DNA of 64,000 nt from Streptomyces atroolivaceus (lineage in GTDB: Bacteria; Actinomycetota; Actinomycetes; Streptomycetales; Streptomycetaceae), in contig NZ_JNXG01000005.1 in assembly GCF_000717025.1 (NCBI RefSeq), positions 1 to 64,000 of the forward strand, given 5' to 3'. Below, one piece after another: positions 1-64,000 of the stretch (position 1 is the first letter of the stretch; every line of letters begins with the position of its first letter). Below the pieces are notes generated by a model that worked only from the letters and a program-made list of their open reading frames with translations, was not told the DNA's origin and made no database searches. The position numbers were made by a program, and so were the translations under genes.

Positions 1-108
1 CAGCGCGGGACGCGTCGCGTCACCGAACGGGTCGTTGCCACGCCAGCCCACGGTCCACAGACCGAAGGTGAACCTGTCCGCGGGAGTGGGAGTGAAGCGG
101 TCCGACAT
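1..108 (-). CDS. xylA: Xylose isomerase, N-terminal fragment (cut by window edge)
   Basis: Only the first 36 codons lie in the window. They read [16 protein letters not shown], then [20 protein letters not shown], which matches the conserved N-terminus of actinomycete xylose isomerases ([17 protein letters not shown]...RDPFGDATR). The enzyme converts D-xylose to D-xylulose in the cytoplasm. It is divergent from the alpha-xylosidase starting at 434, so the two probably share a regulated intergenic region, and xylFGH at 24-28 kb would supply the substrate. The catalytic residues lie outside the window. Start: the ATG at 108 is the only plausible start in frame with this motif. Confidence 0.93.
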
Positions 109-433
109 TGCACAGCCTCTTGTCGACGTCAGGCACGGGCGACAGCTCCGCCGCCCGGGCCAATTTGTTTGGTTGCAGAATTAATACGCCATCCCGTCGA
201 AGGTTTCTAGACCATTTCCGTGACGTATCGGTCACGTGGCGCCAACATGGCTGATCCGGGGCAGCATCCTGCGATCGGGCTGCTCGGGCATTTCGGAAAT
301 ACCCGTCACGCGTCAACCCTGTCGGTCACATTTGTTTTGTGTACGATCAAAATCGAGAGGACCCGCAGCCGCGCTTGCCGCAGGCGCCCTGACGTCCCGC
401 CCAGCACCCCCTGATCGGCTAAGGACCACCCCC
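109..433. promoter_or_regulatory. Divergent xylA / alpha-xylosidase control region
   Basis: A 325-bp gap between two divergent xylose genes. It has lower G+C than its surroundings. Two near-identical 11-mers, atttgtttggt (163-173) and atttgttttgt (330-340), sit one towards each gene, and an inverted repeat CGTGAC-N6-GTCACG lies at 219-236. These are candidate sites for a xylose-responsive regulator, possibly the ROK protein at 23 kb; the link is inference. Open frames running in from upstream (e.g. from 236) have no ribosome site and lack typical codon bias. Confidence 0.5.
219..236. promoter_or_regulatory. Inverted repeat, candidate operator
   Basis: CGTGAC, six-base spacer, GTCACG: a perfect 6-bp inverted repeat roughly midway between xylA and the alpha-xylosidase gene. 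Position and symmetry suit a dimeric repressor site. The protein that binds it cannot be told from sequence. Confidence 0.35.
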
Positions 434-2671
434 ATGAAGTTCACCGACGGCTTCTGGCAGATGCGCAGCGGTGTGCACGCCTCGTACGCCACCGAAGTCC
501 GCGACGTCCGCCTCGACGACGACCGTCTCGCCGCCTACGCCTCCGTCAAGCGCGTCACGCGCCGCGGCGACACGCTCAACGCCCCGCTGATCACCGTGGA
601 GGCCCACGCGCCGGCCGAAGGTGTCATCGCGGTGCGCCTCACCCACCACGCCGGCAGGCGCCGTAAGGGCCCCGACTTCGAACTGCCGGGCGCGGCGCAG
701 CGGTCCGCCGCCACGACCCGCACCCAGGGCGCGGCCGCCGAGCTGAACAGCGGCCCGCTCACCCTGCGACTCCCCACCGAGGGCGCCTTCGGCCTGGAGT
801 TCCTCGACGGGGACGGCCGGGTCCTGACCTCCGCCGGACGCAAGGGCACCGCGTTCGCCACCGTCGAGGACGGCGGCCACCACATGTTCGCCCAGCTCGC
901 CCTCGGTGTGGGCGAGACCGTCCACGGCCTCGGTGAGCGCTTCACGCCGTACGTGAAGAACGGCCAGGTCGTCGACATGTGGCAGGCCGACGGCGGCACC
1001 AGCAGCGAGCAGGCGTACAAGAACATCCCGTTCTACCTGTCCTCGCGCGGCTACGGCGTCTTCGTCAACCACCCCGGCAAGGTCTCCTTCGAGGTCGGCT
1101 CCGAGGCCGTGGGCCAGGTGCAGTTCAGCGTCGAGGACCAGACGCTCGAGTACTTCGTCGTCGCGGGCCCCACCCCGAAGGACCTCCTGTCCCGGTACGC
1201 CGCCCTCACCGGCCTCCCCGCTCTCCCCCCGGCCTGGTCGTTCGGTCTCTGGCTGACCACCTCTTTCACGACCTCGTACGACGAGGCCACCGTCACCTCG
1301 TTCGTCGACGGCATGGCCGAGCGAGGCATCCCGCTGAGCGTCTTCCACTTCGACTGCTTCTGGATGCGCGAGTACCAGTGGTGCGACTTCGAGTGGGACC
1401 CGGCCGTCTTCCCCGACCCGGAGGGCATGATCGCCAGGCTCAAGGACAAGGGCCTGAAGATCTGCGTCTGGATCAATCCGTACATCGGGCAGAAGAGCGC
1501 CCTGTACGAAGAGGGCGTCAGCAAGGGCTACTTCGTCGAGACAGCTGACGGTGACATCTGGCAGTGGGACAAGTGGCAGGCCGGCATGGCGCTGGTCGAC
1601 TTCACCAACCCGGAGGCCACCGCCTGGTTCCAGGGCAAGCTGAAGGGCCTGCTCGACCAGGGCGTCGACGGCTTCAAGACCGACTTCGGCGAGCGCATCC
1701 CGACGAACGTCGTCTGGCACGACGGCTCCGACGCGGAGCGCATGCACAACTACTACACGCACCTCTACAACAAGGCCGTCTTCGAGATCCTGGAGCAGGA
1801 GCGCGGCCAGGGCGAGGCCGTCCTCTTCGCCCGCTCGGCCACCGCCGGCGGTCAGCAGTACCCGGTCCACTGGGGCGGCGACTGCTGGTCCTCCTTCGAG
1901 GCCATGGCGGAGTCCCTGCGCGGCGGCCTGTCCCTGTCGCTCTCGGGCTTCGGCTTCTGGAGCCACGACATCGGCGGCTTCGAGGGCACCCCCGACCCGG
2001 CCGTCTTCAAGCGCTGGCTCGCCTTCGGCCTGCTCTCCTCGCACAGCCGGCTGCACGGCTCGTCGTCGTACCGCGTGCCGTGGGAGTTCGGCGACGAAGC
2101 GGTGGACGTGGCGCGGCAGTTCACCCGCCTCAAGCACCGCCTCATGCCGTACCTGTACGGCGTGGCCGTCGAGGCCCACCGCACGGGCGTCCCCACGATG
2201 CGCCCGCTGCTGCTGGAGTTCCCGGACGACCCGACGGCCCGCACGGTGGACCGCGAGTACCTGCTGGGCCCGGACGTCCTGGTCGCGCCGGTCTTCACCG
2301 ACGACGGCGAGGTCGAGTACTACGTGCCCGAGGGCACCTGGACCCACCTGCTGACGGGTGACACGGTCACCGGCCCCGTCTGGCGCCGTGAGACCCACGG
2401 CTTCGACAGCCTGCCCCTGCTGGTCCGCCAGGGCGCTGTCCTGGCGCTGGGCGCGGACGAATCCCGCCCGGACGGTGAGTGGCTCGACGACCTCGAGCTC
2501 CGTGTCTTCGCCCCCGCCGGAACGGGCGACTTCGTCCGCACGGTGACCGTCCCCGACCGCACGGGCGCGGTGGCGGCGACGTACGAGGTGGTGCGCGAGG
2601 GCGGCGAGGTCCGCGTCTCCACGGACACGGACCGGCCGTACACGGTCACGGTCGTCGGCGAACCGGCCTGA
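434..2671 (+). CDS. GH31 alpha-xylosidase, YicI-like (745 aa)
   Basis: Intracellular retaining alpha-xylosidase that releases xylose from the non-reducing end of isoprimeverose-type or other alpha-xylosides. The nucleophile region reads GFKTDFGERIPT and is followed by WHDGSD, as in E. coli YicI; the acid/base region reads HWGGDCW, followed by GLSGFGFWSHDIGGF. KTDFGERIP separates alpha-xylosidases from GH31 alpha-glucosidases, which carry a D-M-N signature. There is no signal peptide. The length fits the family (about 750-780 aa). The frame is open from 236, but the ATG at 434 (MKFTDGFWQMRSG) matches the family N-terminus. Divergent from xylA, so the released xylose would be isomerised by its neighbour. 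A strong hairpin at 2706-2746 ends the transcript. Confidence 0.9.
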   Translation: MKFTDGFWQMRSGVHASYATEVRDVRLDDDRLAAYASVKRVTRRGDTLNAPLITVEAHAPAEGVIAVRLTHHAGRRRKGPDFELPGAAQRSAATTRTQGAAAELNSGPLTLRLPTEGAFGLEFLDGDGRVLTSAGRKGTAFATVEDGGHHMFAQLALGVGETVHGLGERFTPYVKNGQVVDMWQADGGTSSEQAYKNIPFYLSSRGYGVFVNHPGKVSFEVGSEAVGQVQFSVEDQTLEYFVVAGPTPKDLLSRYAALTGLPALPPAWSFGLWLTTSFTTSYDEATVTSFVDGMAERGIPLSVFHFDCFWMREYQWCDFEWDPAVFPDPEGMIARLKDKGLKICVWINPYIGQKSALYEEGVSKGYFVETADGDIWQWDKWQAGMALVDFTNPEATAWFQGKLKGLLDQGVDGFKTDFGERIPTNVVWHDGSDAERMHNYYTHLYNKAVFEILEQERGQGEAVLFARSATAGGQQYPVHWGGDCWSSFEAMAESLRGGLSLSLSGFGFWSHDIGGFEGTPDPAVFKRWLAFGLLSSHSRLHGSSSYRVPWEFGDEAVDVARQFTRLKHRLMPYLYGVAVEAHRTGVPTMRPLLLEFPDDPTARTVDREYLLGPDVLVAPVFTDDGEVEYYVPEGTWTHLLTGDTVTGPVWRRETHGFDSLPLLVRQGAVLALGADESRPDGEWLDDLELRVFAPAGTGDFVRTVTVPDRTGAVAATYEVVREGGEVRVSTDTDRPYTVTVVGEPA

Positions 2672-2705
2672 CGGCCGTCAGGCTCCGAACGGCTCGCGGC
2701 ATACG

Positions 2706-2746
2706 GCGGCGGCCCGCCACCACTCGCTGTGGTGGCGGGCCGCCGC
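2706..2746 (+). terminator. Stem-loop terminator after alpha-xylosidase
   Basis: A perfect 15-bp stem (2708-2722 with 2730-2744), extendable by two pairs, with a 7-nt loop ctcgctg. It lies 35 bp past the stop codon. There is no U-tract, as is usual for Streptomyces terminators. Confidence 0.8.
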
Positions 2747-2895
2747 ACATGGCCCCGTCGTCCGGGCACGTGGTGGTCGGGGGACTCTCCGGGGCGAGCC
2801 GCCCCGCGCCTGCCCGGATGGAATGCGATCGTGGGCCGTCAGGTTGGCATTAGCGGCACACACGTACGACCACGGCATACAGAGCGGAAGTTCCC

Positions 2896-3519
2896 ATGGG
2901 CGAGTTGATCCTGATCCGGCACGGCGAGACCGAGTGGTCCCGGTCCGGGCAGCACACGAGCTGGACCGACCTGCCCCTGACCGAACTCGGGGAGCGCCAG
3001 GCCCGAGCCCTCGTACCGCTCCTCGCCGAAAGGGAGATCGGGCTCACCCTGGTCAGCCCCTACCTCCGTGCCCGCCGCACCGCCGAACTGGCGGGGCTGA
3101 CCGCGCCCCGCGAGACGCCCGACCTGCGGGAGTGGGACTACGGGGCGTACGAGGGCGTGACCACGGTCGAGATCCGCCGCACCCGTCCCGACTGGAACCT
3201 CTGGACGGACGGTGTCGCGCCCGGCCCCGAGGAACACCCGGGGGAGAGTCCGGAGGAGGTGGGCGCCCGCGCGGACCGGATCCTGGCGGAGGTCAGGGCG
3301 GCGGCGTCCCGCCTCGGCGACGCGGACATCGCACTGGTGGCCCACTCGCACTTCCTGCGTGTGCTCACCGCGCGCTACCTGCGGCTGACACCCGCGAGCG
3401 GGGAGCTGTTCCAGCTCGCCACCGGCGCGGTCTCGCGCCTCGGCACGGAACACGACAAGCCGGTCGTCACGGCGCTGAACATGGCCCTGCCGGAGAGGCT
3501 GTTCGCCGCCATCGAATGA
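2896..3519 (+). CDS. Histidine phosphatase (phosphoglycerate-mutase-like), 207 aa
   Basis: Branch-1 histidine phosphatase. The catalytic RHGET motif is at residues 8-12 (LIRHGETEW), followed by the LTELGERQA segment typical of PhoE/GpmB-type phosphatases. The second catalytic histidine lies in VAHSHF near residue 155. The acidic partner is probably in LREWDYGAYEG. The family dephosphorylates small metabolites or acts as a mutase; this copy has the short form of a phosphatase rather than a cofactor-dependent glycolytic mutase. It is cytoplasmic and monocistronic, between the hairpin at 2706 and a convergent regulator pair. The natural substrate cannot be predicted. Confidence 0.85.
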   Translation: MGELILIRHGETEWSRSGQHTSWTDLPLTELGERQARALVPLLAEREIGLTLVSPYLRARRTAELAGLTAPRETPDLREWDYGAYEGVTTVEIRRTRPDWNLWTDGVAPGPEEHPGESPEEVGARADRILAEVRAAASRLGDADIALVAHSHFLRVLTARYLRLTPASGELFQLATGAVSRLGTEHDKPVVTALNMALPERLFAAIE

Positions 3520-3525
3520 CCGGTG

Positions 3526-3732
3526 TCAGAGCGAGCCGCCCCTGAGGGCCTCGACGAACCGCGTCCAGTGGGCGGCGCGGAAGGTGAGCGCGGGGCCGTC
3601 GGGGGTCTTGCTGTCGCGTACGGGAACGATGCCGGGGAGGCCGTCGGCGATCTCGACGCACTCACCGCCGTCGCCATTGCTGTAGGACGCCTTGCGCCAG
3701 GCAGCCGTACTCAGGTCGGGCGTGGTGGTCAT
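3526..3732 (-). CDS. DUF397 protein (68 aa), partner of the upstream HTH protein
   Basis: Small acidic protein with the DUF397 signature: AWRKASYSNGDGGECVEIA at the N-terminal side, then VPVRDSKTPDGPALTF and a final W..FV segment. Streptomyces carry many copies, almost always directly downstream of an HTH/DUF5753 regulator; the whiJ-type cassettes are the studied examples, and the small protein is thought to modulate the regulator. Its ATG overlaps the TGA of that regulator by 4 bp (3729-3732), so the two are translationally coupled. It converges on the phosphatase gene with only 6 bp between stops. Confidence 0.88.
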   Translation of the reverse strand: MTTTPDLSTAAWRKASYSNGDGGECVEIADGLPGIVPVRDSKTPDGPALTFRAAHWTRFVEALRGGSL

Positions 3733-4562
3733 GGCGTCGCGAACTCCTTCGCCGCCGCGGCGATCCGGTCCAGGGATGCCGCCGGCGACAACGCGGCAGC
3801 CCTGGCCAGATCGTAGGCGGAGTGGTGCTGCTCCACCAGCACGGGCTCCTCGATGAGTTGACCGCTGTACGCAGCCTCCGTGTACACGACGGCAGGAGCC
3901 TCGGTGAACTGCATCAGCGTCATCGACGCATGCAGGAGGGGGTGTGCCCCGGCAGAGAACGGGAGTACCTGAGTGATGAGCCGGGGGCGAGACGCTGTCT
4001 GCTCGGCAAGGTGGCCGAGCTGCGCGGCCATCACTGCCGGTCCGCCCACCGGCAGGAGCAGGGCGGCTTCGTGAATCAGAACCCAGAGCACGGGTGCAGT
4101 AGGAGAGTCGAGGAGTGATGTCCGCTCCATTCTGGTGCGGACGTACCCCTCGATGACCTCTTGGTCGGCGAACGGGTGGGCGGACCGGGTGAGCGCGCGT
4201 GCGTAGGACTCGGTCTGCAGAAGGCCCAGAACGAGCATCGAGGTGAAACTTCCGATGGACGAGGCCTGCAACTGGAGCTCCGCAGCATCCGCGAAGTAGC
4301 CGGCAACCTTCGACGTCCGCGCCAGTTGGCACAGGCGCTGAAGGTGTTCGCCGCTCCCCAGCAATTCGTCCAGGGCACGAGAGATCTCCTCCTGCGGCCG
4401 CCGCTCGGCCGCCTCGAACAGGCCGATGTACGTGCCCGAGCAGAACACCCGCTCACCCAGCTCGTTCTGCGAGAGGCCCGCCGCCTCGCGAAGGCGGCGC
4501 AGCTCCGCACCGTAGAAGGCGCGCGGGTTGGCGTACGGGTCGAGATCCTTCGGCAGTGGCAT
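3729..4562 (-). CDS. Helix-turn-helix / DUF5753 transcriptional regulator (277 aa)
   Basis: The N-terminal XRE-type HTH is visible as ELRRLREAAGLSQNELGERVFCSGTYIGLFE (about residues 17-50), preceded by PYANPRAFYG. The rest (about 100-275) is DUF5753, with the usual VLGLLQTESYARAL segment. Cytoplasmic DNA-binding protein, probably acting with the DUF397 protein encoded just downstream. The ATG at 4562 (MPLPKDLDPYANPRAFYG) fits the family better than the frame start upstream. Targets are unknown; such pairs are frequent and are linked to development and secondary metabolism in studied cases. Confidence 0.88.
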   Translation of the reverse strand: MPLPKDLDPYANPRAFYGAELRRLREAAGLSQNELGERVFCSGTYIGLFEAAERRPQEEISRALDELLGSGEHLQRLCQLARTSKVAGYFADAAELQLQASSIGSFTSMLVLGLLQTESYARALTRSAHPFADQEVIEGYVRTRMERTSLLDSPTAPVLWVLIHEAALLLPVGGPAVMAAQLGHLAEQTASRPRLITQVLPFSAGAHPLLHASMTLMQFTEAPAVVYTEAAYSGQLIEEPVLVEQHHSAYDLARAAALSPAASLDRIAAAAKEFATP

Positions 4563-4948
4563 GCCGGCACCGTAGCGCTTACCCCACCCCCGTATGTGCC
4601 GCATGCGACGCCGTCACCCGCACGGGTATCGAAAGGCATTGCTGTACCAGGCGTTTTACACGGTTTCGTGTCGGTGCCACCCTCCGCAGCACGCAGCAGT
4701 GTGGGAGCGCTCCCGGCATCGCAGAGTGGCGGCCGGTGCCTGTCCAGGCTTCGGCCGCTCTCGACACCACCGCACGAGATCCCGGCAGACTGACAACTGG
4801 GTTGGTCCACAACAGAATTGATGCCACATCAGAACGCTTGCGGCACAGCATGTTTGTGGTGAACAGCATGAAACAACAGACCCCCCAGTAGCATGACGTG
4901 TCGAACAATTAGGCGACTCGTGTGGCACCTGACAGAGAACTGGGGAGC
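4563..4948. other. Intergenic region between regulator pair and LCP gene
   Basis: 386 bp between divergent genes and clearly richer in A+T than the coding flanks (e.g. 4800-4920). It contains one notable palindrome (4702-4715, described separately) and must hold promoters both ways. I see no convincing gene: the open frames on both strands here have weak codon bias and no ribosome site. Confidence 0.5.
4702..4715. promoter_or_regulatory. CebR-box-like palindrome
   Basis: TGGGAGCGCTCCCG matches 13 of 14 bases of the CebR operator consensus as I know it (TGGGAGCGCTCCCA); the 12-bp core GGGAGCGCTCCC is perfectly symmetric. CebR is the LacI-family cello-oligosaccharide repressor of Streptomyces. 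No cellulose-related gene is adjacent; the nearest start is the LCP gene 234 bp downstream. Confidence 0.5.
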
Positions 4949-6646
4949 ATGGACGCGCAGACCTATGGAGGGGCGGACGAGGTAGACCCCGCGGACCAGT
5001 GGGTGGTCAATCCCAGGACCGGTGCGTACGAACTGCGCCTGGGCGGCCCTTCAGCACCTCGTCCTGACAGCGATGCCGTCGCCGAACCCCCGGTCCGCGA
5101 CGACGCCGCCGCCCCCGTGCCCGCCCGCGTTCCCAGGCAGCGCAGCCGCCGCGGCGCGCCCCCGCCGGAGGCCGCGACCGGCTCCGGACGCCGCAAGCGC
5201 AAGCAGCGCGGCAGGAAGAAGGTGCTGGTGTGGACCGGAGGTGCCCTGGCGCTGGTCCTCGTCGGTACGTCGGTGTACGCGTACTACTGGTACGACCGCC
5301 TCGACGGCAACATCAGCACCGTCGACATCGGCGACGTGGGGAGCGACAGCGTCCTCGAGGGCGGGCCGGTCAACATCCTGATCATCGGCAACGACATCCG
5401 CGTCGGCAAGGGCAACGAGGACTACGGCAACCGGGACAACGTCACCGGCCACGCCGACACCACCCTCCTCTTCCACATATCCGGCGACCGCTCCAACGCG
5501 ACCGTGGTGAGCATTCCCCGCGACCTCATGACCACCATCCCGGACTGCGACACCCGACAGTCCGACGGCTCCACCAAGGTCATCGCGGGCTCGAAGGTCC
5601 CCACCAGGTTCAACGAGTCCTTCGGGGTGAACGGCCGCGACCCGGGTTGCACCATGCGTACGGTCGAGGGCATCACGGACCTCGAGGTGGACCACTTCAT
5701 GATGTTCGACTTCAACGCGGTCAAGACGCTTTCCACCGCGGTCGGCGGCGTCAAGGTGTGTCTGAAGAAGCCCATCAAGGACGAGGGCGGCGGGTCCAAG
5801 CTCGACCTGCCGGCCGGGGAGAGCAGGATCGCGGGCGAGGACGCGCTGTCGTTCCTCCGTAACCGGCACGGTCTGAAGAACGAGAGCGACCTGGACCGGA
5901 TCGAGATGCAGCAGAAGTTCGTCGCGTCGATGATGCGGCAGCTGAAGGAAGACACGCTGAGCAGTCCCATGAAGATGCTCGACGTCGCCGAGGCGGCCAC
6001 CAAGGCCCTCACCGTGGACAAGGGGATAGGCAGCGCGGGCAAGCTCGTCACCCTCGCCAAGGAGCTCGGCAAGATCGACCTGAAGAACATCACCCTGATG
6101 ACGCTGCCGGTGATCGACAACCCGGACGAGCCCACGCCCGTCACCGTCGTCCCGAATCCGGTCGAGGCGCCGAAGGTCTTCAGCATGCTGCAGAACGACG
6201 TGTCCTTCACCGAGGTGAAGAAGGAGCAGAAGGCGGCCAAGGACAAGCAGGCCGCTCTGCTCGAAGGTCCTCGGGCGGAGGCGCAGGACGTGCGCGTGGA
6301 CCTCGCCAACGGCGGGGCGCCGGGCGGGTCGGCGAGCGCGGTCCTCGCCTGGTTGCAGAACTCGAAGGGCGTGTCGAAGTCCAGCAACGTCGGCAACGCC
6401 CCGAAGGAGGTGGCGAAGACGACACTGGAGTACGCGCCGAACCAGGCCGACCAGGCCCGTGCGCTCGCGGATCTCATGGGTCTGCCGGCCTCGGCGCTGA
6501 AGCCCGGCACGACGGACGCCACCGGGACGGAGCCGATGATGCTCGTGCTCGGGGCGGACTTCGAGCAGGCCGGCAAGCCCATCGCCCCGCCGAAGAAGGT
6601 GGACGTCAAGCAGTCCCGGGCCGACGAGAGCGTATGCGGCACGTAG
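4949..6646 (+). CDS. LCP (LytR-CpsA-Psr) family wall-polymer ligase with LytR_C domain (565 aa)
   Basis: Transfers undecaprenyl-pyrophosphate-linked glycopolymers onto peptidoglycan at the outer membrane face. Order: cytoplasmic acidic/basic N-terminus (1-95, ending GRRKRKQRGRKK), one TM segment (about 96-115), LCP catalytic domain (about 140-390) with the NILIIGNDIR start, Arg/Asp residues in HADTTLLFH and VVSIPRDL, and the SFLRNRH...DLDRIEMQQ pyrophosphate-binding segment, then a C-terminal LytR_C domain (about 450-550). Start: ATG 4949 with GGGGAG very close upstream; the in-frame GTG at 4922 is the alternative. A second LCP gene lies at 32.2-33.3 kb near Stealth genes; which polymer this one attaches is unknown. 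Confidence 0.88.
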   Translation: MDAQTYGGADEVDPADQWVVNPRTGAYELRLGGPSAPRPDSDAVAEPPVRDDAAAPVPARVPRQRSRRGAPPPEAATGSGRRKRKQRGRKKVLVWTGGALALVLVGTSVYAYYWYDRLDGNISTVDIGDVGSDSVLEGGPVNILIIGNDIRVGKGNEDYGNRDNVTGHADTTLLFHISGDRSNATVVSIPRDLMTTIPDCDTRQSDGSTKVIAGSKVPTRFNESFGVNGRDPGCTMRTVEGITDLEVDHFMMFDFNAVKTLSTAVGGVKVCLKKPIKDEGGGSKLDLPAGESRIAGEDALSFLRNRHGLKNESDLDRIEMQQKFVASMMRQLKEDTLSSPMKMLDVAEAATKALTVDKGIGSAGKLVTLAKELGKIDLKNITLMTLPVIDNPDEPTPVTVVPNPVEAPKVFSMLQNDVSFTEVKKEQKAAKDKQAALLEGPRAEAQDVRVDLANGGAPGGSASAVLAWLQNSKGVSKSSNVGNAPKEVAKTTLEYAPNQADQARALADLMGLPASALKPGTTDATGTEPMMLVLGADFEQAGKPIAPPKKVDVKQSRADESVCGT

Positions 6647-6748
6647 TCGCGCAGAGGCGGGGCGGGGCGGGGCGGGACGGGCGAGCAGCGCGGACGGCCG
6701 GTACCTCGCCCCCGAGGCACCGGCCGGTTCCGTGTGGCGTGGCCGGAC

Positions 6749-7399
6749 TCAGGCCGCCTTCTTCGTGAGTGACGTGAGGTGGGCGAAGACGACGACGTTG
6801 GACGAGTAGCCGCCCTTCTTGTCGAAGCGACCGCCGCAGGTCAGAAGCCTGATCTCCGGGCGGCCGGTGGCGCCGTACACCTTGTCGTCGGGGAATTTGT
6901 CCTTCGTGTACGTCTTCACCTCGTCGACGGTGAAGACCGCGGTCCGTCTGTCCGCCCGGGTGACCTTCACGGTGTCACCCCGGCGCAGGACGTTGAGGTT
7001 GAGGAAGATGGCCGGCCCCGTCGCGGTGTCCCGGTGGCCCACGAGCAGCGCGGTTCCGGACTCACCGGGGGAGGGGCCCTCGCGGTACCAGCCCACCTCC
7101 TTCGGCCTGCTCAGCGGCGGGGCGCCGAGCCGGCCCTTCTTGTCCAGACCGAGGCCGGTGACCGGGGCCTCGATGAAGATCGCGGGGATGGCGACCTTCA
7201 GCGGACGGGAGTGCACCAGCGGTGTGTGCGAGACGGGCACCTTCGCCTGCGGCTTGTGAGGTGCCCTCTCGAACGGCGGCGCCCCGCCGCCCGCGGCGTC
7301 GCTGCCGCGGGCGGCGGTGACCGACGAGGCGTCATCGGGCGAGTCCGAACTCGCCCACACGACGCCGGTCACCAGCGAGAAGGTCACACTCAGGGTCAT
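6749..7399 (-). CDS. Class F sortase (216 aa)
   Basis: Membrane-anchored cysteine transpeptidase of the actinobacterial class F. An N-terminal hydrophobic segment (MTLSVTFSLVTGVVWAS) is followed by a Ser/Pro-rich linker and the sortase barrel starting near PLKVAIPAIFIEAPVTGLGL. The catalytic His is in LLVGHRDT, the Cys in IRLLTCGG and the Arg in GGRFDKKGGYSSNVVVFAH. Class F enzymes are small and lack a C-terminal anchor, as here. It lies 52 bp downstream of the surface-protein gene on the same strand, so the two are probably one operon. The substrate is not evident: that neighbour has no recognisable LPXTG-type motif. Confidence 0.88.
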   Translation of the reverse strand: MTLSVTFSLVTGVVWASSDSPDDASSVTAARGSDAAGGGAPPFERAPHKPQAKVPVSHTPLVHSRPLKVAIPAIFIEAPVTGLGLDKKGRLGAPPLSRPKEVGWYREGPSPGESGTALLVGHRDTATGPAIFLNLNVLRRGDTVKVTRADRRTAVFTVDEVKTYTKDKFPDDKVYGATGRPEIRLLTCGGRFDKKGGYSSNVVVFAHLTSLTKKAA

Positions 7400-7451
7400 C
7401 GTGAGCCGGCATGCACGGCTCGGACCCCGTCGTCGCCGTCGGCCGCGCGTG

Positions 7452-8213
7452 CTATGCCTCGTTGCGGGCACGACGGCGTGCGGATCGGCGGACCATGAGC
7501 AGCCCCGCGATTCCGGCGGCACCGGCGACGAGCGCGGCCGAGGTCCCGATGTTCGACTCGCTCTCGTTGCTGACGCCCTCCATGTCGGGGACGCCGCCGC
7601 CGCCGGCGGGCACCGCGCCGGACGGCTTCTCGTACGACTTCTCGGAGCCCTTCTCCTCGGAGCCCTTCTCCTCGAAGGTCTTCTCCTCCGCGCGCGTCCC
7701 GGCACCCGACTCCGACGCGGAACCACGCCCGCCGTCGTCCGAGCGGTTGCCACCCGGTCCGCCCTGGCCGGGCCTGGAGCAGTCGACCTCGAAGCTCTTG
7801 GACTTCAGGGGCGGGACCACCGGCGGGGCGCCGGGGACCACGGTCGGCCACGAGAGCAGGTACGTGCCCTCGGGAAGGAGGTACTCCTGGCTACGGGCCT
7901 TGCCCGAGATGAGCGGCAGGGAGGCCGTGAGGGTGTCCCCCGGGGGCACGGTCGGAGGCTGCTCGGCGATCGTCCAGGTGATGAACGGCAGTTCTCCGAA
8001 GTTGTTGGCCTCGAGGACGAACTTGCAGACCTCGACCCCCTCGCGCTCACCACGGGAGTGCCAGCCGACCGAACTGATGTCGATGTCGCCGCTCTCCCCG
8101 AGGGCGAACGCGTTGGGGGCCCCGGCGAGGGTGACGCCTGCGACGGCGACCACAGCCGCCATCGTGGTGCCCGTACGGACGCTGCGGGAGCGGACGGAAG
8201 CGGAAATGCGCAT
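7452..8213 (-). CDS. Secreted, C-terminally anchored surface protein (253 aa), unknown function
   Basis: Signal peptide at residues 1-38 (MRISASVRSRSVRTG, then a long hydrophobic core ending in NAFALGES). The ectodomain (about 40-160) has two Cys residues (EVCKFVL and EVDCSR) that could form a disulphide. A low-complexity stretch with EEKGSEEKGSEKSYEK repeats follows (DNA: a 15-bp unit repeated at 7643-7672), then a TM helix near 222-242 and a basic tail RRSARRRARNEA. That architecture (hydrophobic segment plus Arg tail) suits a sortase substrate, but no LPXTG/LAXTG is visible. Start ATG 8213 has AAGGAG 8 bp upstream. It precedes a class F sortase gene; no function is known to me. Confidence 0.75.
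   Translation of the reverse strand: MRISASVRSRSVRTGTTMAAVVAVAGVTLAGAPNAFALGESGDIDISSVGWHSRGEREGVEVCKFVLEANNFGELPFITWTIAEQPPTVPPGDTLTASLPLISGKARSQEYLLPEGTYLLSWPTVVPGAPPVVPPLKSKSFEVDCSRPGQGGPGGNRSDDGGRGSASESGAGTRAEEKTFEEKGSEEKGSEKSYEKPSGAVPAGGGGVPDMEGVSNESESNIGTSAALVAGAAGIAGLLMVRRSARRRARNEA
7643..7672. repeat. 15-bp tandem duplication in surface-protein stalk
   Basis: The unit cggagcccttctcct occurs twice without a gap and encodes a repeated Glu/Lys/Ser/Gly segment. It suggests slippage-driven length variation of the surface stalk. Confidence 0.8.
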
Positions 8214-8764
8214 GCTGGGCTCCTTCAAGCCGAGATGATTGTCGTACTGATCACCTGATCGCCTAAGAAATGGCACGGATCACCCGAAAAGCTCGTCGGG
8301 ACACCGCGAAAGCGCGCAAAAATACCCTGACTAGCCGACAAGGGGCATGGCGTCGGCAGGAGTGAGTGCCTCGGGCGCGGCGAAGAGGAGCCGCGAGCCG
8401 CCTCGGTGGCCGGCCGCTCAGGGGACCGGAGGAGTTTCCCGGAGATCAGCTCGGAGCGCGCCGGCCGTCCCTGCGGGCGTGAACGGGGGCGCGGCGATCG
8501 CGGCCCGGCCGACGGGCCGGGAGAAGGACGGAGCGGTGAGGCGGGCGAGGGCTTCGGGCAGGACGACCACAGCGCCGCTGCCGGGAGGGCGGTTCTGCGG
8601 GTACGGTCCGGACGGTGCCCGGACGGCGCGATCCACCGGGCCGCGCGCCGGCGCGGGAGTTCCCGCTCCGGCGGGTTCCGGGGGCGTACGGAGCAACACG
8701 CACCGGGGGCCGGCCACCCGCTCGTGCGGGTGGCCGGCCCCCGGCCGTAACTCCGTTCAGGCGG
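8214..8764. other. Intergenic region between surface-protein and GH92 genes
   Basis: About 550 bp. The left 130 bp is A+T-richer and should hold the promoter of the surface-protein gene. The rest is very G+C-rich with several overlapping open frames on both strands that are rich in Arg, Pro and Gly, lack ribosome sites and resemble no protein I know; I do not call them genes. A strong hairpin (8705-8742) closes the region. Confidence 0.5.
8705..8742 (-). terminator. Stem-loop terminator after GH92 gene
   Basis: Perfect 16-bp stem (8705-8720 with 8727-8742) and a 6-nt loop ctcgtg, 22 bp past the stop codon of the GH92 gene on the minus strand. Confidence 0.85.
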
Positions 8765-11700
8765 TCAGGAGATCAGCTCGATCTCCGCCAGCGTCGCCGG
8801 CTCCGTGGGCACCAGCCGGTACTTCGCGTACGCCGCCGGGGCCTGCACCGAGAAGACCCGGGTCTGCTTGTCCCAGGCGAACGTCTGGCCGGACCGCTTG
8901 TCGAGGTCCTTCCAGGACGTGCCGTCCGCCGATCCCTGCAGCACCCAGCCGGTGGGCGCCTTCGCCGCCGTGGCCGAGGTCAGGGTGTACTGGACCGCCT
9001 TCGTGCCCTCGGGGGCCGGCAGCTCCGCCGACTCGACCGCCGCCGTGGTGGCGGAGGTGTCGTCGAAGAGGGCGCCGTCACCCTTGAGCACATCAGCCCT
9101 GGGGGCCGGGGCCTTGTCGTCCTTCTGGATGGAGACCGGGGCCGCGTCCTTGCCCGTGCCCCAGGCGGACGGCTCGGCGCCCATGTCGAACTCCAGCGTG
9201 CCGCCCTTGGCCAGTACGTCGTGCGGGAGCGCGGTGGAGGTCCACTTCTTGCCGTTGACCTTCAGGCCCTGCACGTAGATGTTCTTCGCGCTGTTCTTCG
9301 GGGCCTTGACGACCAGCTTGCGGCCGTTGTCCAGGTGGACGGTCGTCTTCGTGAAGAGCGGCGAGCCGATCGCGTACTCACCGCTGCCCATCACCAGGGG
9401 GTAGAAGCCGAGCGAGGAGAACAGGAACCAGGCCGACTGCTCGCCGTTGTCCTCGTCGCCGTGGTAGCCCTGTCCGATCTCGCTGCCCGTGTAGAGCCGG
9501 CCGAGGACCTCGCGGACCTTCTCCTGGGTCTTCCAGGGCTGCGAGGCCGCGTTGTACATGTACGTGGCGTGGTGGGCGACCTGGTTGCTGTGCCCGTACT
9601 GCCCCATCCGCACGTCGCGTGCCTCGGTCATCTCGTGGATGACGCCGCCGTAGCTGCCGACGAACTCCGGTCCCGCAGTCTCCGGCGTCGAGAAGTAGGT
9701 GTCCAGCTTCTTGCCGAGACCCCCGCGGCCGCCGTACAGATTGGCCAGGCCCCGGCTGTCCTGCGGGGCGGTGAAGGCGTAGCCCCAGCCGTTGGTCTCC
9801 GTGTAGTCGTAGCCCCAGACGCGCGGGTCGTACTGGCCGGAGGGAAGCCGCCAGTCGCCGTTGGCCTTCTTGCCCTGGAAGAAGCCGGCCTTCTCGTCGA
9901 AGAGCTTGACGTACTTCTGTGCCCGGTTCAGGAAGTACTCCGACTCCTCCTTGTAGCGCGCCTTCTTCGTCTTCTTGTAGAGCTCCTGGCCCATCCGCGC
10001 GATGCCGTAGTCGTTGACGTAACCCTCCAGCGACCACGACAGACCCTCGTGGGTGGAGGTGTTCGCGTAGCCGGTGAACACGGAGGTGTCCAGGCCCTTG
10101 CGGCCTACGCCCGAGGACGGCGGGGCCACCGTGGCGTTCTTGACCGCCGCGTCGTACGCCGCCTCGGCGTCGAACTTCACGCCCTTGACGTACGCGTCGG
10201 CGAACGCCACGTCGGAGCTGGTGCCGGTCATCAGGTCCGCGTAGCCGGGGGAGGACCAGCGGGAGGTCCAGCCGCCGTCCTTGTAATGCTGTACGAAGCC
10301 GTCGACCAGCTCACCGGCCTTCTTCGGGGAGAAGAAGGAGTACGCGGGCCACGTCGTGCGGTAGGTGTCCCAGAAGCCGTTGTTGACGTACACCTCGCCG
10401 TCGACGATCTTCGCGCCGGTCTGCGTCGGGGTGTTCTCCCCGGCCGCCTTGGAGAAGGGGCTCGCGTACTTGTTCTTGCCCTTCACCCGCTCGTGCCCGG
10501 AGTTCGGGTAGAGGTAGAGCCGGTAGAGGCTGGAGTAGAGGGTCGTCAGCTGGTCGGCGTTCGCACCCTCCACCTCGATCTTCCCCAGGATGTCGTCCCA
10601 GGCGCCCTGGGCCTTGCGCTGCACCCGGTCGAAGGAGGCGGACTCCGGGATCTCCATGGCCAAATTCTTCTTCGCCTGGTCGACACCGATCAGCGAGGTG
10701 GCCAGTCGCAGGTTGACCGTGCGGTCCTTGCCCGCGTCGAAGCGGAAGAAGCCGGTGACGTCGTCGCCCCCGCCGCCCTTGAGCTTGCCGCTGTCGGTGA
10801 CCGGCGCGTCGAAGACGCCGTACACGAACATGCGTGTCGCCCCGGTGGACAGGCCGCTCCTGACGTCGGAGTAGCCGGAGAAGGAGCCCGTCTCCGGGTC
10901 GAGGGTGAGCCCGCCCCTGTTGTCGACGTTGTCGAAGACCAGGCTCGCGTCGTCACCGGGATAGGTGAACCGCATCCGCGCCGCGTGGTCGGTCGGCGCC
11001 ATCTCGGCCTTGAGGCCGTTCTCGAACGTGACGCCGTAGTAGTGCGGCTTCGCCGTCTCGTTCTCGTGCCGGAAGGGCAGCGCGCGCGCCGTGCGGGAGG
11101 CGTCGGGAGTGCCGGAGGCCGCCGACGGCATCATCTGGAAGGTCTGGCGGTCACCCATCCAGGGGCTCGGCTCGTGGCTGGCGCTGAACGCCTGGAGCGT
11201 GGGGAGGTTGTCCTCGTTGTTGCCCCGGGCGTAGTCGTACAGCCAGCTCGTGGAGCCCGCGTTGGTGACCGGCGTCCAGAAGTTGAAGCCGTGCGGGACC
11301 GCGGTCGCCGGAATGTTGTTGCCGCGCGAGAAGCCGCCGCTCGAGTTGGTGCCGCGTACGGTCGAGGCGTAGTCCGAGAGGTGCGCCTTGCGCTTCTCCG
11401 GGGCCTTCGGCGTGATGGTGACGTCGTCGACCCAGCCCTGGAACTTCGACGGGCCCTTGGGGGAGTCGTACGCCACCAGGATCCGGTCGACGGTCTTGCC
11501 GGCGGCTACCGTGCCGATCCGCGAGGCGACCTTGTTCCACTGGTTCACGTACAGCCGCTTGGCGTCTGCCTGGCCCTGCGGGGTGAGCAGTCCGCCGTGG
11601 CTGTCGGTGGCCTTCAGTCCGCTCAGGTAGGTGCCGTCGGTGAACGCCAGGTCCACCGCCACGTGCGTGGCCGGGTAGTTGAGGTCCGTCGCACCCATCT

Positions 11701-12613
11701 GCGGGTAGACGAGGTAGGAGAGCTCGGTGTCCTTGGTGACCGCCGTATTGACGTCGAAGACCTTGTTGTACGAGTACGCGTGGCCGTCCGGCTTGTGCGT
11801 ACCCGCGTAACGCAGGGCCTTCCTCCCGGTGAACCCGGCTCCCTGCTTGGCGGTGGGGGAGCCCGAGGGCCCCCGGTCGGCCTGGGTGCGCATGTCGTCG
11901 GGGGCGGGGGCCGAGGTGTCCCCGTCCGAGAACTGGACGTCTGCGAGCTGGAGCGCGTCGGACGAGCCGTTGTTCTTGGTGATCTCCAGCCGGAAGTGCT
12001 GGTAGGCGGTGTCCGTGGTGAAGTCGTACGTCTTGGTCTGGAAGCGCTCCGAGAACGTCTGGCCGGTGCGGGTGTCGAGGTCCGTCCAGGTCTTGCCGTC
12101 GGTGGAACCCTTCAGCGTCCAGTCCTTGGGGTCCCGCTCGTCGTGGTCGTTGGCCGAAGTGAGGGCGTAGGACGTCACCTTCACGGGTTCGGCGAGGTCG
12201 AATTCGACCCAGCCGGTGGGCTCGAAGGCCAGCCACTTGGAGTTGGGCTCCACATCGGCCAGGTTCTCCTTGACCTCGCCGCCCGCGGTGTTCTCTCCAC
12301 TGGCGCGCAGATCCGTGACCTGATCGGTGACATTGCCCGGTATTCCGGCGGAGAATCCACCGTCGACACCGGACGCCCTCTTCTTTCCGTCGGCGCCCTC
12401 TTCGACGGTGTTGCGCCAGTCCGGCTGCTTCTCGTCGGTCTCGAACGAGGAGCTGAACGACGTTTCCCCGGACGGCTTCCGGTCGGGGCCCGCCGGCTGG
12501 GCGAGGGCCGCTGTGGGGGCCGCCAGGGCCAGGGTGAGAGAGGCCGCGAGGACCGCGGCGGAGTGGCTGTGTCTGTGGCGCGAGCCGTGCTGAGGACCAC
12601 GTAGGGGCTGCAT
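8765..12613 (-). CDS. Secreted GH92 alpha-mannosidase with carbohydrate-binding modules (1282 aa)
   Basis: Exported, probably Ca-dependent exo-alpha-mannosidase (GH92; often alpha-1,2) trimming mannans or fungal/yeast glycoproteins. Order: signal peptide 1-38 (hydrophobic core LAASLTLALAAPTAALAQ); an F5/8-type-C/NedA-like module about 60-235 (WVEFDLAEPVKVTSYALTS...); a lectin-like linker domain about 250-390; the GH92 N-domain and catalytic domain about 400-1130, with RGNNIPATAVPHGFNFW, GYSDVRSG, NGFWDTYRTTWP and GYHGDEDNGEQSAWF; and a second F5/8-like module in the last 120 residues. The frame is open further upstream, but ATG 12613 (MQPLRGPQ) has GGGAGG 9-14 bp upstream and starts the signal peptide. 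A LacI-like operator lies 32 bp upstream. Confidence 0.9.
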   Translation of the reverse strand: MQPLRGPQHGSRHRHSHSAAVLAASLTLALAAPTAALAQPAGPDRKPSGETSFSSSFETDEKQPDWRNTVEEGADGKKRASGVDGGFSAGIPGNVTDQVTDLRASGENTAGGEVKENLADVEPNSKWLAFEPTGWVEFDLAEPVKVTSYALTSANDHDERDPKDWTLKGSTDGKTWTDLDTRTGQTFSERFQTKTYDFTTDTAYQHFRLEITKNNGSSDALQLADVQFSDGDTSAPAPDDMRTQADRGPSGSPTAKQGAGFTGRKALRYAGTHKPDGHAYSYNKVFDVNTAVTKDTELSYLVYPQMGATDLNYPATHVAVDLAFTDGTYLSGLKATDSHGGLLTPQGQADAKRLYVNQWNKVASRIGTVAAGKTVDRILVAYDSPKGPSKFQGWVDDVTITPKAPEKRKAHLSDYASTVRGTNSSGGFSRGNNIPATAVPHGFNFWTPVTNAGSTSWLYDYARGNNEDNLPTLQAFSASHEPSPWMGDRQTFQMMPSAASGTPDASRTARALPFRHENETAKPHYYGVTFENGLKAEMAPTDHAARMRFTYPGDDASLVFDNVDNRGGLTLDPETGSFSGYSDVRSGLSTGATRMFVYGVFDAPVTDSGKLKGGGGDDVTGFFRFDAGKDRTVNLRLATSLIGVDQAKKNLAMEIPESASFDRVQRKAQGAWDDILGKIEVEGANADQLTTLYSSLYRLYLYPNSGHERVKGKNKYASPFSKAAGENTPTQTGAKIVDGEVYVNNGFWDTYRTTWPAYSFFSPKKAGELVDGFVQHYKDGGWTSRWSSPGYADLMTGTSSDVAFADAYVKGVKFDAEAAYDAAVKNATVAPPSSGVGRKGLDTSVFTGYANTSTHEGLSWSLEGYVNDYGIARMGQELYKKTKKARYKEESEYFLNRAQKYVKLFDEKAGFFQGKKANGDWRLPSGQYDPRVWGYDYTETNGWGYAFTAPQDSRGLANLYGGRGGLGKKLDTYFSTPETAGPEFVGSYGGVIHEMTEARDVRMGQYGHSNQVAHHATYMYNAASQPWKTQEKVREVLGRLYTGSEIGQGYHGDEDNGEQSAWFLFSSLGFYPLVMGSGEYAIGSPLFTKTTVHLDNGRKLVVKAPKNSAKNIYVQGLKVNGKKWTSTALPHDVLAKGGTLEFDMGAEPSAWGTGKDAAPVSIQKDDKAPAPRADVLKGDGALFDDTSATTAAVESAELPAPEGTKAVQYTLTSATAAKAPTGWVLQGSADGTSWKDLDKRSGQTFAWDKQTRVFSVQAPAAYAKYRLVPTEPATLAEIELIS

Positions 12614-12644
12614 ACGGAGCCGTTCCTCCCGGGGACATGCTCTG

Positions 12645-12656
12645 GACAACGTTGTC
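12645..12656. promoter_or_regulatory. LacI-type palindrome upstream of GH92 gene
   Basis: GACAACGTTGTC is a perfect 12-bp palindrome with a central CG, typical of LacI/GalR-family operators, 32 bp upstream of the GH92 start where it would overlap the promoter. It shares the core CAACGTTG with the palindrome upstream of xylF (24349-24366). The cognate repressor is not in the window. Confidence 0.55.
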
Positions 12657-12857
12657 ATTGTGGGATGCGGGTTCCAGTAGGGAGCCAAGTGGCTGCATGT
12701 GTCAAGGGTGTTGCGTGGGGTCGACGCCGACGATTCGACCGTATTGCGGAAAACGGCGTTTCCTCGCGAGGGCGCGCGGTGCCGAGGTGTCCGTGAGGTC
12801 TCAACTCGGGAAAGACTGCCGCTCAACCATGCATTCGATCTTGCTCAGTTGGCGGCG

Positions 12858-12873
12858 AGTGGACTATACCTGT
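12858..12873 (+). promoter_or_regulatory. Weak DasR-box-like site upstream of ngcE
   Basis: AGTGGACTATACCTGT matches 11 of 16 positions of the DasR consensus as I remember it (ACTGGTCTAGACCACT). DasR is the GlcNAc-6-phosphate-sensing GntR repressor that controls aminosugar uptake in Streptomyces, so a site here would make sense. The match is imperfect and the site lies about 240 bp from the start. Confidence 0.3.
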
Positions 12874-13110
12874 CGGCGTCTGCACAGCCGCTTCACAACG
12901 GCCCGCGGGCACGGGGGAGGGTGGACAGCTGTGGGCGCGCGAGGTGGCCTGCCGTACGTTCTCCCGGAACTCCTCCACTGCATCCGGCAAATCGGCACAT
13001 CTGCACGACCCAAGCGCAACTGACCGCGGTGGCGGGGCCCTTCGCCTAGGCGAATTCACTACGGGTGACCGGTACACCGCCTGAGTCCTGGAGAAGGCGA
13101 GGACTTGAGC

Positions 13111-14559
13111 ATGGGATCCACCTCCGGCCGCACGAATGAGGGCCTTGGCCGTCGCGACGTGATCAAGCGTTCGGCCGCACTCGGCCTGATCGCTGTTCCG
13201 ACGATGAGCTTCCTTTCGGCTTGCGCCAGCAGCGACAGCGGAAGTGACGAGAAGGTCGACAAGGGCACCAAGAGCGCGAAGAACCCGCTCGGTGTCAACG
13301 AGACCGCCGCCCTCGAAGTCGTCATCTTCAACGGTGGCTTCGGCGAGCAGTACGCCATCGACGCGGAGAAGAAGTACAACGAGGCCTTCCCCAAGGCTCC
13401 GAAGGTGAAGCACTCCGCCACCGAGAAGATCCAGTCGATCCTGCAGCCGCGCTTCAACGGCGGAACCCCGCCGGACCTGATCGACAACTCGGGCGCCGAG
13501 CAGATGGACATGGGCGTCCTGGTCGGCAAGAAGCAGCTGGCCGACCTCACCCCGCTGATGGACGCCCCGTCCTACGACGACCCGGCCAAGAAGGTCCGCG
13601 ACACCCTGCGCCCCGGTGTCCTGGAGATGGGCCAGTTCGACGGTGACCCGGTCTGGGTCATGTACTACGCGTACACGGTCTACGGCGTCTGGTACTCGCA
13701 GACCGCGCTGGAGAAGCTCGACGCGACGTACCCGGAGACCTGGGACGACATGCTCGCGCTGTGCGCCAAGGCGAAGAAGCAGGGCATCGCCGGCTGGACG
13801 TACCCGGGCAAGTACCCCTACTACCTGCCGTTCTCGCTCTACCCCTTCATCGCCAAGATCGGCGGCCGGGAGGTTCTCGACAAGATCGACAACCTGGAGC
13901 CGAACGCCTGGAAGGACCCGGCCGTCAAGGCCGCGTTCGAGGCGTACTACGAGCTCTTCGCCAAGGGGTACATCCTCAAGGGCACGCCCGGCCTCACCCA
14001 CATCCAGTCGCAGACCGAGTGGACCAAGGGCAAGGCGCTCTTCATCCCGAACGGTTCGTGGGTGGAGAACGAGGCAGCGCCCACCACGCCCGCGGACTTC
14101 AAGATGACGGTCGGTGCGCCGTCGAGCCTCGACGCCTCCGACAAGCTGCCCTTCGGCACCGTCTGGGCGTCCGGCGGCGAGCCGTTCATCGTCCCGGCGA
14201 ACTCGAAGAACCCCGAGGGCGGCATGGAGCAGCTGCGCATCATGCTCAGCGAGGAGTCCTCCAAGAACTTCACCCAGAAGGTCAAGTCGCTGACGGCCCT
14301 CAACGGCGGCACCGACGGCCTGACGCTGTCCACCGCGCTGCAGTCCGGCGTCGACGTCCTCGCCAAGGCCGGCGAGAACGTGGTGAACCCGCGCCTGCAG
14401 GACTGGTACGCGAAGCTGCAGAAGGAGCAGATCGGTATCGCCGGAATCGGCGAGATGATGGCCGGCCGCGCGACCCCGGCGGAGACCATCAAGAAGATCC
14501 AGGGCTTCGCAGACGCGGCGGCCAAGGACCAGTCCATCAAGCACTACAAGCACCATTGA
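13111..14559 (+). CDS. ngcE: NgcE: GlcNAc/diacetylchitobiose-binding lipoprotein of ABC importer (482 aa)
   Basis: Extracytoplasmic solute-binding lipoprotein. The N-terminus has a twin-arginine-type RRDVIK motif followed by a hydrophobic stretch and lipobox FLSAC. The body is a cluster-B sugar-binding fold with FNGGFGEQYAIDAEKKYNE, GGTPPDLIDNSGAEQMD and WTKGKALFIPNGSWVENEA. It closely resembles NgcE of Streptomyces, as does its position ahead of two permease genes. The ATPase is missing, as in other Streptomyces ngc operons; a shared MsiK-type ATPase elsewhere is expected (established for related importers). Start ATG 13111 has GAGG 8 bp upstream. The last base of the final His codon and the TGA appear to come from the inserted tnpB element; the ancestral end reconstructs as ...KHQ-TAA. 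Confidence 0.9.
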   Translation: MGSTSGRTNEGLGRRDVIKRSAALGLIAVPTMSFLSACASSDSGSDEKVDKGTKSAKNPLGVNETAALEVVIFNGGFGEQYAIDAEKKYNEAFPKAPKVKHSATEKIQSILQPRFNGGTPPDLIDNSGAEQMDMGVLVGKKQLADLTPLMDAPSYDDPAKKVRDTLRPGVLEMGQFDGDPVWVMYYAYTVYGVWYSQTALEKLDATYPETWDDMLALCAKAKKQGIAGWTYPGKYPYYLPFSLYPFIAKIGGREVLDKIDNLEPNAWKDPAVKAAFEAYYELFAKGYILKGTPGLTHIQSQTEWTKGKALFIPNGSWVENEAAPTTPADFKMTVGAPSSLDASDKLPFGTVWASGGEPFIVPANSKNPEGGMEQLRIMLSEESSKNFTQKVKSLTALNGGTDGLTLSTALQSGVDVLAKAGENVVNPRLQDWYAKLQKEQIGIAGIGEMMAGRATPAETIKKIQGFADAAAKDQSIKHYKHH

Positions 14560-14720
14560 CATCCTCCCTCAGCTGGAGCAGAGGGATTCCTGGCTCAGGC
14601 TGCCTCCGGGAGCGACGCTCCCGGCGGTTTTACGCCCTCAGCACCAGCCGGGATGAGACCAGCCCGGACCAGCATCACGCGTGCGGAGTTCTTGTCTCTG
14701 GGAGACACGGCTCCGCACGC
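14556..14720 (-). ncRNA. Predicted omega RNA (reRNA) overlapping tnpB 3' end and right end
   Basis: TnpB proteins use an RNA from the 3' end of tnpB and the right end, with a guide copied from the flanking DNA. Here the tnpB 3' part is followed by a perfect hairpin (14606-14613 with 14617-14624) and a second one (14566-14570 with 14581-14585), ending in GGGAGGATGTCAA on the minus strand. The guide would be the next bases, TGGTGCTTGTAGTGC..., antisense to the ngcE 3' end. The 5' boundary is arbitrary; existence is inferred from the family. Confidence 0.5.
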
Positions 14721-15821
14721 GGTGCAGGTGTAGGTACGTTCCGAAAGAGGAAGTGCGTGCTTGGTTCTCGCTCCGCACGACGCGCAGTCCATGGTGGTGT
14801 GCGCGGGGTGCACGAGGTGGATGTCCCGCCCGTGCTTGCGTCCCATTTCGATCAGGGCACGCTTGGTGGCGCCGATCGCGGCGTCGGCCGCCTTTCGGGC
14901 CATGGTGGTTCTGGCGAGGAACCTCGGTCGGAAGTCCTCCACAGCGATGGCGTCGTGGTCGGTCGGGACGCGCTTGGCCCACTTACGGGCGGTGTCCTGC
15001 CGCTGCCGTGCGACCTTCTTGTGGAGCTTTGCCGCCGCACGGGACGCCGTCCGGTAGCCCTTCGATGCGGTCGTCCCGCGCGCGGGCTTCCGCCTCGCCA
15101 TCTGCTTCTGGTACCGGGTGAGCTTCGCGGCGGCACTCTTCCCGTGCTCCGGGTGGGGAAGGTCGTGCAGGTCGCTGGTAGTGGTGGCGGTCTCCTTGAC
15201 ACCCCAGTCGATACCGATCGCCCGGCGAGTCTCCGCGAGAGGCCGGGTCTTGGCGGCGACGACGAACGAGGCGTACCAGTGGCCAATGCTGTCCCGGTAC
15301 ACGCGCACCGACGAGGGAGCGGACGGAAGGTCGCGGGACCACACCACCGTCAGCACGACGCCGCCCGCCAGGTGCAGACGGCCGTCCTTGAGCCGGAAGC
15401 CCCGGGTGGTGTAGTTCAGCGTCGGCGGTGCGTCCCGCTTCCTCTTCGCCCTGGGCATGGCCGCACGCTGTTTCACCGGCAGGCGCTTCTCGATGTCCTT
15501 GAGCGCCTTGGATCGGGCCTTGGCGAAGTCCCGGATGACCTGCTGCTGAGGGACCGAAGCGCCCTCGCGGAGCCAGGGAAGCCTGGCGCGGGCCTCGGTC
15601 AGCATCTTGTCGAGCTGTGCCGGACCGCACGTCAGCCTGCTGGCCGGGTGTGCGCGGTTGTGAGCATGTGTCTGCAGAGACTTGGCGACGCATTCGTTCC
15701 ACACCCAGCGACAGCGGTCCCACTCGGTGAGCAGCGCCGTGCGGGCGGACGACGACACACGAAGCCGGTAGGTGTACCGGGCGTGGCCAGCACCCCCCGC
15801 TGTCTCCTGCAGTGTCGCCAT
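14595..15821 (-). CDS. tnpB: TnpB RNA-guided nuclease (408 aa)
   Basis: Full-length IS605 OrfB/TnpB. The N-terminal helical domain starts near YTYRLRVS. The RuvC residues are all present: Asp205 in AIGIDWGVKE, Glu295 in IAVEDFRPR and Asp376 in SPRDKNSAR. The zinc ribbon is intact (Cys346/Cys349 in CASCG, Cys366/Cys369 in CTACG). No frameshift or stop, so it is probably active as a TAM-directed nuclease that protects the element's own site. Start ATG 15821; a TAGAAT box 6 bp upstream suggests a leaderless transcript. Gene ends 39 bp before the inferred right end. Divergent from the small RHH gene. Confidence 0.92.
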   Translation of the reverse strand: MATLQETAGGAGHARYTYRLRVSSSARTALLTEWDRCRWVWNECVAKSLQTHAHNRAHPASRLTCGPAQLDKMLTEARARLPWLREGASVPQQQVIRDFAKARSKALKDIEKRLPVKQRAAMPRAKRKRDAPPTLNYTTRGFRLKDGRLHLAGGVVLTVVWSRDLPSAPSSVRVYRDSIGHWYASFVVAAKTRPLAETRRAIGIDWGVKETATTTSDLHDLPHPEHGKSAAAKLTRYQKQMARRKPARGTTASKGYRTASRAAAKLHKKVARQRQDTARKWAKRVPTDHDAIAVEDFRPRFLARTTMARKAADAAIGATKRALIEMGRKHGRDIHLVHPAHTTMDCASCGARTKHALPLSERTYTCTACGAVSPRDKNSARVMLVRAGLIPAGAEGVKPPGASLPEAA

Positions 15822-15827
15822 GACACC

Positions 15828-15833
15828 ATTCTA
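15828..15833 (-). promoter_or_regulatory. -10 box of leaderless tnpB promoter
   Basis: TAGAAT on the minus strand lies 6 bp before the tnpB ATG, so transcription should begin at or next to the start codon. It lies in the 28-bp gap between tnpB and the divergent RHH gene, where a protein bound for one gene would block the other. Confidence 0.45.
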
Positions 15834-15849
15834 CCACTACGCTTGAGGC

Positions 15850-16011
15850 ATGAATCATGAAGAAGTGCGCATCACGCTTCGCTTGCCCGCTGAACTTCAC
15901 GCGTGGCTGTCCGCCGTGGCCAAGCGAGACCGGCGGTCCCTCAACTCGGAGATCGTTCACAGGCTGGAGGTCGAGCGCGGCAACGTCTCGACAGACGACC
16001 AGTCACCCTGA
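15850..16011 (+). CDS. Small Arc-type ribbon-helix-helix DNA-binding protein inside the IS (53 aa)
   Basis: Begins MNHEEVRITLRLPAELHAWL and continues with AVAKRDRRSLNSEIVHRLEVE. The beta strand (VRITLRLP), first helix (AELHAWLSAVAKRD), turn and second helix (SLNSEIVHRLEVER) match Arc/MetJ-fold repressors of the FitA/ParD-like type, and the Leu-Asn-Ser-Glu-Ile pattern is characteristic. Start ATG 15850 is preceded by TTGAGG. Divergent from tnpB with a 28-bp gap, and inside the reconstructed element boundaries, so it is cargo or a regulator of the IS; autoregulation and control of tnpB are plausible inferences. No toxin partner is visible. Confidence 0.75.
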   Translation: MNHEEVRITLRLPAELHAWLSAVAKRDRRSLNSEIVHRLEVERGNVSTDDQSP

Positions 16012-16057
16012 CGGCGATCGCTCTTTCCTCACCCCGCTCCGCAGGGGTCCTGTTCCT

Positions 16058-16077
16058 CCCCGGCCTGGAGGCCGGGG
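16058..16077. repeat. Left-end subterminal hairpin of the IS
   Basis: ccccggcc-tgga-ggccgggg, an 8-bp stem 11 bp inside the left end. A further hairpin cccc...gggg lies at 16032-16047. Such imperfect subterminal hairpins are the TnpA-recognised structures of IS200/IS605 ends. Confidence 0.7.
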
Positions 16078-16149
16078 CATCCTCGGAGGTAACCAGTGAG
16101 CAACCGTCACCAGCGGCGGCACCCGCTCAGAGATCGGGGTCGGTAAACG

Positions 16150-17073
16150 ATGCAGCACGGTAAGTACCGGTTCATCGTGGGGTTCCTGGTAGCCCCACTG
16201 GCGTTGTACGCCATCTTCGTCATCTGGCCCTTCGCCCAGTCCATCTACTACTCGTTCACGGACTGGACCGGACTGAGCCCGGACTTCCAGATGGTCGGCT
16301 TCGACAACTACAGCCGGATGCTCGACGACGACATCTTCTGGAAGTCACTGCAGCACAGCGTGCTGCTGGCGCTGCTGCTGCCGCTGGTGACGCTGGGCCT
16401 CGCGCTCTTCTTCGCCTTCATGCTCAACGTCGGCGGCCGGCGGCGTAAGAACGCCGCGGTCGCCGGCGTGCGGGGCTCCTCGTTCTACAAGGTCGCCTAC
16501 TTCTTCCCCCAGGTCCTGTCGATCGTGATCGTCGCCCTGCTCTTCCAGTTCGCGTTCAACCCGACGTCCGGAATGCTGAACGAGACACTGAAGGCCGTCG
16601 GCCTCAAGAGCCTTCAGCCGGACTGGCTGGGCGACCCCGATCTGGCGCTGTACTGCGTGATGGTCGTGCTGATCTGGTCGACGGTCGGGTTCTTCGTCGT
16701 CCTCTTCTCCGCCGGGATGGCTTCGATCCCGAAGGACTTCTACGAGGCGGCCCTCCTCGACGGAGCGAGCCGCATCACCACGTTCTTCAAGATCACACTG
16801 CCGCTGCTCTGGGACACCGTGCAGTCCGGCTGGGTCTACATGGGCATCCTGGCACTCGGGGTGGAGGCCTTCACCGCCGTACAGGTCATGACGGTCGGAC
16901 CGGGCGGTCCCGACTACTCCACCACCGTCCTGCCGCTGTACGTCTACCAGACGGCCTTCCGGGACGCCCAGGCCGGCTACGCGACCACCATCGGCGTCGG
17001 GCTGCTCATCGTCACCATGCTCTTCGCGGCCGTCGTGATGCGGCTGGGCCGGCGCGAGCGGCTGGAGTACTGA
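16150..17073 (+). CDS. ngcF: NgcF: ABC sugar permease, MalF type (307 aa)
   Basis: Integral membrane component of the GlcNAc/chitobiose importer. Six TM segments: the first is FLVAPLALYAIFVIWPF and the last LLIVTMLFAAVVM. The ATPase-docking EAA loop reads EAALLDGASRITTFFKITLP, with the conserved Gly. MalF-like N-terminus with the SIYYSFTDWTG segment. Originally directly after ngcE, now separated from it by the 1.5-kb tnpB element, whose right flank resumes at 16089. Expression therefore depends on read-through or on a promoter near the element end. ATG 16150 has a weak GGGG ribosome site. Confidence 0.88.
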   Translation: MQHGKYRFIVGFLVAPLALYAIFVIWPFAQSIYYSFTDWTGLSPDFQMVGFDNYSRMLDDDIFWKSLQHSVLLALLLPLVTLGLALFFAFMLNVGGRRRKNAAVAGVRGSSFYKVAYFFPQVLSIVIVALLFQFAFNPTSGMLNETLKAVGLKSLQPDWLGDPDLALYCVMVVLIWSTVGFFVVLFSAGMASIPKDFYEAALLDGASRITTFFKITLPLLWDTVQSGWVYMGILALGVEAFTAVQVMTVGPGGPDYSTTVLPLYVYQTAFRDAQAGYATTIGVGLLIVTMLFAAVVMRLGRRERLEY

Positions 17074-17170
17074 TGCCGGTCATCCCGAGGTGCGGCGACC
17101 GGACGGCCCGCGGCGCGCAGACGAGTTCGGCCCCGGTGGCCGGCCCGACAGTTGTACGAGGTGAGCACAC

Positions 17171-18088
17171 ATGAAGGTCACTGAGATTCCTCCCGCCGTC
17201 CCGGCCCCGCGCTCACCGGTGACGAAGGAGGACGCCCCGGCCGGCGGGCCGGCGAAGAGCAGCGAGGGCAAGGTCCTCAACGTCTTCTCGCACGGTGTGC
17301 TGATCATCTGGGCGGTACTCGTCGTGATGCCGCTGCTCTGGGCGGTGATGTCGTCCTTCAAGTCGGACGACTCGATCCTGTCGACACCCTGGTCGCTGCC
17401 GGACAGGCTCCACTTCGAGAACTGGTCACGGGCCTGGAACCAGGCCCACATGAGCGACTACTTCTTCAACACCATCCTGGTGGTGGGCGGTTCGCTCGTG
17501 GGTACCCTGCTGCTGGGCTCCATGGCGGCGTACGTGCTGGCGCGGTTCGACTTCCCGGGGAACCGCTTCGTCTACTTCCTCTTCATCGGCGGGATGAGCT
17601 TCCCGATCATCCTCGCGCTGGTCCCGCTGTTCTTCGTCATGAACAACATGGGCCTGCTGAACTCGGTGCACGGGCTGATCCTGGTCTACATCGCGTACTC
17701 GCTGCCGTTCACCGTGTTCTTCCTCACCTCGTTCTTCCGGACCCTGCCGACCTCGATCGCGGAAGCGGCCATGCTCGACGGCGCCTCGCACACCCGGACG
17801 TTCTTCCAGGTGATGCTGCCGATGGCGAAGCCCGGCCTGATCAGCGTCGGCATCTTCAACTTCCTCGGACAGTGGAACCAGTACATGCTGCCGACGGTTC
17901 TGAACACCGATCCGGACGGCAAGGTGCTCTCCCAGGGCTTGGTCGAACTGGCCACCAGCCAGGGGTACAAGGGGGACTGGTCGGGTCTCTTCGCGGGCCT
18001 GGTCATGGCGATGCTTCCGGTCCTCGCCGCCTACATCGTCTTCCAGCGCCAGGTCGTGGCGGGGCTCACGGCGGGGGCACTGAAGTAG
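17171..18088 (+). CDS. ngcG: NgcG: ABC sugar permease, MalG type (305 aa)
   Basis: Second permease of the NgcEFG importer. A long cytoplasmic N-terminus (1-38, Pro-rich) is followed by six TM segments; the first is LIIWAVLVVMPLLWAVMSS with the MalG-type FKSDDSI continuation. The EAA loop reads EAAMLDGASHTRTFFQVMLP. The C-terminus ends in LTAGALK, as usual for MalG-type permeases. Lies 97 bp after ngcF on the same strand; GAGG precedes the ATG. Terminated by the hairpin at 18106-18133. Confidence 0.9.
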   Translation: MKVTEIPPAVPAPRSPVTKEDAPAGGPAKSSEGKVLNVFSHGVLIIWAVLVVMPLLWAVMSSFKSDDSILSTPWSLPDRLHFENWSRAWNQAHMSDYFFNTILVVGGSLVGTLLLGSMAAYVLARFDFPGNRFVYFLFIGGMSFPIILALVPLFFVMNNMGLLNSVHGLILVYIAYSLPFTVFFLTSFFRTLPTSIAEAAMLDGASHTRTFFQVMLPMAKPGLISVGIFNFLGQWNQYMLPTVLNTDPDGKVLSQGLVELATSQGYKGDWSGLFAGLVMAMLPVLAAYIVFQRQVVAGLTAGALK

Positions 18089-18105
18089 TCCACCGGGTAC
18101 CAGGA

Positions 18106-18133
18106 AAGGCCGCGTCCGTGAGGGCGCGGCCTT
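18106..18133 (+). terminator. Stem-loop terminator after ngcG
   Basis: aaggccgcg (18106-18114) pairs perfectly with cgcggcctt (18125-18133), loop of 10 nt, 17 bp after the ngcG stop. Confidence 0.8.
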
Positions 18134-18150
18134 CTGCCGTCGTACGAGGT

Positions 18151-18178
18151 TCAGTGGCCTCGAATCAGTGGCCTCGAA
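18151..18178. repeat. 14-bp tandem repeat
   Basis: tcagtggcctcgaa occurs twice with no gap, just downstream of the ngcG terminator. Probably a replication-slippage product. Confidence 0.8.
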
Positions 18179-18538
18179 TCGGGGTGGGCCTACCCCCGTT
18201 CCTGTATTCCAAACGGCCTTTCCGTGTGGATGTGGCATCGGTTGGAACACGGGGTCATCACAAGATATGGCCCGTACCAGGCATACGTCCCGCACCCGCG
18301 CGAACAGGACTTGATCAACAGTCAGCAGCCCGTAAATAGTGACGGCAGGTCACCTCGGTGGCTGCGACGAGCGCTTGTCGGGCGTCTGTCGGTACGGGGG
18401 CCAGGGGGGATCCTCGCCATCTGCGTGAGCGCATTCGACGTGGTGGCGGACCGCGAGTCGCATCGACATCCGCCGGGCGGAACCCTCTCCTTCGCGTGCT
18501 CCCGGATCCATTTCTCCGTTCCCGTGAAAGGGGAGCTC

Positions 18539-20797
18539 ATGGCTGACGAGATGGTGCAGCGGGCGCAGAGATTCATCAACACCACCTATGGCAACGGCGC
18601 CACCCTGGGGATCTCGAAGCTCGAGGAGGACGGCCGGACGAGCTGGACCGTCATGTACGCCCTCACCAGGGCGCTCCAGTACGAGATGGGTATCAGCGGG
18701 CTGTCGAACAACTTCGGCGCGGGCACTCTCGCGGCGATCGCCGAGAAGTACGGCAAGCTCGACGCGAGCACCGTTCCCTCCGCCAACTTCTGCCGCATCC
18801 TCCAGTCGGCCCTCTACTGCAAGGGGTACGACGGGGGTGAGATCGACGGCACGTACAACTCGCGGGTCCAGGAAGCCGTGGCGAAGCTGCACCAGAACAT
18901 GGGCGTCAGCAGCACCTACCCGGGCGGCGCCCTGTGGCCCAAGACGGTCAAGGGCCTGTTCAACATGGACGCCTACGTCACGGTCAACTCCGGGTCCGAG
19001 ACCATCAGGTCCATCCAGCAGTGGCTGAACGGCCGGTACGTCCTGCGCAAGGACTTCTACGTCATCCCCTGCGACGGCCACCACTCGCGTGATGTCGCCA
19101 AGTCGATGCTGTACGCCATCCAGTACGAGCTGGGCATGGCCGACGGTACGGCGAACGGGGTGTTCGGCCCCGGCACGCAGTCCGGGCTCAAGAGCCACAC
19201 GCTGTCCACGGGCAGCAGCGGTGTGTGGGTGCAGCTCTTCACTGCCGCCATGGTCCTCAACAAGCGCCCGGTGTCCTTCTCCTCCTCGTTCACCTCCTCG
19301 CTGTCCTCCTCCGTCAGCACCTTCCAGTCGTTCATGCACCTCGCGGTCAATGGCCAGGCGGACTTCCGCACCTGGTCCTCGCTGCTGGTCTCCTACGGTG
19401 ACCAGACGCGTCAGGGCGAGGCCTGCGACGGCGTCACGAAGATCACCCCGGCCCGTGCGCAGGCCCTGAAGAGCGCCGGATACAAGTACATCGGCCGCTA
19501 CCTCTACAACCCCTCCACCACCGACCTGCCCGAGAAGGAGATCCAGCCCGGCGAACTCGCCACGATCAAGGAGTACGGGCTGCGCTGTTTCCCGATCTAC
19601 CAGACGTGGGCGCGCTCGGTCGACTACTACAGCCCCGCCCAGGGCGTGGCGGACTGCGCCAACGCCGCCTACAAGGCGGAGGAGCACGGCTTCAAACCGG
19701 GCAGCCGGATCTACTTCGCGGTCGACTACGACGCGGTCGACGAGGAGGTCACGTCCCACATCCTGCCGTACTTCCAGAGCCTCAGGGCCCAGATGACCCG
19801 GATGGGCAGTCCGTTCAGGATCGGGGTCTACGGACCGCGCAACGCCTGCTCCCGGATCTCCGACGCCGGCTACGCCGAGACCAGTTTCGTCTCCAACATG
19901 TCCTCCGGCTTCTCCGGGAACCTGGGCTACGCGATGCCGGAGAACTGGGCCTTCGACCAGATCGTCACCAAGTGGATCGGCTCCGGCGACGGCAGGATCG
20001 AGATCGACAACAACATCGCCTCCGGACGCGACACCGGCCAGGGCGACTTCGACGCCCCTCCCGCGCAGAAGCAGGACATCGGCTTCGACCTCTCCTACTG
20101 GGACGCCCTCGCGGACGAGGCGACCGCCTACATGAAGTTGATCGGCAGAGGTGAGCAGTCGAACAACATCTACACGCGCAGGCAGTGCCTGGAGACGATC
20201 ATGTCGCTCGACGACGTCATCACCTCCACGGCCCGCCGCTACCGGATGCGCAAGGCGCTCATCCAGACCACCGCGTTCTGGGAGTTCTGCCACTACGGCA
20301 AGGAGGACGTCACCGCGGACGGCGGCGTCGGGCTCTACTACACCGGCTACCTCCCCGACTGGGCCGAGGGCCTGCCCGGCGTCACCCGGCTGCAGGACAG
20401 CAGCACCGGGGTCGGCCAGATACAGGGCCGCATCGGCATCCTGGCCTGGAACAACTCCATCCGCGCTGGACTGGCCGACGGGACCGTCCTCGATCCGGCG
20501 GACGTGTCCCCGAACCCGGACGCCGACCGCTACAAGATGTGGATCCAGCTCCTGGAGGACAACGCCTTCAACGTGCGCACCGTCGCCCACATCCACATCT
20601 GGGGCGCCGACGGCAAGCAGGGCGACGTCCCCGAGACCCCGCAGCGCCGGCCGGCCCTCGACTACGACGAGACCGAGATCTACGAGGTGCTGCGCCGCTA
20701 CCAGGGCCCCTCGGAGCCCGCGTTCAGCGACGCGACCCTGAGGATGCCCCTCTACCGGATCTTCGAGAAGTACAACAGCGCGATCCGGGGAGCCTGA
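18539..20797 (+). CDS. Multidomain peptidoglycan-hydrolase-like protein with DUF1906 (GH-like) domain, no signal peptide (752 aa)
   Basis: The N-terminal half (about 1-290) holds repeated helical peptidoglycan-binding-like domains (RVQEAVAKLHQNMG, GVFGPGTQSGLKSH). The middle (about 310-500) is a DUF1906/Rv2525c-like TIM-barrel domain, recognisable from KSAGYKYIGRYLYNP, YFAVDYDAVDEEV and IGVYGPRNACSRI. The C-terminal third (about 520-752) looks like a lysozyme/transglycosylase fold (TTAFWEFCHYG with a possible catalytic Glu; DSSTGVGQIQGRIGI). ATG 18539 has AAGGGGAG 4 bp upstream and gives MADEMVQRAQRF, with no signal peptide or Tat motif. Such a lysin without export signal would need lysis, a holin or a dedicated export route. 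First gene of a three-gene operon. Confidence 0.72.
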   Translation: MADEMVQRAQRFINTTYGNGATLGISKLEEDGRTSWTVMYALTRALQYEMGISGLSNNFGAGTLAAIAEKYGKLDASTVPSANFCRILQSALYCKGYDGGEIDGTYNSRVQEAVAKLHQNMGVSSTYPGGALWPKTVKGLFNMDAYVTVNSGSETIRSIQQWLNGRYVLRKDFYVIPCDGHHSRDVAKSMLYAIQYELGMADGTANGVFGPGTQSGLKSHTLSTGSSGVWVQLFTAAMVLNKRPVSFSSSFTSSLSSSVSTFQSFMHLAVNGQADFRTWSSLLVSYGDQTRQGEACDGVTKITPARAQALKSAGYKYIGRYLYNPSTTDLPEKEIQPGELATIKEYGLRCFPIYQTWARSVDYYSPAQGVADCANAAYKAEEHGFKPGSRIYFAVDYDAVDEEVTSHILPYFQSLRAQMTRMGSPFRIGVYGPRNACSRISDAGYAETSFVSNMSSGFSGNLGYAMPENWAFDQIVTKWIGSGDGRIEIDNNIASGRDTGQGDFDAPPAQKQDIGFDLSYWDALADEATAYMKLIGRGEQSNNIYTRRQCLETIMSLDDVITSTARRYRMRKALIQTTAFWEFCHYGKEDVTADGGVGLYYTGYLPDWAEGLPGVTRLQDSSTGVGQIQGRIGILAWNNSIRAGLADGTVLDPADVSPNPDADRYKMWIQLLEDNAFNVRTVAHIHIWGADGKQGDVPETPQRRPALDYDETEIYEVLRRYQGPSEPAFSDATLRMPLYRIFEKYNSAIRGA

Positions 20798-20803
20798 CCC
20801 TCC

Positions 20804-21295
20804 GTGCTCGCAGCATCGGACCCCTACCAGGGGCACGGTTTCACGGCGCTCACGGTGATCCTGCTGGCGGGCACTGCGGCCCTGTGCGGTGCCGTGGCCT
20901 TCCTGTGCTCACGGTTCACGCGGCAGAACCGCTCCGCCCGTACCCCGGTGGCCGTCTGGCGGGACCTGGCCCTGCTGTCGTCCGCCGGGGGGCTCGCCCT
21001 CTACCTGTGGGGCTGTCTGCACCTGTACCTGCTGGACCGCCAGGACCGCGGGACCCGCTGCGCGTACGTCGACGGCGTCCTGCAGCGGCCGGGGGCCGAG
21101 GCGACCGTCGGAGAGTTCGTCCCGCTGCGGCTCGTGTGCCGCATGCCCGACGGCAGCAGCCACACCGCCGTCGTCCCCGAATACATCAACCCCACCATCG
21201 CCGTACTGCTGCTGCTCGCACTCGCGGCAGGGATCGTCTCCCTCCTGCTCCACCGCAAGCGGCACGCGACCCATCGGAAGGCAGGCAGATCGTGA
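20804..21295 (+). CDS. Small membrane protein with extracytoplasmic loop (163 aa)
   Basis: Three hydrophobic segments: FTALTVILLAGTAALCGAVAFLCS, DLALLSSAGGLALYLWGCLHLYLL and TIAVLLLLALAAGIVSLLL. The region between the last two (about 82-125) has two Cys (RCAYVDG, RLVCRMPDG), so a disulphide-bonded exterior loop is plausible. GTG 20804 follows GGGGAG at 14 bp and is 6 bp from the previous stop; its own stop overlaps the next start (GTGA, 21292-21295). I recognise no family. Tight coupling suggests a shared role with the lysin-like protein, perhaps membrane passage. Confidence 0.7.
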   Translation: MLAASDPYQGHGFTALTVILLAGTAALCGAVAFLCSRFTRQNRSARTPVAVWRDLALLSSAGGLALYLWGCLHLYLLDRQDRGTRCAYVDGVLQRPGAEATVGEFVPLRLVCRMPDGSSHTAVVPEYINPTIAVLLLLALAAGIVSLLLHRKRHATHRKAGRS

Positions 21296-22053
21296 TCCGT
21301 ACCGAGATGTCCCGCAGACGTGCCCTGACCACGGCAGCCGGCGTCACCGCCGCGAGCCTCGCCACGGGCGGTGTCCTCACCACCCCCGCCGCGGCCGCCC
21401 CGGCCGCGCCAGGAGCTCGCCCCCTCGAGAACGACACGCTGAAGAAGGCGCTGAGCGACCTGGAGGGCCGCCGGCGGCGGCTCCTGACCGGCCGTCCGTC
21501 CGGCAACGGCTGGGAGATGCAGAAGGCATTCGACGCGGAGGGCGAGATCGTCACGTACTCCGTGCCGGGCACCGGGCTGACCGTCCCCCTGCGCGAGGGC
21601 GACGCCGCCGCCCTGCTGGTCCACGTCGTCCGGCGCTTCCACTACGAGATCGAGGCGCTCGGCCTGCCGGGGGAACCGACGCCGATCCAGGGGTGGGTGG
21701 CCCCCTCCGAGGTACGCGACAGTGCACAGCCGCAGTCGAACCAGGCGTCCGGCACCGCGGTGGTGATCAGGCCGGGCTCGTACCCCCGTGGGGTGCGCGG
21801 CGGCCTCACCGCGGCGCAGCTTCTCGTCGTCCGGGACATCATCGCCGACACCGAGGGCCTGGTCCGCTGGGGCGGCGACGACCGACCCGTACAGGAGGGG
21901 CTCTTCTACCTCGTGGCGGGCCCCGGCGACGAGAGGCCGGCACGGGTCGCGGCGAAGCTGCGCGCCTGGCGGGAGGCGCCCGGCCTGGGTGCCGGCGTCG
22001 TCGCTGACGTGACGGCGCCGGCCCGGCGCCGCCGCGCCGAGCGCTACCGGTAG
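21292..22053 (+). CDS. Tat-exported protein of unknown function (253 aa)
   Basis: The N-terminus has a twin-arginine signal (MSRRRALTTAAGVTAASLAT, with GTG 21292 adding five residues ahead of it; ATG 21307 is an alternative), cleavable near AAAAPAAPGARP. The mature part is about 210 residues, with a helical ENDTLKKALSDLEGRRRRLL start and a middle segment VPLREGDAAALLVHVVRRFHYEIEALG. No catalytic motif is evident. Third gene of the 18539-22053 operon (4-bp overlap with the membrane-protein gene). It could be a wall-located partner of the lysin-like protein; this is inference from context. Confidence 0.7.
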   Translation: MIRTEMSRRRALTTAAGVTAASLATGGVLTTPAAAAPAAPGARPLENDTLKKALSDLEGRRRRLLTGRPSGNGWEMQKAFDAEGEIVTYSVPGTGLTVPLREGDAAALLVHVVRRFHYEIEALGLPGEPTPIQGWVAPSEVRDSAQPQSNQASGTAVVIRPGSYPRGVRGGLTAAQLLVVRDIIADTEGLVRWGGDDRPVQEGLFYLVAGPGDERPARVAAKLRAWREAPGLGAGVVADVTAPARRRRAERYR

Positions 22054-22062
22054 GCGCCCTGG

Positions 22063-22081
22063 AGCGCGCCGACGGCGCGCT
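22063..22081 (+). terminator. Stem-loop after the lysin operon
   Basis: agcgcgcc-gac-ggcgcgct, 8-bp perfect stem, 9 bp past the stop. A second stem gcggggcgga/tccgccccgc (22111-22120 with 22129-22138) follows and may act with it. Confidence 0.65.
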
Positions 22082-22675
22082 GACGCCGGGCCCGCGCGCG
22101 GCACGGGTGCGCGGGGCGGATGTTCCTGTCCGCCCCGCACACCCGGGGCCGCACGCCTGCACGTCCGCACGCTCCCCCCCCCCGCATGCCCGCCGGCCGC
22201 ACACGGTGCGTGACTCCCGCCGGTCTTCGCCGAGCCGCGCACGGTCGCCGGGCCCCGGTGTGCGGTACCCGGGCCGGTGGGGCTGTCAGCGGTGTCCGGC
22301 GCCTGTTCAGCTCCTCTTCAACTGCCTGTCGGCGCCCGTTCCCCTTGTTCGGGCAGAGGGCCCGCGGCGCCGCGCGAAGCGCTCCCACGAGCAAATTCCC
22401 CCGCGACCCGATACCCCCTCCGTGAGGGCGCGCCCACCGGGGGAGAGGGTCGTCCGGGTGGCCTGCCCCGCACCGGCGGAGGCGGGGTGGAACGTGATCC
22501 GGTGGGCGTCCGGGATCCCGCGAAACCCGAGCCCACCGCCCTGCCGTGCTCGTCCCGACCCAACAGGCGTGTCCGCGCCCGGGTGACGAGGAGACGCCGC
22601 TCGAGCCATGTCCGCGGTGCCGCTGCGCAGACGTGGCGCCACGGTGTCGGCAGCCCCCGAAAAGGGGAGCCGGTG

Positions 22676-22771
22676 ATGTGTTCAGGCGCAAAGGTGCACC
22701 GAGAGAGATCCCGCGCTCAGGACGCGCGCGTCCTGAATGTCCATCAGGACGCAGGCGGGGCTTCGTGGTGA
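22676..22771 (+). CDS. Candidate small ORF (31 aa)
   Basis: ATG 22676 is preceded at 6 bp by AGGGGAG, one of the best ribosome sites in this gap. The predicted peptide starts MCSGAKVHRERSRAQDAR and ends in W. It spans the 20-bp palindrome at 22717-22736. It could be a leader peptide or chance; no family is recognised and codon bias over 31 codons is not decisive. Confidence 0.3.
   Translation: MCSGAKVHRERSRAQDARVLNVHQDAGGASW
22717..22736. promoter_or_regulatory. 20-bp perfect palindrome with extra half-site
   Basis: TCAGGACGCGCGCGTCCTGA is perfectly symmetric. A half-site TCAGGACGC repeats at 22744-22752. Candidate operator or RNA hairpin about 300 bp upstream of the rok gene. Confidence 0.45.
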
Positions 22772-23032
22772 GGTGCGGGCCGGCCGGCCTGTCCGGTTAT
22801 GGCTTCCGGATCCGTGAAACAGGTGAACGCGTCGGGTGCGGCCGTTCGCGCCCGCGGCCGTCGCGGGCCGCCGCGGGAGGACCGATGCCGGTGTACGGCA
22901 GGAGCCGCTTTCCTCCGGGTTCGGGGTGTCGGCGGACCGCGTCTGCCGCGTGCGCGGCCGCCTGCTCGTCCGATGCCTCCACTGCTCAGGTCTTGACGGG
23001 GGGCACCCCAAAACGCTCAGCTTAGGGTTCAC

Positions 23033-24265
23033 ATGTTGGAGAAAACGGCAGGAGTGAGTGAGTCGATGGAGACTCCGGGGTCGCAGACATCTCTGCATCG
23101 GGCCAACCTTGAGCGGGTCGTGCGTGCCGTAAGAATGGCGGGGTCCCTGACCCAGGCCGAGATCGCCAGGAGCACCGGTCTCTCCGCAGCCACCGTCTCC
23201 AACATCGTCCGTGAACTCAAGGAGGGCGGCACGGTCGAGGTGACCCCCACCTCGGCGGGCGGGCGCCGGGCCAGGAGCGTCTCCCTGAGCGGGGACGCCG
23301 GCATCGTCATCGGGGTGGATTTCGGCCACACCCACCTACGGGTGGCCATCGGCAACCTGGCGCACCAGGTGCTGGCCGAGGAATCCGAGCCGCTGGACGT
23401 CGACGCCTCGTCGGCGCAGGGCTTCGGGCGGGCGGAGCAGCTGGTCAATCGTTTGATCGAGACCACCGGGATCAGCCCCGGGAAGGTGATCGGCGTGGGC
23501 CTCGGCGTACCGGGCCCGATCGACGTCGAGTCCGGCACGCTGGGCTCCACCTCGATCCTGCCGGGCTGGACGGGCATCAATCCCAGCCAGGAGCTCGCCG
23601 GACGCCTCGGCGTGCCGGTGTACGTGGACAACGATGCCAACCTCGGCGCGCTGGGAGAGCTCGTCTGGGGCAGCGGCAGGGGCGTCAAGGATCTGGCGTA
23701 CATCAAGGTGGCCAGCGGCGTCGGCGCCGGTCTGGTGATCGACGGGACCATCTACCGGGGGCCCGGTGGCACGGCCGGCGAGATCGGCCACATCACCCTC
23801 GACGAATCGGGTCCTGTCTGCCGCTGCGGTAACCGGGGCTGCCTGGAGACCTTCACCGCCGCCCGGTACGTCCTGCCGCTGCTGAAGCCCAGCCACGGGT
23901 CCGATCTCACCATGGAGCGGATGGTCCAGCTGGCCCGCGAGGGGGACCCGGGCTGCCGCAGGGTGATCGGCGACGTGGGCCGGCACATCGGGAGCGGTGT
24001 GGCCAACCTGTGCAACCTGCTCAACCCGAGCCGTGTGGTGCTCGGAGGCTCCCTCGCGGAGGCGGGGGAGCTGGTGCTGGGGCCCATCCGCGACTCGGTC
24101 TCGCGGTACGCCATCCCCAGTGCCGCGCGGCAGCTCTCCGTGCTTCCCGGGGCGCTCGGAGGACGGGCCGAAGTGCTGGGGGCGCTGGCCCTCGTGCTGA
24201 GCGAGATGGGGGATTCGACCCTTTTGGAGAGCACCCTGCCCGGGGCCACTCCTGCCTTCACTTAG
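23033..24265 (+). CDS. rok7B7: ROK-family transcriptional regulator, Rok7B7-like (410 aa)
   Basis: The N-terminal winged helix (LTQAEIARSTGLSAATVSNIVRELKEGG, about residues 40-70) precedes a ROK sugar-kinase-like domain: VIGVDFGHTHLRVAIGN as phosphate-1-like motif, then a zinc motif CRCGNRGCLETF (Cys-x-Cys-Gly-x-x-Gly-Cys). It lies between ngcEFG and xylFGH, the position of rok7B7 (SCO6008) in S. coelicolor, where that regulator represses xylose uptake and affects carbon control and antibiotic production (established there). Start: ATG 23033 opens the frame; ATG 23066 (METPGSQTSLHRANLERV), with AGGAG 11 bp upstream, is an equally good start (399 aa). Confidence 0.9.
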   Translation: MLEKTAGVSESMETPGSQTSLHRANLERVVRAVRMAGSLTQAEIARSTGLSAATVSNIVRELKEGGTVEVTPTSAGGRRARSVSLSGDAGIVIGVDFGHTHLRVAIGNLAHQVLAEESEPLDVDASSAQGFGRAEQLVNRLIETTGISPGKVIGVGLGVPGPIDVESGTLGSTSILPGWTGINPSQELAGRLGVPVYVDNDANLGALGELVWGSGRGVKDLAYIKVASGVGAGLVIDGTIYRGPGGTAGEIGHITLDESGPVCRCGNRGCLETFTAARYVLPLLKPSHGSDLTMERMVQLAREGDPGCRRVIGDVGRHIGSGVANLCNLLNPSRVVLGGSLAEAGELVLGPIRDSVSRYAIPSAARQLSVLPGALGGRAEVLGALALVLSEMGDSTLLESTLPGATPAFT

Positions 24266-24266
24266 A

Positions 24267-24295
24267 TAACGAATGGCACCGTTGTCATCTCGTTA
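24267..24295. promoter_or_regulatory. Inverted repeat between rok and xylF
   Basis: TAACGA (24267-24272) and TCGTTA (24290-24295) form a perfect 6-bp inverted repeat with a 17-bp spacer, directly after the rok stop and about 95 bp before xylF. Candidate ROK operator; the spacing is long, so a hairpin role is also possible. Confidence 0.35.
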
Positions 24296-24348
24296 AGAAT
24301 TTACTCCTTGACGCCGCCCCGGCGGCCGAGTTGACTTCCAGCCACCTC

Positions 24349-24366
24349 GGCCGCAACGTTGCGGCC
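24349..24366. promoter_or_regulatory. 18-bp palindrome upstream of xylF
   Basis: GGCCGCAACGTTGCGGCC, perfectly symmetric with a central CG, ends 21 bp before the xylF ATG. It shares the CAACGTTG core with the GH92 operator at 12645. LacI-type operator or leader hairpin. Confidence 0.5.
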
Positions 24367-24387
24367 TCGTCAGGGAGGCAAACCCCC

Positions 24388-25485
24388 ATGAACGCAGTGA
24401 CGCGACGCATCGTCATAGGTACGGCCGCTCTTTCCATGGCAGTCTCGCTTGCCGCTTGCGGCAAGGCGGGTGACGACGCGGACGCAAGCGGCGGCGGTGA
24501 CAGCAAGACCATCGGCCTGCTGCTGCCGGAGAACAAGACCACGCGTTATGAGACGTTCGACCGCCCCATCATCGAGGCGAAGATCAAGGAACTGTGCGAC
24601 GACTGCGAGGTCAAGTACAACAACGCCGCACAGGACACCGAGACCCAGAAGAAGCAGTTCGACGCGCTGGTCACGCAGGGTGTGAAGGTCATCATCCTGG
24701 ACTCCGTCGACTACAAGGCCACCAAGTCCTGGGTCCAGCAGGCCGAGAAGAAGGGCGTCAAGGTCGTCGCGTACGACCGGCTCGCCGAGGGTCCGATCGC
24801 CGCGTACGTCTCGTACGACAACGAGAAGATCGGCCGGCTGCAGGGTGAGGCCCTGGTCAAGGCGCTCGGCGCCAAGGCCAAGGACAGCAACGTCGTGATG
24901 ATCAACGGCTCGCCGACCGACCCGAACGCCCCGTTCTTCAAGAAGGGCGCCCACACCGTTCTGGACGCCCAGGTGAAGAAGGTCGTCTACGAGCAGGACA
25001 TCCCGGACTGGTCGCCGGACGAGGCCAACAAGAAGATGGGTGCCGCCATCGACTCGCTGGGCAAGACGGGCTTCCAGGGCGTCTACTCCGCCAACGACGG
25101 CATGGCCGGCGGCATCATCACCGCACTCGACAAGCAGGGCGTCAAGGTCCCGGTCGGCGGGCAGGACGCCGAGCTCGCGGGCCTCCAGCGCATCCTGGCG
25201 GGCACGCAGGCCTTCACGATCTACAAGCAGATCAAGCCGGAGGCCGAGACCACCGCCGAGATCGCCGTCGCGCTGCTCAAGGGCGAGAAGATCGACGACC
25301 TCACGCCGGTCAAGGTCGACAGCCTCAGCGGCGAGTTCAAGGGCATCCCCTCGAAGCTCTACGACGCGCAGATCCTGACCAAGGAGAACATCGCCTCCAC
25401 GATCATCGCGGACGAGGTCTACAAGGCCGAGGAGATCTGCACCGCCGAGTACAAGGCGGCCTGCGACGCCGCCGGCATCAAGTAG
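24388..25485 (+). CDS. xylF: XylF: D-xylose-binding lipoprotein of ABC importer (365 aa)
   Basis: Periplasmic-binding-protein-like lipoprotein (type I fold, ribose/xylose group). The N-terminal signal peptide ends in a lipobox LAAC with Cys24. The body has TIGLLLPENKTTRYETFDRP, NNAAQDTETQKKQFDALVTQGVKVIILDSVD and VYSANDGMAGGIITAL, as in XylF/ChvE-like proteins; Cys residues near DDCEVKY and EEICTAEYKAACDAAG may form disulphides. AGGGAGG lies 8 bp before ATG 24388. Followed by a 220-bp gap containing a stem (25541-25569) before xylG, the usual arrangement for keeping the binding protein in excess. Probably repressed by the ROK protein upstream. Confidence 0.9.
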   Translation: MNAVTRRIVIGTAALSMAVSLAACGKAGDDADASGGGDSKTIGLLLPENKTTRYETFDRPIIEAKIKELCDDCEVKYNNAAQDTETQKKQFDALVTQGVKVIILDSVDYKATKSWVQQAEKKGVKVVAYDRLAEGPIAAYVSYDNEKIGRLQGEALVKALGAKAKDSNVVMINGSPTDPNAPFFKKGAHTVLDAQVKKVVYEQDIPDWSPDEANKKMGAAIDSLGKTGFQGVYSANDGMAGGIITALDKQGVKVPVGGQDAELAGLQRILAGTQAFTIYKQIKPEAETTAEIAVALLKGEKIDDLTPVKVDSLSGEFKGIPSKLYDAQILTKENIASTIIADEVYKAEEICTAEYKAACDAAGIK

Positions 25486-25540
25486 GACTCCTCCGGACCG
25501 CCCCCGCCCCCGGGCGGCGGTCAGCGGGACGAGACCCCGG

Positions 25541-25569
25541 GGCCGCGGGAGCACACGACGCCCGCGGCC
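25541..25569 (+). terminator. Stem-loop between xylF and xylG (partial terminator or mRNA stabiliser)
   Basis: ggccgcggg (25541-25549) pairs with cccgcggcc (25561-25569), 11-nt loop, extendable with one mismatch. A hairpin behind the binding-protein gene usually protects its mRNA or attenuates the downstream genes. Confidence 0.6.
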
Positions 25570-25708
25570 CGGCCACTCGGCTCCCAGCCGGCCCGGCACC
25601 CGCCCTTCCGACGCCCCGCAAGCGCGGGCGGGCGCCGGGCCCACTCCGCACACCCCCTTGCTCAGCAGCACCATCCCCGCCGGTCAGGCGGCGAAGGAGA
25701 TGATTCAC

Positions 25709-26494
25709 GTGTCCGCTACGCCCGTGCTGGCGTTGCGCGGAATCTCCAAGCGGTTCGGCGCCGTCCAGGCGCTCACCGACGTGGACCTGGAGATTCACCC
25801 CGGAGAAGTGGTCGCCCTCGTCGGCGACAACGGAGCCGGCAAGTCGACGCTCGTCAAGACCATTTCGGGCGTCCACCCGATCGACGACGGCGCCATCGAA
25901 TGGGAGGGAAGGACGGTCCGGGTCAACCGGCCCAACGACGCCCAGGAGCTGGGAGTCGCCACCGTCTACCAGGACCTGGCCCTCTGCGACAACCTCGACG
26001 TCGTCGCCAACCTCTTCCTCGGCAGCGAACTGCGCAAGGTCTCCGTCCTCGACGAGATCGCGATGGAGAAGCGGGCCAAGGAACTCCTGGACACCCTGTC
26101 CATCCGGATCCCGAGCGTACGGATCCCCGTCGCCTCGCTCTCCGGCGGGCAGCGCCAGGTCGTCGCGATCGCACGCGCCCTGATCGGCGACCCCAAGGTC
26201 GTCATCCTGGACGAGCCGACCGCGGCGCTGGGTGTCGAACAGACCGCCCAGGTCCTCGACCTCGTCGAGCGGCTGCGCGAGCGCGGCCACGGCGTCATCC
26301 TCATCAGCCACAACATGGCCGACGTCCGCGCCGTCGCGGACAAGGTCGCGGTGCTCCGCCTCGGCCGCAACAACGGTGTGTTCGACGTAGCGAGCACCTC
26401 CCACGAAGAGATCATCGCCGCGATCACCGGCGCCACGGACAATGCCGTCACGCGTCGCGAGGCACGCACGGCCACGAAGGAGGACGCGAAGTGA
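25709..26494 (+). CDS. xylG: XylG: ABC importer ATPase, single nucleotide-binding domain (261 aa)
   Basis: Walker A GDNGAGKST, Q-loop in ATVYQDLALCDNL, signature LSGGQRQ, Walker B VVILDEPT and H-loop LISHN are all present. Unlike E. coli XylG (about 510 aa, two ABC domains), this protein has one domain and must act as a homodimer, which is common in actinobacterial xylose/ribose-type importers. AAGGAG (25694-25699) is 9 bp before GTG 25709; the ATG at 25700 abuts it and is less likely. Its stop overlaps the xylH start (GTGA). Confidence 0.88.
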   Translation: MSATPVLALRGISKRFGAVQALTDVDLEIHPGEVVALVGDNGAGKSTLVKTISGVHPIDDGAIEWEGRTVRVNRPNDAQELGVATVYQDLALCDNLDVVANLFLGSELRKVSVLDEIAMEKRAKELLDTLSIRIPSVRIPVASLSGGQRQVVAIARALIGDPKVVILDEPTAALGVEQTAQVLDLVERLRERGHGVILISHNMADVRAVADKVAVLRLGRNNGVFDVASTSHEEIIAAITGATDNAVTRREARTATKEDAK

Positions 26495-27816
26495 GCGACC
26501 TCGCCAAGACCCCGGGGCCCTCCACGGAGAAGCCCGCCTCCGACTCCGCCTCGACGGCACCCGCCGTCGAGCCGTCGGCGGCCCCCATACCCGCCGTCGA
26601 CCCGCGCCTGCTCATCCGCGAGGAGGGCATCAAGGGCTACTGGTCCGAGTTCACCCGCAAGGTGCGCGGCGGCGAGCTCGGCTCGCTGCCGGTCTTCATC
26701 GGGCTGATCGTCATCGCGATCGTGTTCCAGCTGCAGAACAGCAACTTCCTCTCCGCCAGCTCCGTCGCGAACATCGCGGTCTACAGCTCCGGCCTCGGCA
26801 TCATGGCCGTCGGCATCGTGTTCGTGCTGCTGCTCGGTGAGATCGACCTCTCGGTCGGATCCGTCGCCGGCGTCGGCGCGGCCGTCTGGGCCGTGCTCAA
26901 CGTCAACAACGGCTGGAACGACTGGCTGGCGATCCTCGTCGCCGTGCTCTCCGGCATGGCCCTCGGGGCGCTGCACGGCTTCTTCTTCGCCAAGATCGGG
27001 GTACCGGCCTTCGTCGTCACCCTGGCGGGCTTCCTCGGCTGGAGCGGTCTCCAGGACTGGATGATGGGCGGCGAGGGCTCGATCAACACGCCCTCCGGCA
27101 GTGTCGTCGAGAACCTGACCAACTACTTCTTCGAGGACAAGGCCGCCGGCTACGGGCTCGCCCTGGTCGCGGTCCTCGCGTACGCCGCCTCGCTCCTGGT
27201 GGACAGCAAGCGCCGCAAGGCGGCGAGCCTGCCCGCCCGCCCCGTCGCCGAGATCGTCCTGCGCACCGCCGTCGTCGCCGTCCTGTGCTTCGCCGTCGCG
27301 TACGTCCTGAACGAGCCGGCGGGGGCCCGTGGCCTGCCGCTCGCCCTGGTGCTGTTCCTCGCGGTCCTGATCATCGCGGACTTCGTCGCCCGCCGGACGA
27401 CCTTCGGCCGCCAGGTCTTCGCGGTCGGCGGCAACCCGGAGGCGGCACGCCGCGCCGGTATCAACGTCGACCGGGTCCGCATCACCGTCTTCGCCCTCTC
27501 CGGCACGCTGGGCGCCTTCGGCGGACTCTTCATCGCCAGCCTCTCCGGCGGCGCCACCAAGAGCGTCGGCGCCGGCAACACCCTGATGCTGGTCATCGCC
27601 GCCGCCGTCATCGGCGGAACCAGCCTCTTCGGTGGCCGGGGCAAGGTCTGGTCCGCGCTGCTCGGCATGATCGTCATCCAGTCGATCCAGCAGGGCCTGA
27701 ACATGATCGGCATGGCCAACGCCGTCCAGTACATGATCACCGGTGCGGTGCTCCTGGCCGCCGTGGTCATCGACTCGGTCTCCCGCCGGACGCAGAAGAC
27801 CGCGGGCCGCGCCTGA
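26491..27816 (+). CDS. xylH: XylH: D-xylose ABC permease (441 aa)
   Basis: BPD_transp_2 (branched-chain/ribose type) permease. A Pro/Ala-rich cytoplasmic N-terminus (1-65) is followed by about ten TM segments; conserved landmarks are GIVFVLLLGEIDLSVGSVAGV, AKIGVPAFVVTLAG, FGRQVFAVGGNPEAARRAGI and AAAVIGGTSLFGGRG. The GNPEAARRAGI cytoplasmic loop is the ATPase contact in this class. GTG 26491 overlaps the xylG stop. Two hairpins (27839-27868 and 27918-27953) follow. Confidence 0.9.
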   Translation: MSDLAKTPGPSTEKPASDSASTAPAVEPSAAPIPAVDPRLLIREEGIKGYWSEFTRKVRGGELGSLPVFIGLIVIAIVFQLQNSNFLSASSVANIAVYSSGLGIMAVGIVFVLLLGEIDLSVGSVAGVGAAVWAVLNVNNGWNDWLAILVAVLSGMALGALHGFFFAKIGVPAFVVTLAGFLGWSGLQDWMMGGEGSINTPSGSVVENLTNYFFEDKAAGYGLALVAVLAYAASLLVDSKRRKAASLPARPVAEIVLRTAVVAVLCFAVAYVLNEPAGARGLPLALVLFLAVLIIADFVARRTTFGRQVFAVGGNPEAARRAGINVDRVRITVFALSGTLGAFGGLFIASLSGGATKSVGAGNTLMLVIAAAVIGGTSLFGGRGKVWSALLGMIVIQSIQQGLNMIGMANAVQYMITGAVLLAAVVIDSVSRRTQKTAGRA

Positions 27817-27838
27817 CGCCGTACGCACCATGGTCTGA

Positions 27839-27868
27839 GTGCCCGGCATCCCGGCGGATGCCGGGCAC
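27839..27868 (+). terminator. Stem-loop terminator 1 after xylH
   Basis: A 13-bp stem (gtgcccggcatcc with ggatgccgggcac) and a 4-nt loop, 22 bp after the stop. Confidence 0.8.
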
Positions 27869-27917
27869 GGTCATGCGGCGGCCGGCATCCCCGCGCCCCG
27901 TCCGGACGGCTGAGGAA

Positions 27918-27953
27918 TCCGGGCCCGGCCGGCGCCGTCCGGCCGGGCCCGGA
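27918..27953 (+). terminator. Stem-loop terminator 2 after xylH
   Basis: Perfect 15-bp stem (27918-27932 with 27939-27953), 6-nt loop cgccgt. Tandem with the previous hairpin; insulates dxs from the xyl operon. Confidence 0.75.
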
Positions 27954-28215
27954 CACGCTGGTTCCGCCTGCCCGAGATCTCGGGCACATCTGTTCGACTC
28001 TGCAGGGCCCTCGCCTCCGGCCGCGAGTGGGCCGACGACGCCCTGAGCGTCCTTCGCTCGTTTTCCCCGAAACGCGGGATGCGAGCCGAATCACATCTTT
28101 CCCGCCCAAGGTGTGACACACGACCGCGCCCCCTGAGGACCGGCGCCCTCCGCGGAACATTAGACTCTCCGGGATCGGCAAGAAGTTCGACCGGCTCACA
28201 CGCAAGGAGGCACGG

Positions 28216-30129
28216 GTGGACCTGCTGACCCGCATCACGGGACCGCGCGACCTGGACCGGCTCGGCCTCGAGCAGCTCGACCAGCTCGCGGGGGAGATCC
28301 GTACCTTCCTCGTCGAGGAGGTCTCCAAGACAGGCGGCCACCTCGGCCCGAACCTGGGCGTGGTCGAGCTGACCATCGCCCTGCACCGGGTCTTCGAGTC
28401 CCCGCAGGACAAGGTGCTCTTCGACACCGGTCACCAGAGCTACGTGCACAAGCTGCTCACCGGCCGGCAGGACTTCTCGAAGCTCAAGAGCAAGGGCGGT
28501 CTCTCCGGCTACCCGTCCCGCGCCGAGTCCGAGCACGACGTCATCGAGAACTCGCACGCCTCGACGGTGCTCGGCTGGGCCGACGGCCTGGCGAAGGCCA
28601 ACGAGGTCCTCAAGAAGGACGACCACGTCGTCGCGGTCATCGGCGACGGCGCGCTGACCGGCGGCATGGCCTGGGAGGCGCTGAACAACATCGCCGCCGC
28701 CAAGGACCGCCCCCTCGTCATCGTCGTCAACGACAACGAGCGTTCGTACGCCCCGACCATCGGCGGTCTCGCGAACCACCTCGCCACCCTGCGCACCACC
28801 GACGGGTACGAGCGGTTCCTGGCCCGCGGCAAGGACCTCCTGGAGCGCACGCCCGTCGTCGGCAGGCCGCTGTACGAGACCCTGCACGGCGCGAAGAAGG
28901 GCCTCAAGGACTTCATCGCCCCCCAGGGCATGTTCGAGGACCTCGGCCTGAAGTACGTCGGTCCCATCGACGGCCACGACATCGAGGCCCTCGAATCCGC
29001 ACTCCAGCGGGCCAAGCGCTTCGGCGGGCCCGTCATCGTGCACTGCCTCACCGAGAAGGGCCGCGGTTACACCCCGGCGCTGGAGGACGAGGCGGACCGC
29101 TTCCACGCGGTCGGCAAGATCCACCCGGACACGGGTCTGCCCATCTCCACCTCCGGTCTCGACTGGACCTCGGTCTTCGGCGAGGAGATGGTCAAGCTCG
29201 GCCACGAGCGCGAGGACATCGTCGCCATCACCGCGGCCATGCTCCAGCCGGTCGGCCTCGGCAGGTTCGAGGAGGCGTTCCCGGACCGCATCTACGACGT
29301 GGGGATCGCCGAGCAGCACGGCGCGGTCTCCGCGGCGGGCCTGGCCACCGGCGGGCTGCACCCCGTCTTCGCGGTGTACGCCACGTTCCTGAACCGGGCG
29401 TTCGACCAGGTCCTGATGGACGTCGCCCTGCACAAGTGCGGGGTGACCTTCGTCCTGGACCGGGCGGGCGTCACGGGCACCGACGGCGCCTCGCACAACG
29501 GCATGTGGGACATGTCGATCCTGCAGTGCGTGCCGACCCTGCGCATCGCCGCCCCGCGCGACGCCGACCAGGTCCGCGCCCAGCTGCGCGAGGCCGTCGA
29601 CGTGGACGACGCGCCCACCGTCGTCCGCTTCTCCAAGGGCGCGGTCGGACCCTCGGTCCAGGCCGTCGGCACGGCGGGCGGCATGGACATCCTGCGAGCA
29701 CCGGGCACGGACAGGCCCGACGTCCTCCTGGTCTCCGTCGGCGCCCTCGCCCCGATGTGCCTGGAGATCGCGGCACTTCTGGACGCCCAGGGCATCTCCA
29801 CCACCGTGGTCGACCCGCGCTGGGTCAAGCCCGTCGACGAGGCGCTCGCCCCGCTCGCGGCGGAGCACCGGGTGGTCATCACCGTCGAGGACAACAGCAG
29901 GGCCGGCGGTGTCGGCTCCGCCATCGCCCAGGCGCTGCGGGACGCCGGCGTCGACGTACCGCTGCGCGACTTCGGTATCCCGCCGGTGTTCCTCGACCAC
30001 GCCTCGCGCGGCGAGGTGATGGCCGAGATCGGGCTGACCGCCCCGGACATCGCGCGCCAGGTCACGGGCCTCGTCGCCAAGCTCGACGGCCGGTACGAGA
30101 GCCGCGCCGTGGAGCCCGTCCGCGACTGA
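28216..30129 (+). CDS. dxs: 1-deoxy-D-xylulose-5-phosphate synthase (637 aa)
   Basis: Thiamine-diphosphate enzyme joining pyruvate and glyceraldehyde-3-phosphate, the first step of the MEP isoprenoid pathway. Visible: [16 protein letters not shown], the TPP motif [33 protein letters not shown], the transketolase active-site segment [17 protein letters not shown] with its Glu, and the C-terminal regulatory domain with [11 protein letters not shown]. Full length. GTG 28216 is preceded by AAGGAGG. Monocistronic between hairpins; its end is followed by a nested hairpin at 30148-30187. Confidence 0.95.
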
Positions 30130-30147
30130 TCCGCCCCGCGCCGCACT

Positions 30148-30187
30148 GGGCCGGTCGCCCACCCCGCACGGGTGGTCCGACCGGCCC
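30148..30187 (+). terminator. Two-part stem-loop terminator after dxs
   Basis: Outer stem gggccggtcg (30148-30157) with cgaccggccc (30178-30187); inner stem ccaccc (30159-30164) with gggtgg (30170-30175). Confidence 0.75.
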
Positions 30188-30275
30188 ATTCGCGTGAAAT
30201 CGGGCCCTGCGGAGCGTGCCGGGGGCGGCCGGTTACGAATCATGGCGTGCACGACGAGTGCGTGGAGGTACGCCG

Positions 30276-31778
30276 GTGAGCACGCAGCAGGACACGCCCC
30301 CCAGCGGGAACGGGCTGTTCAGGACCAAGACGGTCGAACAGTCCATCCGTGATACCGAGGAACCGGAGCACGCGCTCAAGAAAAGCCTCTCCGCGCTGGA
30401 CCTCACGGTCTTCGGAGTGGGTGTCATCATCGGCACCGGGATCTTCGTCCTCACGGGCAAGGTCGCCAAGGAGACCGCCGGCCCGGCCACGGCCCTCGCC
30501 TTCGTCGCGGCGGGCATCGTCTGCGCGCTCGCCGCCCTCTGCTACGCCGAGTTCGCCTCCACCGTCCCGGTGGCCGGTTCGGCGTACACCTTCTCGTACG
30601 CCTCGCTGGGCGAGCTGGTCGCCTGGATCATCGGCTGGGACCTGGTGCTCGAATTCGCGCTGGGCACCGCGGTGGTGGCCGTCGGCTGGTCCGGCTACGT
30701 CCGCTCGCTCATGGACAACGTCGGCTGGACGATGCCCGAGGCGCTCTCCGGCCCCGACGTGGCGAGCGGATTCGGCTTCGACGTCCTCGCGTTCGTCCTG
30801 GTGCTGATCCTCACGGTCATCCTGGTCCTCGGGATGAAGCTCTCCGCCCGGGTGACCACCGTCGTCGTCGCCATCAAGCTGGCGGTCGTCGGCATCGTGA
30901 TCATCGCCGGACTGTTCTTCATCAAGGGGTCCAACTACTCACCCTTCATCCCCGAGGCCGAGAAGCAGCCCTCGGGCGCGGGTCTGGACGCACCACTGGT
31001 CCAGCTGATCTTCGGCTACGAACCGACGAACTTCGGCATCATGGGCATCTTCACCGCGGCGTCCATCGTCTTCTTCGCCTTCATCGGCTTCGACGTCGTG
31101 GCCACCGCGGCCGAGGAGACCAAGCTCCCGCAGCGGGACATGCCGCGCGGGATCCTCGCCTCGCTCATCATCTGCACGCTGCTCTACGTCGCCGTGTCGA
31201 TCGTCGTCACAGGCATGCAGCACTACTCCGAACTCTCCGTCAGCGCCCCGCTGGCCGACGCGTTCAAGGCCGTCGGGCACCCCTTCTACGCGGGCGTCAT
31301 CAGCTTCGGCGCGGCGGTCGGGCTCACCACCGTCTGCATGATCCTCCTGCTCGGCCAGACCAGGGTCTTCTTCGCGATGAGCCGCGACGGACTGCTCCCG
31401 AGGTTCTTCTCGGTGACGCACCCGCGCTTCGGCACCCCGTACCGTCCGACGATCCTGCTCGGAGTGGTCATCGCGATCGTGGCCGGCTTCACGAGCATCA
31501 ACGAGCTGGCCACCCTGGTGAACATCGGCACGCTCTTCGCGTTCGTGGTCGTCGCGCTCGGCGTCATCGTCCTGCGCCGCACCCGCCCCGACCTCCACCG
31601 CGCCTTCCGCACCCCGTGGGTCCCGCTGCTCCCCATCGTGTCCGTCGCCGCCTCGGTCTGGCTGATGCTGAACCTGCCGGCGGAGACCTGGCTCCGGTTC
31701 GGGATCTGGATGGCTCTGGGCGTGTTGATCTACTTCGTGTACGGCCGCAGAAACAGCCGTATGACGAAGGCCTCCTGA
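30276..31778 (+). CDS. APC-superfamily amino acid permease (500 aa)
   Basis: Cationic-amino-acid-transporter-like permease, twelve or more TM helices. The APC signature near TM1 reads LTVFGVGVIIGTGIFVLTG, and FFAFIGFDVVATAAEETKLPQRDMPRGI is the TM6-loop signature shared by CAT/YfnA-type transporters. Ends in a basic cytoplasmic tail (YGRRNSRMTKAS). GTG 30276 has GGAGG 7 bp upstream. The substrate cannot be fixed from sequence. Convergent with the NYN-domain gene, with 4 bp between their stops. Confidence 0.88.
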   Translation: MSTQQDTPPSGNGLFRTKTVEQSIRDTEEPEHALKKSLSALDLTVFGVGVIIGTGIFVLTGKVAKETAGPATALAFVAAGIVCALAALCYAEFASTVPVAGSAYTFSYASLGELVAWIIGWDLVLEFALGTAVVAVGWSGYVRSLMDNVGWTMPEALSGPDVASGFGFDVLAFVLVLILTVILVLGMKLSARVTTVVVAIKLAVVGIVIIAGLFFIKGSNYSPFIPEAEKQPSGAGLDAPLVQLIFGYEPTNFGIMGIFTAASIVFFAFIGFDVVATAAEETKLPQRDMPRGILASLIICTLLYVAVSIVVTGMQHYSELSVSAPLADAFKAVGHPFYAGVISFGAAVGLTTVCMILLLGQTRVFFAMSRDGLLPRFFSVTHPRFGTPYRPTILLGVVIAIVAGFTSINELATLVNIGTLFAFVVVALGVIVLRRTRPDLHRAFRTPWVPLLPIVSVAASVWLMLNLPAETWLRFGIWMALGVLIYFVYGRRNSRMTKAS

Positions 31779-31782
31779 GCTT

Positions 31783-32184
31783 TCAGGCCCCTCGTGGGGG
31801 CGGCAGCGGACGTACCGTGCGGGGGCCGGTGCAACGCGCCCCGTACGCTTCGACCCGCTGCCGCAGCCCCCGGTCGGCGGTGACGACGACGCAGGGGCGT
31901 ACGCCGTGGGCGGCGGCGGCCAGTTCGGTGATCAGGTCGTCCCCGCTGCCGGGTGCGGTCGCCACGCGCACCCCCGGCACGGACGCGACTCCCCGTGCCG
32001 CGCCCTCCACGACGAGCACGAGTTCCACGGGGCCGGCGTGCCCCGCGATCCCCTCGGCGGCGTACGTGACCAGCGAGTCCCGCAGCCGCTCGGCGGCGCC
32101 GTAACGGTCCCTCCACCACCCGTCGGGTACCGACCCGACGACGTTGGCCCCGTCGACGACCACCAGAGTCCGCTCACCGGTCAT
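31783..32184 (-). CDS. NYN/PIN-like domain protein (133 aa)
   Basis: Starts MTGERTLVVVDGANVVGSVPDGWWRD..., the acidic strand-1 motif (VVDGAN) of NYN/PIN-like nucleases; a further Asp is in GSGDDLITEL and the strand before the C-terminus reads PCVVVTADRGLRQRV with a conserved Asp. Small single-domain cytoplasmic protein; possible RNA nuclease, activity unproven. Lies 17 bp after the LCP gene on the same strand, so possibly co-transcribed. Confidence 0.65.
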   Translation of the reverse strand: MTGERTLVVVDGANVVGSVPDGWWRDRYGAAERLRDSLVTYAAEGIAGHAGPVELVLVVEGAARGVASVPGVRVATAPGSGDDLITELAAAAHGVRPCVVVTADRGLRQRVEAYGARCTGPRTVRPLPPPRGA

Positions 32185-32201
32185 CCCCGAAGGATGCCAG
32201 G

Positions 32202-33296
32202 TCAGCCGCCGGTGGCCGGAGACTTCTTCGCCGACTCCGGAATCGTGCCGTCCGTGCGGATGGCCTTCCAGAGCTCGCCCGCCTCGGGTTCCGTGGCCAC
32301 GACACGGTTGGGATCCTGCTTGTCGTACGCCACCGGCAGCATGATCGTCTCCATGGAGGAGGGATCGACGCCGTTCATCGAGCGTGCGAACTCGCTGAGC
32401 GAGGTCAGGGAGGCGAGCCCCTCGTCGGTCGTCAGTGACTTGGTCGCGGAATTGGCGATCTTGTACGTGGTAGCCGGACTGCCCAGCAGGTCCTGCGACT
32501 TGATCTCCTTCAGCAGTGCCATCAGGAACTGCTGCTGCAGACCGATCCGTCCCAGGTCGCTTCCGTCGCCCACGCCCTTCCGGGTCCGGACGAAGGCCAG
32601 TGACTCGGTCCCGTTCAGCTTGTGCTGACCTGCCGTCAGGCCGAGCCCGGAGGCCTCGTCGCGGATCGGCTCCTCGACGTCGACGGTGACGCCGCCTATC
32701 GCGTCGACCAGGTCCTTGAAGCCCGCGAAGTTGATCTCCAGGTAGTGGTCGATGCGAACCCCGGACATCTTCTCCACCGTCTTCACCACGCAGGCGGGAC
32801 CCGCGAGGGCGTAGACCGCGTTGAACATCTCGCGCTTCTTCTCGGGCAGTTCCGAGCCGTCGGACGCGACACACTCGGGCCGGGTCACGAGGGTGTCGCG
32901 CGGGATGGACACGGCGACGGCCTCGGACCGGCCCTCGGGTATGTGCACCACCATCGTGGTGTCGGACCGCGCCCCGCCGACGTCGCCGCCCCCGCCCAGT
33001 TCCTTGTTCTCCGCCCCGGCACGCGAGTCGGAGCCGAGGACGAGGAGGTTCTGACCGGTGGTGGGGAGCTTCTCGGGGCGGTCGGCGCCGAGCGCCTTGT
33101 TGATGTCGACGCCCTTGATGTTGCCGTCGAGGTCCTGGTACATCCAGTACGCGGTGCCGCCGCCCGCGAGCAGGAGCACGAGGACGACCCCGAGAGTGAT
33201 CTTGAGGCCGCGGCGGCGCCCGCGTTCCTTCTTGCGGCCCCGCTTCGGTGCTTCCGCCCGTCGTGAGGCGCGTGGGGGTACGGCGTCGTGGCTCAT
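32202..33296 (-). CDS. LCP (LytR-CpsA-Psr) family wall-polymer ligase, short form (364 aa)
   Basis: Basic cytoplasmic N-terminus (EAPKRGRKKERGRRRG), one TM segment about 33-52 (ITLGVVLVLLLAGGGTAYWMY), then the LCP domain: NLLVLGSDSR, ARSDTTMVVHIPEG, VAVSIPRDT, ECV/ACVV cysteines, and SLAFVRTRKGVGDGSDLGRIGLQQQFL. No LytR_C domain, unlike the copy at 4949. Cell-envelope enzyme that attaches glycopolymers to peptidoglycan; divergent from, and next to, the polysaccharide genes at 33.6-43.5 kb, so a role in attaching that product is likely (inference). ATG 33296, weak ribosome site. Confidence 0.88.
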   Translation of the reverse strand: MSHDAVPPRASRRAEAPKRGRKKERGRRRGLKITLGVVLVLLLAGGGTAYWMYQDLDGNIKGVDINKALGADRPEKLPTTGQNLLVLGSDSRAGAENKELGGGGDVGGARSDTTMVVHIPEGRSEAVAVSIPRDTLVTRPECVASDGSELPEKKREMFNAVYALAGPACVVKTVEKMSGVRIDHYLEINFAGFKDLVDAIGGVTVDVEEPIRDEASGLGLTAGQHKLNGTESLAFVRTRKGVGDGSDLGRIGLQQQFLMALLKEIKSQDLLGSPATTYKIANSATKSLTTDEGLASLTSLSEFARSMNGVDPSSMETIMLPVAYDKQDPNRVVATEPEAGELWKAIRTDGTIPESAKKSPATGG

Positions 33297-33584
33297 CCTG
33301 CGCGAGTCCCTTGGTCTGTGGCCCGTGAGGGCCGGTGTGGAGTTGGGGACTCGGGTGGGGCCGGTCCACATACGTGGGGGGCTGACCGATGAGTATAGAC
33401 AAATTTTCGAATCACTCCGGCCGGTGCGGGAAAGTGAACACCCGGCGGCGAGGCGGTGTCGATCGAACGCGGATTCTATGATGGTCGGTGCCAGACCCGT
33501 CGTGCGTCCTTGACGTGGCCGTGCAGCAGCCGGTGCCGGATCCGGGGCCGGGCGGGGAAATCATGGGAAGGACGACCTCACATC

Positions 33585-34709
33585 ATGCGGGTCAAGTCTG
33601 GGCGCGCCGACCGGGGGGCCACCTCCGTGCGAGCTGTTCGGGAGCACCGGAACGACGACCGTCACACGGTCGTGGCAGCCGTCGACGGGCAGTGGCTGGT
33701 GCGCGGCAAGGACGGGAGGCTGACCGCCTACGCGCGCCACACCGACGGAGTGCTCCGGTGGACGGAGACGCGGCCGGGCGGGCCGGAATGGTCCGGCCCC
33801 GACCTCTTCGAGATCGCTCACCTGACGCACCTCTCCCTCGCGCAGGGCGCCGACGGTTACGTGCACTTCCTCGGGCGCCGTTCGGTTCCGACGAAGGACG
33901 GGCCGCCCGTCGTCGATGTGATGCATGCCATCCAGTACCAGAGCGGCCGCGCGCTCAGCGGGTGGCACTCCCTCGGTAATCCGCGCAAGAACACCGACCA
34001 GGCATCCGGCATGGGCGCGCCGGTCGGCACCGTCAGCCCGTCGGGGCTGGTGCACTTCTTCGTGCGCACCGCTGCCGGGGGCGTGATGCTGCGGCGGGAC
34101 GACAAGGCCGGCACATGGGAGTCGTGGCACAACATGAACGCCCGTGGCGCGGAGGAGGGGATCGCGGTCACCCTGGGTCTTTCCGGAGCTGTCGATCTCC
34201 TCGTCCAGGGACCGGGCTCCGCGATGCACTGGCGGCAGACATCTCCGGACGGGAGCTTCTCGCGGGAGCAGGACATACCCGTCCAGATGGCGCCGGCCAG
34301 CGTGACGGCGCTGGAGACGGCCCCGGGCCGGTGCACGTACTACTGGACCGATCCGGCCACGGGGGGCGTGGTGGCCTATCGCCTCGGGGGCTGGGTGATC
34401 CCCCTGGGCGGCGCCCCGGCCGAAGGGCCGGTCTCCGTCCTGCGGGCCGCGCTCGACGGCTACGACTGCACGGTCCTGGCCCACCGGGACCCCGACGGTC
34501 ACGTCATGGTCGCGGCGTGCGGTACCGAGAACGAGGCAGGCGGTCTGTGGTGGTCGCCGACCGGCGAACGGACGGGGATGCCCCCGGCGTTGGCGATCGA
34601 CAGCATGGGGCGTGTGGTGCTGGGGGTGATCGGCGCCGACGGGGCGCCGTACATCGCGCGCCAGAATTCCGAACCGGGCCTGGCCATGGGACCCGCCGAG
34701 CGCCTCTGA
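33585..34709 (+). CDS. Probable beta-propeller (PLL/DUF346-like) protein, unknown function (374 aa)
   Basis: Repeated segments with aromatic-rich strands at about 45-residue spacing (VVAAVDGQWLVRGKDGRLTAYAR, AQGADGYVHFLGR, VSPSGLVHFFVRTAAGGVMLRR, LSGAVDLLVQGPGSAMHWRQ, MGRVVLGVIGADGAPYIAR) suggest a propeller fold of the fucolectin-like/tectonin type. No signal peptide or TM segment. ATG 33585 with a distant GGAAGGA. Precedes the Stealth genes by 306 bp in the same orientation. It may recognise the polysaccharide; the family assignment is by eye only. Confidence 0.6.
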   Translation: MRVKSGRADRGATSVRAVREHRNDDRHTVVAAVDGQWLVRGKDGRLTAYARHTDGVLRWTETRPGGPEWSGPDLFEIAHLTHLSLAQGADGYVHFLGRRSVPTKDGPPVVDVMHAIQYQSGRALSGWHSLGNPRKNTDQASGMGAPVGTVSPSGLVHFFVRTAAGGVMLRRDDKAGTWESWHNMNARGAEEGIAVTLGLSGAVDLLVQGPGSAMHWRQTSPDGSFSREQDIPVQMAPASVTALETAPGRCTYYWTDPATGGVVAYRLGGWVIPLGGAPAEGPVSVLRAALDGYDCTVLAHRDPDGHVMVAACGTENEAGGLWWSPTGERTGMPPALAIDSMGRVVLGVIGADGAPYIARQNSEPGLAMGPAERL

Positions 34710-35015
34710 CACCCGCCCCGTGCCCGAGGCCTGTCGGTCATGGGCGCCATGGTCGATGTGTCCTCCATATCGCCACTTTTGGCGGTTTGTGGCTTTCGGG
34801 TCGGACATTGACACACGGCCAACAACTGATGAAGATGTGACCGCTCTGTGAAAGTTGAAGGTTCTTTCAGTTGTCATCCATGACTGCTTGTGTCGAATCG
34901 GCCGCACAGGGTGGCGGCATCCACGGGGGATGCGCGTAGCGCTCTGCTGGTCGGCGACCGCAGGCAGACCAAGGAGTGATGGCGTGCGGCGGCGTTTGTC
35001 CGGCCCGGGTGGGGG
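34710..35015. promoter_or_regulatory. Probable promoter region of the Stealth operon
   Basis: 306 bp with markedly lower G+C. TTGACA at 34808-34813 is a perfect -35; 17 bp later GAAGAT (34831-34836) is a weak -10. An inverted repeat TGAAAG-N9-CTTTCA lies at 34849-34869, just downstream of the presumed start, in operator position. AAGGAG at 34971-34976 precedes an ATG whose frame soon loses coding character. Confidence 0.45.
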
Positions 35016-36653
35016 GTGGCGGGTGTGACGATCTTTCCTGGGCCAACTGTCGGTCCTGTCATGGAGACGCTTCCCGGCCACGTGCCGGGTCCCCTCCCCA
35101 CGGCACCCTCCTCCCCCCGGCAGCCGAGTGCGTCCGGCGGTGCGACGGACGACGTCTATGTCGAGCCGGGACTCACCCCTCTGGGAGCTCGAGAGGCGAA
35201 TCGTTCCGCCGTGGCGGACCTGCTTCAGTCGGCAGGTGTCTCCTTCTTCGCCGTGCGTGGTTCGTCGGACCACGGGACCGTCATGGCGGTGGCCGAGGAG
35301 GACCGCGAAGTCGTCCTGGGGGCCCTTTTCAGGGGCATGGGGCAGTACGCGGGTCACCTGAGCGTCATCGACCCGCAGGCGTCGGCGCCGGTCGCTCCGC
35401 GTTCGTCCCGTGACCCCAAGGCCTGGCGCGGTGTCCGTACGGCGTCCGCCGTGCGGGCCAGCTGGTATCGCACCGACCCCGGCAGGCATCTGCTGCTGGG
35501 CCACGAGTACGGCTGCACGGTGGAGTTCTGGAGGTGGCACGGGACGCACCTCGTCGCACCCCGGGCCAACAGGGTCACCTGGGCGGTGTCGGGTGAGGGC
35601 GGAAACGTGCTCGGAGCTCCGCGGCTGTTCAGCCGCTTCGTGTCCGACCACACCTCACCGCACGAGGCGCCCCCGCTCGCCACCAGGCCCGAGTTCCTGG
35701 TGAGCTGTGTCGAGGACATCGCCTTCCCCGTGGACGCTGTCTACACGTGGGTCGACGGGAACGACCCCGCCTGGCAGCAGCGCAAGGCCGCGGCGAAGGG
35801 TGAGGTCTACCACGCCGAGTCCGCGAGCGACGCGCGCTTCATCAGCCGCGACGAACTGCGCTACTCGGTCCGGTCCCTCCACATGTTCGCCCCGTGGATC
35901 CGCAACATCTACATCGTCACCGACGACCAGGTTCCGGTGTGGCTCCGCGAGGACGTACCCGGCATCCGGGTGGTGAGTCACCGGGAGGTCTTCCGGAACG
36001 CCGCCGACCTGCCCACGTTCAACTCGCACTCGATCGAGAGCCAGCTGCACCACATCGACGGCCTGTCCGAGCACTTCCTGTACTTCAACGACGACATGTT
36101 CATCGGCCGGCCCGTGGCACCGCACGCCTTCTTCACGCCGAGCGGAACGGCGCGGTACTTCCCCTCGCGCAACCGCATACCGCAGGGGGCGGTCGTCGAG
36201 ACCGACACCCCGGTCGACGCGGCCTGCAAGAACAACCGCGCCCTCCTGAAGGAACGTTTCGGCCGGGTGATCACGCAGCCGATGGAGCACATCCCCTACG
36301 CGCTGCGACGCAGCGCGATGGAGGAGGCCGAACAGGACTTCCCGCAGGCGTGGGCCCGAACGGCCGCCAGCCGCTTCCGGGCGATGACGGACCTGTCCAC
36401 GACCTCGTCGTTCGGGCTCTACTACGCGGCACTGACCGGCCGTGCCCAGCCGGGGTCCATGCCGTTCACCTATCTCCAGCTGGCTGTTCCCGATCTGGCG
36501 GACCGGTTGCAGCGGCTCCTCGACAGCCGGAGCCAGGACTCCTTCTGTCTGAACGACGCCTTCTCCACGCCGGAGGACATCGAGGCGCAGCAGGAGCTGC
36601 TCGACGGATTCCTCAACGCCTACTTCCCAGTTCCCAGTCCCTACGAGCGATGA
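35016..36653 (+). CDS. Stealth-family polysaccharide phosphotransferase, paralog 1 (545 aa)
   Basis: Stealth proteins transfer hexose-1-phosphate from nucleotide sugars to make phosphodiester-linked polysaccharides. All conserved regions are present: CR1 FPVDAVYTWVDGNDPAW (about 235), CR2 ISRDELRYSVRSL...APWIRNIYIVTDDQ, CR3 LPTFNSHSIESQLHHI...FLYFNDDMF, CR4 with FCLNDAF near the C-terminus, which ends FPVPSPYER. The N-terminal 230 residues are a separate domain containing GCTVEFWRWHG, shared with the two following paralogs. Resembles the S. coelicolor Stealth proteins of the SCO6021-6023 group. Start is uncertain: GTG 35016, GTG 35025 or ATG 35061. First gene of the operon to 43545. Confidence 0.88.
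   Translation: MAGVTIFPGPTVGPVMETLPGHVPGPLPTAPSSPRQPSASGGATDDVYVEPGLTPLGAREANRSAVADLLQSAGVSFFAVRGSSDHGTVMAVAEEDREVVLGALFRGMGQYAGHLSVIDPQASAPVAPRSSRDPKAWRGVRTASAVRASWYRTDPGRHLLLGHEYGCTVEFWRWHGTHLVAPRANRVTWAVSGEGGNVLGAPRLFSRFVSDHTSPHEAPPLATRPEFLVSCVEDIAFPVDAVYTWVDGNDPAWQQRKAAAKGEVYHAESASDARFISRDELRYSVRSLHMFAPWIRNIYIVTDDQVPVWLREDVPGIRVVSHREVFRNAADLPTFNSHSIESQLHHIDGLSEHFLYFNDDMFIGRPVAPHAFFTPSGTARYFPSRNRIPQGAVVETDTPVDAACKNNRALLKERFGRVITQPMEHIPYALRRSAMEEAEQDFPQAWARTAASRFRAMTDLSTTSSFGLYYAALTGRAQPGSMPFTYLQLAVPDLADRLQRLLDSRSQDSFCLNDAFSTPEDIEAQQELLDGFLNAYFPVPSPYER
36051..36101. repeat. 51-bp identical block shared by Stealth paralogs 1 and 3
   Basis: Bases 36051-36101 equal 39419-39469 without mismatch and encode the HIDGLSEHFLYFNDDMF region. 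Flanking DNA differs at many third positions, so identity over 17 codons suggests either gene conversion or very strong codon constraint. Confidence 0.85.
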
Positions 36654-36668
36654 ATCGGAGTTCATGAC

Positions 36669-38279
36669 ATGACCGATTCGAGTTCGGCCGCCAGGGTCTA
36701 CAAACGCATCATCCCCCAGCCGGTGCGTGCCGTCGCGGGCAGCCGTGTGCCGCCCGGGGTCCGGCGCAAGGTCAAGGGCGGCTTGGTGCGCACCCTGAAC
36801 CGCCGCGAGGCGCGCCTGCACAGACGCGCGCTGCGGCTGGTCAGGAAAGGGGACTTCGCGAGTGCCTCCGAGCGCAGGACGCGCACACCGGACGGCCGTG
36901 TCGGCCACGTGCACCAAGGCCTGACCGTCGATCTGGCGCGCCGCCTCGACCACGATCTGGTGACCGCGGCTCTGGACGCAGCCGACATCCCCTGGTTCGC
37001 CGTGCCCGCCCTCGACGACCGGCGCATCTGCCTTGCCGTGGAACAGCAGGACAAGGGGCAGGTCCGCAGGGTGCTCCGTGCCTTGCTGGAGGAGCACACC
37101 GGATACGTCGTCTCGGCGTCCCCCGTCAACAACGACACCCGCTTGGTCCCGGGGAGTCACCTCAAAGCCTGGAAGAACTACGGCCGGGCCAAGGTCATCC
37201 GGCTCACCTGGCTGCGCACCGAACCCACCGAGAACCTCTGGGTGGGGGAGGACCAGGGCATCGAGATCGAGTTCTGGACGGTCAACGACGATCTGCCGCA
37301 CGAGCGCCTGGTCGGGCCCCGCCCCAACCGTGTCCAGCGCGTCGTCTCCCGGGACGCCGTGGGCATCGAGATCGGCTTCGAACGGCTCTCCGGCTACTGC
37401 GACATCGACGGTGACCTGGACCCTTCGGTCACCCTCGAGCAGTTCGACATAGCCCGTCTCGAAGAGATCTCCTTCCCCGTCGACGCCGTGCTGCTGTGGC
37501 AGCACCCGGGCGCCTGGGGTGAGGAGCTGCTGCGGGCGTCCCTGCGGTCCCTCCACCAGTACGCCCCATGGGTCGACGTCGTCCACGTGGTGGCGCAGGC
37601 GCCGGCCCCCGCATGGCTCAAGGGCGACGACGGCAGGCTGGTCGTGGTCCCGGACCAGCACGGGGGCGACGGCCACCTCCACCTCCTGCCCGACATCGCG
37701 GAGCACTTCCTCCTGTTCAGGCCGGGTGCGCTCCTCGGCCGGCCGACACGCCCGTTCGACTACTTCACGCCCAACGGCACCACCCGGCCACGCCGGGGCA
37801 TGTGGACGGCGGAGGAGTCGTTCGCGCCCTGGACCGTGCACGCGTATTCCGCTACCGGCCGTGCGGTGACGCAGTCGTTCGCGCCGGGACCGCAGCCGTT
37901 CACCTGCTCGGTCCTGGGCCGGCTCGCGGAGAGCGGGACGGTGGCGGAGCCCTCGCCCGACGGGCAGGTGCAGCCGAGGCTTCCCGGATCGCATCCGGCC
38001 GACGGGCTGGCCCACCACTTCGCGTACGCCCACGGGTCCGCCGACCCCTCGGGCGAGACGACCGCTGTCGTGCACGCGGCCCTTCCGGGCATCGCTCTGC
38101 AGCTCGAACGGCTCCTCGTGCGCCGTGACCTGCAGCAGCTCCAGTTCTTCGGGCTCGGGAGCAACGAAGCTCTCGGCCGTGGCGGCAGCAAGGCGGTCGT
38201 CGATTTCCTGCACCGCTACTTTCCCGTGCCAAGTCCGTTCGAGCACGGTCACCCAGAGGACCCGGAAACGTACACGTGA
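36669..38279 (+). CDS. Degenerate Stealth paralog, probably catalytically inactive (536 aa)
   Basis: Same layout as its neighbours: N-terminal domain with IEIEFWTVNDD and GPRPNRVQR (cf. the GCDIEFWRPEGG and APRPNRVTE segments of paralog 3), then a C-terminal half ending HRYFPVPSPFEHG. The catalytic motifs are lost: CR1 reads FPVDAVLLWQHPGAW instead of FPVDxVYTWVDG, CR2 keeps only LRSLHQYAPWVDVVHVV, CR3 reads IAEHFLLFRPGALLG instead of LSEHFLYFNDDMF, and CR4 has FFGLGSN instead of CxND. The frame is intact with normal codon bias, so it is maintained, perhaps as a regulatory or scaffold subunit. ATG 36669 is 15 bp after the previous stop; its own stop overlaps the next GTG. Confidence 0.82.
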   Translation: MTDSSSAARVYKRIIPQPVRAVAGSRVPPGVRRKVKGGLVRTLNRREARLHRRALRLVRKGDFASASERRTRTPDGRVGHVHQGLTVDLARRLDHDLVTAALDAADIPWFAVPALDDRRICLAVEQQDKGQVRRVLRALLEEHTGYVVSASPVNNDTRLVPGSHLKAWKNYGRAKVIRLTWLRTEPTENLWVGEDQGIEIEFWTVNDDLPHERLVGPRPNRVQRVVSRDAVGIEIGFERLSGYCDIDGDLDPSVTLEQFDIARLEEISFPVDAVLLWQHPGAWGEELLRASLRSLHQYAPWVDVVHVVAQAPAPAWLKGDDGRLVVVPDQHGGDGHLHLLPDIAEHFLLFRPGALLGRPTRPFDYFTPNGTTRPRRGMWTAEESFAPWTVHAYSATGRAVTQSFAPGPQPFTCSVLGRLAESGTVAEPSPDGQVQPRLPGSHPADGLAHHFAYAHGSADPSGETTAVVHAALPGIALQLERLLVRRDLQQLQFFGLGSNEALGRGGSKAVVDFLHRYFPVPSPFEHGHPEDPETYT

Positions 38280-40039
38280 GCACAAGTAATCCGGAGGCAT
38301 CCGCTGTCGTCGGGGTGTACCGCACTTTCGTTCCGCGCTCGCTGAGACGTCGCGTCGCCCGGCGTGTCCCCATGCGCCTGCGCACCGGCCTCAAAGGGCT
38401 GCTGCGACGCCTTCACGTACTCACCTGGACCGCACGGTTCGTCCGGGGACGCAGGGCGCACCGCCGCTGGCCGCACCTCTTCCGCGCATCGGAGAGTCTG
38501 GCGGTCCTCTCGGGGCGGGGAGGAATGATCGCGCTCGTGCGTGCGACCACGTCTCCGCTGGGCCTGCGGGAGGCGAATCTGGAGCTGATCGTCTCGTTGC
38601 TCGAAGAGGCGGGCATCGACTACTTCGCCGTCCGGGGCAACTCCGACTTCAGATCCGTCCTCGGCGTCTCCGAGACGGACCGGGAACGTGTGGTGGCCGC
38701 CCTGGCGACGACCCGCCTCACCGCGCCCGTGTACGTATCCGCCTGCTCCGGCGAGCGGCTCGTCGGGAGGTCGTCCCTCTGCGGCTCCGCCCGTGCCCGT
38801 CGTACCGGCCGCCGGGCTCGTGTGCTGCGGACCGGCATGGTGTGGGCCGACCCGGGCAACTCCCTCGTGCTCGGCCTCCGTTACGGGTGCGACATCGAGT
38901 TCTGGCGTCCCGAGGGCGGCCGACTGGTCGCCCCCCGGCCCAATCGCGTCACCGAGGACGTGGCGCTGGACGAACCGCGGGTCAGCGTGCCCGTCAGCCG
39001 GCTGACGGGGTTCGCCGCCCTGCACACCCGCCGCACCCGCTCGGTGCGCACGATCGAGGCATGCGCCGACGTGCTGCCGGAGGACGTGCGTTTTCCCGTC
39101 GACGTCGTCTACACGTGGGTGGACGGATCCGCCCCGGAGTGGCAGCGGCGTCGTGCCCAGTTCGGTGACGGCGGTTACCACGCCGAGTCGGCGAACGCGG
39201 CCCGGTACATCAGTCGCGACGAACTCCGCTATTCCCTGCGCGCGTTGGAGCAGAACGCACCCTGGGTCCGCCATGTCTACCTGGTGACGGACCGGCAGAG
39301 GCCCGAGTGGCTCAACCTGCGCAGTCCCCGTCTCACGGTGATCGACCACACGGAGATATTCCAGGACCAGGCTGCCCTCCCGACGTACAACTCGCACGCC
39401 ATCGAGAGTCAGCTGCATCACATCGACGGCCTGTCCGAGCACTTCCTGTACTTCAACGACGACATGTTCCTGGGCTGCCCGACCACGCCCGCGGACTTCT
39501 TCCTGTCGAACGGGATGACCCGCACCTTCTTCTCGCCCTCACAGGTTCCCAGGTGGGGCGTCGCCGACGGGGACCGGCCGGTCGACGCAGCCGGCAAGAA
39601 CAACCGGAAGATCATTCTCGAAAGTTTCGGCTCCGCCATCGTGCAGAAGCTCCGGCACGCGCCGTACGCCTTGAGGCGCAGTGTCCTCTACGAGATGGAG
39701 AAGGAATTCTCCGAGGCGCACCACAGCACCTCGCACAGCAGGTTCCGGAGCGCGACCGACATCTCCATCCCGTCCTCGCTCTACCACTACTACGCGTACT
39801 TCACGGGGCGAGCCGTTCCCTCCGAGATCAGTTTCGCCTACCTCGATCTGGCGAAGCCGGAAATATCCAGGAGGCTGGGCATCCTGCTGGCCCGGCGTGA
39901 CCGGCAGGCGTTCTGCATCAACGACACGGTCTCCGACTCGTTCGAGGTGAACAGGCAGACCCTCATGCTCAACGCGTTCCTGGAGTCCTACTTCCCGGTA
40001 CCGAGTCCCTTCGAGCGGAAGGAACGTGAGGCCGGATGA
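38276..40039 (+). CDS. Stealth-family polysaccharide phosphotransferase, paralog 3 (587 aa)
   Basis: Basic N-terminal segment (RSLRRRVARRVPMRLRTGLKG), the shared N-terminal domain (AGIDYFAVRGNSDFRSVLGV, GCDIEFWRPEGG), then complete CR1 FPVDVVYTWVDGSAPEW (about 270), CR2 ISRDELRYSLRAL, CR3 LPTYNSHAIESQLHHI...YFNDDMF and CR4 FCINDTV. Ends FPVPSPFER. A 51-bp stretch over CR3 (39419-39469) is identical to 36051-36101 in paralog 1. GTG 38276 overlaps the preceding TGA and its own TGA overlaps the next ATG, so paralogs 2, 3 and the GT are translationally coupled. Confidence 0.9.
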   Translation: MSTSNPEASAVVGVYRTFVPRSLRRRVARRVPMRLRTGLKGLLRRLHVLTWTARFVRGRRAHRRWPHLFRASESLAVLSGRGGMIALVRATTSPLGLREANLELIVSLLEEAGIDYFAVRGNSDFRSVLGVSETDRERVVAALATTRLTAPVYVSACSGERLVGRSSLCGSARARRTGRRARVLRTGMVWADPGNSLVLGLRYGCDIEFWRPEGGRLVAPRPNRVTEDVALDEPRVSVPVSRLTGFAALHTRRTRSVRTIEACADVLPEDVRFPVDVVYTWVDGSAPEWQRRRAQFGDGGYHAESANAARYISRDELRYSLRALEQNAPWVRHVYLVTDRQRPEWLNLRSPRLTVIDHTEIFQDQAALPTYNSHAIESQLHHIDGLSEHFLYFNDDMFLGCPTTPADFFLSNGMTRTFFSPSQVPRWGVADGDRPVDAAGKNNRKIILESFGSAIVQKLRHAPYALRRSVLYEMEKEFSEAHHSTSHSRFRSATDISIPSSLYHYYAYFTGRAVPSEISFAYLDLAKPEISRRLGILLARRDRQAFCINDTVSDSFEVNRQTLMLNAFLESYFPVPSPFERKEREAG

Positions 40040-42132
40040 AGATCTCGTTCCTGATCAACAACATCTACGGCATCGGCGGCACCAATCGCACGGTGATCAA
40101 CCTCGCCGAAGCGCTGGCGGTCCGGCACGAGGTGGAGATCGTCTCGGTCTTCAGGCGGGCCACCGCGACGAAGTTCGAGATCTCCCCGCGCATCGCGGTG
40201 CGCGCGCTGGTGGACCTCCGCTCCGGATCGGCGGACGCGAAGGCCGCCGGCAGTGACGAGCCGAGTGAGGTCGTCCCGCGCCAGGAGGAGTTCTACGCCC
40301 AGTACAGCAAGTTCACCGACGCGAGGATCATCCAGGATCTCAGCCGGACCACCGCGGACGTGGTGGTGGGCACCAGGCCCAGCCTGAATCTCTTCGTCGC
40401 TCGGTACACCCGTGACTCGGCCCTGCGCGTCGCCCAGGAGCACATGACTCATCTGGCGATCCCGTCGACCGTCCGGGCCGAAATGGCCCGTGTCTACCCA
40501 CGGCTCGACGCCGTGACGACGGTCACGGAAGCCGACGCCCACTCGTTCGCGGAGAACACCCCGGTTCCGGGCATCCCTGTCATCGGTATCCCCAACAGCG
40601 TGCCGCGCCCCGTGGTCGAGCCCGCGGACGGCTCCCACAAGGTGATCGTCAGTGCCGGCCGCATGCACCGGGTCAAGCGTTACGACCTGCTGATCCGTGC
40701 TTTCGGCATGCTCGCCGACGAGTTCCCGGACTGGCAGCTGCGGATCTACGGCGACGGAGGGGAGGCGGCCAAGCTGCGGGCGCTCGTCACCGAACTCGGA
40801 CTCGCGGGACGTGCGCTGCTCATGGGCGGTTTCTCGCCGATCGAGTCGGAGTGGGCCAAGGGGTCGATCGCCGCCGTCACCTCCAGCGCCGAATCCTTCG
40901 GCATGACTCTGGTGGAGGCCATGCGGTGCGGACTGCCCGTCGTGTCCACCGACTGCCCCGTGGGGCCGCGCGAGATCCTGCGCCACGGTGAGGACGGCCT
41001 GCTGGTCCGGACCGAGGACGCGGAGGCCGTCGCCCAGGGCCTGCGGATGCTGATGTCCGACGACAGGCTCCGCCGCGACATGGGTGCGGCCGCCCTGCGC
41101 AATTCCGCGCGCTACGACCCGGAGGCGGTCGCCGAACGTTACGTCGAGCTCTTCGAGGGCGCGATGCGCCGGCGGTCCGCCTCGGACCGCGCCTACCGGA
41201 CCCCTTCCCGCACCACGGCGGCCGTGTCCGCCCAGCCGACGGTACCGCCCGTATCGATCGCGGCGGCGACGGTCGATGTCGCCGCGGACGACGCGGGCTG
41301 GCTGAGGTTCTCGGCCGTGGGTCCGCAGGACGGCAAGCACCGCTGGCAGTTCGTCCTCAGGCACAACCCGTCCGACGGGAAGCGGCTGCCGGACATGCCC
41401 CTGCGCACCACCCGCAAACCGCTCGGCAACGGCGGCACGCGTTACACGGCCGCGCTGACCCCCTCGGCCCTGGACGATCTCGGCGACGGCAGGTGGCGGG
41501 TCACCATGTCGTCGGCCAAGTCGGCCAACGTCCACATGAAGGCCGGGATCCGGGACACGCGCAGGCTGATCGGGGCGAGGGAGGCCATCCTGGCCGGCTC
41601 CAGGCCGGGCCCCGTCGGCTGGAACCTGCCCTACGCGCAGCCGAACGGAAAGCTGATGCTCCGTACGGTCCTGCGGCAGGACCACGTCGAGTCGACCGCT
41701 GTCGACGTCGACGAGCACGGCATCACGCTGACCGGCGTCCTCTGCGGAGCGAGCCGGATCGAGCCGGGTGCGCTCTTCGTCATCAGCAGGCGCGGGTCGC
41801 ACTCGGCCAACTTCACCGTGCCCGTCCGGGTGCTCGCGAACAACGCCTTCCACGCCGAGGTGCCGGTCCGCAAGGTCGTGGACCACCGCCTCGATCGCTG
41901 GGAGGACTGGGACTGGTGGCTCCAGCCCTCCCCGGACAACTGGCGGAAGATCCGTGTGTGTCATCTCCTGGAGGACTTTCCCGACGTCAAGGGTGCGTTC
42001 GTGTACCCCGCGGTACCGGTCGTGGGGGATGAGACGTCGGAGTTCGTATCCGTCCACCCGGCCAAACCCGTCCGGGTGCGCCCCTACTGCTCCGCGTCAG
42101 GGGCCATGGCCATGAACGTCGTAGACCGCTAG
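40036..42132 (+). CDS. GT4-family glycosyltransferase fused to a C-terminal beta-rich domain (698 aa)
   Basis: Residues 1-380 are a GT-B fold: MKISFLINNIYGIGGTNRTV at the acceptor-side glycine loop, VGTRPSLNLFVARY, SAGRMHRVKRYDLLIRAF, and the donor-site ESFGMTLVEAMRCGLPVVSTDCPVGPREIL with the EX7E glutamates. Residues 380-415 are a low-complexity linker; 415-698 is a beta-rich region with paired segments (WQFVLRHNP, WRVTMSSAKSANVHMKAGIRDT, LFVISRRGSHSANFTVPVRVL) resembling the accessory domains of teichoic-acid-type transferases. Cytoplasmic face of the membrane. Its ATG overlaps the preceding stop. It probably extends or decorates the Stealth polymer. Confidence 0.85.
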   Translation: MKISFLINNIYGIGGTNRTVINLAEALAVRHEVEIVSVFRRATATKFEISPRIAVRALVDLRSGSADAKAAGSDEPSEVVPRQEEFYAQYSKFTDARIIQDLSRTTADVVVGTRPSLNLFVARYTRDSALRVAQEHMTHLAIPSTVRAEMARVYPRLDAVTTVTEADAHSFAENTPVPGIPVIGIPNSVPRPVVEPADGSHKVIVSAGRMHRVKRYDLLIRAFGMLADEFPDWQLRIYGDGGEAAKLRALVTELGLAGRALLMGGFSPIESEWAKGSIAAVTSSAESFGMTLVEAMRCGLPVVSTDCPVGPREILRHGEDGLLVRTEDAEAVAQGLRMLMSDDRLRRDMGAAALRNSARYDPEAVAERYVELFEGAMRRRSASDRAYRTPSRTTAAVSAQPTVPPVSIAAATVDVAADDAGWLRFSAVGPQDGKHRWQFVLRHNPSDGKRLPDMPLRTTRKPLGNGGTRYTAALTPSALDDLGDGRWRVTMSSAKSANVHMKAGIRDTRRLIGAREAILAGSRPGPVGWNLPYAQPNGKLMLRTVLRQDHVESTAVDVDEHGITLTGVLCGASRIEPGALFVISRRGSHSANFTVPVRVLANNAFHAEVPVRKVVDHRLDRWEDWDWWLQPSPDNWRKIRVCHLLEDFPDVKGAFVYPAVPVVGDETSEFVSVHPAKPVRVRPYCSASGAMAMNVVDR

Positions 42133-42153
42133 AACTCCTTGAATGGCGATAAA

Positions 42154-43545
42154 ATGAACCGCACCATATTTGTCCTCGGGGATTCCGTTCCGGCGCCGCG
42201 CACGGACCAGGAAGCGCCCATGGCCGGCTGGGGGCAGAAAATACAGGAACTGCTCGTCGGCCCGATCGAAGTCGCGAACTACGCGCGCAGCGCGATGACC
42301 ACGCGCAAGTACTACACCGAACGCTTCGCCGGGCTCCTGAACCGGATGAACGCGGGGGATGTCGTCCTCATCGGGTTCGGCGGTGTGGACCACATGATCC
42401 ACAACGGCATGCGCTACGTCCCGGTGCCGGAGTACCAGGAGCTCCTCGGGCTCTTCACGGACTACATCCGGAGTGAGGGCGGGGTGCCGGTCATGGTCAC
42501 TCCCACGGCGCGCTACGCCTTCTCCGCGACCGGTGAAGTGAAGAACACCCGGGGTGAGTACCCGCGCGCCATGGCGGAGGTCGCCGCGGAGCGGGGCGTC
42601 CCCCTGATCGACCTCACGGGCATCACCATGAGTCTCTGGTCCCGGATCGGCCCGACCCGGCTGCGTCAGTACTTCTGCTGGGTCGACGCGGGTGAACACC
42701 CCCTGCACCCGGACGGCAACATCGACTCCAGCCACCTGAACCACCCCGGGGCCTACGAGGTCGCACGGCTGGTCGTGGCCGGCCTCGTCGAACGGTCCGT
42801 GCTCACCCGGGCCGACGTGGACGTCGCGGCGCTCATGGAACCGGAAGGGCTGCCCCCGGTCTCTCACGAGTTCACGGTCCAGTCGCCCGAATCGGCGCTG
42901 GACTACGGGATGCGCACCGGTGGGGCGCCGAGTTTCGCCCGTCCGGTCGCGGGAGCCCGGGTGGGCCCCATGACCAAGTTCTCGGGCACCGCCGCGCCGG
43001 GCACCGACTACCTCCTCTTCTTCGAGCAGGGGCAGTACATCGGGGGAACCGGTGTGGGCGGTGCGGGTCAGTGGCTGTGGCGCCGCGCGGTCGAGTGGGC
43101 CCCGGGGGACCACGTCATCCAGTGCGTCGGGCTCCGGGCGGACGGGTGTTCACCGACGGCCGAGCAGCACTTCCAGGTGATCGCCGGGGTGGCGCCTCCC
43201 GTCATCACCGCACCGAAGGAGAACAAGTTCGCGGGTCCCAAGGTGCGCTTCGCCGGGCGCACGCAGGGCGCCACGAAGGTCGTGCTGATGGAGGGCGGCC
43301 GGCTGATCGGCGCGACCGCCGTCGACGAGAAGGGCGAGTGGCACTTCACCCACTCCCACCGCTGGCGGGCGGGGCACCACACCGTCGAGGTCATCGCACT
43401 GTTCGGCGCGCAGGAGTCCGCTCCCGCCGGCGTACGGTTCAAGGTCGTCGGCATCCCGGAGGACAGCAGCATCCGGGCGGCGGGCAGCTCCCGCGAGGAG
43501 TGCGGCGAGGCGTGCAACCACAGGCCGTTCACCGGTACCTGGTGA
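42154..43545 (+). CDS. SGNH/GDSL esterase with two C-terminal Ig-like domains (463 aa)
   Basis: Residues 1-220 are SGNH-like: the nucleophile block IFVLGDSVPAP, Gly/Asp region VLIGFGGVDHM and catalytic DxxH in GNIDSSHLNHPGA. It resembles rhamnogalacturonan-acetylesterase-type enzymes, so it probably removes or transfers O-acyl groups on polysaccharide. The C-terminal half has two tandem beta-sandwich repeats (about 275-350 and 355-440), with VGPMTKFSGTAAPGT and FAGPKVRFAGRTQGATKV as equivalent strands. No signal peptide is visible, so it acts inside or leaves with the polymer. ATG 42154 chosen; TTG 42139 is in frame. Last gene of the operon. Confidence 0.78.
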   Translation: MNRTIFVLGDSVPAPRTDQEAPMAGWGQKIQELLVGPIEVANYARSAMTTRKYYTERFAGLLNRMNAGDVVLIGFGGVDHMIHNGMRYVPVPEYQELLGLFTDYIRSEGGVPVMVTPTARYAFSATGEVKNTRGEYPRAMAEVAAERGVPLIDLTGITMSLWSRIGPTRLRQYFCWVDAGEHPLHPDGNIDSSHLNHPGAYEVARLVVAGLVERSVLTRADVDVAALMEPEGLPPVSHEFTVQSPESALDYGMRTGGAPSFARPVAGARVGPMTKFSGTAAPGTDYLLFFEQGQYIGGTGVGGAGQWLWRRAVEWAPGDHVIQCVGLRADGCSPTAEQHFQVIAGVAPPVITAPKENKFAGPKVRFAGRTQGATKVVLMEGGRLIGATAVDEKGEWHFTHSHRWRAGHHTVEVIALFGAQESAPAGVRFKVVGIPEDSSIRAAGSSREECGEACNHRPFTGTW

Positions 43546-43614
43546 CCGGTGGGACGGACGACACGCCGCCGCTCCGTCCGGCCTCGGCGCTGTTGTCCGT
43601 CCGGCCCCGCACAT

Positions 43615-43655
43615 GAGGACGGGCCGTACGGAAACGATCCGTACGGCCCGTCCTC
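43615..43655. terminator. Bidirectional stem-loop between esterase and fadB genes
   Basis: Perfect 18-bp stem (43615-43632 with 43638-43655), loop aacga. Serves the convergent esterase (+) and fadB (-) transcripts. Confidence 0.88.
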
Positions 43656-43666
43656 GCCGGCTCGTG

Positions 43667-45799
43667 TTACGCCGGGACGCTCGCCACGCCCTGCGTCAGG
43701 AACGGCTTGCCGTTGACCCGCTCCGAGACGCCCTCGCGGTCCAGGTACGGCGTGATGCCGCCCAGGTGGAAGGGCCAGCCCGCGCCGGTGATCAGGCAGA
43801 GGTCGATGTCCTGGGGCTCGGCGACGACGCCCTCGTCCAGCATGAGGCCGATCTCCTGCGCCACCGCGTCCAGGACGCGGTCACGGACCTGGTCCTCCGT
43901 CAGGACGGTGTCGCCCTGCTCGAGGAGCGCCGCGACCTCCGGGTCCAGCTCCGGCTTCCCGGAGTCGTAGACGTAGAAGCCGCGCTTGCCCGCCTTCACC
44001 ACGGCAGCGAGGTTCTGGGAGACCGTGAAGCGCTCCGGGAAGGCGCGGTTCAGGGTCTCCGAGACGTGCAGACCGATGGCCGGCCCGACCAGCTCCAGCA
44101 GCACCAGCGGGGACATCGGCAGGCCGAGCGGCTCGATGGCCTTCTCCGCCGTCGCGACCGGGGTGCCCTCGTCGATGATGTTCTGGATCTCGCCCATGAA
44201 GCGGGTGAGGATGCGGTTGACGACGAACGCCGGGGCGTCCTTCACCAGGACCGCGGTCTTCTTCAGCTTGCGGGCGACGCCGAAGGCCGTGGCCAGCGAG
44301 GCGTCGTCGGTCTGCTCGCCGCGCACGATCTCCAGGAGCGGGAGGATCGCGACCGGGTTGAAGAAGTGGAAACCGACGACCCGCTCGGGGTTCTTCAGCT
44401 TCGACGCCATCTCGGTCACCGAGAGGGACGAGGTGTTCGTGGCGAGGATCGCGTGCGCCGGGGCGACCGCCTCGACCTCCGCGAACACCTGCTGCTTGAC
44501 GCCGATCTCCTCGAAGACGGCCTCGATGATGAAGTCGGCGTCGGAGAAGCCCTCCGCCTTGTCCAGCACACCGGAGACCAGGGCCTTCAGCCGGTTGGCC
44601 TTGTCCTGGTTGATGCGGCCCTTGCCGAGCAGCTTGTCGATCTCGGCCTGGACGTAGCCCACACCCTTGTCGACGCGGTCCTGGTCGATGTCCGTGAGGA
44701 CGACAGGGACCTCCAGGCGGCGCAGGAAGAGCAGGGCGAGCTGGCTGGCCATCAGGCCCGCGCCCACGACGCCGACCTTGGTGACCGGGCGGGCCAGCGC
44801 CTTGTCCGGCGCGCCGGCCGGGCGCTTGGCGCGCTTCTGGACCAGGTTGAAGGAGTAGATCCCGGAGCGCAGCTCGCCGCCCATGATCAGGTCCGCGAGG
44901 GCCTGGTCCTCGGCGTCGAAGCCGGCGCCCAGGTCGCCGTCCTTGGCCGCGGCGATGATCTCCAGCGCGCGGTACGCGGCCGGGGCGGCGCCGTGCACCT
45001 TGGAGTCGGCGACGGCCTTGCCGCGGGCGACTGCCTGGTCCCAGGCGTCACCGCGGTCGACCTCGGGGCGCTCGATCGCGATCTCGCCCTTGAGGACCGA
45101 CGCGGTCCAGATCAGCGACTGCTCCAGGAAGTCCGCACCCTCGAAGATCGCGTCGGCGATCCCGAGCTCGAAGACCTGCTTGCCCTTGAGCTGACGGTTC
45201 TGGTTCAGCGAGTTCTCGATGATCACCGAGACGGCACGGTCGGCGCCGATCAGGTTGGGGAGCAGCACGCAGCCGCCCCAGCCGGGGACCAGACCGAGGA
45301 AGACCTCGGGCAGCGAGAACGCGGGCAGCGCCTTGGAGACGGTGCGGTACGAGCAGTGCAGGCCGATCTCGACGCCGCCGCCCATGGCCGCGCCGTTGTA
45401 GTACGCGAACGTCGGGACCGCGAGGCCGGAGAGGCGGCGGAAGACGTCGTGACCGCCCTTGCCGATGGCCAGCGCGTCCTTGTGCTCCTTGAGGAGCTCG
45501 ACGCCCTTGAGGTCGGCGCCCACCGCGAAGATGAACGGCTTGCCCGTGACACCCACACCGGTGATCGAGCCCTCGGCCGCCTCCTTCTCGACCTGGTCGA
45601 TGGCGGCGTTCAGGTTCGCCAGCGACTGCGGGCCGATGGTGGTCGGCTTGGTGTGGTCGAAGCCGTTGTCCAGCGTGATGAGGGCGAACCGGCCCGCGCC
45701 GCCGGGAAGGTCGAGGTGGCGTACGTGTGCCTGCGTGACGACCTCGCCGGGGAACAGCTCGGCCGCGCCCTTCAGAAGCTCAGTGGTGGTGGTGCTCAC
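43667..45799 (-). CDS. fadB: Fatty-acid beta-oxidation multifunctional protein: enoyl-CoA hydratase / 3-hydroxyacyl-CoA dehydrogenase (710 aa)
   Basis: Residues 1-300 form the crotonase domain, with the oxyanion-hole segment PTFAYYNGAAMGGGVEIGLHC and FSLPEVFLGLVPGWGG carrying catalytic Glu residues. Residues about 335-510 are the NAD-binding Rossmann domain (KVGVVGAGLMASQLALLF; NTSSLSVTEMA; RVVGFHFFNPV with the catalytic His), followed by two C-terminal dehydrogenase domains (KDAPAFVVNRIL). GTG 45799 overlaps the thiolase stop (GTGA, 45796-45799): a classical fadAB operon. Cytoplasmic; hydrates and oxidises fatty acyl-CoA intermediates for the neighbouring thiolase. Confidence 0.92.
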   Translation of the reverse strand: MSTTTTELLKGAAELFPGEVVTQAHVRHLDLPGGAGRFALITLDNGFDHTKPTTIGPQSLANLNAAIDQVEKEAAEGSITGVGVTGKPFIFAVGADLKGVELLKEHKDALAIGKGGHDVFRRLSGLAVPTFAYYNGAAMGGGVEIGLHCSYRTVSKALPAFSLPEVFLGLVPGWGGCVLLPNLIGADRAVSVIIENSLNQNRQLKGKQVFELGIADAIFEGADFLEQSLIWTASVLKGEIAIERPEVDRGDAWDQAVARGKAVADSKVHGAAPAAYRALEIIAAAKDGDLGAGFDAEDQALADLIMGGELRSGIYSFNLVQKRAKRPAGAPDKALARPVTKVGVVGAGLMASQLALLFLRRLEVPVVLTDIDQDRVDKGVGYVQAEIDKLLGKGRINQDKANRLKALVSGVLDKAEGFSDADFIIEAVFEEIGVKQQVFAEVEAVAPAHAILATNTSSLSVTEMASKLKNPERVVGFHFFNPVAILPLLEIVRGEQTDDASLATAFGVARKLKKTAVLVKDAPAFVVNRILTRFMGEIQNIIDEGTPVATAEKAIEPLGLPMSPLVLLELVGPAIGLHVSETLNRAFPERFTVSQNLAAVVKAGKRGFYVYDSGKPELDPEVAALLEQGDTVLTEDQVRDRVLDAVAQEIGLMLDEGVVAEPQDIDLCLITGAGWPFHLGGITPYLDREGVSERVNGKPFLTQGVASVPA

Positions 45800-47016
45800 T
45801 TGTTGCCTCCGTCGAAATTCGGGTTCTCCCAGACGACCGTCGCGCCCATGCCGAAGCCGACGCACATGGTCGTCAGGCCGTAGCGGACCTCCGGCTGCTC
45901 CTCGAACTGGCGGGCCAGCTGAGTCATCAGGCGGACGCCGGAGGAGGCGAGCGGGTGGCCGTAGGCGATCGCGCCGCCGTACTGGTTGACGCGCTGGTCG
46001 TCGTCGGCGATGCCGTAGTGCTCCAGGAAGGCGAGCACCTGCACGGCGAAGGCCTCGTTGATCTCGAAGAGACCGATGTCGTCGATGGAGAGACCGGCCT
46101 TGGCCAGGGCCTTCTCCGTCGCCGGGATCGGGCCGTAGCCCATGACCTCCGGCTCGACACCCGCGAAGGCGTACGACACGAGGCGCATCTTGACCGGGAG
46201 GCCCAGCTCGCGGGCGGTCTCCTCGGACGCGAGGAGCGAGGCGGTGGCGCCGTCGTTGAGACCCGCGGCATTACCGGCCGTCACGCGGCCGTGGGCGCGG
46301 AACGGGGTCTTCAGCCCGGCCAGGGACTCCAGCGTGGTGCCCGGGCGCATCGGCTCGTCGGCGGTGACCAGGCCCCAGCCCGTCTCACCGGCCTCCGCGT
46401 TGGTACGGCGCACGGAGACCGGCACCAGGTCCTGCTGGATCTTGCCGTTGGCGTAGGCCTTGGCGGCCTTCTCCTGCGAACGGACCGCGTACTCGTCGGC
46501 GCGCTGCTTCGTGATCGACGGGTACCTGTCGTGCAGGTTCTCCGCCGTCATGCCCATGAAGAGGGCGGACTCGTCGACCAGCTTCTCCGACACGAGACGC
46601 GGGTTCGGGTCCACACTCTCGCCCATCGGGTGGCGGCCCATGTGCTCGACACCGCCGGCGATGACGACGTCGTACGCGCCGAAGGCGATGGAGCCGGCCG
46701 TCGCGGTGACGGCGGTCAGCGCACCCGCGCACATGCGGTCGATGGAGTAACCGGGCACCGACTGGGGCAGGCCGGCCAGGATTCCGGCGGTACGCCCGAG
46801 GGTGAGGCCCTGGTCGCCGATCTGCGTGGTCGCCGCGATGGCGACCTCGTCGATCTTCGCGGGGTCCAGGTCCGGGTTGCGGCGCAGCAGCTCCCGGATG
46901 GCCTTCACGACGAGATCGTCGGCGCGGGTCTCGTGGTAGATGCCCTTCGGGCCCGCTTTGCCGAACGGGGTGCGGACGCCGTCGACGAAGACGACGTCCC
47001 GGATGGTACGAGGCAC
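45796..47016 (-). CDS. fadA: Acetyl-CoA acyltransferase (thiolase II, 406 aa)
   Basis: Acyl-CoA thiolase. The nucleophilic Cys is in SIDRMCAGALTA (about residue 91), the His in AYGHPLASSG and the second Cys in TTMCVGFGMG. The thiolase loop VEHMGRHPMG is typical of degradative enzymes. GTG 47016 has GGAGGAG 7 bp upstream. Cleaves 3-ketoacyl-CoA to acetyl-CoA; encoded ahead of fadB and translationally coupled to it. A possible operator (47086-47102) lies upstream. Confidence 0.92.
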   Translation of the reverse strand: MPRTIRDVVFVDGVRTPFGKAGPKGIYHETRADDLVVKAIRELLRRNPDLDPAKIDEVAIAATTQIGDQGLTLGRTAGILAGLPQSVPGYSIDRMCAGALTAVTATAGSIAFGAYDVVIAGGVEHMGRHPMGESVDPNPRLVSEKLVDESALFMGMTAENLHDRYPSITKQRADEYAVRSQEKAAKAYANGKIQQDLVPVSVRRTNAEAGETGWGLVTADEPMRPGTTLESLAGLKTPFRAHGRVTAGNAAGLNDGATASLLASEETARELGLPVKMRLVSYAFAGVEPEVMGYGPIPATEKALAKAGLSIDDIGLFEINEAFAVQVLAFLEHYGIADDDQRVNQYGGAIAYGHPLASSGVRLMTQLARQFEEQPEVRYGLTTMCVGFGMGATVVWENPNFDGGNK

Positions 47017-47085
47017 GGTGGCTCTCCTCCAGGGGGCGGGATGGCACTGCTGCGGGCGCACACATCGGCGCGCCTCGACCCTCAT

Positions 47086-47102
47086 GCTACTTGCGGGTAA
47101 CC
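47086..47102 (-). promoter_or_regulatory. Imperfect palindrome upstream of fadA
   Basis: On the minus strand GGTTACCCGCAAGTAGC, an imperfect inverted repeat TTAC-N6-GTAG, 70 bp before the fadA start. Placement suits a TetR-type fatty-acid regulator. The symmetry is weak and the assignment tentative. Confidence 0.3.
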
Positions 47103-47239
47103 AGACTGCCCACCCCCCACCACCGGAGCGGTGAACGTCACACACGGAGGGGGCCCCGCCGGTGGCCCGTGAAGGCCGGGTAACTGGCGTGAAATCGATC
47201 CTCCCGGACGTCGGGGCCCGGGGTGTGGTCCCGACACGC

Positions 47240-47275
47240 GTGCACCCCCCTGCCGGATCCGGCAGGGGGGTGCAC
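47240..47275 (-). terminator. 36-bp perfect palindrome: terminator after rnd
   Basis: Fully symmetric around ccGGATCCgg, 11 bp past the RNase D stop on the minus strand; forms a long stem with an almost absent loop. Confidence 0.8.
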
Positions 47276-47285
47276 ACGAGTGGTG

Positions 47286-48560
47286 TCAGGCGCTCGTGTC
47301 CAGGGCGCGCAGGAGCAGGGGGCCGACCTGTTCGATCTGCCAGTTGCGCGCGCCGTGTCCGGCCAGCGCGGTCTCGACCGTCTCCGGGGTCAGCACCTTG
47401 GGCGGTTCCCAGCAGACCCGGCGCACGGTGTCCGGGGTGATCAGGTTCTCCTGCGGCATGTTCAGCCGCTCGGCGAGCTCCGACACGGCGGTGCGGGCCG
47501 CCGACAGCCGGGCCGCGGCGGCCGGGTCCTTGTCCGCCCACGAGCGCGGGGGAGGCGGACCGGCCGGCTGCTGACCGGGCTGCGGCAGCTCCGACTCGGG
47601 CAGTTCCCTGGCCCGGTCGACGGCCGCCTGCCACTGCTCCAGCTGACGGCGCCCCATGCGGTGCCCGAAGCCCGGCAGCGCGGTGAGCGCGGTCACGTTC
47701 ACCGGGAGGGCCAGGGCCGCCTCGATGATCGCGGCGTCACCGAGCACCTTGCCGGGCGAGATGTCACGGCGCTGTGCCACCTGGTCACGGGCGGTCCACA
47801 GCTCCCGCACGACCGCGATCTGACGGCGGCGGCGCACCTTGTGCATACCGGAGGTACGGCGCCACGGGTCCTTGCGCGGGGGGGCCGGCGGCGCCGAGGC
47901 GATCGCGGCGAACTCCTCCAGCGCCCACTCCAGCTTGCCCTGTCGGTCGAGCTCCTCCTCCAGGGCGTCACGCAGGTCCACCAGCAGCTCGACGTCGAGC
48001 GCGGCATAGCGCAGCCAGGGGTCGGGCAGGGGCCGGGTGGACCAGTCGACCGCTGAGTGGCCCTTCTCCAGGGCGTAGCCGAGGACGTTCTCCACTATCG
48101 CTCCCAGGCCGACGCGAGGGAATCCCGCCAGCCGTCCGGCGAGCTCCGTGTCGAAGAGCGAGGTCGGGGTCATGCCTATGTCGCGCAGGCAGGGCAGGTC
48201 CTGGGTGGCGGCGTGCAGGATCCACTCGGCTCCGCCGAGGGCCTGGCCGAGGGCGGACAGGTCGGGGCAGCCGACCGGGTCGATCAGTGCGCTCCCCGCT
48301 CCCTCGCGGCGCAGCTGCACGAGGTAGGCGCGCTGTCCGTAGCGATAGCCCGACGCGCGCTCGGCGTCGACGGCGACGGGGCCGGTACCGGCGGCGAAGG
48401 CCGCGGTCACCCGGGCCAGGGCGTCGTCGGTCGCCACCACCGGGGGGATGCCCTCGCGCGGTTCGAGCAAGGGGATCGGCGCCGGGGCGACGTCGTCCGG
48501 GGGAGCGCCCCCGGTGGTTCGCAGTGAGGTGTCTGCTGCGGTCTCTTGGGCGTCGGTCAC
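47286..48560 (-). CDS. rnd: Ribonuclease D-type 3'-5' exonuclease with HRDC domain (424 aa)
   Basis: DEDDy exonuclease, probably in tRNA/stable-RNA maturation. The Asp and Glu of ExoI are in VAVDAERASGYRYGQ, ExoII has LHAATQDLPCL and LFDTELAGRL, and ExoIII reads WLRYAALDVELLVDL with the Tyr and Asp. The HRDC domain follows at about 235-310 (WTARDQVAQRRDISPGKVLGDAAIIEAA). The C-terminal Pro-rich linker and final helical part are common in actinobacterial forms. GTG start at 48560. Separated from whiI by a long palindrome. Confidence 0.88.
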   Translation of the reverse strand: MTDAQETAADTSLRTTGGAPPDDVAPAPIPLLEPREGIPPVVATDDALARVTAAFAAGTGPVAVDAERASGYRYGQRAYLVQLRREGAGSALIDPVGCPDLSALGQALGGAEWILHAATQDLPCLRDIGMTPTSLFDTELAGRLAGFPRVGLGAIVENVLGYALEKGHSAVDWSTRPLPDPWLRYAALDVELLVDLRDALEEELDRQGKLEWALEEFAAIASAPPAPPRKDPWRRTSGMHKVRRRRQIAVVRELWTARDQVAQRRDISPGKVLGDAAIIEAALALPVNVTALTALPGFGHRMGRRQLEQWQAAVDRARELPESELPQPGQQPAGPPPPRSWADKDPAAAARLSAARTAVSELAERLNMPQENLITPDTVRRVCWEPPKVLTPETVETALAGHGARNWQIEQVGPLLLRALDTSA

Positions 48561-48587
48561 ATGCCAAGGGTATCTGTGTATGTGCGT

Positions 48588-48619
48588 CGCCCGTCGACGG
48601 AACGTTCCGTCGACGGGCG
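48588..48619 (-). terminator. 32-bp perfect palindrome: terminator after whiI
   Basis: Symmetric around ggAACGTTcc, 16-bp arms cgcccgtcgacggaac/gttccgtcgacgggcg, 58 bp after the whiI stop. Because it is fully symmetric it could also act as a protein-binding site, but the position suits termination. Confidence 0.75.
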
Positions 48620-48677
48620 GCCATGCACGTAAACCGGCCGGTTGCGCATCCGCGCAGGTGCCGGCAGGGCTCGGGGG

Positions 48678-49340
48678 TCAGTGGATGATGCCTGTGCGCA
48701 GGGCCACGGCGACCATTCCGGCGCGGTCTCCGGTGCCCAGCTTGCGGGCGATGCGGGCGAGATGGCTCTTGACGGTGAGGGCGGAGAGGCCCATCGAGAC
48801 GCCGATGGCCTTGTTGGACTGGCCTTCGGCGACCAGGCGGAGCACCTCCACCTCACGGCCGGAGAGTTCGCGGTAGCCGCCCGGGTGGCTCGGGGAACCG
48901 GGAGGCCTGCGATGCATACGGGCGGCGTTGGCGCCGATCGGGGCGACGCCGGGGCGGGTGGGGTGGCCGATGTTGGTGCGGGTGCCGGTGACGACGTAAC
49001 CCTTCACGCCGCCCGCGAGGGCGTTGCGCACCGCGCCGATGTCATCGGCGGCGGAGAGGGCGAGGCCGTTCGGCCAGCCGGCGGCTCGGGTCTCGGACAG
49101 CAGGGTCAGCCCGGAACCGTCGGGCAGGTGGACGTCGGCAACGCAGATGTCGCGCGGGTTGCCGACGCGGGGGCGGGCCTCCGCGATGGACGACGCCTCG
49201 ATGACGTCACGAACTCCGAGGGCCCACAGATGGCGGGTGACGGTGGAACGGACGCGCGGGTCGGCCACGACGACCATGGCCGTCGGCTTGTTCGGGCGGT
49301 AGGCGACCAGGCTTGCGGGCTGCTCGAGGAGAACGGACAC
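48678..49340 (-). CDS. whiI: WhiI: atypical response regulator for sporulation (220 aa)
   Basis: N-terminal receiver-like domain and C-terminal LuxR/NarL HTH (REVEVLRLVAEGQSNKAIGVSMGLSALTVKSHLARI). The equivalent of the phosphorylation Asp is in VADVHLPDGSG (Asp69), Lys113 is kept (VKGYVV), but the pocket reads VVADPR with one acidic residue instead of two, so normal phosphorylation is doubtful. The whole protein closely resembles S. coelicolor WhiI, needed for late aerial-hypha sporulation; no kinase gene is adjacent, as there. GTG 49340 follows AGGAGG. The promoter at 49418-49445 matches sigma-WhiG. Confidence 0.92.
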   Translation of the reverse strand: MSVLLEQPASLVAYRPNKPTAMVVVADPRVRSTVTRHLWALGVRDVIEASSIAEARPRVGNPRDICVADVHLPDGSGLTLLSETRAAGWPNGLALSAADDIGAVRNALAGGVKGYVVTGTRTNIGHPTRPGVAPIGANAARMHRRPPGSPSHPGGYRELSGREVEVLRLVAEGQSNKAIGVSMGLSALTVKSHLARIARKLGTGDRAGMVAVALRTGIIH

Positions 49341-49417
49341 CAGGCCTCCTGGGGAGTGGCGGGACGGGCCGGCTCGGGGATGAAGCCGGGCGATCCGTGC
49401 TTGAAGGGTCATTGACC

Positions 49418-49445
49418 TCTTCGGCAGCAGGTGCGTCCTCCTTTA
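49418..49445 (-). promoter_or_regulatory. Sigma-WhiG-type promoter of whiI
   Basis: On the minus strand TAAA (49445-49442), 16-bp spacer, then GCCGAAGA (49425-49418), against the WhiG/FliA-type consensus TAAA-N15/16-GCCGATAA. It lies about 78 bp upstream of the GTG. whiI of S. coelicolor is known to depend on whiG. Confidence 0.8.
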
Positions 49446-49511
49446 GAGGAAGATCGCGATTTAGTGAGTAACAATTCGGGCAAATAGGACGCGCGATCGA
49501 TTGTACGAAAA

Positions 49512-49540
49512 GAGAGCCGGTCCCTGTGCGACCGGCTCTC
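49512..49540 (-). terminator. Rho-independent terminator after the DUF3000 gene
   Basis: GAGAGCCGGT/ACCGGCTCTC 10-bp stem with a 9-nt loop, followed on the minus strand by TTTTCG: one of the few hairpins in the window with a U-tract. It insulates whiI from upstream transcription. Confidence 0.88.
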
Positions 49541-49557
49541 CCTAAGATCACGCAGCG

Positions 49558-50217
49558 TTATGGGGCCTGGGGTCCGCGCCGCTGGGGAAGCGTCACCACC
49601 GCCGCGTCGGCCGTTCCCGACGGCGGAAGACCGGCCAGCTGGCACAGCAGATCGCCCCACGCGACCAGATGCGCCGCCATGTCCGGCACCCCGCCGCGCC
49701 CCTCGCGCGGCGTCCACGAGGCCCGGATCTCGATCTGCGTCGCCGGGCGGCGCTCGGACAGCGCGCCGAAGTAGTGCGAGCCGGCGCGCGTCACCGTTCC
49801 CCCGGCCTCGCCGTAGGAGAGGCCCCGGGCGTCCAGTGCCCCCGTGAGCCAGGTCCAGCACACCTCGGGCAACAGCGGATCGGCCGCCATCTCCGGCTCC
49901 AGTTCGGCCCGTACGAGCGTCACCAGACGGAACGTGCCCTGCCAGGCCTCGTGGCCGGACGGATCGTGCAGGAGGACCAGCCGGCCGTCGGCGAGATCGT
50001 CCTCGCCCTCCACGACGGCGGCCTCCACGGCGTACGCGTGCGGGGCGAGCCGCTGCGGCGGTCGTGTGGGCTCGACCTCCAGTTCGGGACGCAGACGGGC
50101 GGAACGCAGCGCGTCGACCGCCGACCGGAACGCGTGCGGGGCGGTGTCGCCGTCCGCGCCCCCCTCGTCGTCAGCGCCATCGGATTGATCGGAGAATTGT
50201 CCCTGAGCCGGAGCCAT
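49558..50217 (-). CDS. DUF3000 protein (219 aa), actinobacterial conserved, function unknown
   Basis: Matches the DUF3000 family by AFRSAVDALRSARLRPELEVEPTRPPQRLAPHA, LLHDPSGHEAWQGTFRLVTLVRAELEPEMA and WTWLTGALDARG. The N-terminus is acidic and low-complexity (SDGADDEGGADGD). No signal peptide, TM segment or catalytic motif. Divergent from hemE with a 92-bp gap, an arrangement I recall from S. coelicolor (SCO6030/SCO6031). ATG 50217. Function is not known to me. Confidence 0.82.
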   Translation of the reverse strand: MAPAQGQFSDQSDGADDEGGADGDTAPHAFRSAVDALRSARLRPELEVEPTRPPQRLAPHAYAVEAAVVEGEDDLADGRLVLLHDPSGHEAWQGTFRLVTLVRAELEPEMAADPLLPEVCWTWLTGALDARGLSYGEAGGTVTRAGSHYFGALSERRPATQIEIRASWTPREGRGGVPDMAAHLVAWGDLLCQLAGLPPSGTADAAVVTLPQRRGPQAP

Positions 50218-50309
50218 GCGGGGAAGAGTAGGCGGAACCGGAGCGCCGTGCAGGGAGGGACACCCATGCGGCGTCCGGCTCGTTGTCACTCCGTGCGAAG
50301 ATTCTGTGC

Positions 50310-51419
50310 GTGAGTGCCAACGACCTTCCCCCAGAGCTCAGCTCCGTCCGATCAGGGGAGGGCCCGTCCTCGGGCCTGCGTACGCCCCCCGCCACCCGTG
50401 ACTCGGCCTTCCTCAAGGCCTGCCGCCGCGAGCCGGTGCCGCACACCCCGGTCTGGTTCATGCGTCAGGCGGGGCGCTCGCTGCCCGAGTACCTGAAGGT
50501 CCGCGAGGGCATCGCGATGCTCGACTCCTGCATGATGCCGGAGCTGGTCACCGAGATCACGCTTCAGCCGGTACGCCGGCACAAGGTCGACGCCGCGATC
50601 TACTTCAGCGACATCGTCGTGCCGCTCAAGGCCATCGGCATCGACCTCGACATCAGGCCCGGCGTCGGACCGGTGATCGCCGAGCCGATCCGCACCCGCG
50701 CCGATCTGGCCCGGCTGCGCGACCTCACCCCCGAGGACGTCCCGTACGTCACCGAGGCCATCCGCATGCTCACCGCCGAGCTCGGCGCCACGCCGCTCAT
50801 CGGATTCGCCGGTGCGCCGTTCACCCTCGCGAGCTACCTCGTGGAGGGCGGCCCGTCCCGCAACCACGAGCGCACCAAGGCCATGATGTACGGCGACCCG
50901 GAGCTCTGGGCCGACCTGCTCGACCGGCTCGCGGAGATCACCGGGGCGTTCCTGAAGGTCCAGATCGAGGCCGGCGCGTCCGCGGTCCAGCTCTTCGACT
51001 CCTGGGTCGGCGCCCTGGCCCCGGCCGACTACCGCCGCTCCGTGATGCCGGCCTCCGCCAAGGTCTTCGACGCCGTCGCGTCGTACGGCGTCCCGCGCAT
51101 CCACTTCGGCGTGGGCACCGGCGAGCTGCTCGGCCTCATGGGCGAGGCCGGCGCGGACGTCGTCGGCGTGGACTGGCGTGTCCCCATGGACGAGGGCGCC
51201 CGCCGGGTCGGGCCCGGCAAGGCGCTCCAGGGCAACCTCGACCCGGCGGTGCTGTTCGCGCCGACCGAGGCGGTGGAGGAGAAGACCCGCGAGGTGCTCG
51301 ACGCCGCCGCCGGTCTCGAGGGGCACATCTTCAACCTCGGTCACGGCGTCATGCCCGCCACCGACCCGGACGCACTGACGCGCCTGGTGGAGTACGTCCA
51401 CCAGCAGACGGCGCACTGA
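50310..51419 (+). CDS. hemE: Uroporphyrinogen III decarboxylase (369 aa)
   Basis: Cytoplasmic enzyme converting uroporphyrinogen III to coproporphyrinogen III. The signature [15 protein letters not shown] (substrate-binding Arg residues) is near residues 45-60, the catalytic Asp is in [17 protein letters not shown], with [29 protein letters not shown] and [14 protein letters not shown] following. GTG 50310 starts [12 protein letters not shown]. First haem gene of the 50-56 kb group. Confidence 0.93.
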
Positions 51420-51426
51420 CCCCCTC

Positions 51427-52806
51427 CTAGGTGCCCGCCGCCCGCACCGCCGACACGGCCTTGCGGGCGGCCACCAGGACCGGGTCCCAGACCGGGGAGA
51501 ACGGCGGGGCGTAGCCGAGGTCGAGTGCGGTCATGGCCTCCACCGTCATCCCGGCGGTGAGCGCCACCGCCGCGACGTCCACGCGCTTCGCCGCCCCCTC
51601 ACGGCCGACGATCTGCACGCCCAGGAGCCTGCCGGTCCGGTACTCCGCGAGCATCTTCACCGTCATCGGCTTCGCCCCCGGGTAGTAGCCGGCACGGCCT
51701 GTCGACTCGACCGTCGCCGTGACGTAGCGCAGGCCGACCGCACGTGCGTCCTTCTCGCGCAGCCCGGTCCTGGCGATCTCCAGGTCGCAGACCTTGCTCA
51801 CCGCCGTACCGACCACGCCGGGGAACGTGCCGTAGCCGCCGCCGACGTTGGAGCCGATCACCTGGCCGTGCTTGTTGGCGTGGGTGCCGAGCGCGATGTG
51901 CCGGGTGCGGCCGGCGACGAGGTCCAGCACCTCGACGCAGTCCCCGCCCGCCCAGATGTCGTCCTGCCCGACGACCCGCATCGACAGGTCCGTCAGGAGA
52001 CCGCCGTGCGGGCCCAGCGGCAGGCCGGCCTCACGCGCCAGGGCGGTCTCCGGCTCGACGCCGATGCCGAGCACGACGACGTCCGCGGGGTAGGTCTCCG
52101 CCTCCGTGGCGACCGCCGTGACCCGGCCGTCCCGGCCGGTGTCGATGCGGGTGACCGAGGCGCCGTTGACCGTGGTGATGCCCAGCCCGTCCATCGCGTC
52201 GTGGACCAGCCGGCCCATGTCCGGATCGAGTGTCGCCATCGGCTGTGCGCCGCGGTTGAGCACCGTCACCTCGAAGCCGCGCTTGAGCATCGCCTCGGCC
52301 ATCTCGACCCCGATGTAGCCCGCGCCGACCACGACCGCCCGGCGGCCCGTCGCCCGGTCCAGCGATTCCAGGAGCGCCTGCCCGTCGCCCAGGGTCTGCA
52401 CGCCGTGGACGCCCGGCGCGTCGATTCCCGGTAGATCGGGGCGCACCGGCCGGGCGCCCGTGGCGATCACCAGCTTGTCGTAGCCCGTCCAGTACGTCTC
52501 GCCGCTGTCACGGTCCAGCGCCCGTACCCGGTGCCCTGCCACGTCGATCTCCGTCACCTCGGTGCGGGTGCGCAGATCGATGGAGCGGGCCCTGTGCTCC
52601 TCCGGCGTACGGGCGATGAGGTCGTCGGGACCTTCGACGTCGCCGCTCACCCAGTACGGGATGCCGCAGGCGGAGTACGACGTGAAGTCGCCGCGTTCGA
52701 AGGCGACGATGCTCATCGCCTCGGGCCCCTTGAGCCTGCGGGCCTGCGACGCGGCGGACATGCCCGCCGCGTCGCCTCCGACGACCACCAGTCGCTCCGC
52801 CGTCAT
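51427..52806 (-). CDS. FAD-dependent pyridine nucleotide-disulphide oxidoreductase, CoA-disulphide-reductase type (459 aa)
   Basis: N-terminal FAD motif VVVGGDAAGMSAASQA, a single redox-active Cys in SYSACGIPYW (about residue 47), as in CoA-disulphide reductase and NADH oxidase, NAD-binding motif VVVGAGYIGVEMAEA, FAD-binding DIWAGGDCVE, and a C-terminal dimerisation domain (LLGVQIVGREGAAKRVDVAA). Cytoplasmic. Could reduce CoA disulphide, polysulphide or oxygen; sequence alone does not decide. Convergent with hemE (7 bp between stops), so probably not part of the haem operon. Confidence 0.85.
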   Translation of the reverse strand: MTAERLVVVGGDAAGMSAASQARRLKGPEAMSIVAFERGDFTSYSACGIPYWVSGDVEGPDDLIARTPEEHRARSIDLRTRTEVTEIDVAGHRVRALDRDSGETYWTGYDKLVIATGARPVRPDLPGIDAPGVHGVQTLGDGQALLESLDRATGRRAVVVGAGYIGVEMAEAMLKRGFEVTVLNRGAQPMATLDPDMGRLVHDAMDGLGITTVNGASVTRIDTGRDGRVTAVATEAETYPADVVVLGIGVEPETALAREAGLPLGPHGGLLTDLSMRVVGQDDIWAGGDCVEVLDLVAGRTRHIALGTHANKHGQVIGSNVGGGYGTFPGVVGTAVSKVCDLEIARTGLREKDARAVGLRYVTATVESTGRAGYYPGAKPMTVKMLAEYRTGRLLGVQIVGREGAAKRVDVAAVALTAGMTVEAMTALDLGYAPPFSPVWDPVLVAARKAVSAVRAAGT

Positions 52807-52857
52807 GTCAGGTCCCTTCGCCGCCGTATGCAGGGTCAGGGGCCCACGCTACGGCGC

Positions 52858-53832
52858 CTACGGGGCCGGTGGGGCCTGCGGTGCCTCCGACGGCTCCCGG
52901 GGCGCCGTACGGCGCCGTGGCAGGCGGCCGCGCAGCAGTCGCCACAGGAGCAGCAGTACGGCCGCGGCCGCCAGGAACGGTGCCGTGGCGCCGATCGCCA
53001 CCGCGATCCACCGCAGCATCGTCACGAACGCGTCCCAGCCGCCCGCCAGCGCGTCGAGGAAACCGGTGTGTTCGTCCTCGGGGTCCTTCCCGTCCTCGTC
53101 GGGCTCGCTGAGTTCGAGCGTGACGGTCGCGAGGGAGGTGCGGTCCGCCAGCGACGCCTGCTGGGCGAGCAGGGACTCCAAGTCGGACTGCCGACTGCTC
53201 AGTTCGCCCTCCAGGGTCACCACGTCGGTGAGCTTCTCCGCCTTGTCCATCAGGTCGCGGACCCGTGCGACGCTCGCGCGCTGCGTGGCGATCCGGCTCT
53301 CCACGTCGACGACCTGGCCGGTGACGTCCTTCGCGTTCGACGTGCGGGACAGGAGCTTCCCCGACCCGGCGAGTTCGCGCAGGACCTCGTCGTACCGGGC
53401 CTGGGGCACGCGCAGGACGAGATGCGACATGTCGTGGGTGTCGTCGACCCGTTCCGTGGTCTCCTCCGTGACGAGTCCGCCGGCGTCCTCGGCGGCGCCG
53501 CGGGCCACGGCCACCGCCTTCGGCACGCTCCTCACCTCGATGGAGAGGGTGGCCGTGCGGATGACATGGACCGCGACCGCGGAGCCCGGTTTCGGGGCCG
53601 TGGAGGCGCCGTCGGCGGACTTCCCGGCGGCGTCGGCACCGGCGCCGGCCGCGGCGGGCGCCGCCGCCTTGTCGTCGGACGCGGATCGCAGCCCCTGCCC
53701 CCCGCTGTCGGAGGCTCCGCATGCTCCTGTGGCCAGGAGGGCGACGAGCACTCCGGCGGCCGCGAGCGCGCGTGCGCGGGGCCGGCCCGACCGAGCGGGT
53801 GGATGACTGTCCGTGTGGCGTTCGTATGGCAT
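52858..53832 (-). CDS. DUF4349 lipoprotein with C-terminal TM segment (324 aa)
   Basis: Signal peptide with lipobox LATGACG (Cys38), then an Ala/Ser-rich spacer, the DUF4349 domain (about 85-275) with TATLSIEVRSVPKAVA, GLVTEETTERVD, VLRVPQARYDEVLREL and a coiled-coil QSDLESLLAQQASLADRTS, and a C-terminal membrane helix (IAVAIGATAPFLAAAAVLLLLWRLL) with a basic end. Membrane-associated, exposed domain outside; function unknown. Divergent from hemY. ATG 53832. Confidence 0.8.
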   Translation of the reverse strand: MPYERHTDSHPPARSGRPRARALAAAGVLVALLATGACGASDSGGQGLRSASDDKAAAPAAAGAGADAAGKSADGASTAPKPGSAVAVHVIRTATLSIEVRSVPKAVAVARGAAEDAGGLVTEETTERVDDTHDMSHLVLRVPQARYDEVLRELAGSGKLLSRTSNAKDVTGQVVDVESRIATQRASVARVRDLMDKAEKLTDVVTLEGELSSRQSDLESLLAQQASLADRTSLATVTLELSEPDEDGKDPEDEHTGFLDALAGGWDAFVTMLRWIAVAIGATAPFLAAAAVLLLLWRLLRGRLPRRRTAPREPSEAPQAPPAP

Positions 53833-53958
53833 GACGCGTCCCCCCAGGGCCGTTGTCGACAGTGCTGGTTCGACGTACGGCCCGGTACGTGGGTTTCCCG
53901 CAGGCGGTTTCGAAGTGGTCACGTTCGGGACTCGGGACGGGTTTGAGAGAGTGGACCC

Positions 53959-55446
53959 ATGCAGCGTCCTCTTCAGCGCGACACCACACGCACGGGCCAT
54001 GCCGTCGTCATCGGCGGTGGCATCGCCGGACTCGCCGCCGCCCACCGGCTGTTGGCCTCCGGCCTCCGGGTCACGGTCCTGGAGGCGACCGAGCGGCTCG
54101 GAGGCAAGCTGATGACCGGCGAGATCGCCGGCACCCGGGTCGACCTCGGCGCCGAGTCGATGCTCGCGCGCCGGCCGGAAGCGGTCGACCTGGCCCGCTC
54201 GGCCGGACTCGGCGACCGGCTCCGGCCGCCTGCCACCGCCACCGCCTCGGTATGGACCCGTGACGCACTGCGCCCCATGCCCAAGGGACACGTGATGGGC
54301 GTCCCTGGCGACCCCGCGGCGCTCGGCGGCCTTCTCTCGCCCGAGGGCCTGGCCAGGATCGCCGAGGAGCGCGACCTCACCCCGACCGCCGTCGGCGACG
54401 ACGTCGCCGTCGGCTCGTACGTCGCCGACCGGCTCGGACGTGAGGTCGTCGACCGGCTCGTGGAGCCGCTGCTGGGCGGGGTGTACGCGGGTGACGCCTA
54501 CCGGATCTCGATGCGTGCGGCCGTGCCGCAGCTGTTCGAGGCCGTGAAGGAGGGCGGCCCGCTCCTCGACGGCGTACTCCGCATCCAGGAGAGGGCTGCC
54601 GCCCGGGAGCAGACCGGACCGGTCTTCCAAGGCATCGAGGGGGGTATCGGAACCCTGCCGGGCGCGGTGGCCGGCACTGTACGGGCCGGGGGCGGCGAGA
54701 TCCTCACGGAGACCCCGGTGCTCGGCCTGACCCGGACCGGCGGGGGCTGGGACGTGCGCACCGACAGCGGGGTGGTCACCGCCGACGCCATCGTCCTGGC
54801 CACCCCCGCCTGGTCCGCTTCGACCCTGCTCGCCGCCGAGTGCCCGGCCGCCTCGGTCGAGCTCGCCGCCGTGGAGTACGCGTCGATGGCCCTGGTGACC
54901 ATGGCCTTCCGGCGCACCGACATCGAGAACACCGAGGCGCTCCGGGAGCGCTCCGGATTCCTCGTACCGCCCGTCGACGGCCGCACGATCAAGGCCGCCA
55001 CCTTCTCCAGCAACAAGTGGCAGTGGGTCGCCGACGCGGCCCCCGACCTCTTCGTGCTGCGTACCTCCGTCGGCCGCTACGGCGAGGAGGAACACCTCCA
55101 CCGGGAGGACTCCGAGCTCGTCGCGGCGTCCCTGGGCGATCTCGCGTCCGCGACCGGACTGGCGGCCCGGCCCGTGGACACCGAGGTCACCCGGTGGATC
55201 GGCGGGCTGCCCCAGTACCCGGTGGGTCATCTCACCCGGGTCGCCCGGATCCGCGACGAGGTCGCCAAGCTGCCCGGGCTGCGGGTGTGCGGAGCGGTCT
55301 ACGACGGTGTCGGGATCCCGGCCTGCGTCGCGAGCGCGCACCGTGCCGCGGACGAGATCGTCCAGGAACTCACGGGGCCGGCCGCGGGAGAGATCGACAA
55401 CACGTGGACCCGGGTTCGGGGCACCGGTGGCGAGGCGGGACAATAG
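53959..55446 (+). CDS. hemY: Coproporphyrinogen III oxidase / protoporphyrinogen oxidase, HemY type (495 aa)
   Basis: FAD-dependent oxidase. The dinucleotide-binding motif [18 protein letters not shown] is at residues 14-31, followed by [11 protein letters not shown] and [28 protein letters not shown] and the C-terminal [26 protein letters not shown] are characteristic. In actinobacteria this enzyme oxidises coproporphyrinogen III in the coproporphyrin-dependent pathway (established), which agrees with the hemQ gene 5 bp downstream. ATG 53959. Synonyms: hemG, cgoX. Confidence 0.92.
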
Positions 55447-55450
55447 CCGT

Positions 55451-56164
55451 ATGAGTGCGCCAGAAAAGCTTCCGAACGCAGGCAAGAAGGCCAAGGACCT
55501 CAACGAGGTCATCCGCTACACCCTGTGGTCCGTCTTCCGGCTGAAGGACGTCCTTCCCGTGGACCGCGCCGGTTACGCCGACGAGGTCCAGGAGCTGTTC
55601 GACCAGCTCGGGGCCAAGGACGTCACGGTCCGCGGCACCTACGACGTGTCCGGTCTGCGGGCCGACGCCGATCTGATGATCTGGTGGCACGCCGAGACCT
55701 CCGACGAGCTCCAGGAGGCGTACAACCTCTTCCGGCGCACGAAGCTGGGCCGCGCGCTCGAGCCGGTCTGGTCGAACATGGCGCTGCACCGCCCCGCCGA
55801 GTTCAACAAGTCGCACGTGCCGGCCTTCCTGGCCGACGAGACCCCGCGCGACTACATCAGCGTGTACCCCTTCGTGCGCAGCTACGACTGGTACCTGCTG
55901 CCCGACGAGGACCGGCGCCGTATGCTCGCGGACCACGGGAAGATGGCCCGTGGTTACCCCGACGTCCGTGCCAACACGGTCGCCTCCTTCTCGCTGGGCG
56001 ACTACGAGTGGGTCCTCGCCTTCGAGGCCGACGAGCTCTACCGCATCGTCGACCTCATGCGTCACCTGAGGGCCTCCGAGGCGCGGCTGCACGTACGTGA
56101 GGAGGTCCCGTTCTACACGGGGCGCAGGAAGTCCGTCGCAGAATTGGTGGCCGGACTCGCATAG
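55451..56164 (+). CDS. hemQ: Coproheme decarboxylase HemQ/ChdC (237 aa)
   Basis: Chlorite-dismutase-family enzyme that decarboxylates coproheme to haem b, the last step of the Gram-positive pathway. Visible: [50 protein letters not shown] with the candidate catalytic Tyr residues (139/145), and the haem-side His in [15 protein letters not shown] 55451 is 5 bp after hemY, so the two are co-transcribed. Cytoplasmic pentamer in studied homologues. Confidence 0.93.
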
Positions 56165-56263
56165 CCAGCGTTTCCGGTCATCCCGACCCGGAAGATCAGT
56201 TGGCGGGCAACGGCGTGTGAGACGCCGCCCGCCGTTCCAGCGACACCGGGTCCGGTGCCGGGC

Positions 56264-56358
56264 GCACATCGGCCGACGGCCGGCGAACTGTCGTGGCCCA
56301 CGGGGGAGTCAGCCATTCCTCTCCGTGGGCGGCCGCTCGCCGGGTCCGGCCGATGTGC
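56264..56358. ncRNA. Structured 95-nt foldback downstream of hemQ
   Basis: Three nested stems: outer gcacatcggccg with cggccgatgtgc (56264-56275/56347-56358, 12 bp perfect), middle ccggcga with tcgccgg (56280-56286/56337-56343), inner gcccacgg... with ...ccgtgggc (56296-56306/56320-56330, with G-U pairs). It lies between the hemQ stop and the terminator at 56382. Either a 3'-UTR structure or a remnant of a small inverted-repeat element; no promoter of its own is evident. Confidence 0.5.
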
Positions 56359-56381
56359 CCCGGGCCTACAACTGGATATGA

Positions 56382-56425
56382 CACCACGAGGGCCGCTCCC
56401 GGCGACGGGGGCGGCCCTCGTGGTG
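56382..56425. terminator. Bidirectional stem-loop between hemQ and TIGR04222 genes
   Basis: A 19-bp stem (one G-U) with loop ggcgac: caccacgagggccgc... pairs with ...gcggccctcgtggtg. Serves the convergent hemQ and TIGR04222 transcripts. Confidence 0.88.
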
Positions 56426-56441
56426 CACGGCCCCGGACGGG

Positions 56442-57218
56442 TCAGCCTCCGGTCCGCGCCCCGCTCAGCAGGGCCGCGCGCAGGCCGGGGTCCTCCAGCG
56501 CTCCCACGCCTCGTACCGCCACCGCCGCCAGGAGGTCGCGGTCCGCGCCGTACGTGGGGGCGGGCAGCGAGTCCAGCCAGTGCTGCCCGGAGGGGGAGGC
56601 CCACGGGCTGTACGGGTGGCTCTCCACCCGCGCGATGGCCAGGCAGCCCAGCGTCAGTACGAGCGGCAGCCCGAACCAGGCGGCCACCGGACCGGCGTAC
56701 CCCGTCTCCTGACCGGGCATCAGCACGGCGGCGGCCGCCAGGACCACCACGAGCACCGCGGCACCCCGCACGCTCCGCACCGCCGAATCGAGGCTCGTCC
56801 GCGCCCCGTGCGGTACGGCCAGGCCCGCCGCGACGAGCCGGTCGGCGAGGGAGCGTACGGCGTCGGCTGCTGCGGCGGCGGCGCGTATGGGGGCTATCCG
56901 GGACTGGCCTTCCGGGCCGATCGCGCGGATGACCGTGCGTTCGACCTCGTCCCGTCCCTCCGGGTCGACGACCGTGGCCCAGCCCGTGTGAGCGAGCAGC
57001 AGCCGGCGCCGCAGGTGCATGGAGACCAGCGCCAGATCGGCCACCCGCTGCGGGCCGCCGGCCAGGAACGCCGTCTCGTACAGGCTGAGTTCAGGGGAGA
57101 CGGGCGCCCGTGCGGCGCCGGGAGGCCGCAGGGCGGCACTCGCGGTGAGGAGGCACAGCCGGATGCAGGAGACGGCGGCCGCGCACCATGCGACGAGAAG
57201 GAGGAGGACCCAGAGCAT
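56442..57218 (-). CDS. TIGR04222-type membrane protein without Cys tail (258 aa)
   Basis: N-terminal TM helix (WVLLLLVAWCAAAVSCIRLCLL, with three Cys), a cytoplasmic helical domain about 40-140 with the family motif YETAFLAGGPQRVADLALVSM, two further TM segments (AAVLVVVLAAAAVLM; AAWFGLPLVLTLGCLAIA) and a final GVGALEDPGLRAALL segment. It is a paralog of the next protein (EEAFLSGGPARVVDAALTRM, GLGALPDPELQGQLV) but stops where that one's Cys-rich tail begins. 117 bp downstream of it on the same strand. Function unknown; possible partner of the tailed protein. Confidence 0.78.
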   Translation of the reverse strand: MLWVLLLLVAWCAAAVSCIRLCLLTASAALRPPGAARAPVSPELSLYETAFLAGGPQRVADLALVSMHLRRRLLLAHTGWATVVDPEGRDEVERTVIRAIGPEGQSRIAPIRAAAAAADAVRSLADRLVAAGLAVPHGARTSLDSAVRSVRGAAVLVVVLAAAAVLMPGQETGYAGPVAAWFGLPLVLTLGCLAIARVESHPYSPWASPSGQHWLDSLPAPTYGADRDLLAAVAVRGVGALEDPGLRAALLSGARTGG

Positions 57219-57335
57219 GGCGGAGTTCTATGCGAAACCCGCAGGGAAGCGCCATGGGTTGTTCACGATTTGGACGAATCCCGGTCACAGGCGGTCATCG
57301 GTGGCTGAATGTCGCGCATGAAGACTCCGCGCCCT

Positions 57336-58361
57336 TCATGAGCTGCTGCCGCAACTGGAACCCCCGCCGCCGCTCGACCCACTGCTGCAGCTGGAGCCGC
57401 CGCTGCTGCCACAACTGGACCCGCTGCTGCCGCAGCTCGATCCCGAGCTGCACGTGGAGCCCGTTCCCGAGTCGCCGCCCCCTCCGGTGGAACCGCCGCA
57501 GCCGCCGCCGCCCGGCCCCACCCCCGCGCACCACAGCACCGGCACGAACGCGGCCGCGGCGGCGGGCGAGTACGAGGACGAGGAGGCCGACGGGGTACGC
57601 CGCGTGGGCCGTTGCCGGGCGGCGGCCACCAACTGCCCCTGGAGCTCGGGGTCGGGGAGTGCCCCCAGCCCCTGGGTGGCCACCAGGTGGGCCGGATCGG
57701 TCACATGGGCGTTGGCCAGCCGGTAGCTGTCGGCGGCCCTGCGCCCCGCCATGGTGAGCCGTGCCCTGGCCGCCGCCGCGGTGGCCAGACCGGCCCAGGC
57801 CCCGATCACGAGCGCGGGCAGCACCTTCAGGAAGAAGGGGAACGGGATGCCCGCGTACCCGTCGTGCAGGGCGTACTGCCCGATGGTCAGGGCGATGCTG
57901 ACCGGGAACCCCACGATGCATCCGATGCCCAGGGTGAGTGCCCAGGCGCGGCGGGCCCGGCTCTCGCCGGGTGCGACCAGCAGCCCGCGGGCGGCCAGAC
58001 CGTCGCCGATCTCCTGCACGGCCGGATGCCGCATGACGGTCTCCCGCAGGGTGTGCAGGGCGCCGTTCGGGGCCACGGCCAGCTCCTGGAGCACGGCACG
58101 CTCCACCGCGTCTCGGGCATCGTCCCGCTGGACCGCGACGATGCCGGGTCCACCGACGGCCAGCCGCCCGTCCGAGTGCATGCGGGTGAGCGCGGCGTCC
58201 ACCACCCTGGCGGGGCCGCCGCTGAGGAACGCCTCCTCGGAGAGGTCGTGCACATACAGGGCCGTGCCGCTGCCCCGCAGACCGGCGCGGCGCGTCGCGA
58301 GGACCAGGAGCGTCGAGGAGGCGGCCACGGCGAGAGTCAGCAGAAGAGCAAGAGCGTTCAT
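57336..58361 (-). CDS. TIGR04222-type membrane protein with Cys/Ser/Gly-rich tail; candidate MNIO substrate (341 aa)
   Basis: TM1 about 4-22, helical domain 30-135 with EEAFLSGGPARVVDAALTRM, TM2 about 140-162, TM3 about 173-198, then GLGALPDPEL (231-240) and a low-complexity tail 277-341 with seven cysteines (278, 288, 304, 310, 317, 325, 337) in repeats such as SSCGSSG. The positive-inside rule puts the first domain and the tail in the cytoplasm. ATG 58361 (GGAAGG 9 bp upstream) is 5 bp after the stop of the DUF692 gene; GTG 58370 would overlap it. DUF692 enzymes modify Cys or Asn residues in peptide tails in methanobactin, 3-thiaglutamate and bufferin systems, so this tail is the natural substrate candidate. 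That role is inference. Confidence 0.82.
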   Translation of the reverse strand: MNALALLLTLAVAASSTLLVLATRRAGLRGSGTALYVHDLSEEAFLSGGPARVVDAALTRMHSDGRLAVGGPGIVAVQRDDARDAVERAVLQELAVAPNGALHTLRETVMRHPAVQEIGDGLAARGLLVAPGESRARRAWALTLGIGCIVGFPVSIALTIGQYALHDGYAGIPFPFFLKVLPALVIGAWAGLATAAAARARLTMAGRRAADSYRLANAHVTDPAHLVATQGLGALPDPELQGQLVAAARQRPTRRTPSASSSSYSPAAAAAFVPVLWCAGVGPGGGGCGGSTGGGGDSGTGSTCSSGSSCGSSGSSCGSSGGSSCSSGSSGGGGSSCGSSS

Positions 58362-58366
58362 CACGG

Positions 58367-59659
58367 TCACCTTCCGAGGAGCGCGTTACGGGCGGCGTGG
58401 ACCAGACGGGTCACCCGGCGCGGTGGACGGGAGGCGGCGCGCTCCTGCCACCAGCGCGTCAGCTTCCGGCGGGCCGCGTCATCGGCCGGCCGGCCCGTGA
58501 CGAGGAGGTGCTCGGCGAAGCCGAGCGCGTCGCGGCGGTAACCGGCGGACATCGGCCGGTTCCTGGCGTACGAGAGGAACGCCTCGCGGTAGTCGTCGCC
58601 GAGGAACCCGGGCAGCTCGGGCGCGACCTTGGCGACGACGGCGGCCCGCTTCGCGGCCAAGGCCCGGCTCTGCACCTCCAGCCGCCGGTGGTCGAAGCCG
58701 TCCGGCGCGGGAGTACCGGCCACGAGCGCGGAGAGCAGAGCGGTCTGCGCCACGGCGGTCCGCTCGCGGCCCCCGGCGGTGCGGGAGGACGGTTCCGGGG
58801 CCCGCGCGGGCCGTGGCCGCACGGCCCTGTGCCCTGAGGATGCCTCGCTCAGCGTGGCCCGGATCGCGCTCAGTTCACCCGCCAGCTCCTCGGCCGGCGG
58901 GAAGTCGTCGTCGCGCTCCAGAAGGACCCCCGGCGGGTCGACGCGGGAGCGGAGCTCGCCCAGCACGTCCAGGACGGGACGCGTCACGGGGTGGGCGTGC
59001 GTGTCGTGCCAGACGCCGTCCTTCTCGACGCCGCCCGCCACATGCACGTACGCGATGGCCTCCACCGGCAGCTCGTCCAGTGCGGTCGCGGGGTCCTCGC
59101 CGCGGTTGACGTGGTTGGTGTGCAGGTTGGCGACGTCGATCAGCAGCCGTACGCCGGTGCGCTCGACCAGCTCCGCCAGGAACTGCCCCTCGGTCATCTC
59201 CTCGTCGGGCCAGGAGATCAACGCGGCGATGTTCTCCAGGGCAAGCGGGACGGGCAGCGAGTCCTGTGCGATGCGCACGTTCTCGCACAGCACGTCCAGC
59301 GCGTCCCAGGTCCGCGGTACGGGCAGCAGATGGCCCGCTTCCAGCAGCGGCGAGGCGGTGAGCGGCCCTCCCGCGCGTACGAAGGCGATGTGCTCCGTGA
59401 CCAGGGGCGTACCCAGCAGTCCGGCACGCGCGGCCAGAGCGGCGAGACGGCCGGGATCGGGGCGGTCGGCCCCGCCCAGGCCCAGCGAGACCCCGTGCGG
59501 CACGACCGTGACCCCGCGCTCCCGGAGGCGCACGAGGGACTCGGGGAGATGATCCGTGCAGAGGTTCTCCGCGACCGCCTCGACCCAGTCGATCCCCGGC
59601 AGCGCCTCGATGACGTCCGCGATCTCCGGCCGCCACCCGATGCCCGTTCCCAGCTTCAT
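58367..59659 (-). CDS. DUF692 multinuclear non-haem iron oxidative enzyme (MNIO) with fused C-terminal domain (430 aa)
   Basis: Residues 1-270 are the DUF692 TIM barrel with every expected ligand position: His55 (VPHGVSLG), His90 (TEHIAF), Glu142/Asn143 (ALENIA), Asp175/Asn178/His180 (LLIDVANLH), His183, His206 (YVHVAGG), Asp219/His221/His223 (DTHAHPV) and Glu248 (LLERDDDFP). Residues 271-302 are a linker. Residues 303-408 form an added helical domain ([12 protein letters not shown]...[38 protein letters not shown]) that resembles in size and pattern the separate partner proteins (DUF2063/BufC, TglI) of other MNIO systems, here fused. ATG 59659 has GGGAGGGG 5 bp upstream. Lead gene of an operon with the Cys-tailed protein; ECF-type promoter upstream. 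Confidence 0.88.
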
Positions 59660-59725
59660 GGTGTCCCCTCCCCGTTCCGTGCAGGGGTGATGGCCCAGCC
59701 GACTGCCGGCGAACCCGGAAGCGGG

Positions 59726-59752
59726 GACGTTCAGAGCTTCATTTGAGGTTCC
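59726..59752 (-). promoter_or_regulatory. ECF-sigma-type promoter of the DUF692 operon
   Basis: On the minus strand GGAAC (59752-59748), 18-bp spacer, CGTC (59729-59726), about 67 bp upstream of the ATG. GGAAC/CGTC is the usual pattern for Streptomyces ECF sigma factors of the envelope-stress group (SigE-like). Only pattern evidence. Confidence 0.5.
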
Positions 59753-59840
59753 CGGACGGGTCGCCGCCGGGTGACGTCGGGCGGAGGTGGGAGGCCGGCC
59801 CCTGACGAGGCGCCCGCACGTCCGGAACCGGGCCCGGGCC

Positions 59841-60596
59841 TCAGGGCTGTGGCAGCGGAGCCATGGTCGGTGGCACCGGGCGGGAGGTGAACGACTGGTC
59901 GCCGCTCGGAGTCACCGGCACCGGGGCCGGCGGGACGCCGCCGCCCGGCGGCATGGGCGGGCCCGACGGACTGGCTGTGGAGGCGCCGGCCGCCTCGCGC
60001 GCCAGGCCGTCGAAGTCGACGAATCCGGTGCGCTCCAGCATCGTGATGTGGTCGAGCACCGTCTGGTTGGCGTCGGAGGCGAGCTGCCGGATCAGCGCGT
60101 TGCGCGTGGTGTGCCGGACCTGTGCGATCAGCGCGAACACCTTGCCGTGCGCGGCGCGCAGGAGGTTGGCGAACTTCTGCTCGTACTCCTGGCCACCCGT
60201 GGCGGTGAGCTCCCTGAGCCAGCCCTGCTGCTGCTCCGTCGGCTGGTTCGGGAGTTCCACCCCGAGCTTGGCGGCCACGTCGCGGGCCCGCCGGTCCAGG
60301 TCCGTGTGGCCCACCACCAGATGGTCGCCGGCGAGCTTCACCCCCTCGCTCGGCGCTCGCTCGATGGCCTGCTGTCCCGCGGGCAGTTCCCACAGCCCCG
60401 CGAGGCGCACCTTGATCAGGAAGTCCCGGTCGGTCGCCGAGAGCGGGCCCCACTGGGTGGCGACGCTCGACGCGTTCAGGTTGGCCTCGCCGGTGCCGGA
60501 GCGGTCGGCGTAGGACCACACGGGAAAGGCGAGCGCGCCGAGCGTGGCGACCAGCGCGGCGATGATGAGGGCCGTTCCGTTGATGCGTCGCAGCAA
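59841..60596 (-). CDS. DUF4142-type exported protein (251 aa)
   Basis: TTG 60596 with GGGAG 6 bp upstream gives [23 protein letters not shown], an N-terminal signal anchor; an upstream in-frame GTG (60641) lacks a ribosome site. The DUF4142 ferritin-like helical domain covers about 60-200 ([66 protein letters not shown] with several His/Glu). The last 50 residues are Pro-rich ([18 protein letters not shown]). Extracytoplasmic, probably wall-associated; function unknown. Same strand and 180 bp upstream of the DUF692 gene; the promoter at 59726 suggests a separate transcript. Confidence 0.78.
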
Positions 60597-60746
60597 GATG
60601 TCTCCCGGGCAGGTACGTGACAGCGTCGAATCAACCGCCAACCGGCTCGTCGTTCAACCTACTTGGCGGTAATGCCGGTGCGGCAGTACCGGGAGATACG
60701 TATGTCGGCGCAGGGATGTTCAGCCGATGTCGGGCAGCGGGTCAGG

Positions 60747-61511
60747 TCAGCGGCGCAGGGCCGGGTGGTCGGCGACGACGGTGCAGGAGCCGGGGGCCAC
60801 CTCGGTGAAGCCCGCGTCCCGCACCACCGGCAGCCCACTCGCGGTGAGTTCGCGCCAGCGGGCGGTGTCCGGGGTGGCGACGGAGAGCGGGAACCCCGCC
60901 TCGCGCCACGCCTTGCGCTCCGCGTCCGACAGTTCCCACCAGGCGAGCTGGGCGCCGTGCCCGGCCTGAGCCATCGCCTTGCCCGCCGACATGGCGACGT
61001 CCGGATTCATCCAGAGCACGGGACCGGCCGGATCGGGTGCCGCCGGAGCCTGGGGGTCGTCCAGGTCCGTGCCCGAGACCTGGAGCTTGGCCAGCTCCTT
61101 GGGCCAGCCGTCCAGGGGCACCGGAGGGAACACCCTGACCTCCGCGTGCTCGCCCGTGACCGTGATCCCGGGCAGCGTGGAGGCCTTCCGCCACTCCGCG
61201 CCGCGCGCCCGCCGGACCACCTTGCGGATACGGGCGTCCTGCCATTCGCGCACGGCCCGCGCCCACTCGCCCTCGGCCCTGCCCTCGTCCTCGCCCTGGG
61301 CGCGCGGGTCCGAGAGGATCGTGAGCACCGCACGGGCGGCGGTCACCAGGGCGTCGTTGCGCGCCGGGGGGTCGGTCTTCTCCAGGTGCACCACCAGAGG
61401 CAGGACGAACTGCGGGGCTTCGTCACGGGCCGTCGGCTCCGTACGGAACGGGCTGCCGGCGGAGGCTTCCGGTGCTGCGGGAAGGGGCTCGGGAATGCTG
61501 TCGCTGCTCAC
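60747..61511 (-). CDS. Peptidyl-tRNA hydrolase PTH2-family protein (254 aa)
   Basis: The C-terminal 100 residues carry the archaeal/eukaryal-type Pth2 pattern: VLWMNPDVAMSAGKAMAQAGHGAQLAWW, corresponding to the Lys/Gln/His-containing first helix of Pth2. The N-terminal 140 residues are an actinobacterial extension with FVLPLVVHLEKTDPPARNDALVTAARAVL. Cytoplasmic; expected to cleave peptidyl-tRNA, or act only as a related protein; the bacterial Pth1 would be elsewhere. GTG 61511. Divergent from the AIM24 gene with a 74-bp gap. Confidence 0.75.
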   Translation of the reverse strand: MSSDSIPEPLPAAPEASAGSPFRTEPTARDEAPQFVLPLVVHLEKTDPPARNDALVTAARAVLTILSDPRAQGEDEGRAEGEWARAVREWQDARIRKVVRRARGAEWRKASTLPGITVTGEHAEVRVFPPVPLDGWPKELAKLQVSGTDLDDPQAPAAPDPAGPVLWMNPDVAMSAGKAMAQAGHGAQLAWWELSDAERKAWREAGFPLSVATPDTARWRELTASGLPVVRDAGFTEVAPGSCTVVADHPALRR

Positions 61512-61585
61512 CCGACCCAGTCTGCCAGGCCCCTCCGACAACCTGTTCTTGGCGGAACGGTGGGCTCCGGGTGAGGATGCACAGC

Positions 61586-62260
61586 ATGAAGAGCGACCTC
61601 TTTTCCAGCGAGCACATGGCGCAGCAGGCGACCGCCCCGGGGATGACCCTGCAGAACGCCAAATCCATCAAGTACGCCGTCAACGGTGAGATGCACGCGC
61701 GTCAGGGATCGATGATCGCCTTCCGGGGCAATCTCCAGTTCGACCGCAAGGGCCAGGGCATCGGCGGCATGCTCAAGCGCGCGGTGACCGGCGAGGGGCT
61801 GGCCCTGATGGCGGTCTCGGGGCAGGGCGAGGCCTGGTTCGCCCACGAGGCGGCCAACTGCTTCATCGTCGAGATGGAGCAGGGCGACGTCCTGACCGTC
61901 AACGGCCGCAACGTGCTCTGCTTCGACGCGACCCTGTCCTACGAGATCAAGACCGTGAAGGGCGCCGGAATGACCGGCGGCGGCCTCTTCAACAGCGTCT
62001 TCAGCGGGTCCGGCAAACTCGGCCTGATATGCGAGGGCCAGCCCATAGTGATCCCCGTCGGCGCGCAGCAGCCGGTGTACGTCGACACGGACGCGGTCGT
62101 CGGCTGGAGTGCCCAGCTGTCCACGTCGCTGCACCGCTCGCAGAGCTTCGGCTCGATGGTGCGCGGCGGATCCGGCGAGGCGGTCCAGCTGATGCTCCAG
62201 GGCGAGGGGTTCGTGATCGTACGCCCCAGTGAGCTCAAGCAGGAGAAGTCGTCCAGCTGA
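61586..62260 (+). CDS. AIM24-family protein (224 aa)
   Basis: AIM24/TRAP-like beta-rich fold: MTLQNAKSIKYAVNGEMHARQGSMIAFRGNLQF at the N-terminus, GEGLALMAVSGQGEAWFAHEA and VNGRNVLCFDATLSYEIKTVKG in the middle, and the final LQLMLQ-like strand (AVQLMLQGEGFVIVRPSE). No signal peptide. Bacterial members are conserved but of unknown function; the yeast namesake is a mitochondrial inner-membrane protein. ATG 61586 with AGG 9 bp upstream. Followed at 21 bp by an ABC transporter gene on the same strand. Confidence 0.83.
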   Translation: MKSDLFSSEHMAQQATAPGMTLQNAKSIKYAVNGEMHARQGSMIAFRGNLQFDRKGQGIGGMLKRAVTGEGLALMAVSGQGEAWFAHEAANCFIVEMEQGDVLTVNGRNVLCFDATLSYEIKTVKGAGMTGGGLFNSVFSGSGKLGLICEGQPIVIPVGAQQPVYVDTDAVVGWSAQLSTSLHRSQSFGSMVRGGSGEAVQLMLQGEGFVIVRPSELKQEKSSS

Positions 62261-62281
62261 TCCCGCGAGGAGTGGACCGTC

Positions 62282-63940
62282 GTGATCCTGCGAGGAGTGG
62301 GCCGCCGGTACGGCCTGCGTGGACCCTGGGTACTGCGCGGTCTCGACCTCGACCTGCCCGTGCACACCCTGGTCCGGGTCGAGGGCGGTAACGGGGCGGG
62401 CAAGTCGACCCTGCTGAGGCTGCTCGCCGGTGTCGACGCGCCGACCGAGGGGCGCGTCACGGGCCGGCCCCGCACGGCGTACGTCCCCGAGCGGTTCCCC
62501 GCGGCCCTGCCGTTCACCGCTGCCGGCTACCTCGTCCACCTGGGCCGCGTCCACGGACTCCCGGCGACCGAGGCCGCCGCAGGGGCCGAGGAGTGGCTGG
62601 CACGCTTCGGGGCCGCGGAGCACGCCCGTACGCCCCTCGCGGAACTCTCCAAGGGCACCAGCCAGAAGGTCGCCCTCGCCCAGGCGCTCCTCGCCGAGCC
62701 GGATCTCCTCGTCCTGGACGAGGCCTGGACGGGCCTGGACTCCGCGGCCCGCGGTGAACTCGACCGGGCGGTGGCGGAGCAGGTCGCCCGTGGTGCCACC
62801 GTGGTGTACGTCGACCATGACCCGCGACGGCTCGAAGGATCGGCCGACGCCGTGTACCGGCTGGAGGGCCGTACCCTCGTCGCGGCGAGGGCCACCCCTC
62901 CCCGCGATCCCGGCCCACGCGTCCGGATCGAGGCGACGGGCCGGGTGCCCGCCGCCCTCCCGCCGGGACTGCCCGGGGCGCCGGAGGTGGAGTACCACGC
63001 CGGAAACCCGGCCGAGGTCCGGTTCACGACCACCGCGGCCCACTCGGACCGTCTGCTCCACGCCCTCGTCACGGCCCGGCCTCCGTGGCACATCACCGGG
63101 CTCGCACAGGTCCCGGCACCGGCCCCTGCCTCCGTGACCGCCGCCTCTGACCGGGTGGCCGTTCAGCCGATGACGGCCCCGGACCCGGACCCGGGTCCGG
63201 GAACCGCCGCCGCTCCGGCCCCGGACAGGGTGTCCGGACCGGCTCGCGCGACCCGGCCGCCGGTGCGTGTCACGGTCGCGCTGATGCGCTATCAGGCCGC
63301 GCTGCTGGCACGCTCACAGCGCTGGCTCGCGCCCCTCCTCCTGTACGTGGCCGCCCTCGGCATAGGCGTGAGGGCGGGGCAGCCCCTGCTGGACTCGCTC
63401 GGCTACTCCGCCGCCGTGCTGCTCCCCGTGACGGCGTGGATCGTGCGGCTCTGCGTCGCCCAGGAGCCGCCCGCGGCGCGGGCCGTGACCGCCTCCGCCG
63501 CCGGACCGTCGCGCGCCCACCGCGCCTCGCTGCTCACCGGCCTGGTATGCGCACTCGCCCTGGGCGCCGCGGGGGCCGGGACCGTGCTGCTGATCAGCGA
63601 TCCGGTCAGCACCCACCACACCGTCGCCGTCCCGCTCCTGCCCGCCGCATCCGCCGGACTGCTCGCGATTCTGTGCTGTGCCCTGGTGGGAGCGGCGGTC
63701 GGGGCACTCTGCGCCCGGCCGCTCCTGCACCGCGACGGCTGGTCGCTCGTCGCGACCGTGCTCGGCGCGCTGCTCGCCCTCGTGACCGACGGCTCACCCG
63801 CGAAGGCCGCGGTGACGGGGCTGGTCTCCGGATCGCTGACCGGCACGGTGCGGGTTCCGCTCCTGCCTTCGGCCGCGGCGGTCGTCGTCGCGGTCACGGT
63901 GGCCGCCGTCACGTCCCGGATCGCGGCTCTGCGCGAGTGA
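62282..63940 (+). CDS. ABC transporter: ATPase fused to a membrane domain (552 aa)
   Basis: Residues 1-200 form the ABC ATPase: Walker A GGNGAGKST, signature-equivalent LSKGTSQKVALAQ (LSKGT replaces LSGGQ, as in CcmA-type exporters), Walker B LLVLDEAWTGLD with Glu replaced in the usual EP pair by EA, and H-loop VDHD. Residues 200-340 are a Pro/Ala-rich linker. Residues 345-552 have six hydrophobic segments (WLAPLLLYVAALGIGV, AVLLPVTAWIVRLCVA, LLTGLVCALALGAAGAGTVLLI, LLAILCCALVGAAVGALC, LVATVLGALLALVT, AAAVVVAVTVAAVTS). GTG 62282. Substrate unknown; an ABC-2-type exporter is likely. Confidence 0.8.
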   Translation: MILRGVGRRYGLRGPWVLRGLDLDLPVHTLVRVEGGNGAGKSTLLRLLAGVDAPTEGRVTGRPRTAYVPERFPAALPFTAAGYLVHLGRVHGLPATEAAAGAEEWLARFGAAEHARTPLAELSKGTSQKVALAQALLAEPDLLVLDEAWTGLDSAARGELDRAVAEQVARGATVVYVDHDPRRLEGSADAVYRLEGRTLVAARATPPRDPGPRVRIEATGRVPAALPPGLPGAPEVEYHAGNPAEVRFTTTAAHSDRLLHALVTARPPWHITGLAQVPAPAPASVTAASDRVAVQPMTAPDPDPGPGTAAAPAPDRVSGPARATRPPVRVTVALMRYQAALLARSQRWLAPLLLYVAALGIGVRAGQPLLDSLGYSAAVLLPVTAWIVRLCVAQEPPAARAVTASAAGPSRAHRASLLTGLVCALALGAAGAGTVLLISDPVSTHHTVAVPLLPAASAGLLAILCCALVGAAVGALCARPLLHRDGWSLVATVLGALLALVTDGSPAKAAVTGLVSGSLTGTVRVPLLPSAAAVVVAVTVAAVTSRIAALRE

Positions 63941-63954
63941 GTACGCTCGTACGT

Positions 63955-64000
63955 ATGGACGATGCGTACTGCGAGACACCCCCGCCGACGCCGGCGCCCG
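63955..64000 (+). CDS. Start of an unidentified protein (cut by window edge)
   Basis: ATG 63955 opens MDDAYCETPPPTPAP, 14 bp after the ABC transporter stop on the same strand. Only 15 codons are visible and no ribosome site is strong, so both identity and reality are uncertain. Confidence 0.35.
   Translation, partial: MDDAYCETPPPTPAP

What the first reader, a model, noticed from the sequence alone, without database searches (positions are those of the whole stretch)
56442..59752. MNIO (DUF692) enzyme with built-in partner domain beside a membrane protein with a seven-cysteine tail: candidate new peptide-modification system
Seen: an intact DUF692 barrel (all metal-ligand positions) fused to an extra helical domain, followed 5 bp later by a TIGR04222-type membrane protein whose last 65 residues are Cys/Ser/Gly repeats with seven Cys, then a tail-less paralog. 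Known: DUF692 enzymes (MbnB, TglH, BufB) oxidatively modify residues in precursor peptides with a separate partner protein. Inference: the tail is the substrate, the fused C-terminal domain replaces the partner, and the product is a membrane-tethered modified peptide (metal binding or redox). I know no characterised system of this layout.
Basis: partly seen in the sequence, partly recalled or inferred. Interest (0 to 1): 0.88.

Follow-up and report, generated by a model that had tools for sequence, protein, structure and literature searches.

The report
Cysteine-tail modifying enzyme with fused partner
A soil bacterium carries an iron enzyme fused to its own helper domain next to a membrane protein with a cysteine-rich tail; comparison with related bacteria suggests that the enzyme chemically modifies such tails, which appear on several unrelated proteins.

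Summary
The window encodes an intact MNIO (DUF692) barrel with a C-terminal extension, then 5 bp later a TIGR04222 membrane protein with seven Cys in its last 65 residues, then a tail-less paralog. The TIGR04222-MNIO association is already published (PMC12452194, 2025), which left open how loci without a visible partner gene would work. The extension answers part of that. It is homologous to a small separate gene that accompanies unfused MNIOs. All 62 MNIOs in this clade of my sample carry the domain, 33 fused and 29 separate, with at least 4 forced changes between the two states. Its model's best structural matches are the MNIO partners TglI and MbnC, although the scores are modest. The Cys/Gly/Ser tail sits on several carrier types next to the enzyme, including short single-TM proteins in Frankia relatives, mostly encoded between enzyme and partner, so the tail is the best substrate candidate. 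Charge distribution predicts a cytoplasmic tail, against the published periplasmic reading. Against the substrate idea: 14 of 24 evaluable Streptomyces MNIO loci have no linked Cys tail. No chemistry was tested. Verdict: a new variant of a known kind.

The parts
58367..59659 (-). MNIO::PME fusion enzyme, 430 aa (P0001)
   Evidence: PF05114 E=1.4e-76; homologues of the C-terminal part
58853..59647 (-). MNIO (DUF692) TIM-barrel domain, residues 5-269, ligand positions intact
58373..58783 (-). partner (PME-like) domain, six helices, residues about 293-429
   Evidence: homologous to standalone genes beside unfused MNIOs; model pLDDT 89.1; best matches TglI and MbnC
57336..58361 (-). TIGR04222 protein with three clear TM segments and Cys-rich C-terminal tail (P0002)
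   Evidence: 151 bits, cut-off 43; hydropathy, which also shows a weak fourth hydrophobic stretch (1.41)
57339..57533 (-). WCA-headed Cys/Ser/Gly tail, residues 277-341, seven Cys: candidate substrate
56442..57218 (-). tail-less TIGR04222 paralog (P0003)
   Evidence: 157.3 bits
59730..59750 (-). conserved upstream box (AACCTCAAATGAAGCTCTGAA), ending about 70 bp before the MNIO start; candidate promoter or operator
   Evidence: function inferred
59841..60602 (-). DUF4142 protein, conserved neighbour in Streptomyces (start codon not settled); role unknown
   Evidence: PF13628 E=1.6e-18; its cluster occurs in 15 of 83 loci clustered
60747..61541 (-). PTH2 (peptidyl-tRNA hydrolase-like) protein, conserved neighbour (start codon not settled)
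   Evidence: PF01981 E=3.8e-9; its cluster occurs in 23 of 83 loci clustered

Best explanation
This is an actinobacterial MNIO protein-modification system in which the enzyme and its partner have been fused. Shown by sequence comparison: the C-terminal domain of the MNIO is the same domain that other Actinomycetota encode as a separate gene beside the MNIO. Inferred: the domain does what MbnC, TglI and HvfC do, that is, it supports the active iron state and helps to hold the substrate. The barrel then oxidises Cys residues in the Cys-Gly repeats of the C-terminal tail of the neighbouring protein. The nearest NCBIfam model is the bufferin maturase, so a Cys-derived thiooxazole-type heterocycle is the likeliest product (inferred). 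The tail stays attached to a membrane protein, and charge distribution predicts that it faces the cytoplasm, where the enzyme is. The product would be a membrane-tethered metal-binding or redox tail. The carrier matters less than the tail, since unrelated carriers bear it.
Confidence: 0.72

Rival explanations
1. The MNIO modifies a different substrate (a small peptide or protein encoded elsewhere), and the Cys tail is an independent metal-binding or disulphide tail that merely shares the operon.
For: 14 of 24 evaluable Streptomyces keep an MNIO with intact ligand positions and no linked Cys tail. PMC12452194 notes that a third of genomes with TIGR04222 genes have no MNIO gene.
Against: Cys tails are nearly confined to MNIO-bearing genomes among those examined (43 of 61 against 1 of 17), and the tail recurs on unrelated carriers next to the enzyme; in L086 and L090 the carrier gene overlaps the MNIO stop by 4 nt.
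Confidence: 0.2
2. The C-terminal extension is not a partner but only a structural or DNA-binding appendix, and the MNIO works alone or with an unknown partner.
Against: It is present with 62 of 62 clade MNIOs as fused domain or neighbouring gene, and the three best chains are MNIO partners.
Confidence: 0.06
3. The tail is modified but faces the cell exterior, as PMC12452194 proposes, rather than the cytoplasm.
For: Their topology prediction; a fourth hydrophobic stretch with hydropathy up to 2.46 (L115, family f3) in several proteins. In 4 of 35 Cys-tailed proteins K+R before TM1 exceeds that after TM1.
Against: In 34 of 35 Cys-tailed proteins the mean K+R of the flanks before TM2 and after TM3 exceeds that of the TM2-TM3 loop, with one tie; in all 56 three-TM proteins it is 53 for and 2 against. 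Single-TM carriers have Arg-rich sequence after the TM.
Confidence: 0.25
4. Low-complexity tail by repeat slippage without function.
For: Tails vary in length and repeat number even between close loci (L102 against L103).
Against: Codon make-up disfavours drift; Cys-Gly pairs recur across families.
Confidence: 0.05

Closest known systems
TIGR04222-associated MNIO loci of PMC12452194 (Antoine et al. 2025)
   Same: same membrane-protein family, Cys-rich Ser/Gly tails, neighbouring MNIO, mostly Actinomycetota; proposed as probable substrates
   Different: the sections and passages I read do not report the partner fused to the MNIO, the single-TM carriers encoded after the MNIO, or a cytoplasmic tail; they place the tail outside
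PME-type 2 partner proteins (same paper)
   Same: small helical DUF2063-like proteins without the DUF2063 signature, encoded after MNIO genes
   Different: here the domain is fused to the C-terminus of the enzyme in Streptomyces and, separately on the tree, in some Frankia relatives
HvfB-HvfC engineered fusion (PMC13419390)
   Same: enzyme followed by partner in one chain; the fusion raised activity
   Different: artificial; its precursor is a secreted protein with EGKCG repeats, and HvfC is RRE-domain-containing
MovX and ChrH (as described in PMC13419390)
   Same: MNIOs with an extra domain in the same chain
   Different: [quoted passage not shown] a DUF2063-like partner is not named for either in the passage seen
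Bufferins and oxazolins (BufABC, HvfABC)
   Same: Cys residues modified by related MNIOs with a partner
   Different: their precursors are Sec-exported; here the carriers are membrane or soluble proteins, and P0002 has no DUF2282 hit

Membership tests
MNIO (PF05114) | MbnB_TglH_ChrH barrel above the curated cut-off | tested here: met
   257.6 bits, cut-off 25
MNIO (PF05114) | conserved His/Asp/Glu iron ligands | tested here: met
   alignments to solved MNIOs (which residues are ligands: recall)
MNIO (PF05114) | iron- and oxygen-dependent oxidation of a peptide | not testable with these tools
   needs biochemistry
TIGR04222 | NCBIfam domain above cut-off | tested here: met
   151 and 157.3 bits, cut-off 43
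PME-type 2 partner | encoded beside an MNIO, or part of it | tested here: met
   62 of 62 clade MNIOs, two of them with partial domains
PME-type 2 partner | no DUF2063 Pfam signature | tested here: met
   window domain: 0 Pfam families up to E=10; DUF2063 hit in 3 of 48 relatives, best E=0.0011
PME-type 2 partner | fold related to NGO1945 (3dee) or TglI | tested here: inconclusive
   [not shown]
Bufferin maturase BufB (NF050167) | equivalog score above 310 | tested here: not met
   175.3 bits
Bufferin (Buf1) precursor | DUF2282 domain in the precursor | tested here: not met
   P0002 and P0003 have no Pfam family up to E=10
RiPP precursor | modified core, with or without leader removal | not testable with these tools
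   needs mass spectrometry

The most novel reading that the evidence does not exclude
A portable Cys-Gly tail is the shared substrate of an actinobacterial MNIO clade. It has been attached to at least four carrier types (three-TM TIGR04222 proteins, short TIGR04222 forms, single-TM mini-proteins mostly encoded between enzyme and partner genes, and a larger protein without a known domain), and the enzyme has repeatedly gained or lost fusion to its partner. The product is a protein-bound, membrane-anchored metal- or redox-active tail on the cytoplasmic face, not a released or exported peptide.
Probability: 0.4. Interest if true: 0.78.

Novelty: new variant of a known kind. Interest (0 to 1): 0.6.

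Why it matters
PMC12452194 says that many TIGR04222-MNIO loci seem to lack a partner gene and that whether and how their precursors are modified is open. A fused partner answers this for the Streptomyces and some Frankia-type loci and gives a single-chain enzyme, convenient for expression and spectroscopy. If tails are modified in place on membrane proteins, MNIO chemistry extends from released or exported peptides to anchored proteins. The Frankia-type mini-proteins, under 120 residues, would be the easiest substrates to test.

Tried and rejected
Full-length structure prediction of P0001 with 18 near relatives (82-92% identical) failed (mean pLDDT 46.3), so enzyme-partner packing was not assessed. 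The solved-structure sequence search with the partner profile found only a homeobox chain at E=0.43, judged chance. NGO1945 (3dee) does not appear in the structural list. A homologue search with a Frankia-type mini-protein returned one weak low-complexity hit and was not used. The idea that tail-less Streptomyces loci keep their substrate as a single-Cys soluble relative elsewhere was tested: strong matches in 4 of 28 genomes (G161, G182, G246, G403), weaker two-piece matches in G452 and G486, which have linked tails anyway, and a weak partial match in G495 with no Cys/Gly ending in the frames I read. So it does not explain most of the gap. A link of TIGR04222 to DUF2207 was weak (1 of 7 proteins, E=0.046) and dropped. 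My first ligand check by regular expressions was too strict and was replaced by column counts. The tail count (43 of 62 loci) includes the chance frame in L085, so 42 of 62 loci have a linked tail; the genome count of 43 of 61 leaves L085's genome out and adds tails found at other fetched loci of the same genomes. Fisher was first run with 19 MNIO-less genomes and corrected to the 17 with a TIGR04222 hit by my profile. Left out: one MNIO hit (L146, E=5.9e-8) from the tree; G555 and fragments in G521 and G468:C116 were not fetched; L147 was fetched but gave no hit. Of 20 control loci, L159, L166 and L171 gave no hit with my profile; L166 is a second locus of G467. The partner profile was built from Streptomyces C-termini and then iterated, so distant partners may be missed.

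Full report
OBSERVATION. The MNIO gene lies at 58367-59659 (-) and encodes 430 residues; PF05114 covers residues 5-269 at E=1.4e-76. The tailed TIGR04222 protein (57336-58361) starts 5 bp after the MNIO stop, and its last 65 residues contain seven Cys. The tail-less paralog (56442-57218) follows; both pass the TIGR04222 cut-off. In the assembly this is the only place with a PF05114 match and the only place with TIGR04222 matches (two). Upstream on the same strand lie a DUF4142 gene and a PTH2-like gene; their clusters occur in 15 and 23 of 83 loci clustered.

WHAT WAS KNOWN. Two papers in the held library mention TIGR04222. PMC12452194 (abstract; sections 13, 15, 17, 18 and 21 read; sections 16, 19 and 20 seen as passages) reports that TIGR04222 proteins, mostly of Actinomycetota, often neighbour MNIOs, have Cys-containing Ser/Gly-rich C-termini and in part are likely MNIO substrates. 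It predicts PME-type 2 partners in at least 10% of TIGR04222 clusters. It also says that many such clusters seem to lack partner genes, and that whether and how their precursors are modified is open. In what I saw of it, the MNIO fusions named are MNIO-nitroreductase proteins and the extra domain of MovX. So the association itself is not new. My searches for further reports were made; (MNIO with Frankia) found none, and the titles listed in the others show no natural MNIO-partner fusion, but I opened few of those papers and the library misses most subscription journals.

THE EXTENSION IS A PARTNER DOMAIN. I searched 296 genomes of the class: 66 have PF05114 and 100 have TIGR04222 at E<=0.001, 74 of them over its cut-off. 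I fetched the loci and searched them with profiles of the barrel and of the extension, then iterated the extension profile. In the 29 split loci the MNIO ends 2-21 residues after the barrel match, and a gene homologous to the extension follows. A tree of 73 barrels (quick method) places the 62 MNIOs with this domain in one group (SH-aLRT 96). Of these, 33 are fused (23 Streptomyces, 10 in family f85) and 29 split, in eleven family codes. The two states need 6 changes, at least 4 forced by starred branches. The other 11 barrels have no such domain in my search. Two partner domains are partial (L104, L126). Named relatives of a family f85 enzyme include Frankia, Pseudofrankia, Parafrankia and Protofrankia. 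In one search the five listed relatives of 447-475 aa, and one of 346 aa, carry the precomputed label PF26136, as do the 120 listed homologues of the extension. That accession is absent from the held Pfam, so I cannot say what it is called. All 80 named Streptomyces loci are fused; these were the best 80 of 419 relatives, so they are biased to close kin.

THE TAIL. With a Cys/Gly/Ser tail criterion on the strand of the MNIO, 42 of 62 clade loci have a linked tail, and 43 of 61 genomes with a clade MNIO have a Cys-tail protein in the fetched loci. Of 17 MNIO-less genomes whose TIGR04222 protein I could examine, one has it (G362), and there the gene lies at a contig end. Fisher p=1.6e-6, not corrected for kinship or for the divergence of TIGR04222 subfamilies. 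The carriers differ: three-TM TIGR04222 proteins in most loci; short TIGR04222 forms (L082, L123); single-TM proteins of 83-119 residues encoded between MNIO and partner in family f85 (L086, L090, L100, L102, L103) and one after the partner in family f7 (L105); a 120-residue reading frame in family f5 (L133, start not settled); and a protein of about 450 residues upstream of a fused enzyme (L095). One example each of the last three kinds (L086, L133, L095) has no Pfam hit up to E=0.1. The mini-genes in L086 and L090 overlap the MNIO stop by 4 nt, and their codon differences by position are 10, 3 and 17, as expected of a coding sequence. Cys is followed by Gly in 176 of 202 cases in 45 tails, against a Gly fraction of 51%.

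TOPOLOGY. In 56 TIGR04222 proteins with three clear TM segments the mean K+R is 1.0 before TM1, 2.6 after TM1, 2.9 before TM2, 0.6 between TM2 and TM3 and 3.0 after TM3; the TM2/TM3 comparison goes 53 for and 2 against, the TM1 comparison 42 for and 6 against (start codons were approximate). For the 35 with Cys tails the flanks of TM2 and TM3 beat the loop in 34, with one tie. By the positive-inside rule (established knowledge) the tail is cytoplasmic. The single-TM carriers have Arg-rich sequence after the TM, giving the same orientation. This disagrees with PMC12452194. Caveat: several proteins have a further hydrophobic stretch before the tail.

AGAINST. Among 25 Streptomyces MNIOs of the clade, 10 have the linked tail, 14 lack it and one is at a contig end. 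Thirteen of the 14, together with the contig-end locus, form a 14-row branch of the tree (support 92); the fourteenth, L075, lies elsewhere. In six tail-less loci I read, a DUF4142-like gene lies between the MNIO and the tail-less TIGR04222 gene (L073, L077, L079, L081, L087, L140), and in two the tail-less gene follows directly (L080, L083). Their ligand positions are intact. Four of these genomes have an unlinked soluble relative ending in a single Cys within Gly; the other ten gave no strong match. Either the substrate lies elsewhere, or it is not the tail. In two further genomes outside Streptomyces the tail at the MNIO locus has no Cys (G451, G327). The G327 locus (L143; contig length equal to that of the Frankia alni ACN14a record) has a truncated MNIO and a frame-broken, Cys-less mini-gene, consistent with joint decay but only one case; G451 (L091) has intact ligands and stays unexplained.

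VERDICT. New variant of a known kind. The likeliest working is partner-fused MNIO oxidation of Cys-Gly repeats on an anchored tail. Chemistry is inferred from the nearest NCBIfam model, the bufferin maturase (175.3 bits, below its 310 cut-off).

Noticed in passing
window 59730-59750 (-) and upstream of MNIO genes in Streptomyces: A conserved box (CCTCAAATGTTGCTCTGA, up to 2 mismatches) occurs once per genome in 20 of 27 Streptomyces searched; by comparison of coordinates 19 of the 20 lie shortly upstream of the MNIO gene, and the one in G539 does not. In 80 named loci 55 have it with at most 3 mismatches, 40-400 bp upstream; the other 25 have a best match with 4-5 mismatches, 71-135 bp upstream (no chance control). 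Flanking GGAAC and CGTC suggest an ECF-type promoter (inference from recall); the scan for sigma-70 promoters found none.
   Followed up: partly
window 53959-56164 (+): A chlorite-dismutase-family gene (HemQ-like by recall) and a flavin amine oxidase-like gene (HemY-like by recall) lie convergent to the locus; their clusters occur in 24 and 18 of 83 loci clustered. A tie to haem or iron is possible but may be plain synteny.
   Followed up: partly
window 59841-60602 (-) and L073, L077, L079, L081, L087, L140: A DUF4142 gene sits upstream of the MNIO in the window, but a gene like it lies between the MNIO and the tail-less TIGR04222 gene in several Streptomyces without a linked tail (cluster membership shown for L073, the others by similarity on reading).
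   Followed up: partly
L252, L253, L254, L255: Soluble TIGR04222-like proteins unlinked to the MNIO end in a Gly-rich stretch with a single Cys; strong matches in 4 of 28 Streptomyces genomes.
   Followed up: partly
literature, PMC4991794: SCO6045, which I recall as a gene of this region in S. coelicolor but did not verify, is listed with a 3.01-fold change in the HbpS-SenS-SenR redox-sensing RNA-Seq table (one passage seen).
   Followed up: no
L116, L117, L118, L141: Another MNIO branch in the same sample has no such partner domain in my search; a small gene precedes the MNIO in L116, in a cluster found in four loci. Not studied.
   Followed up: no
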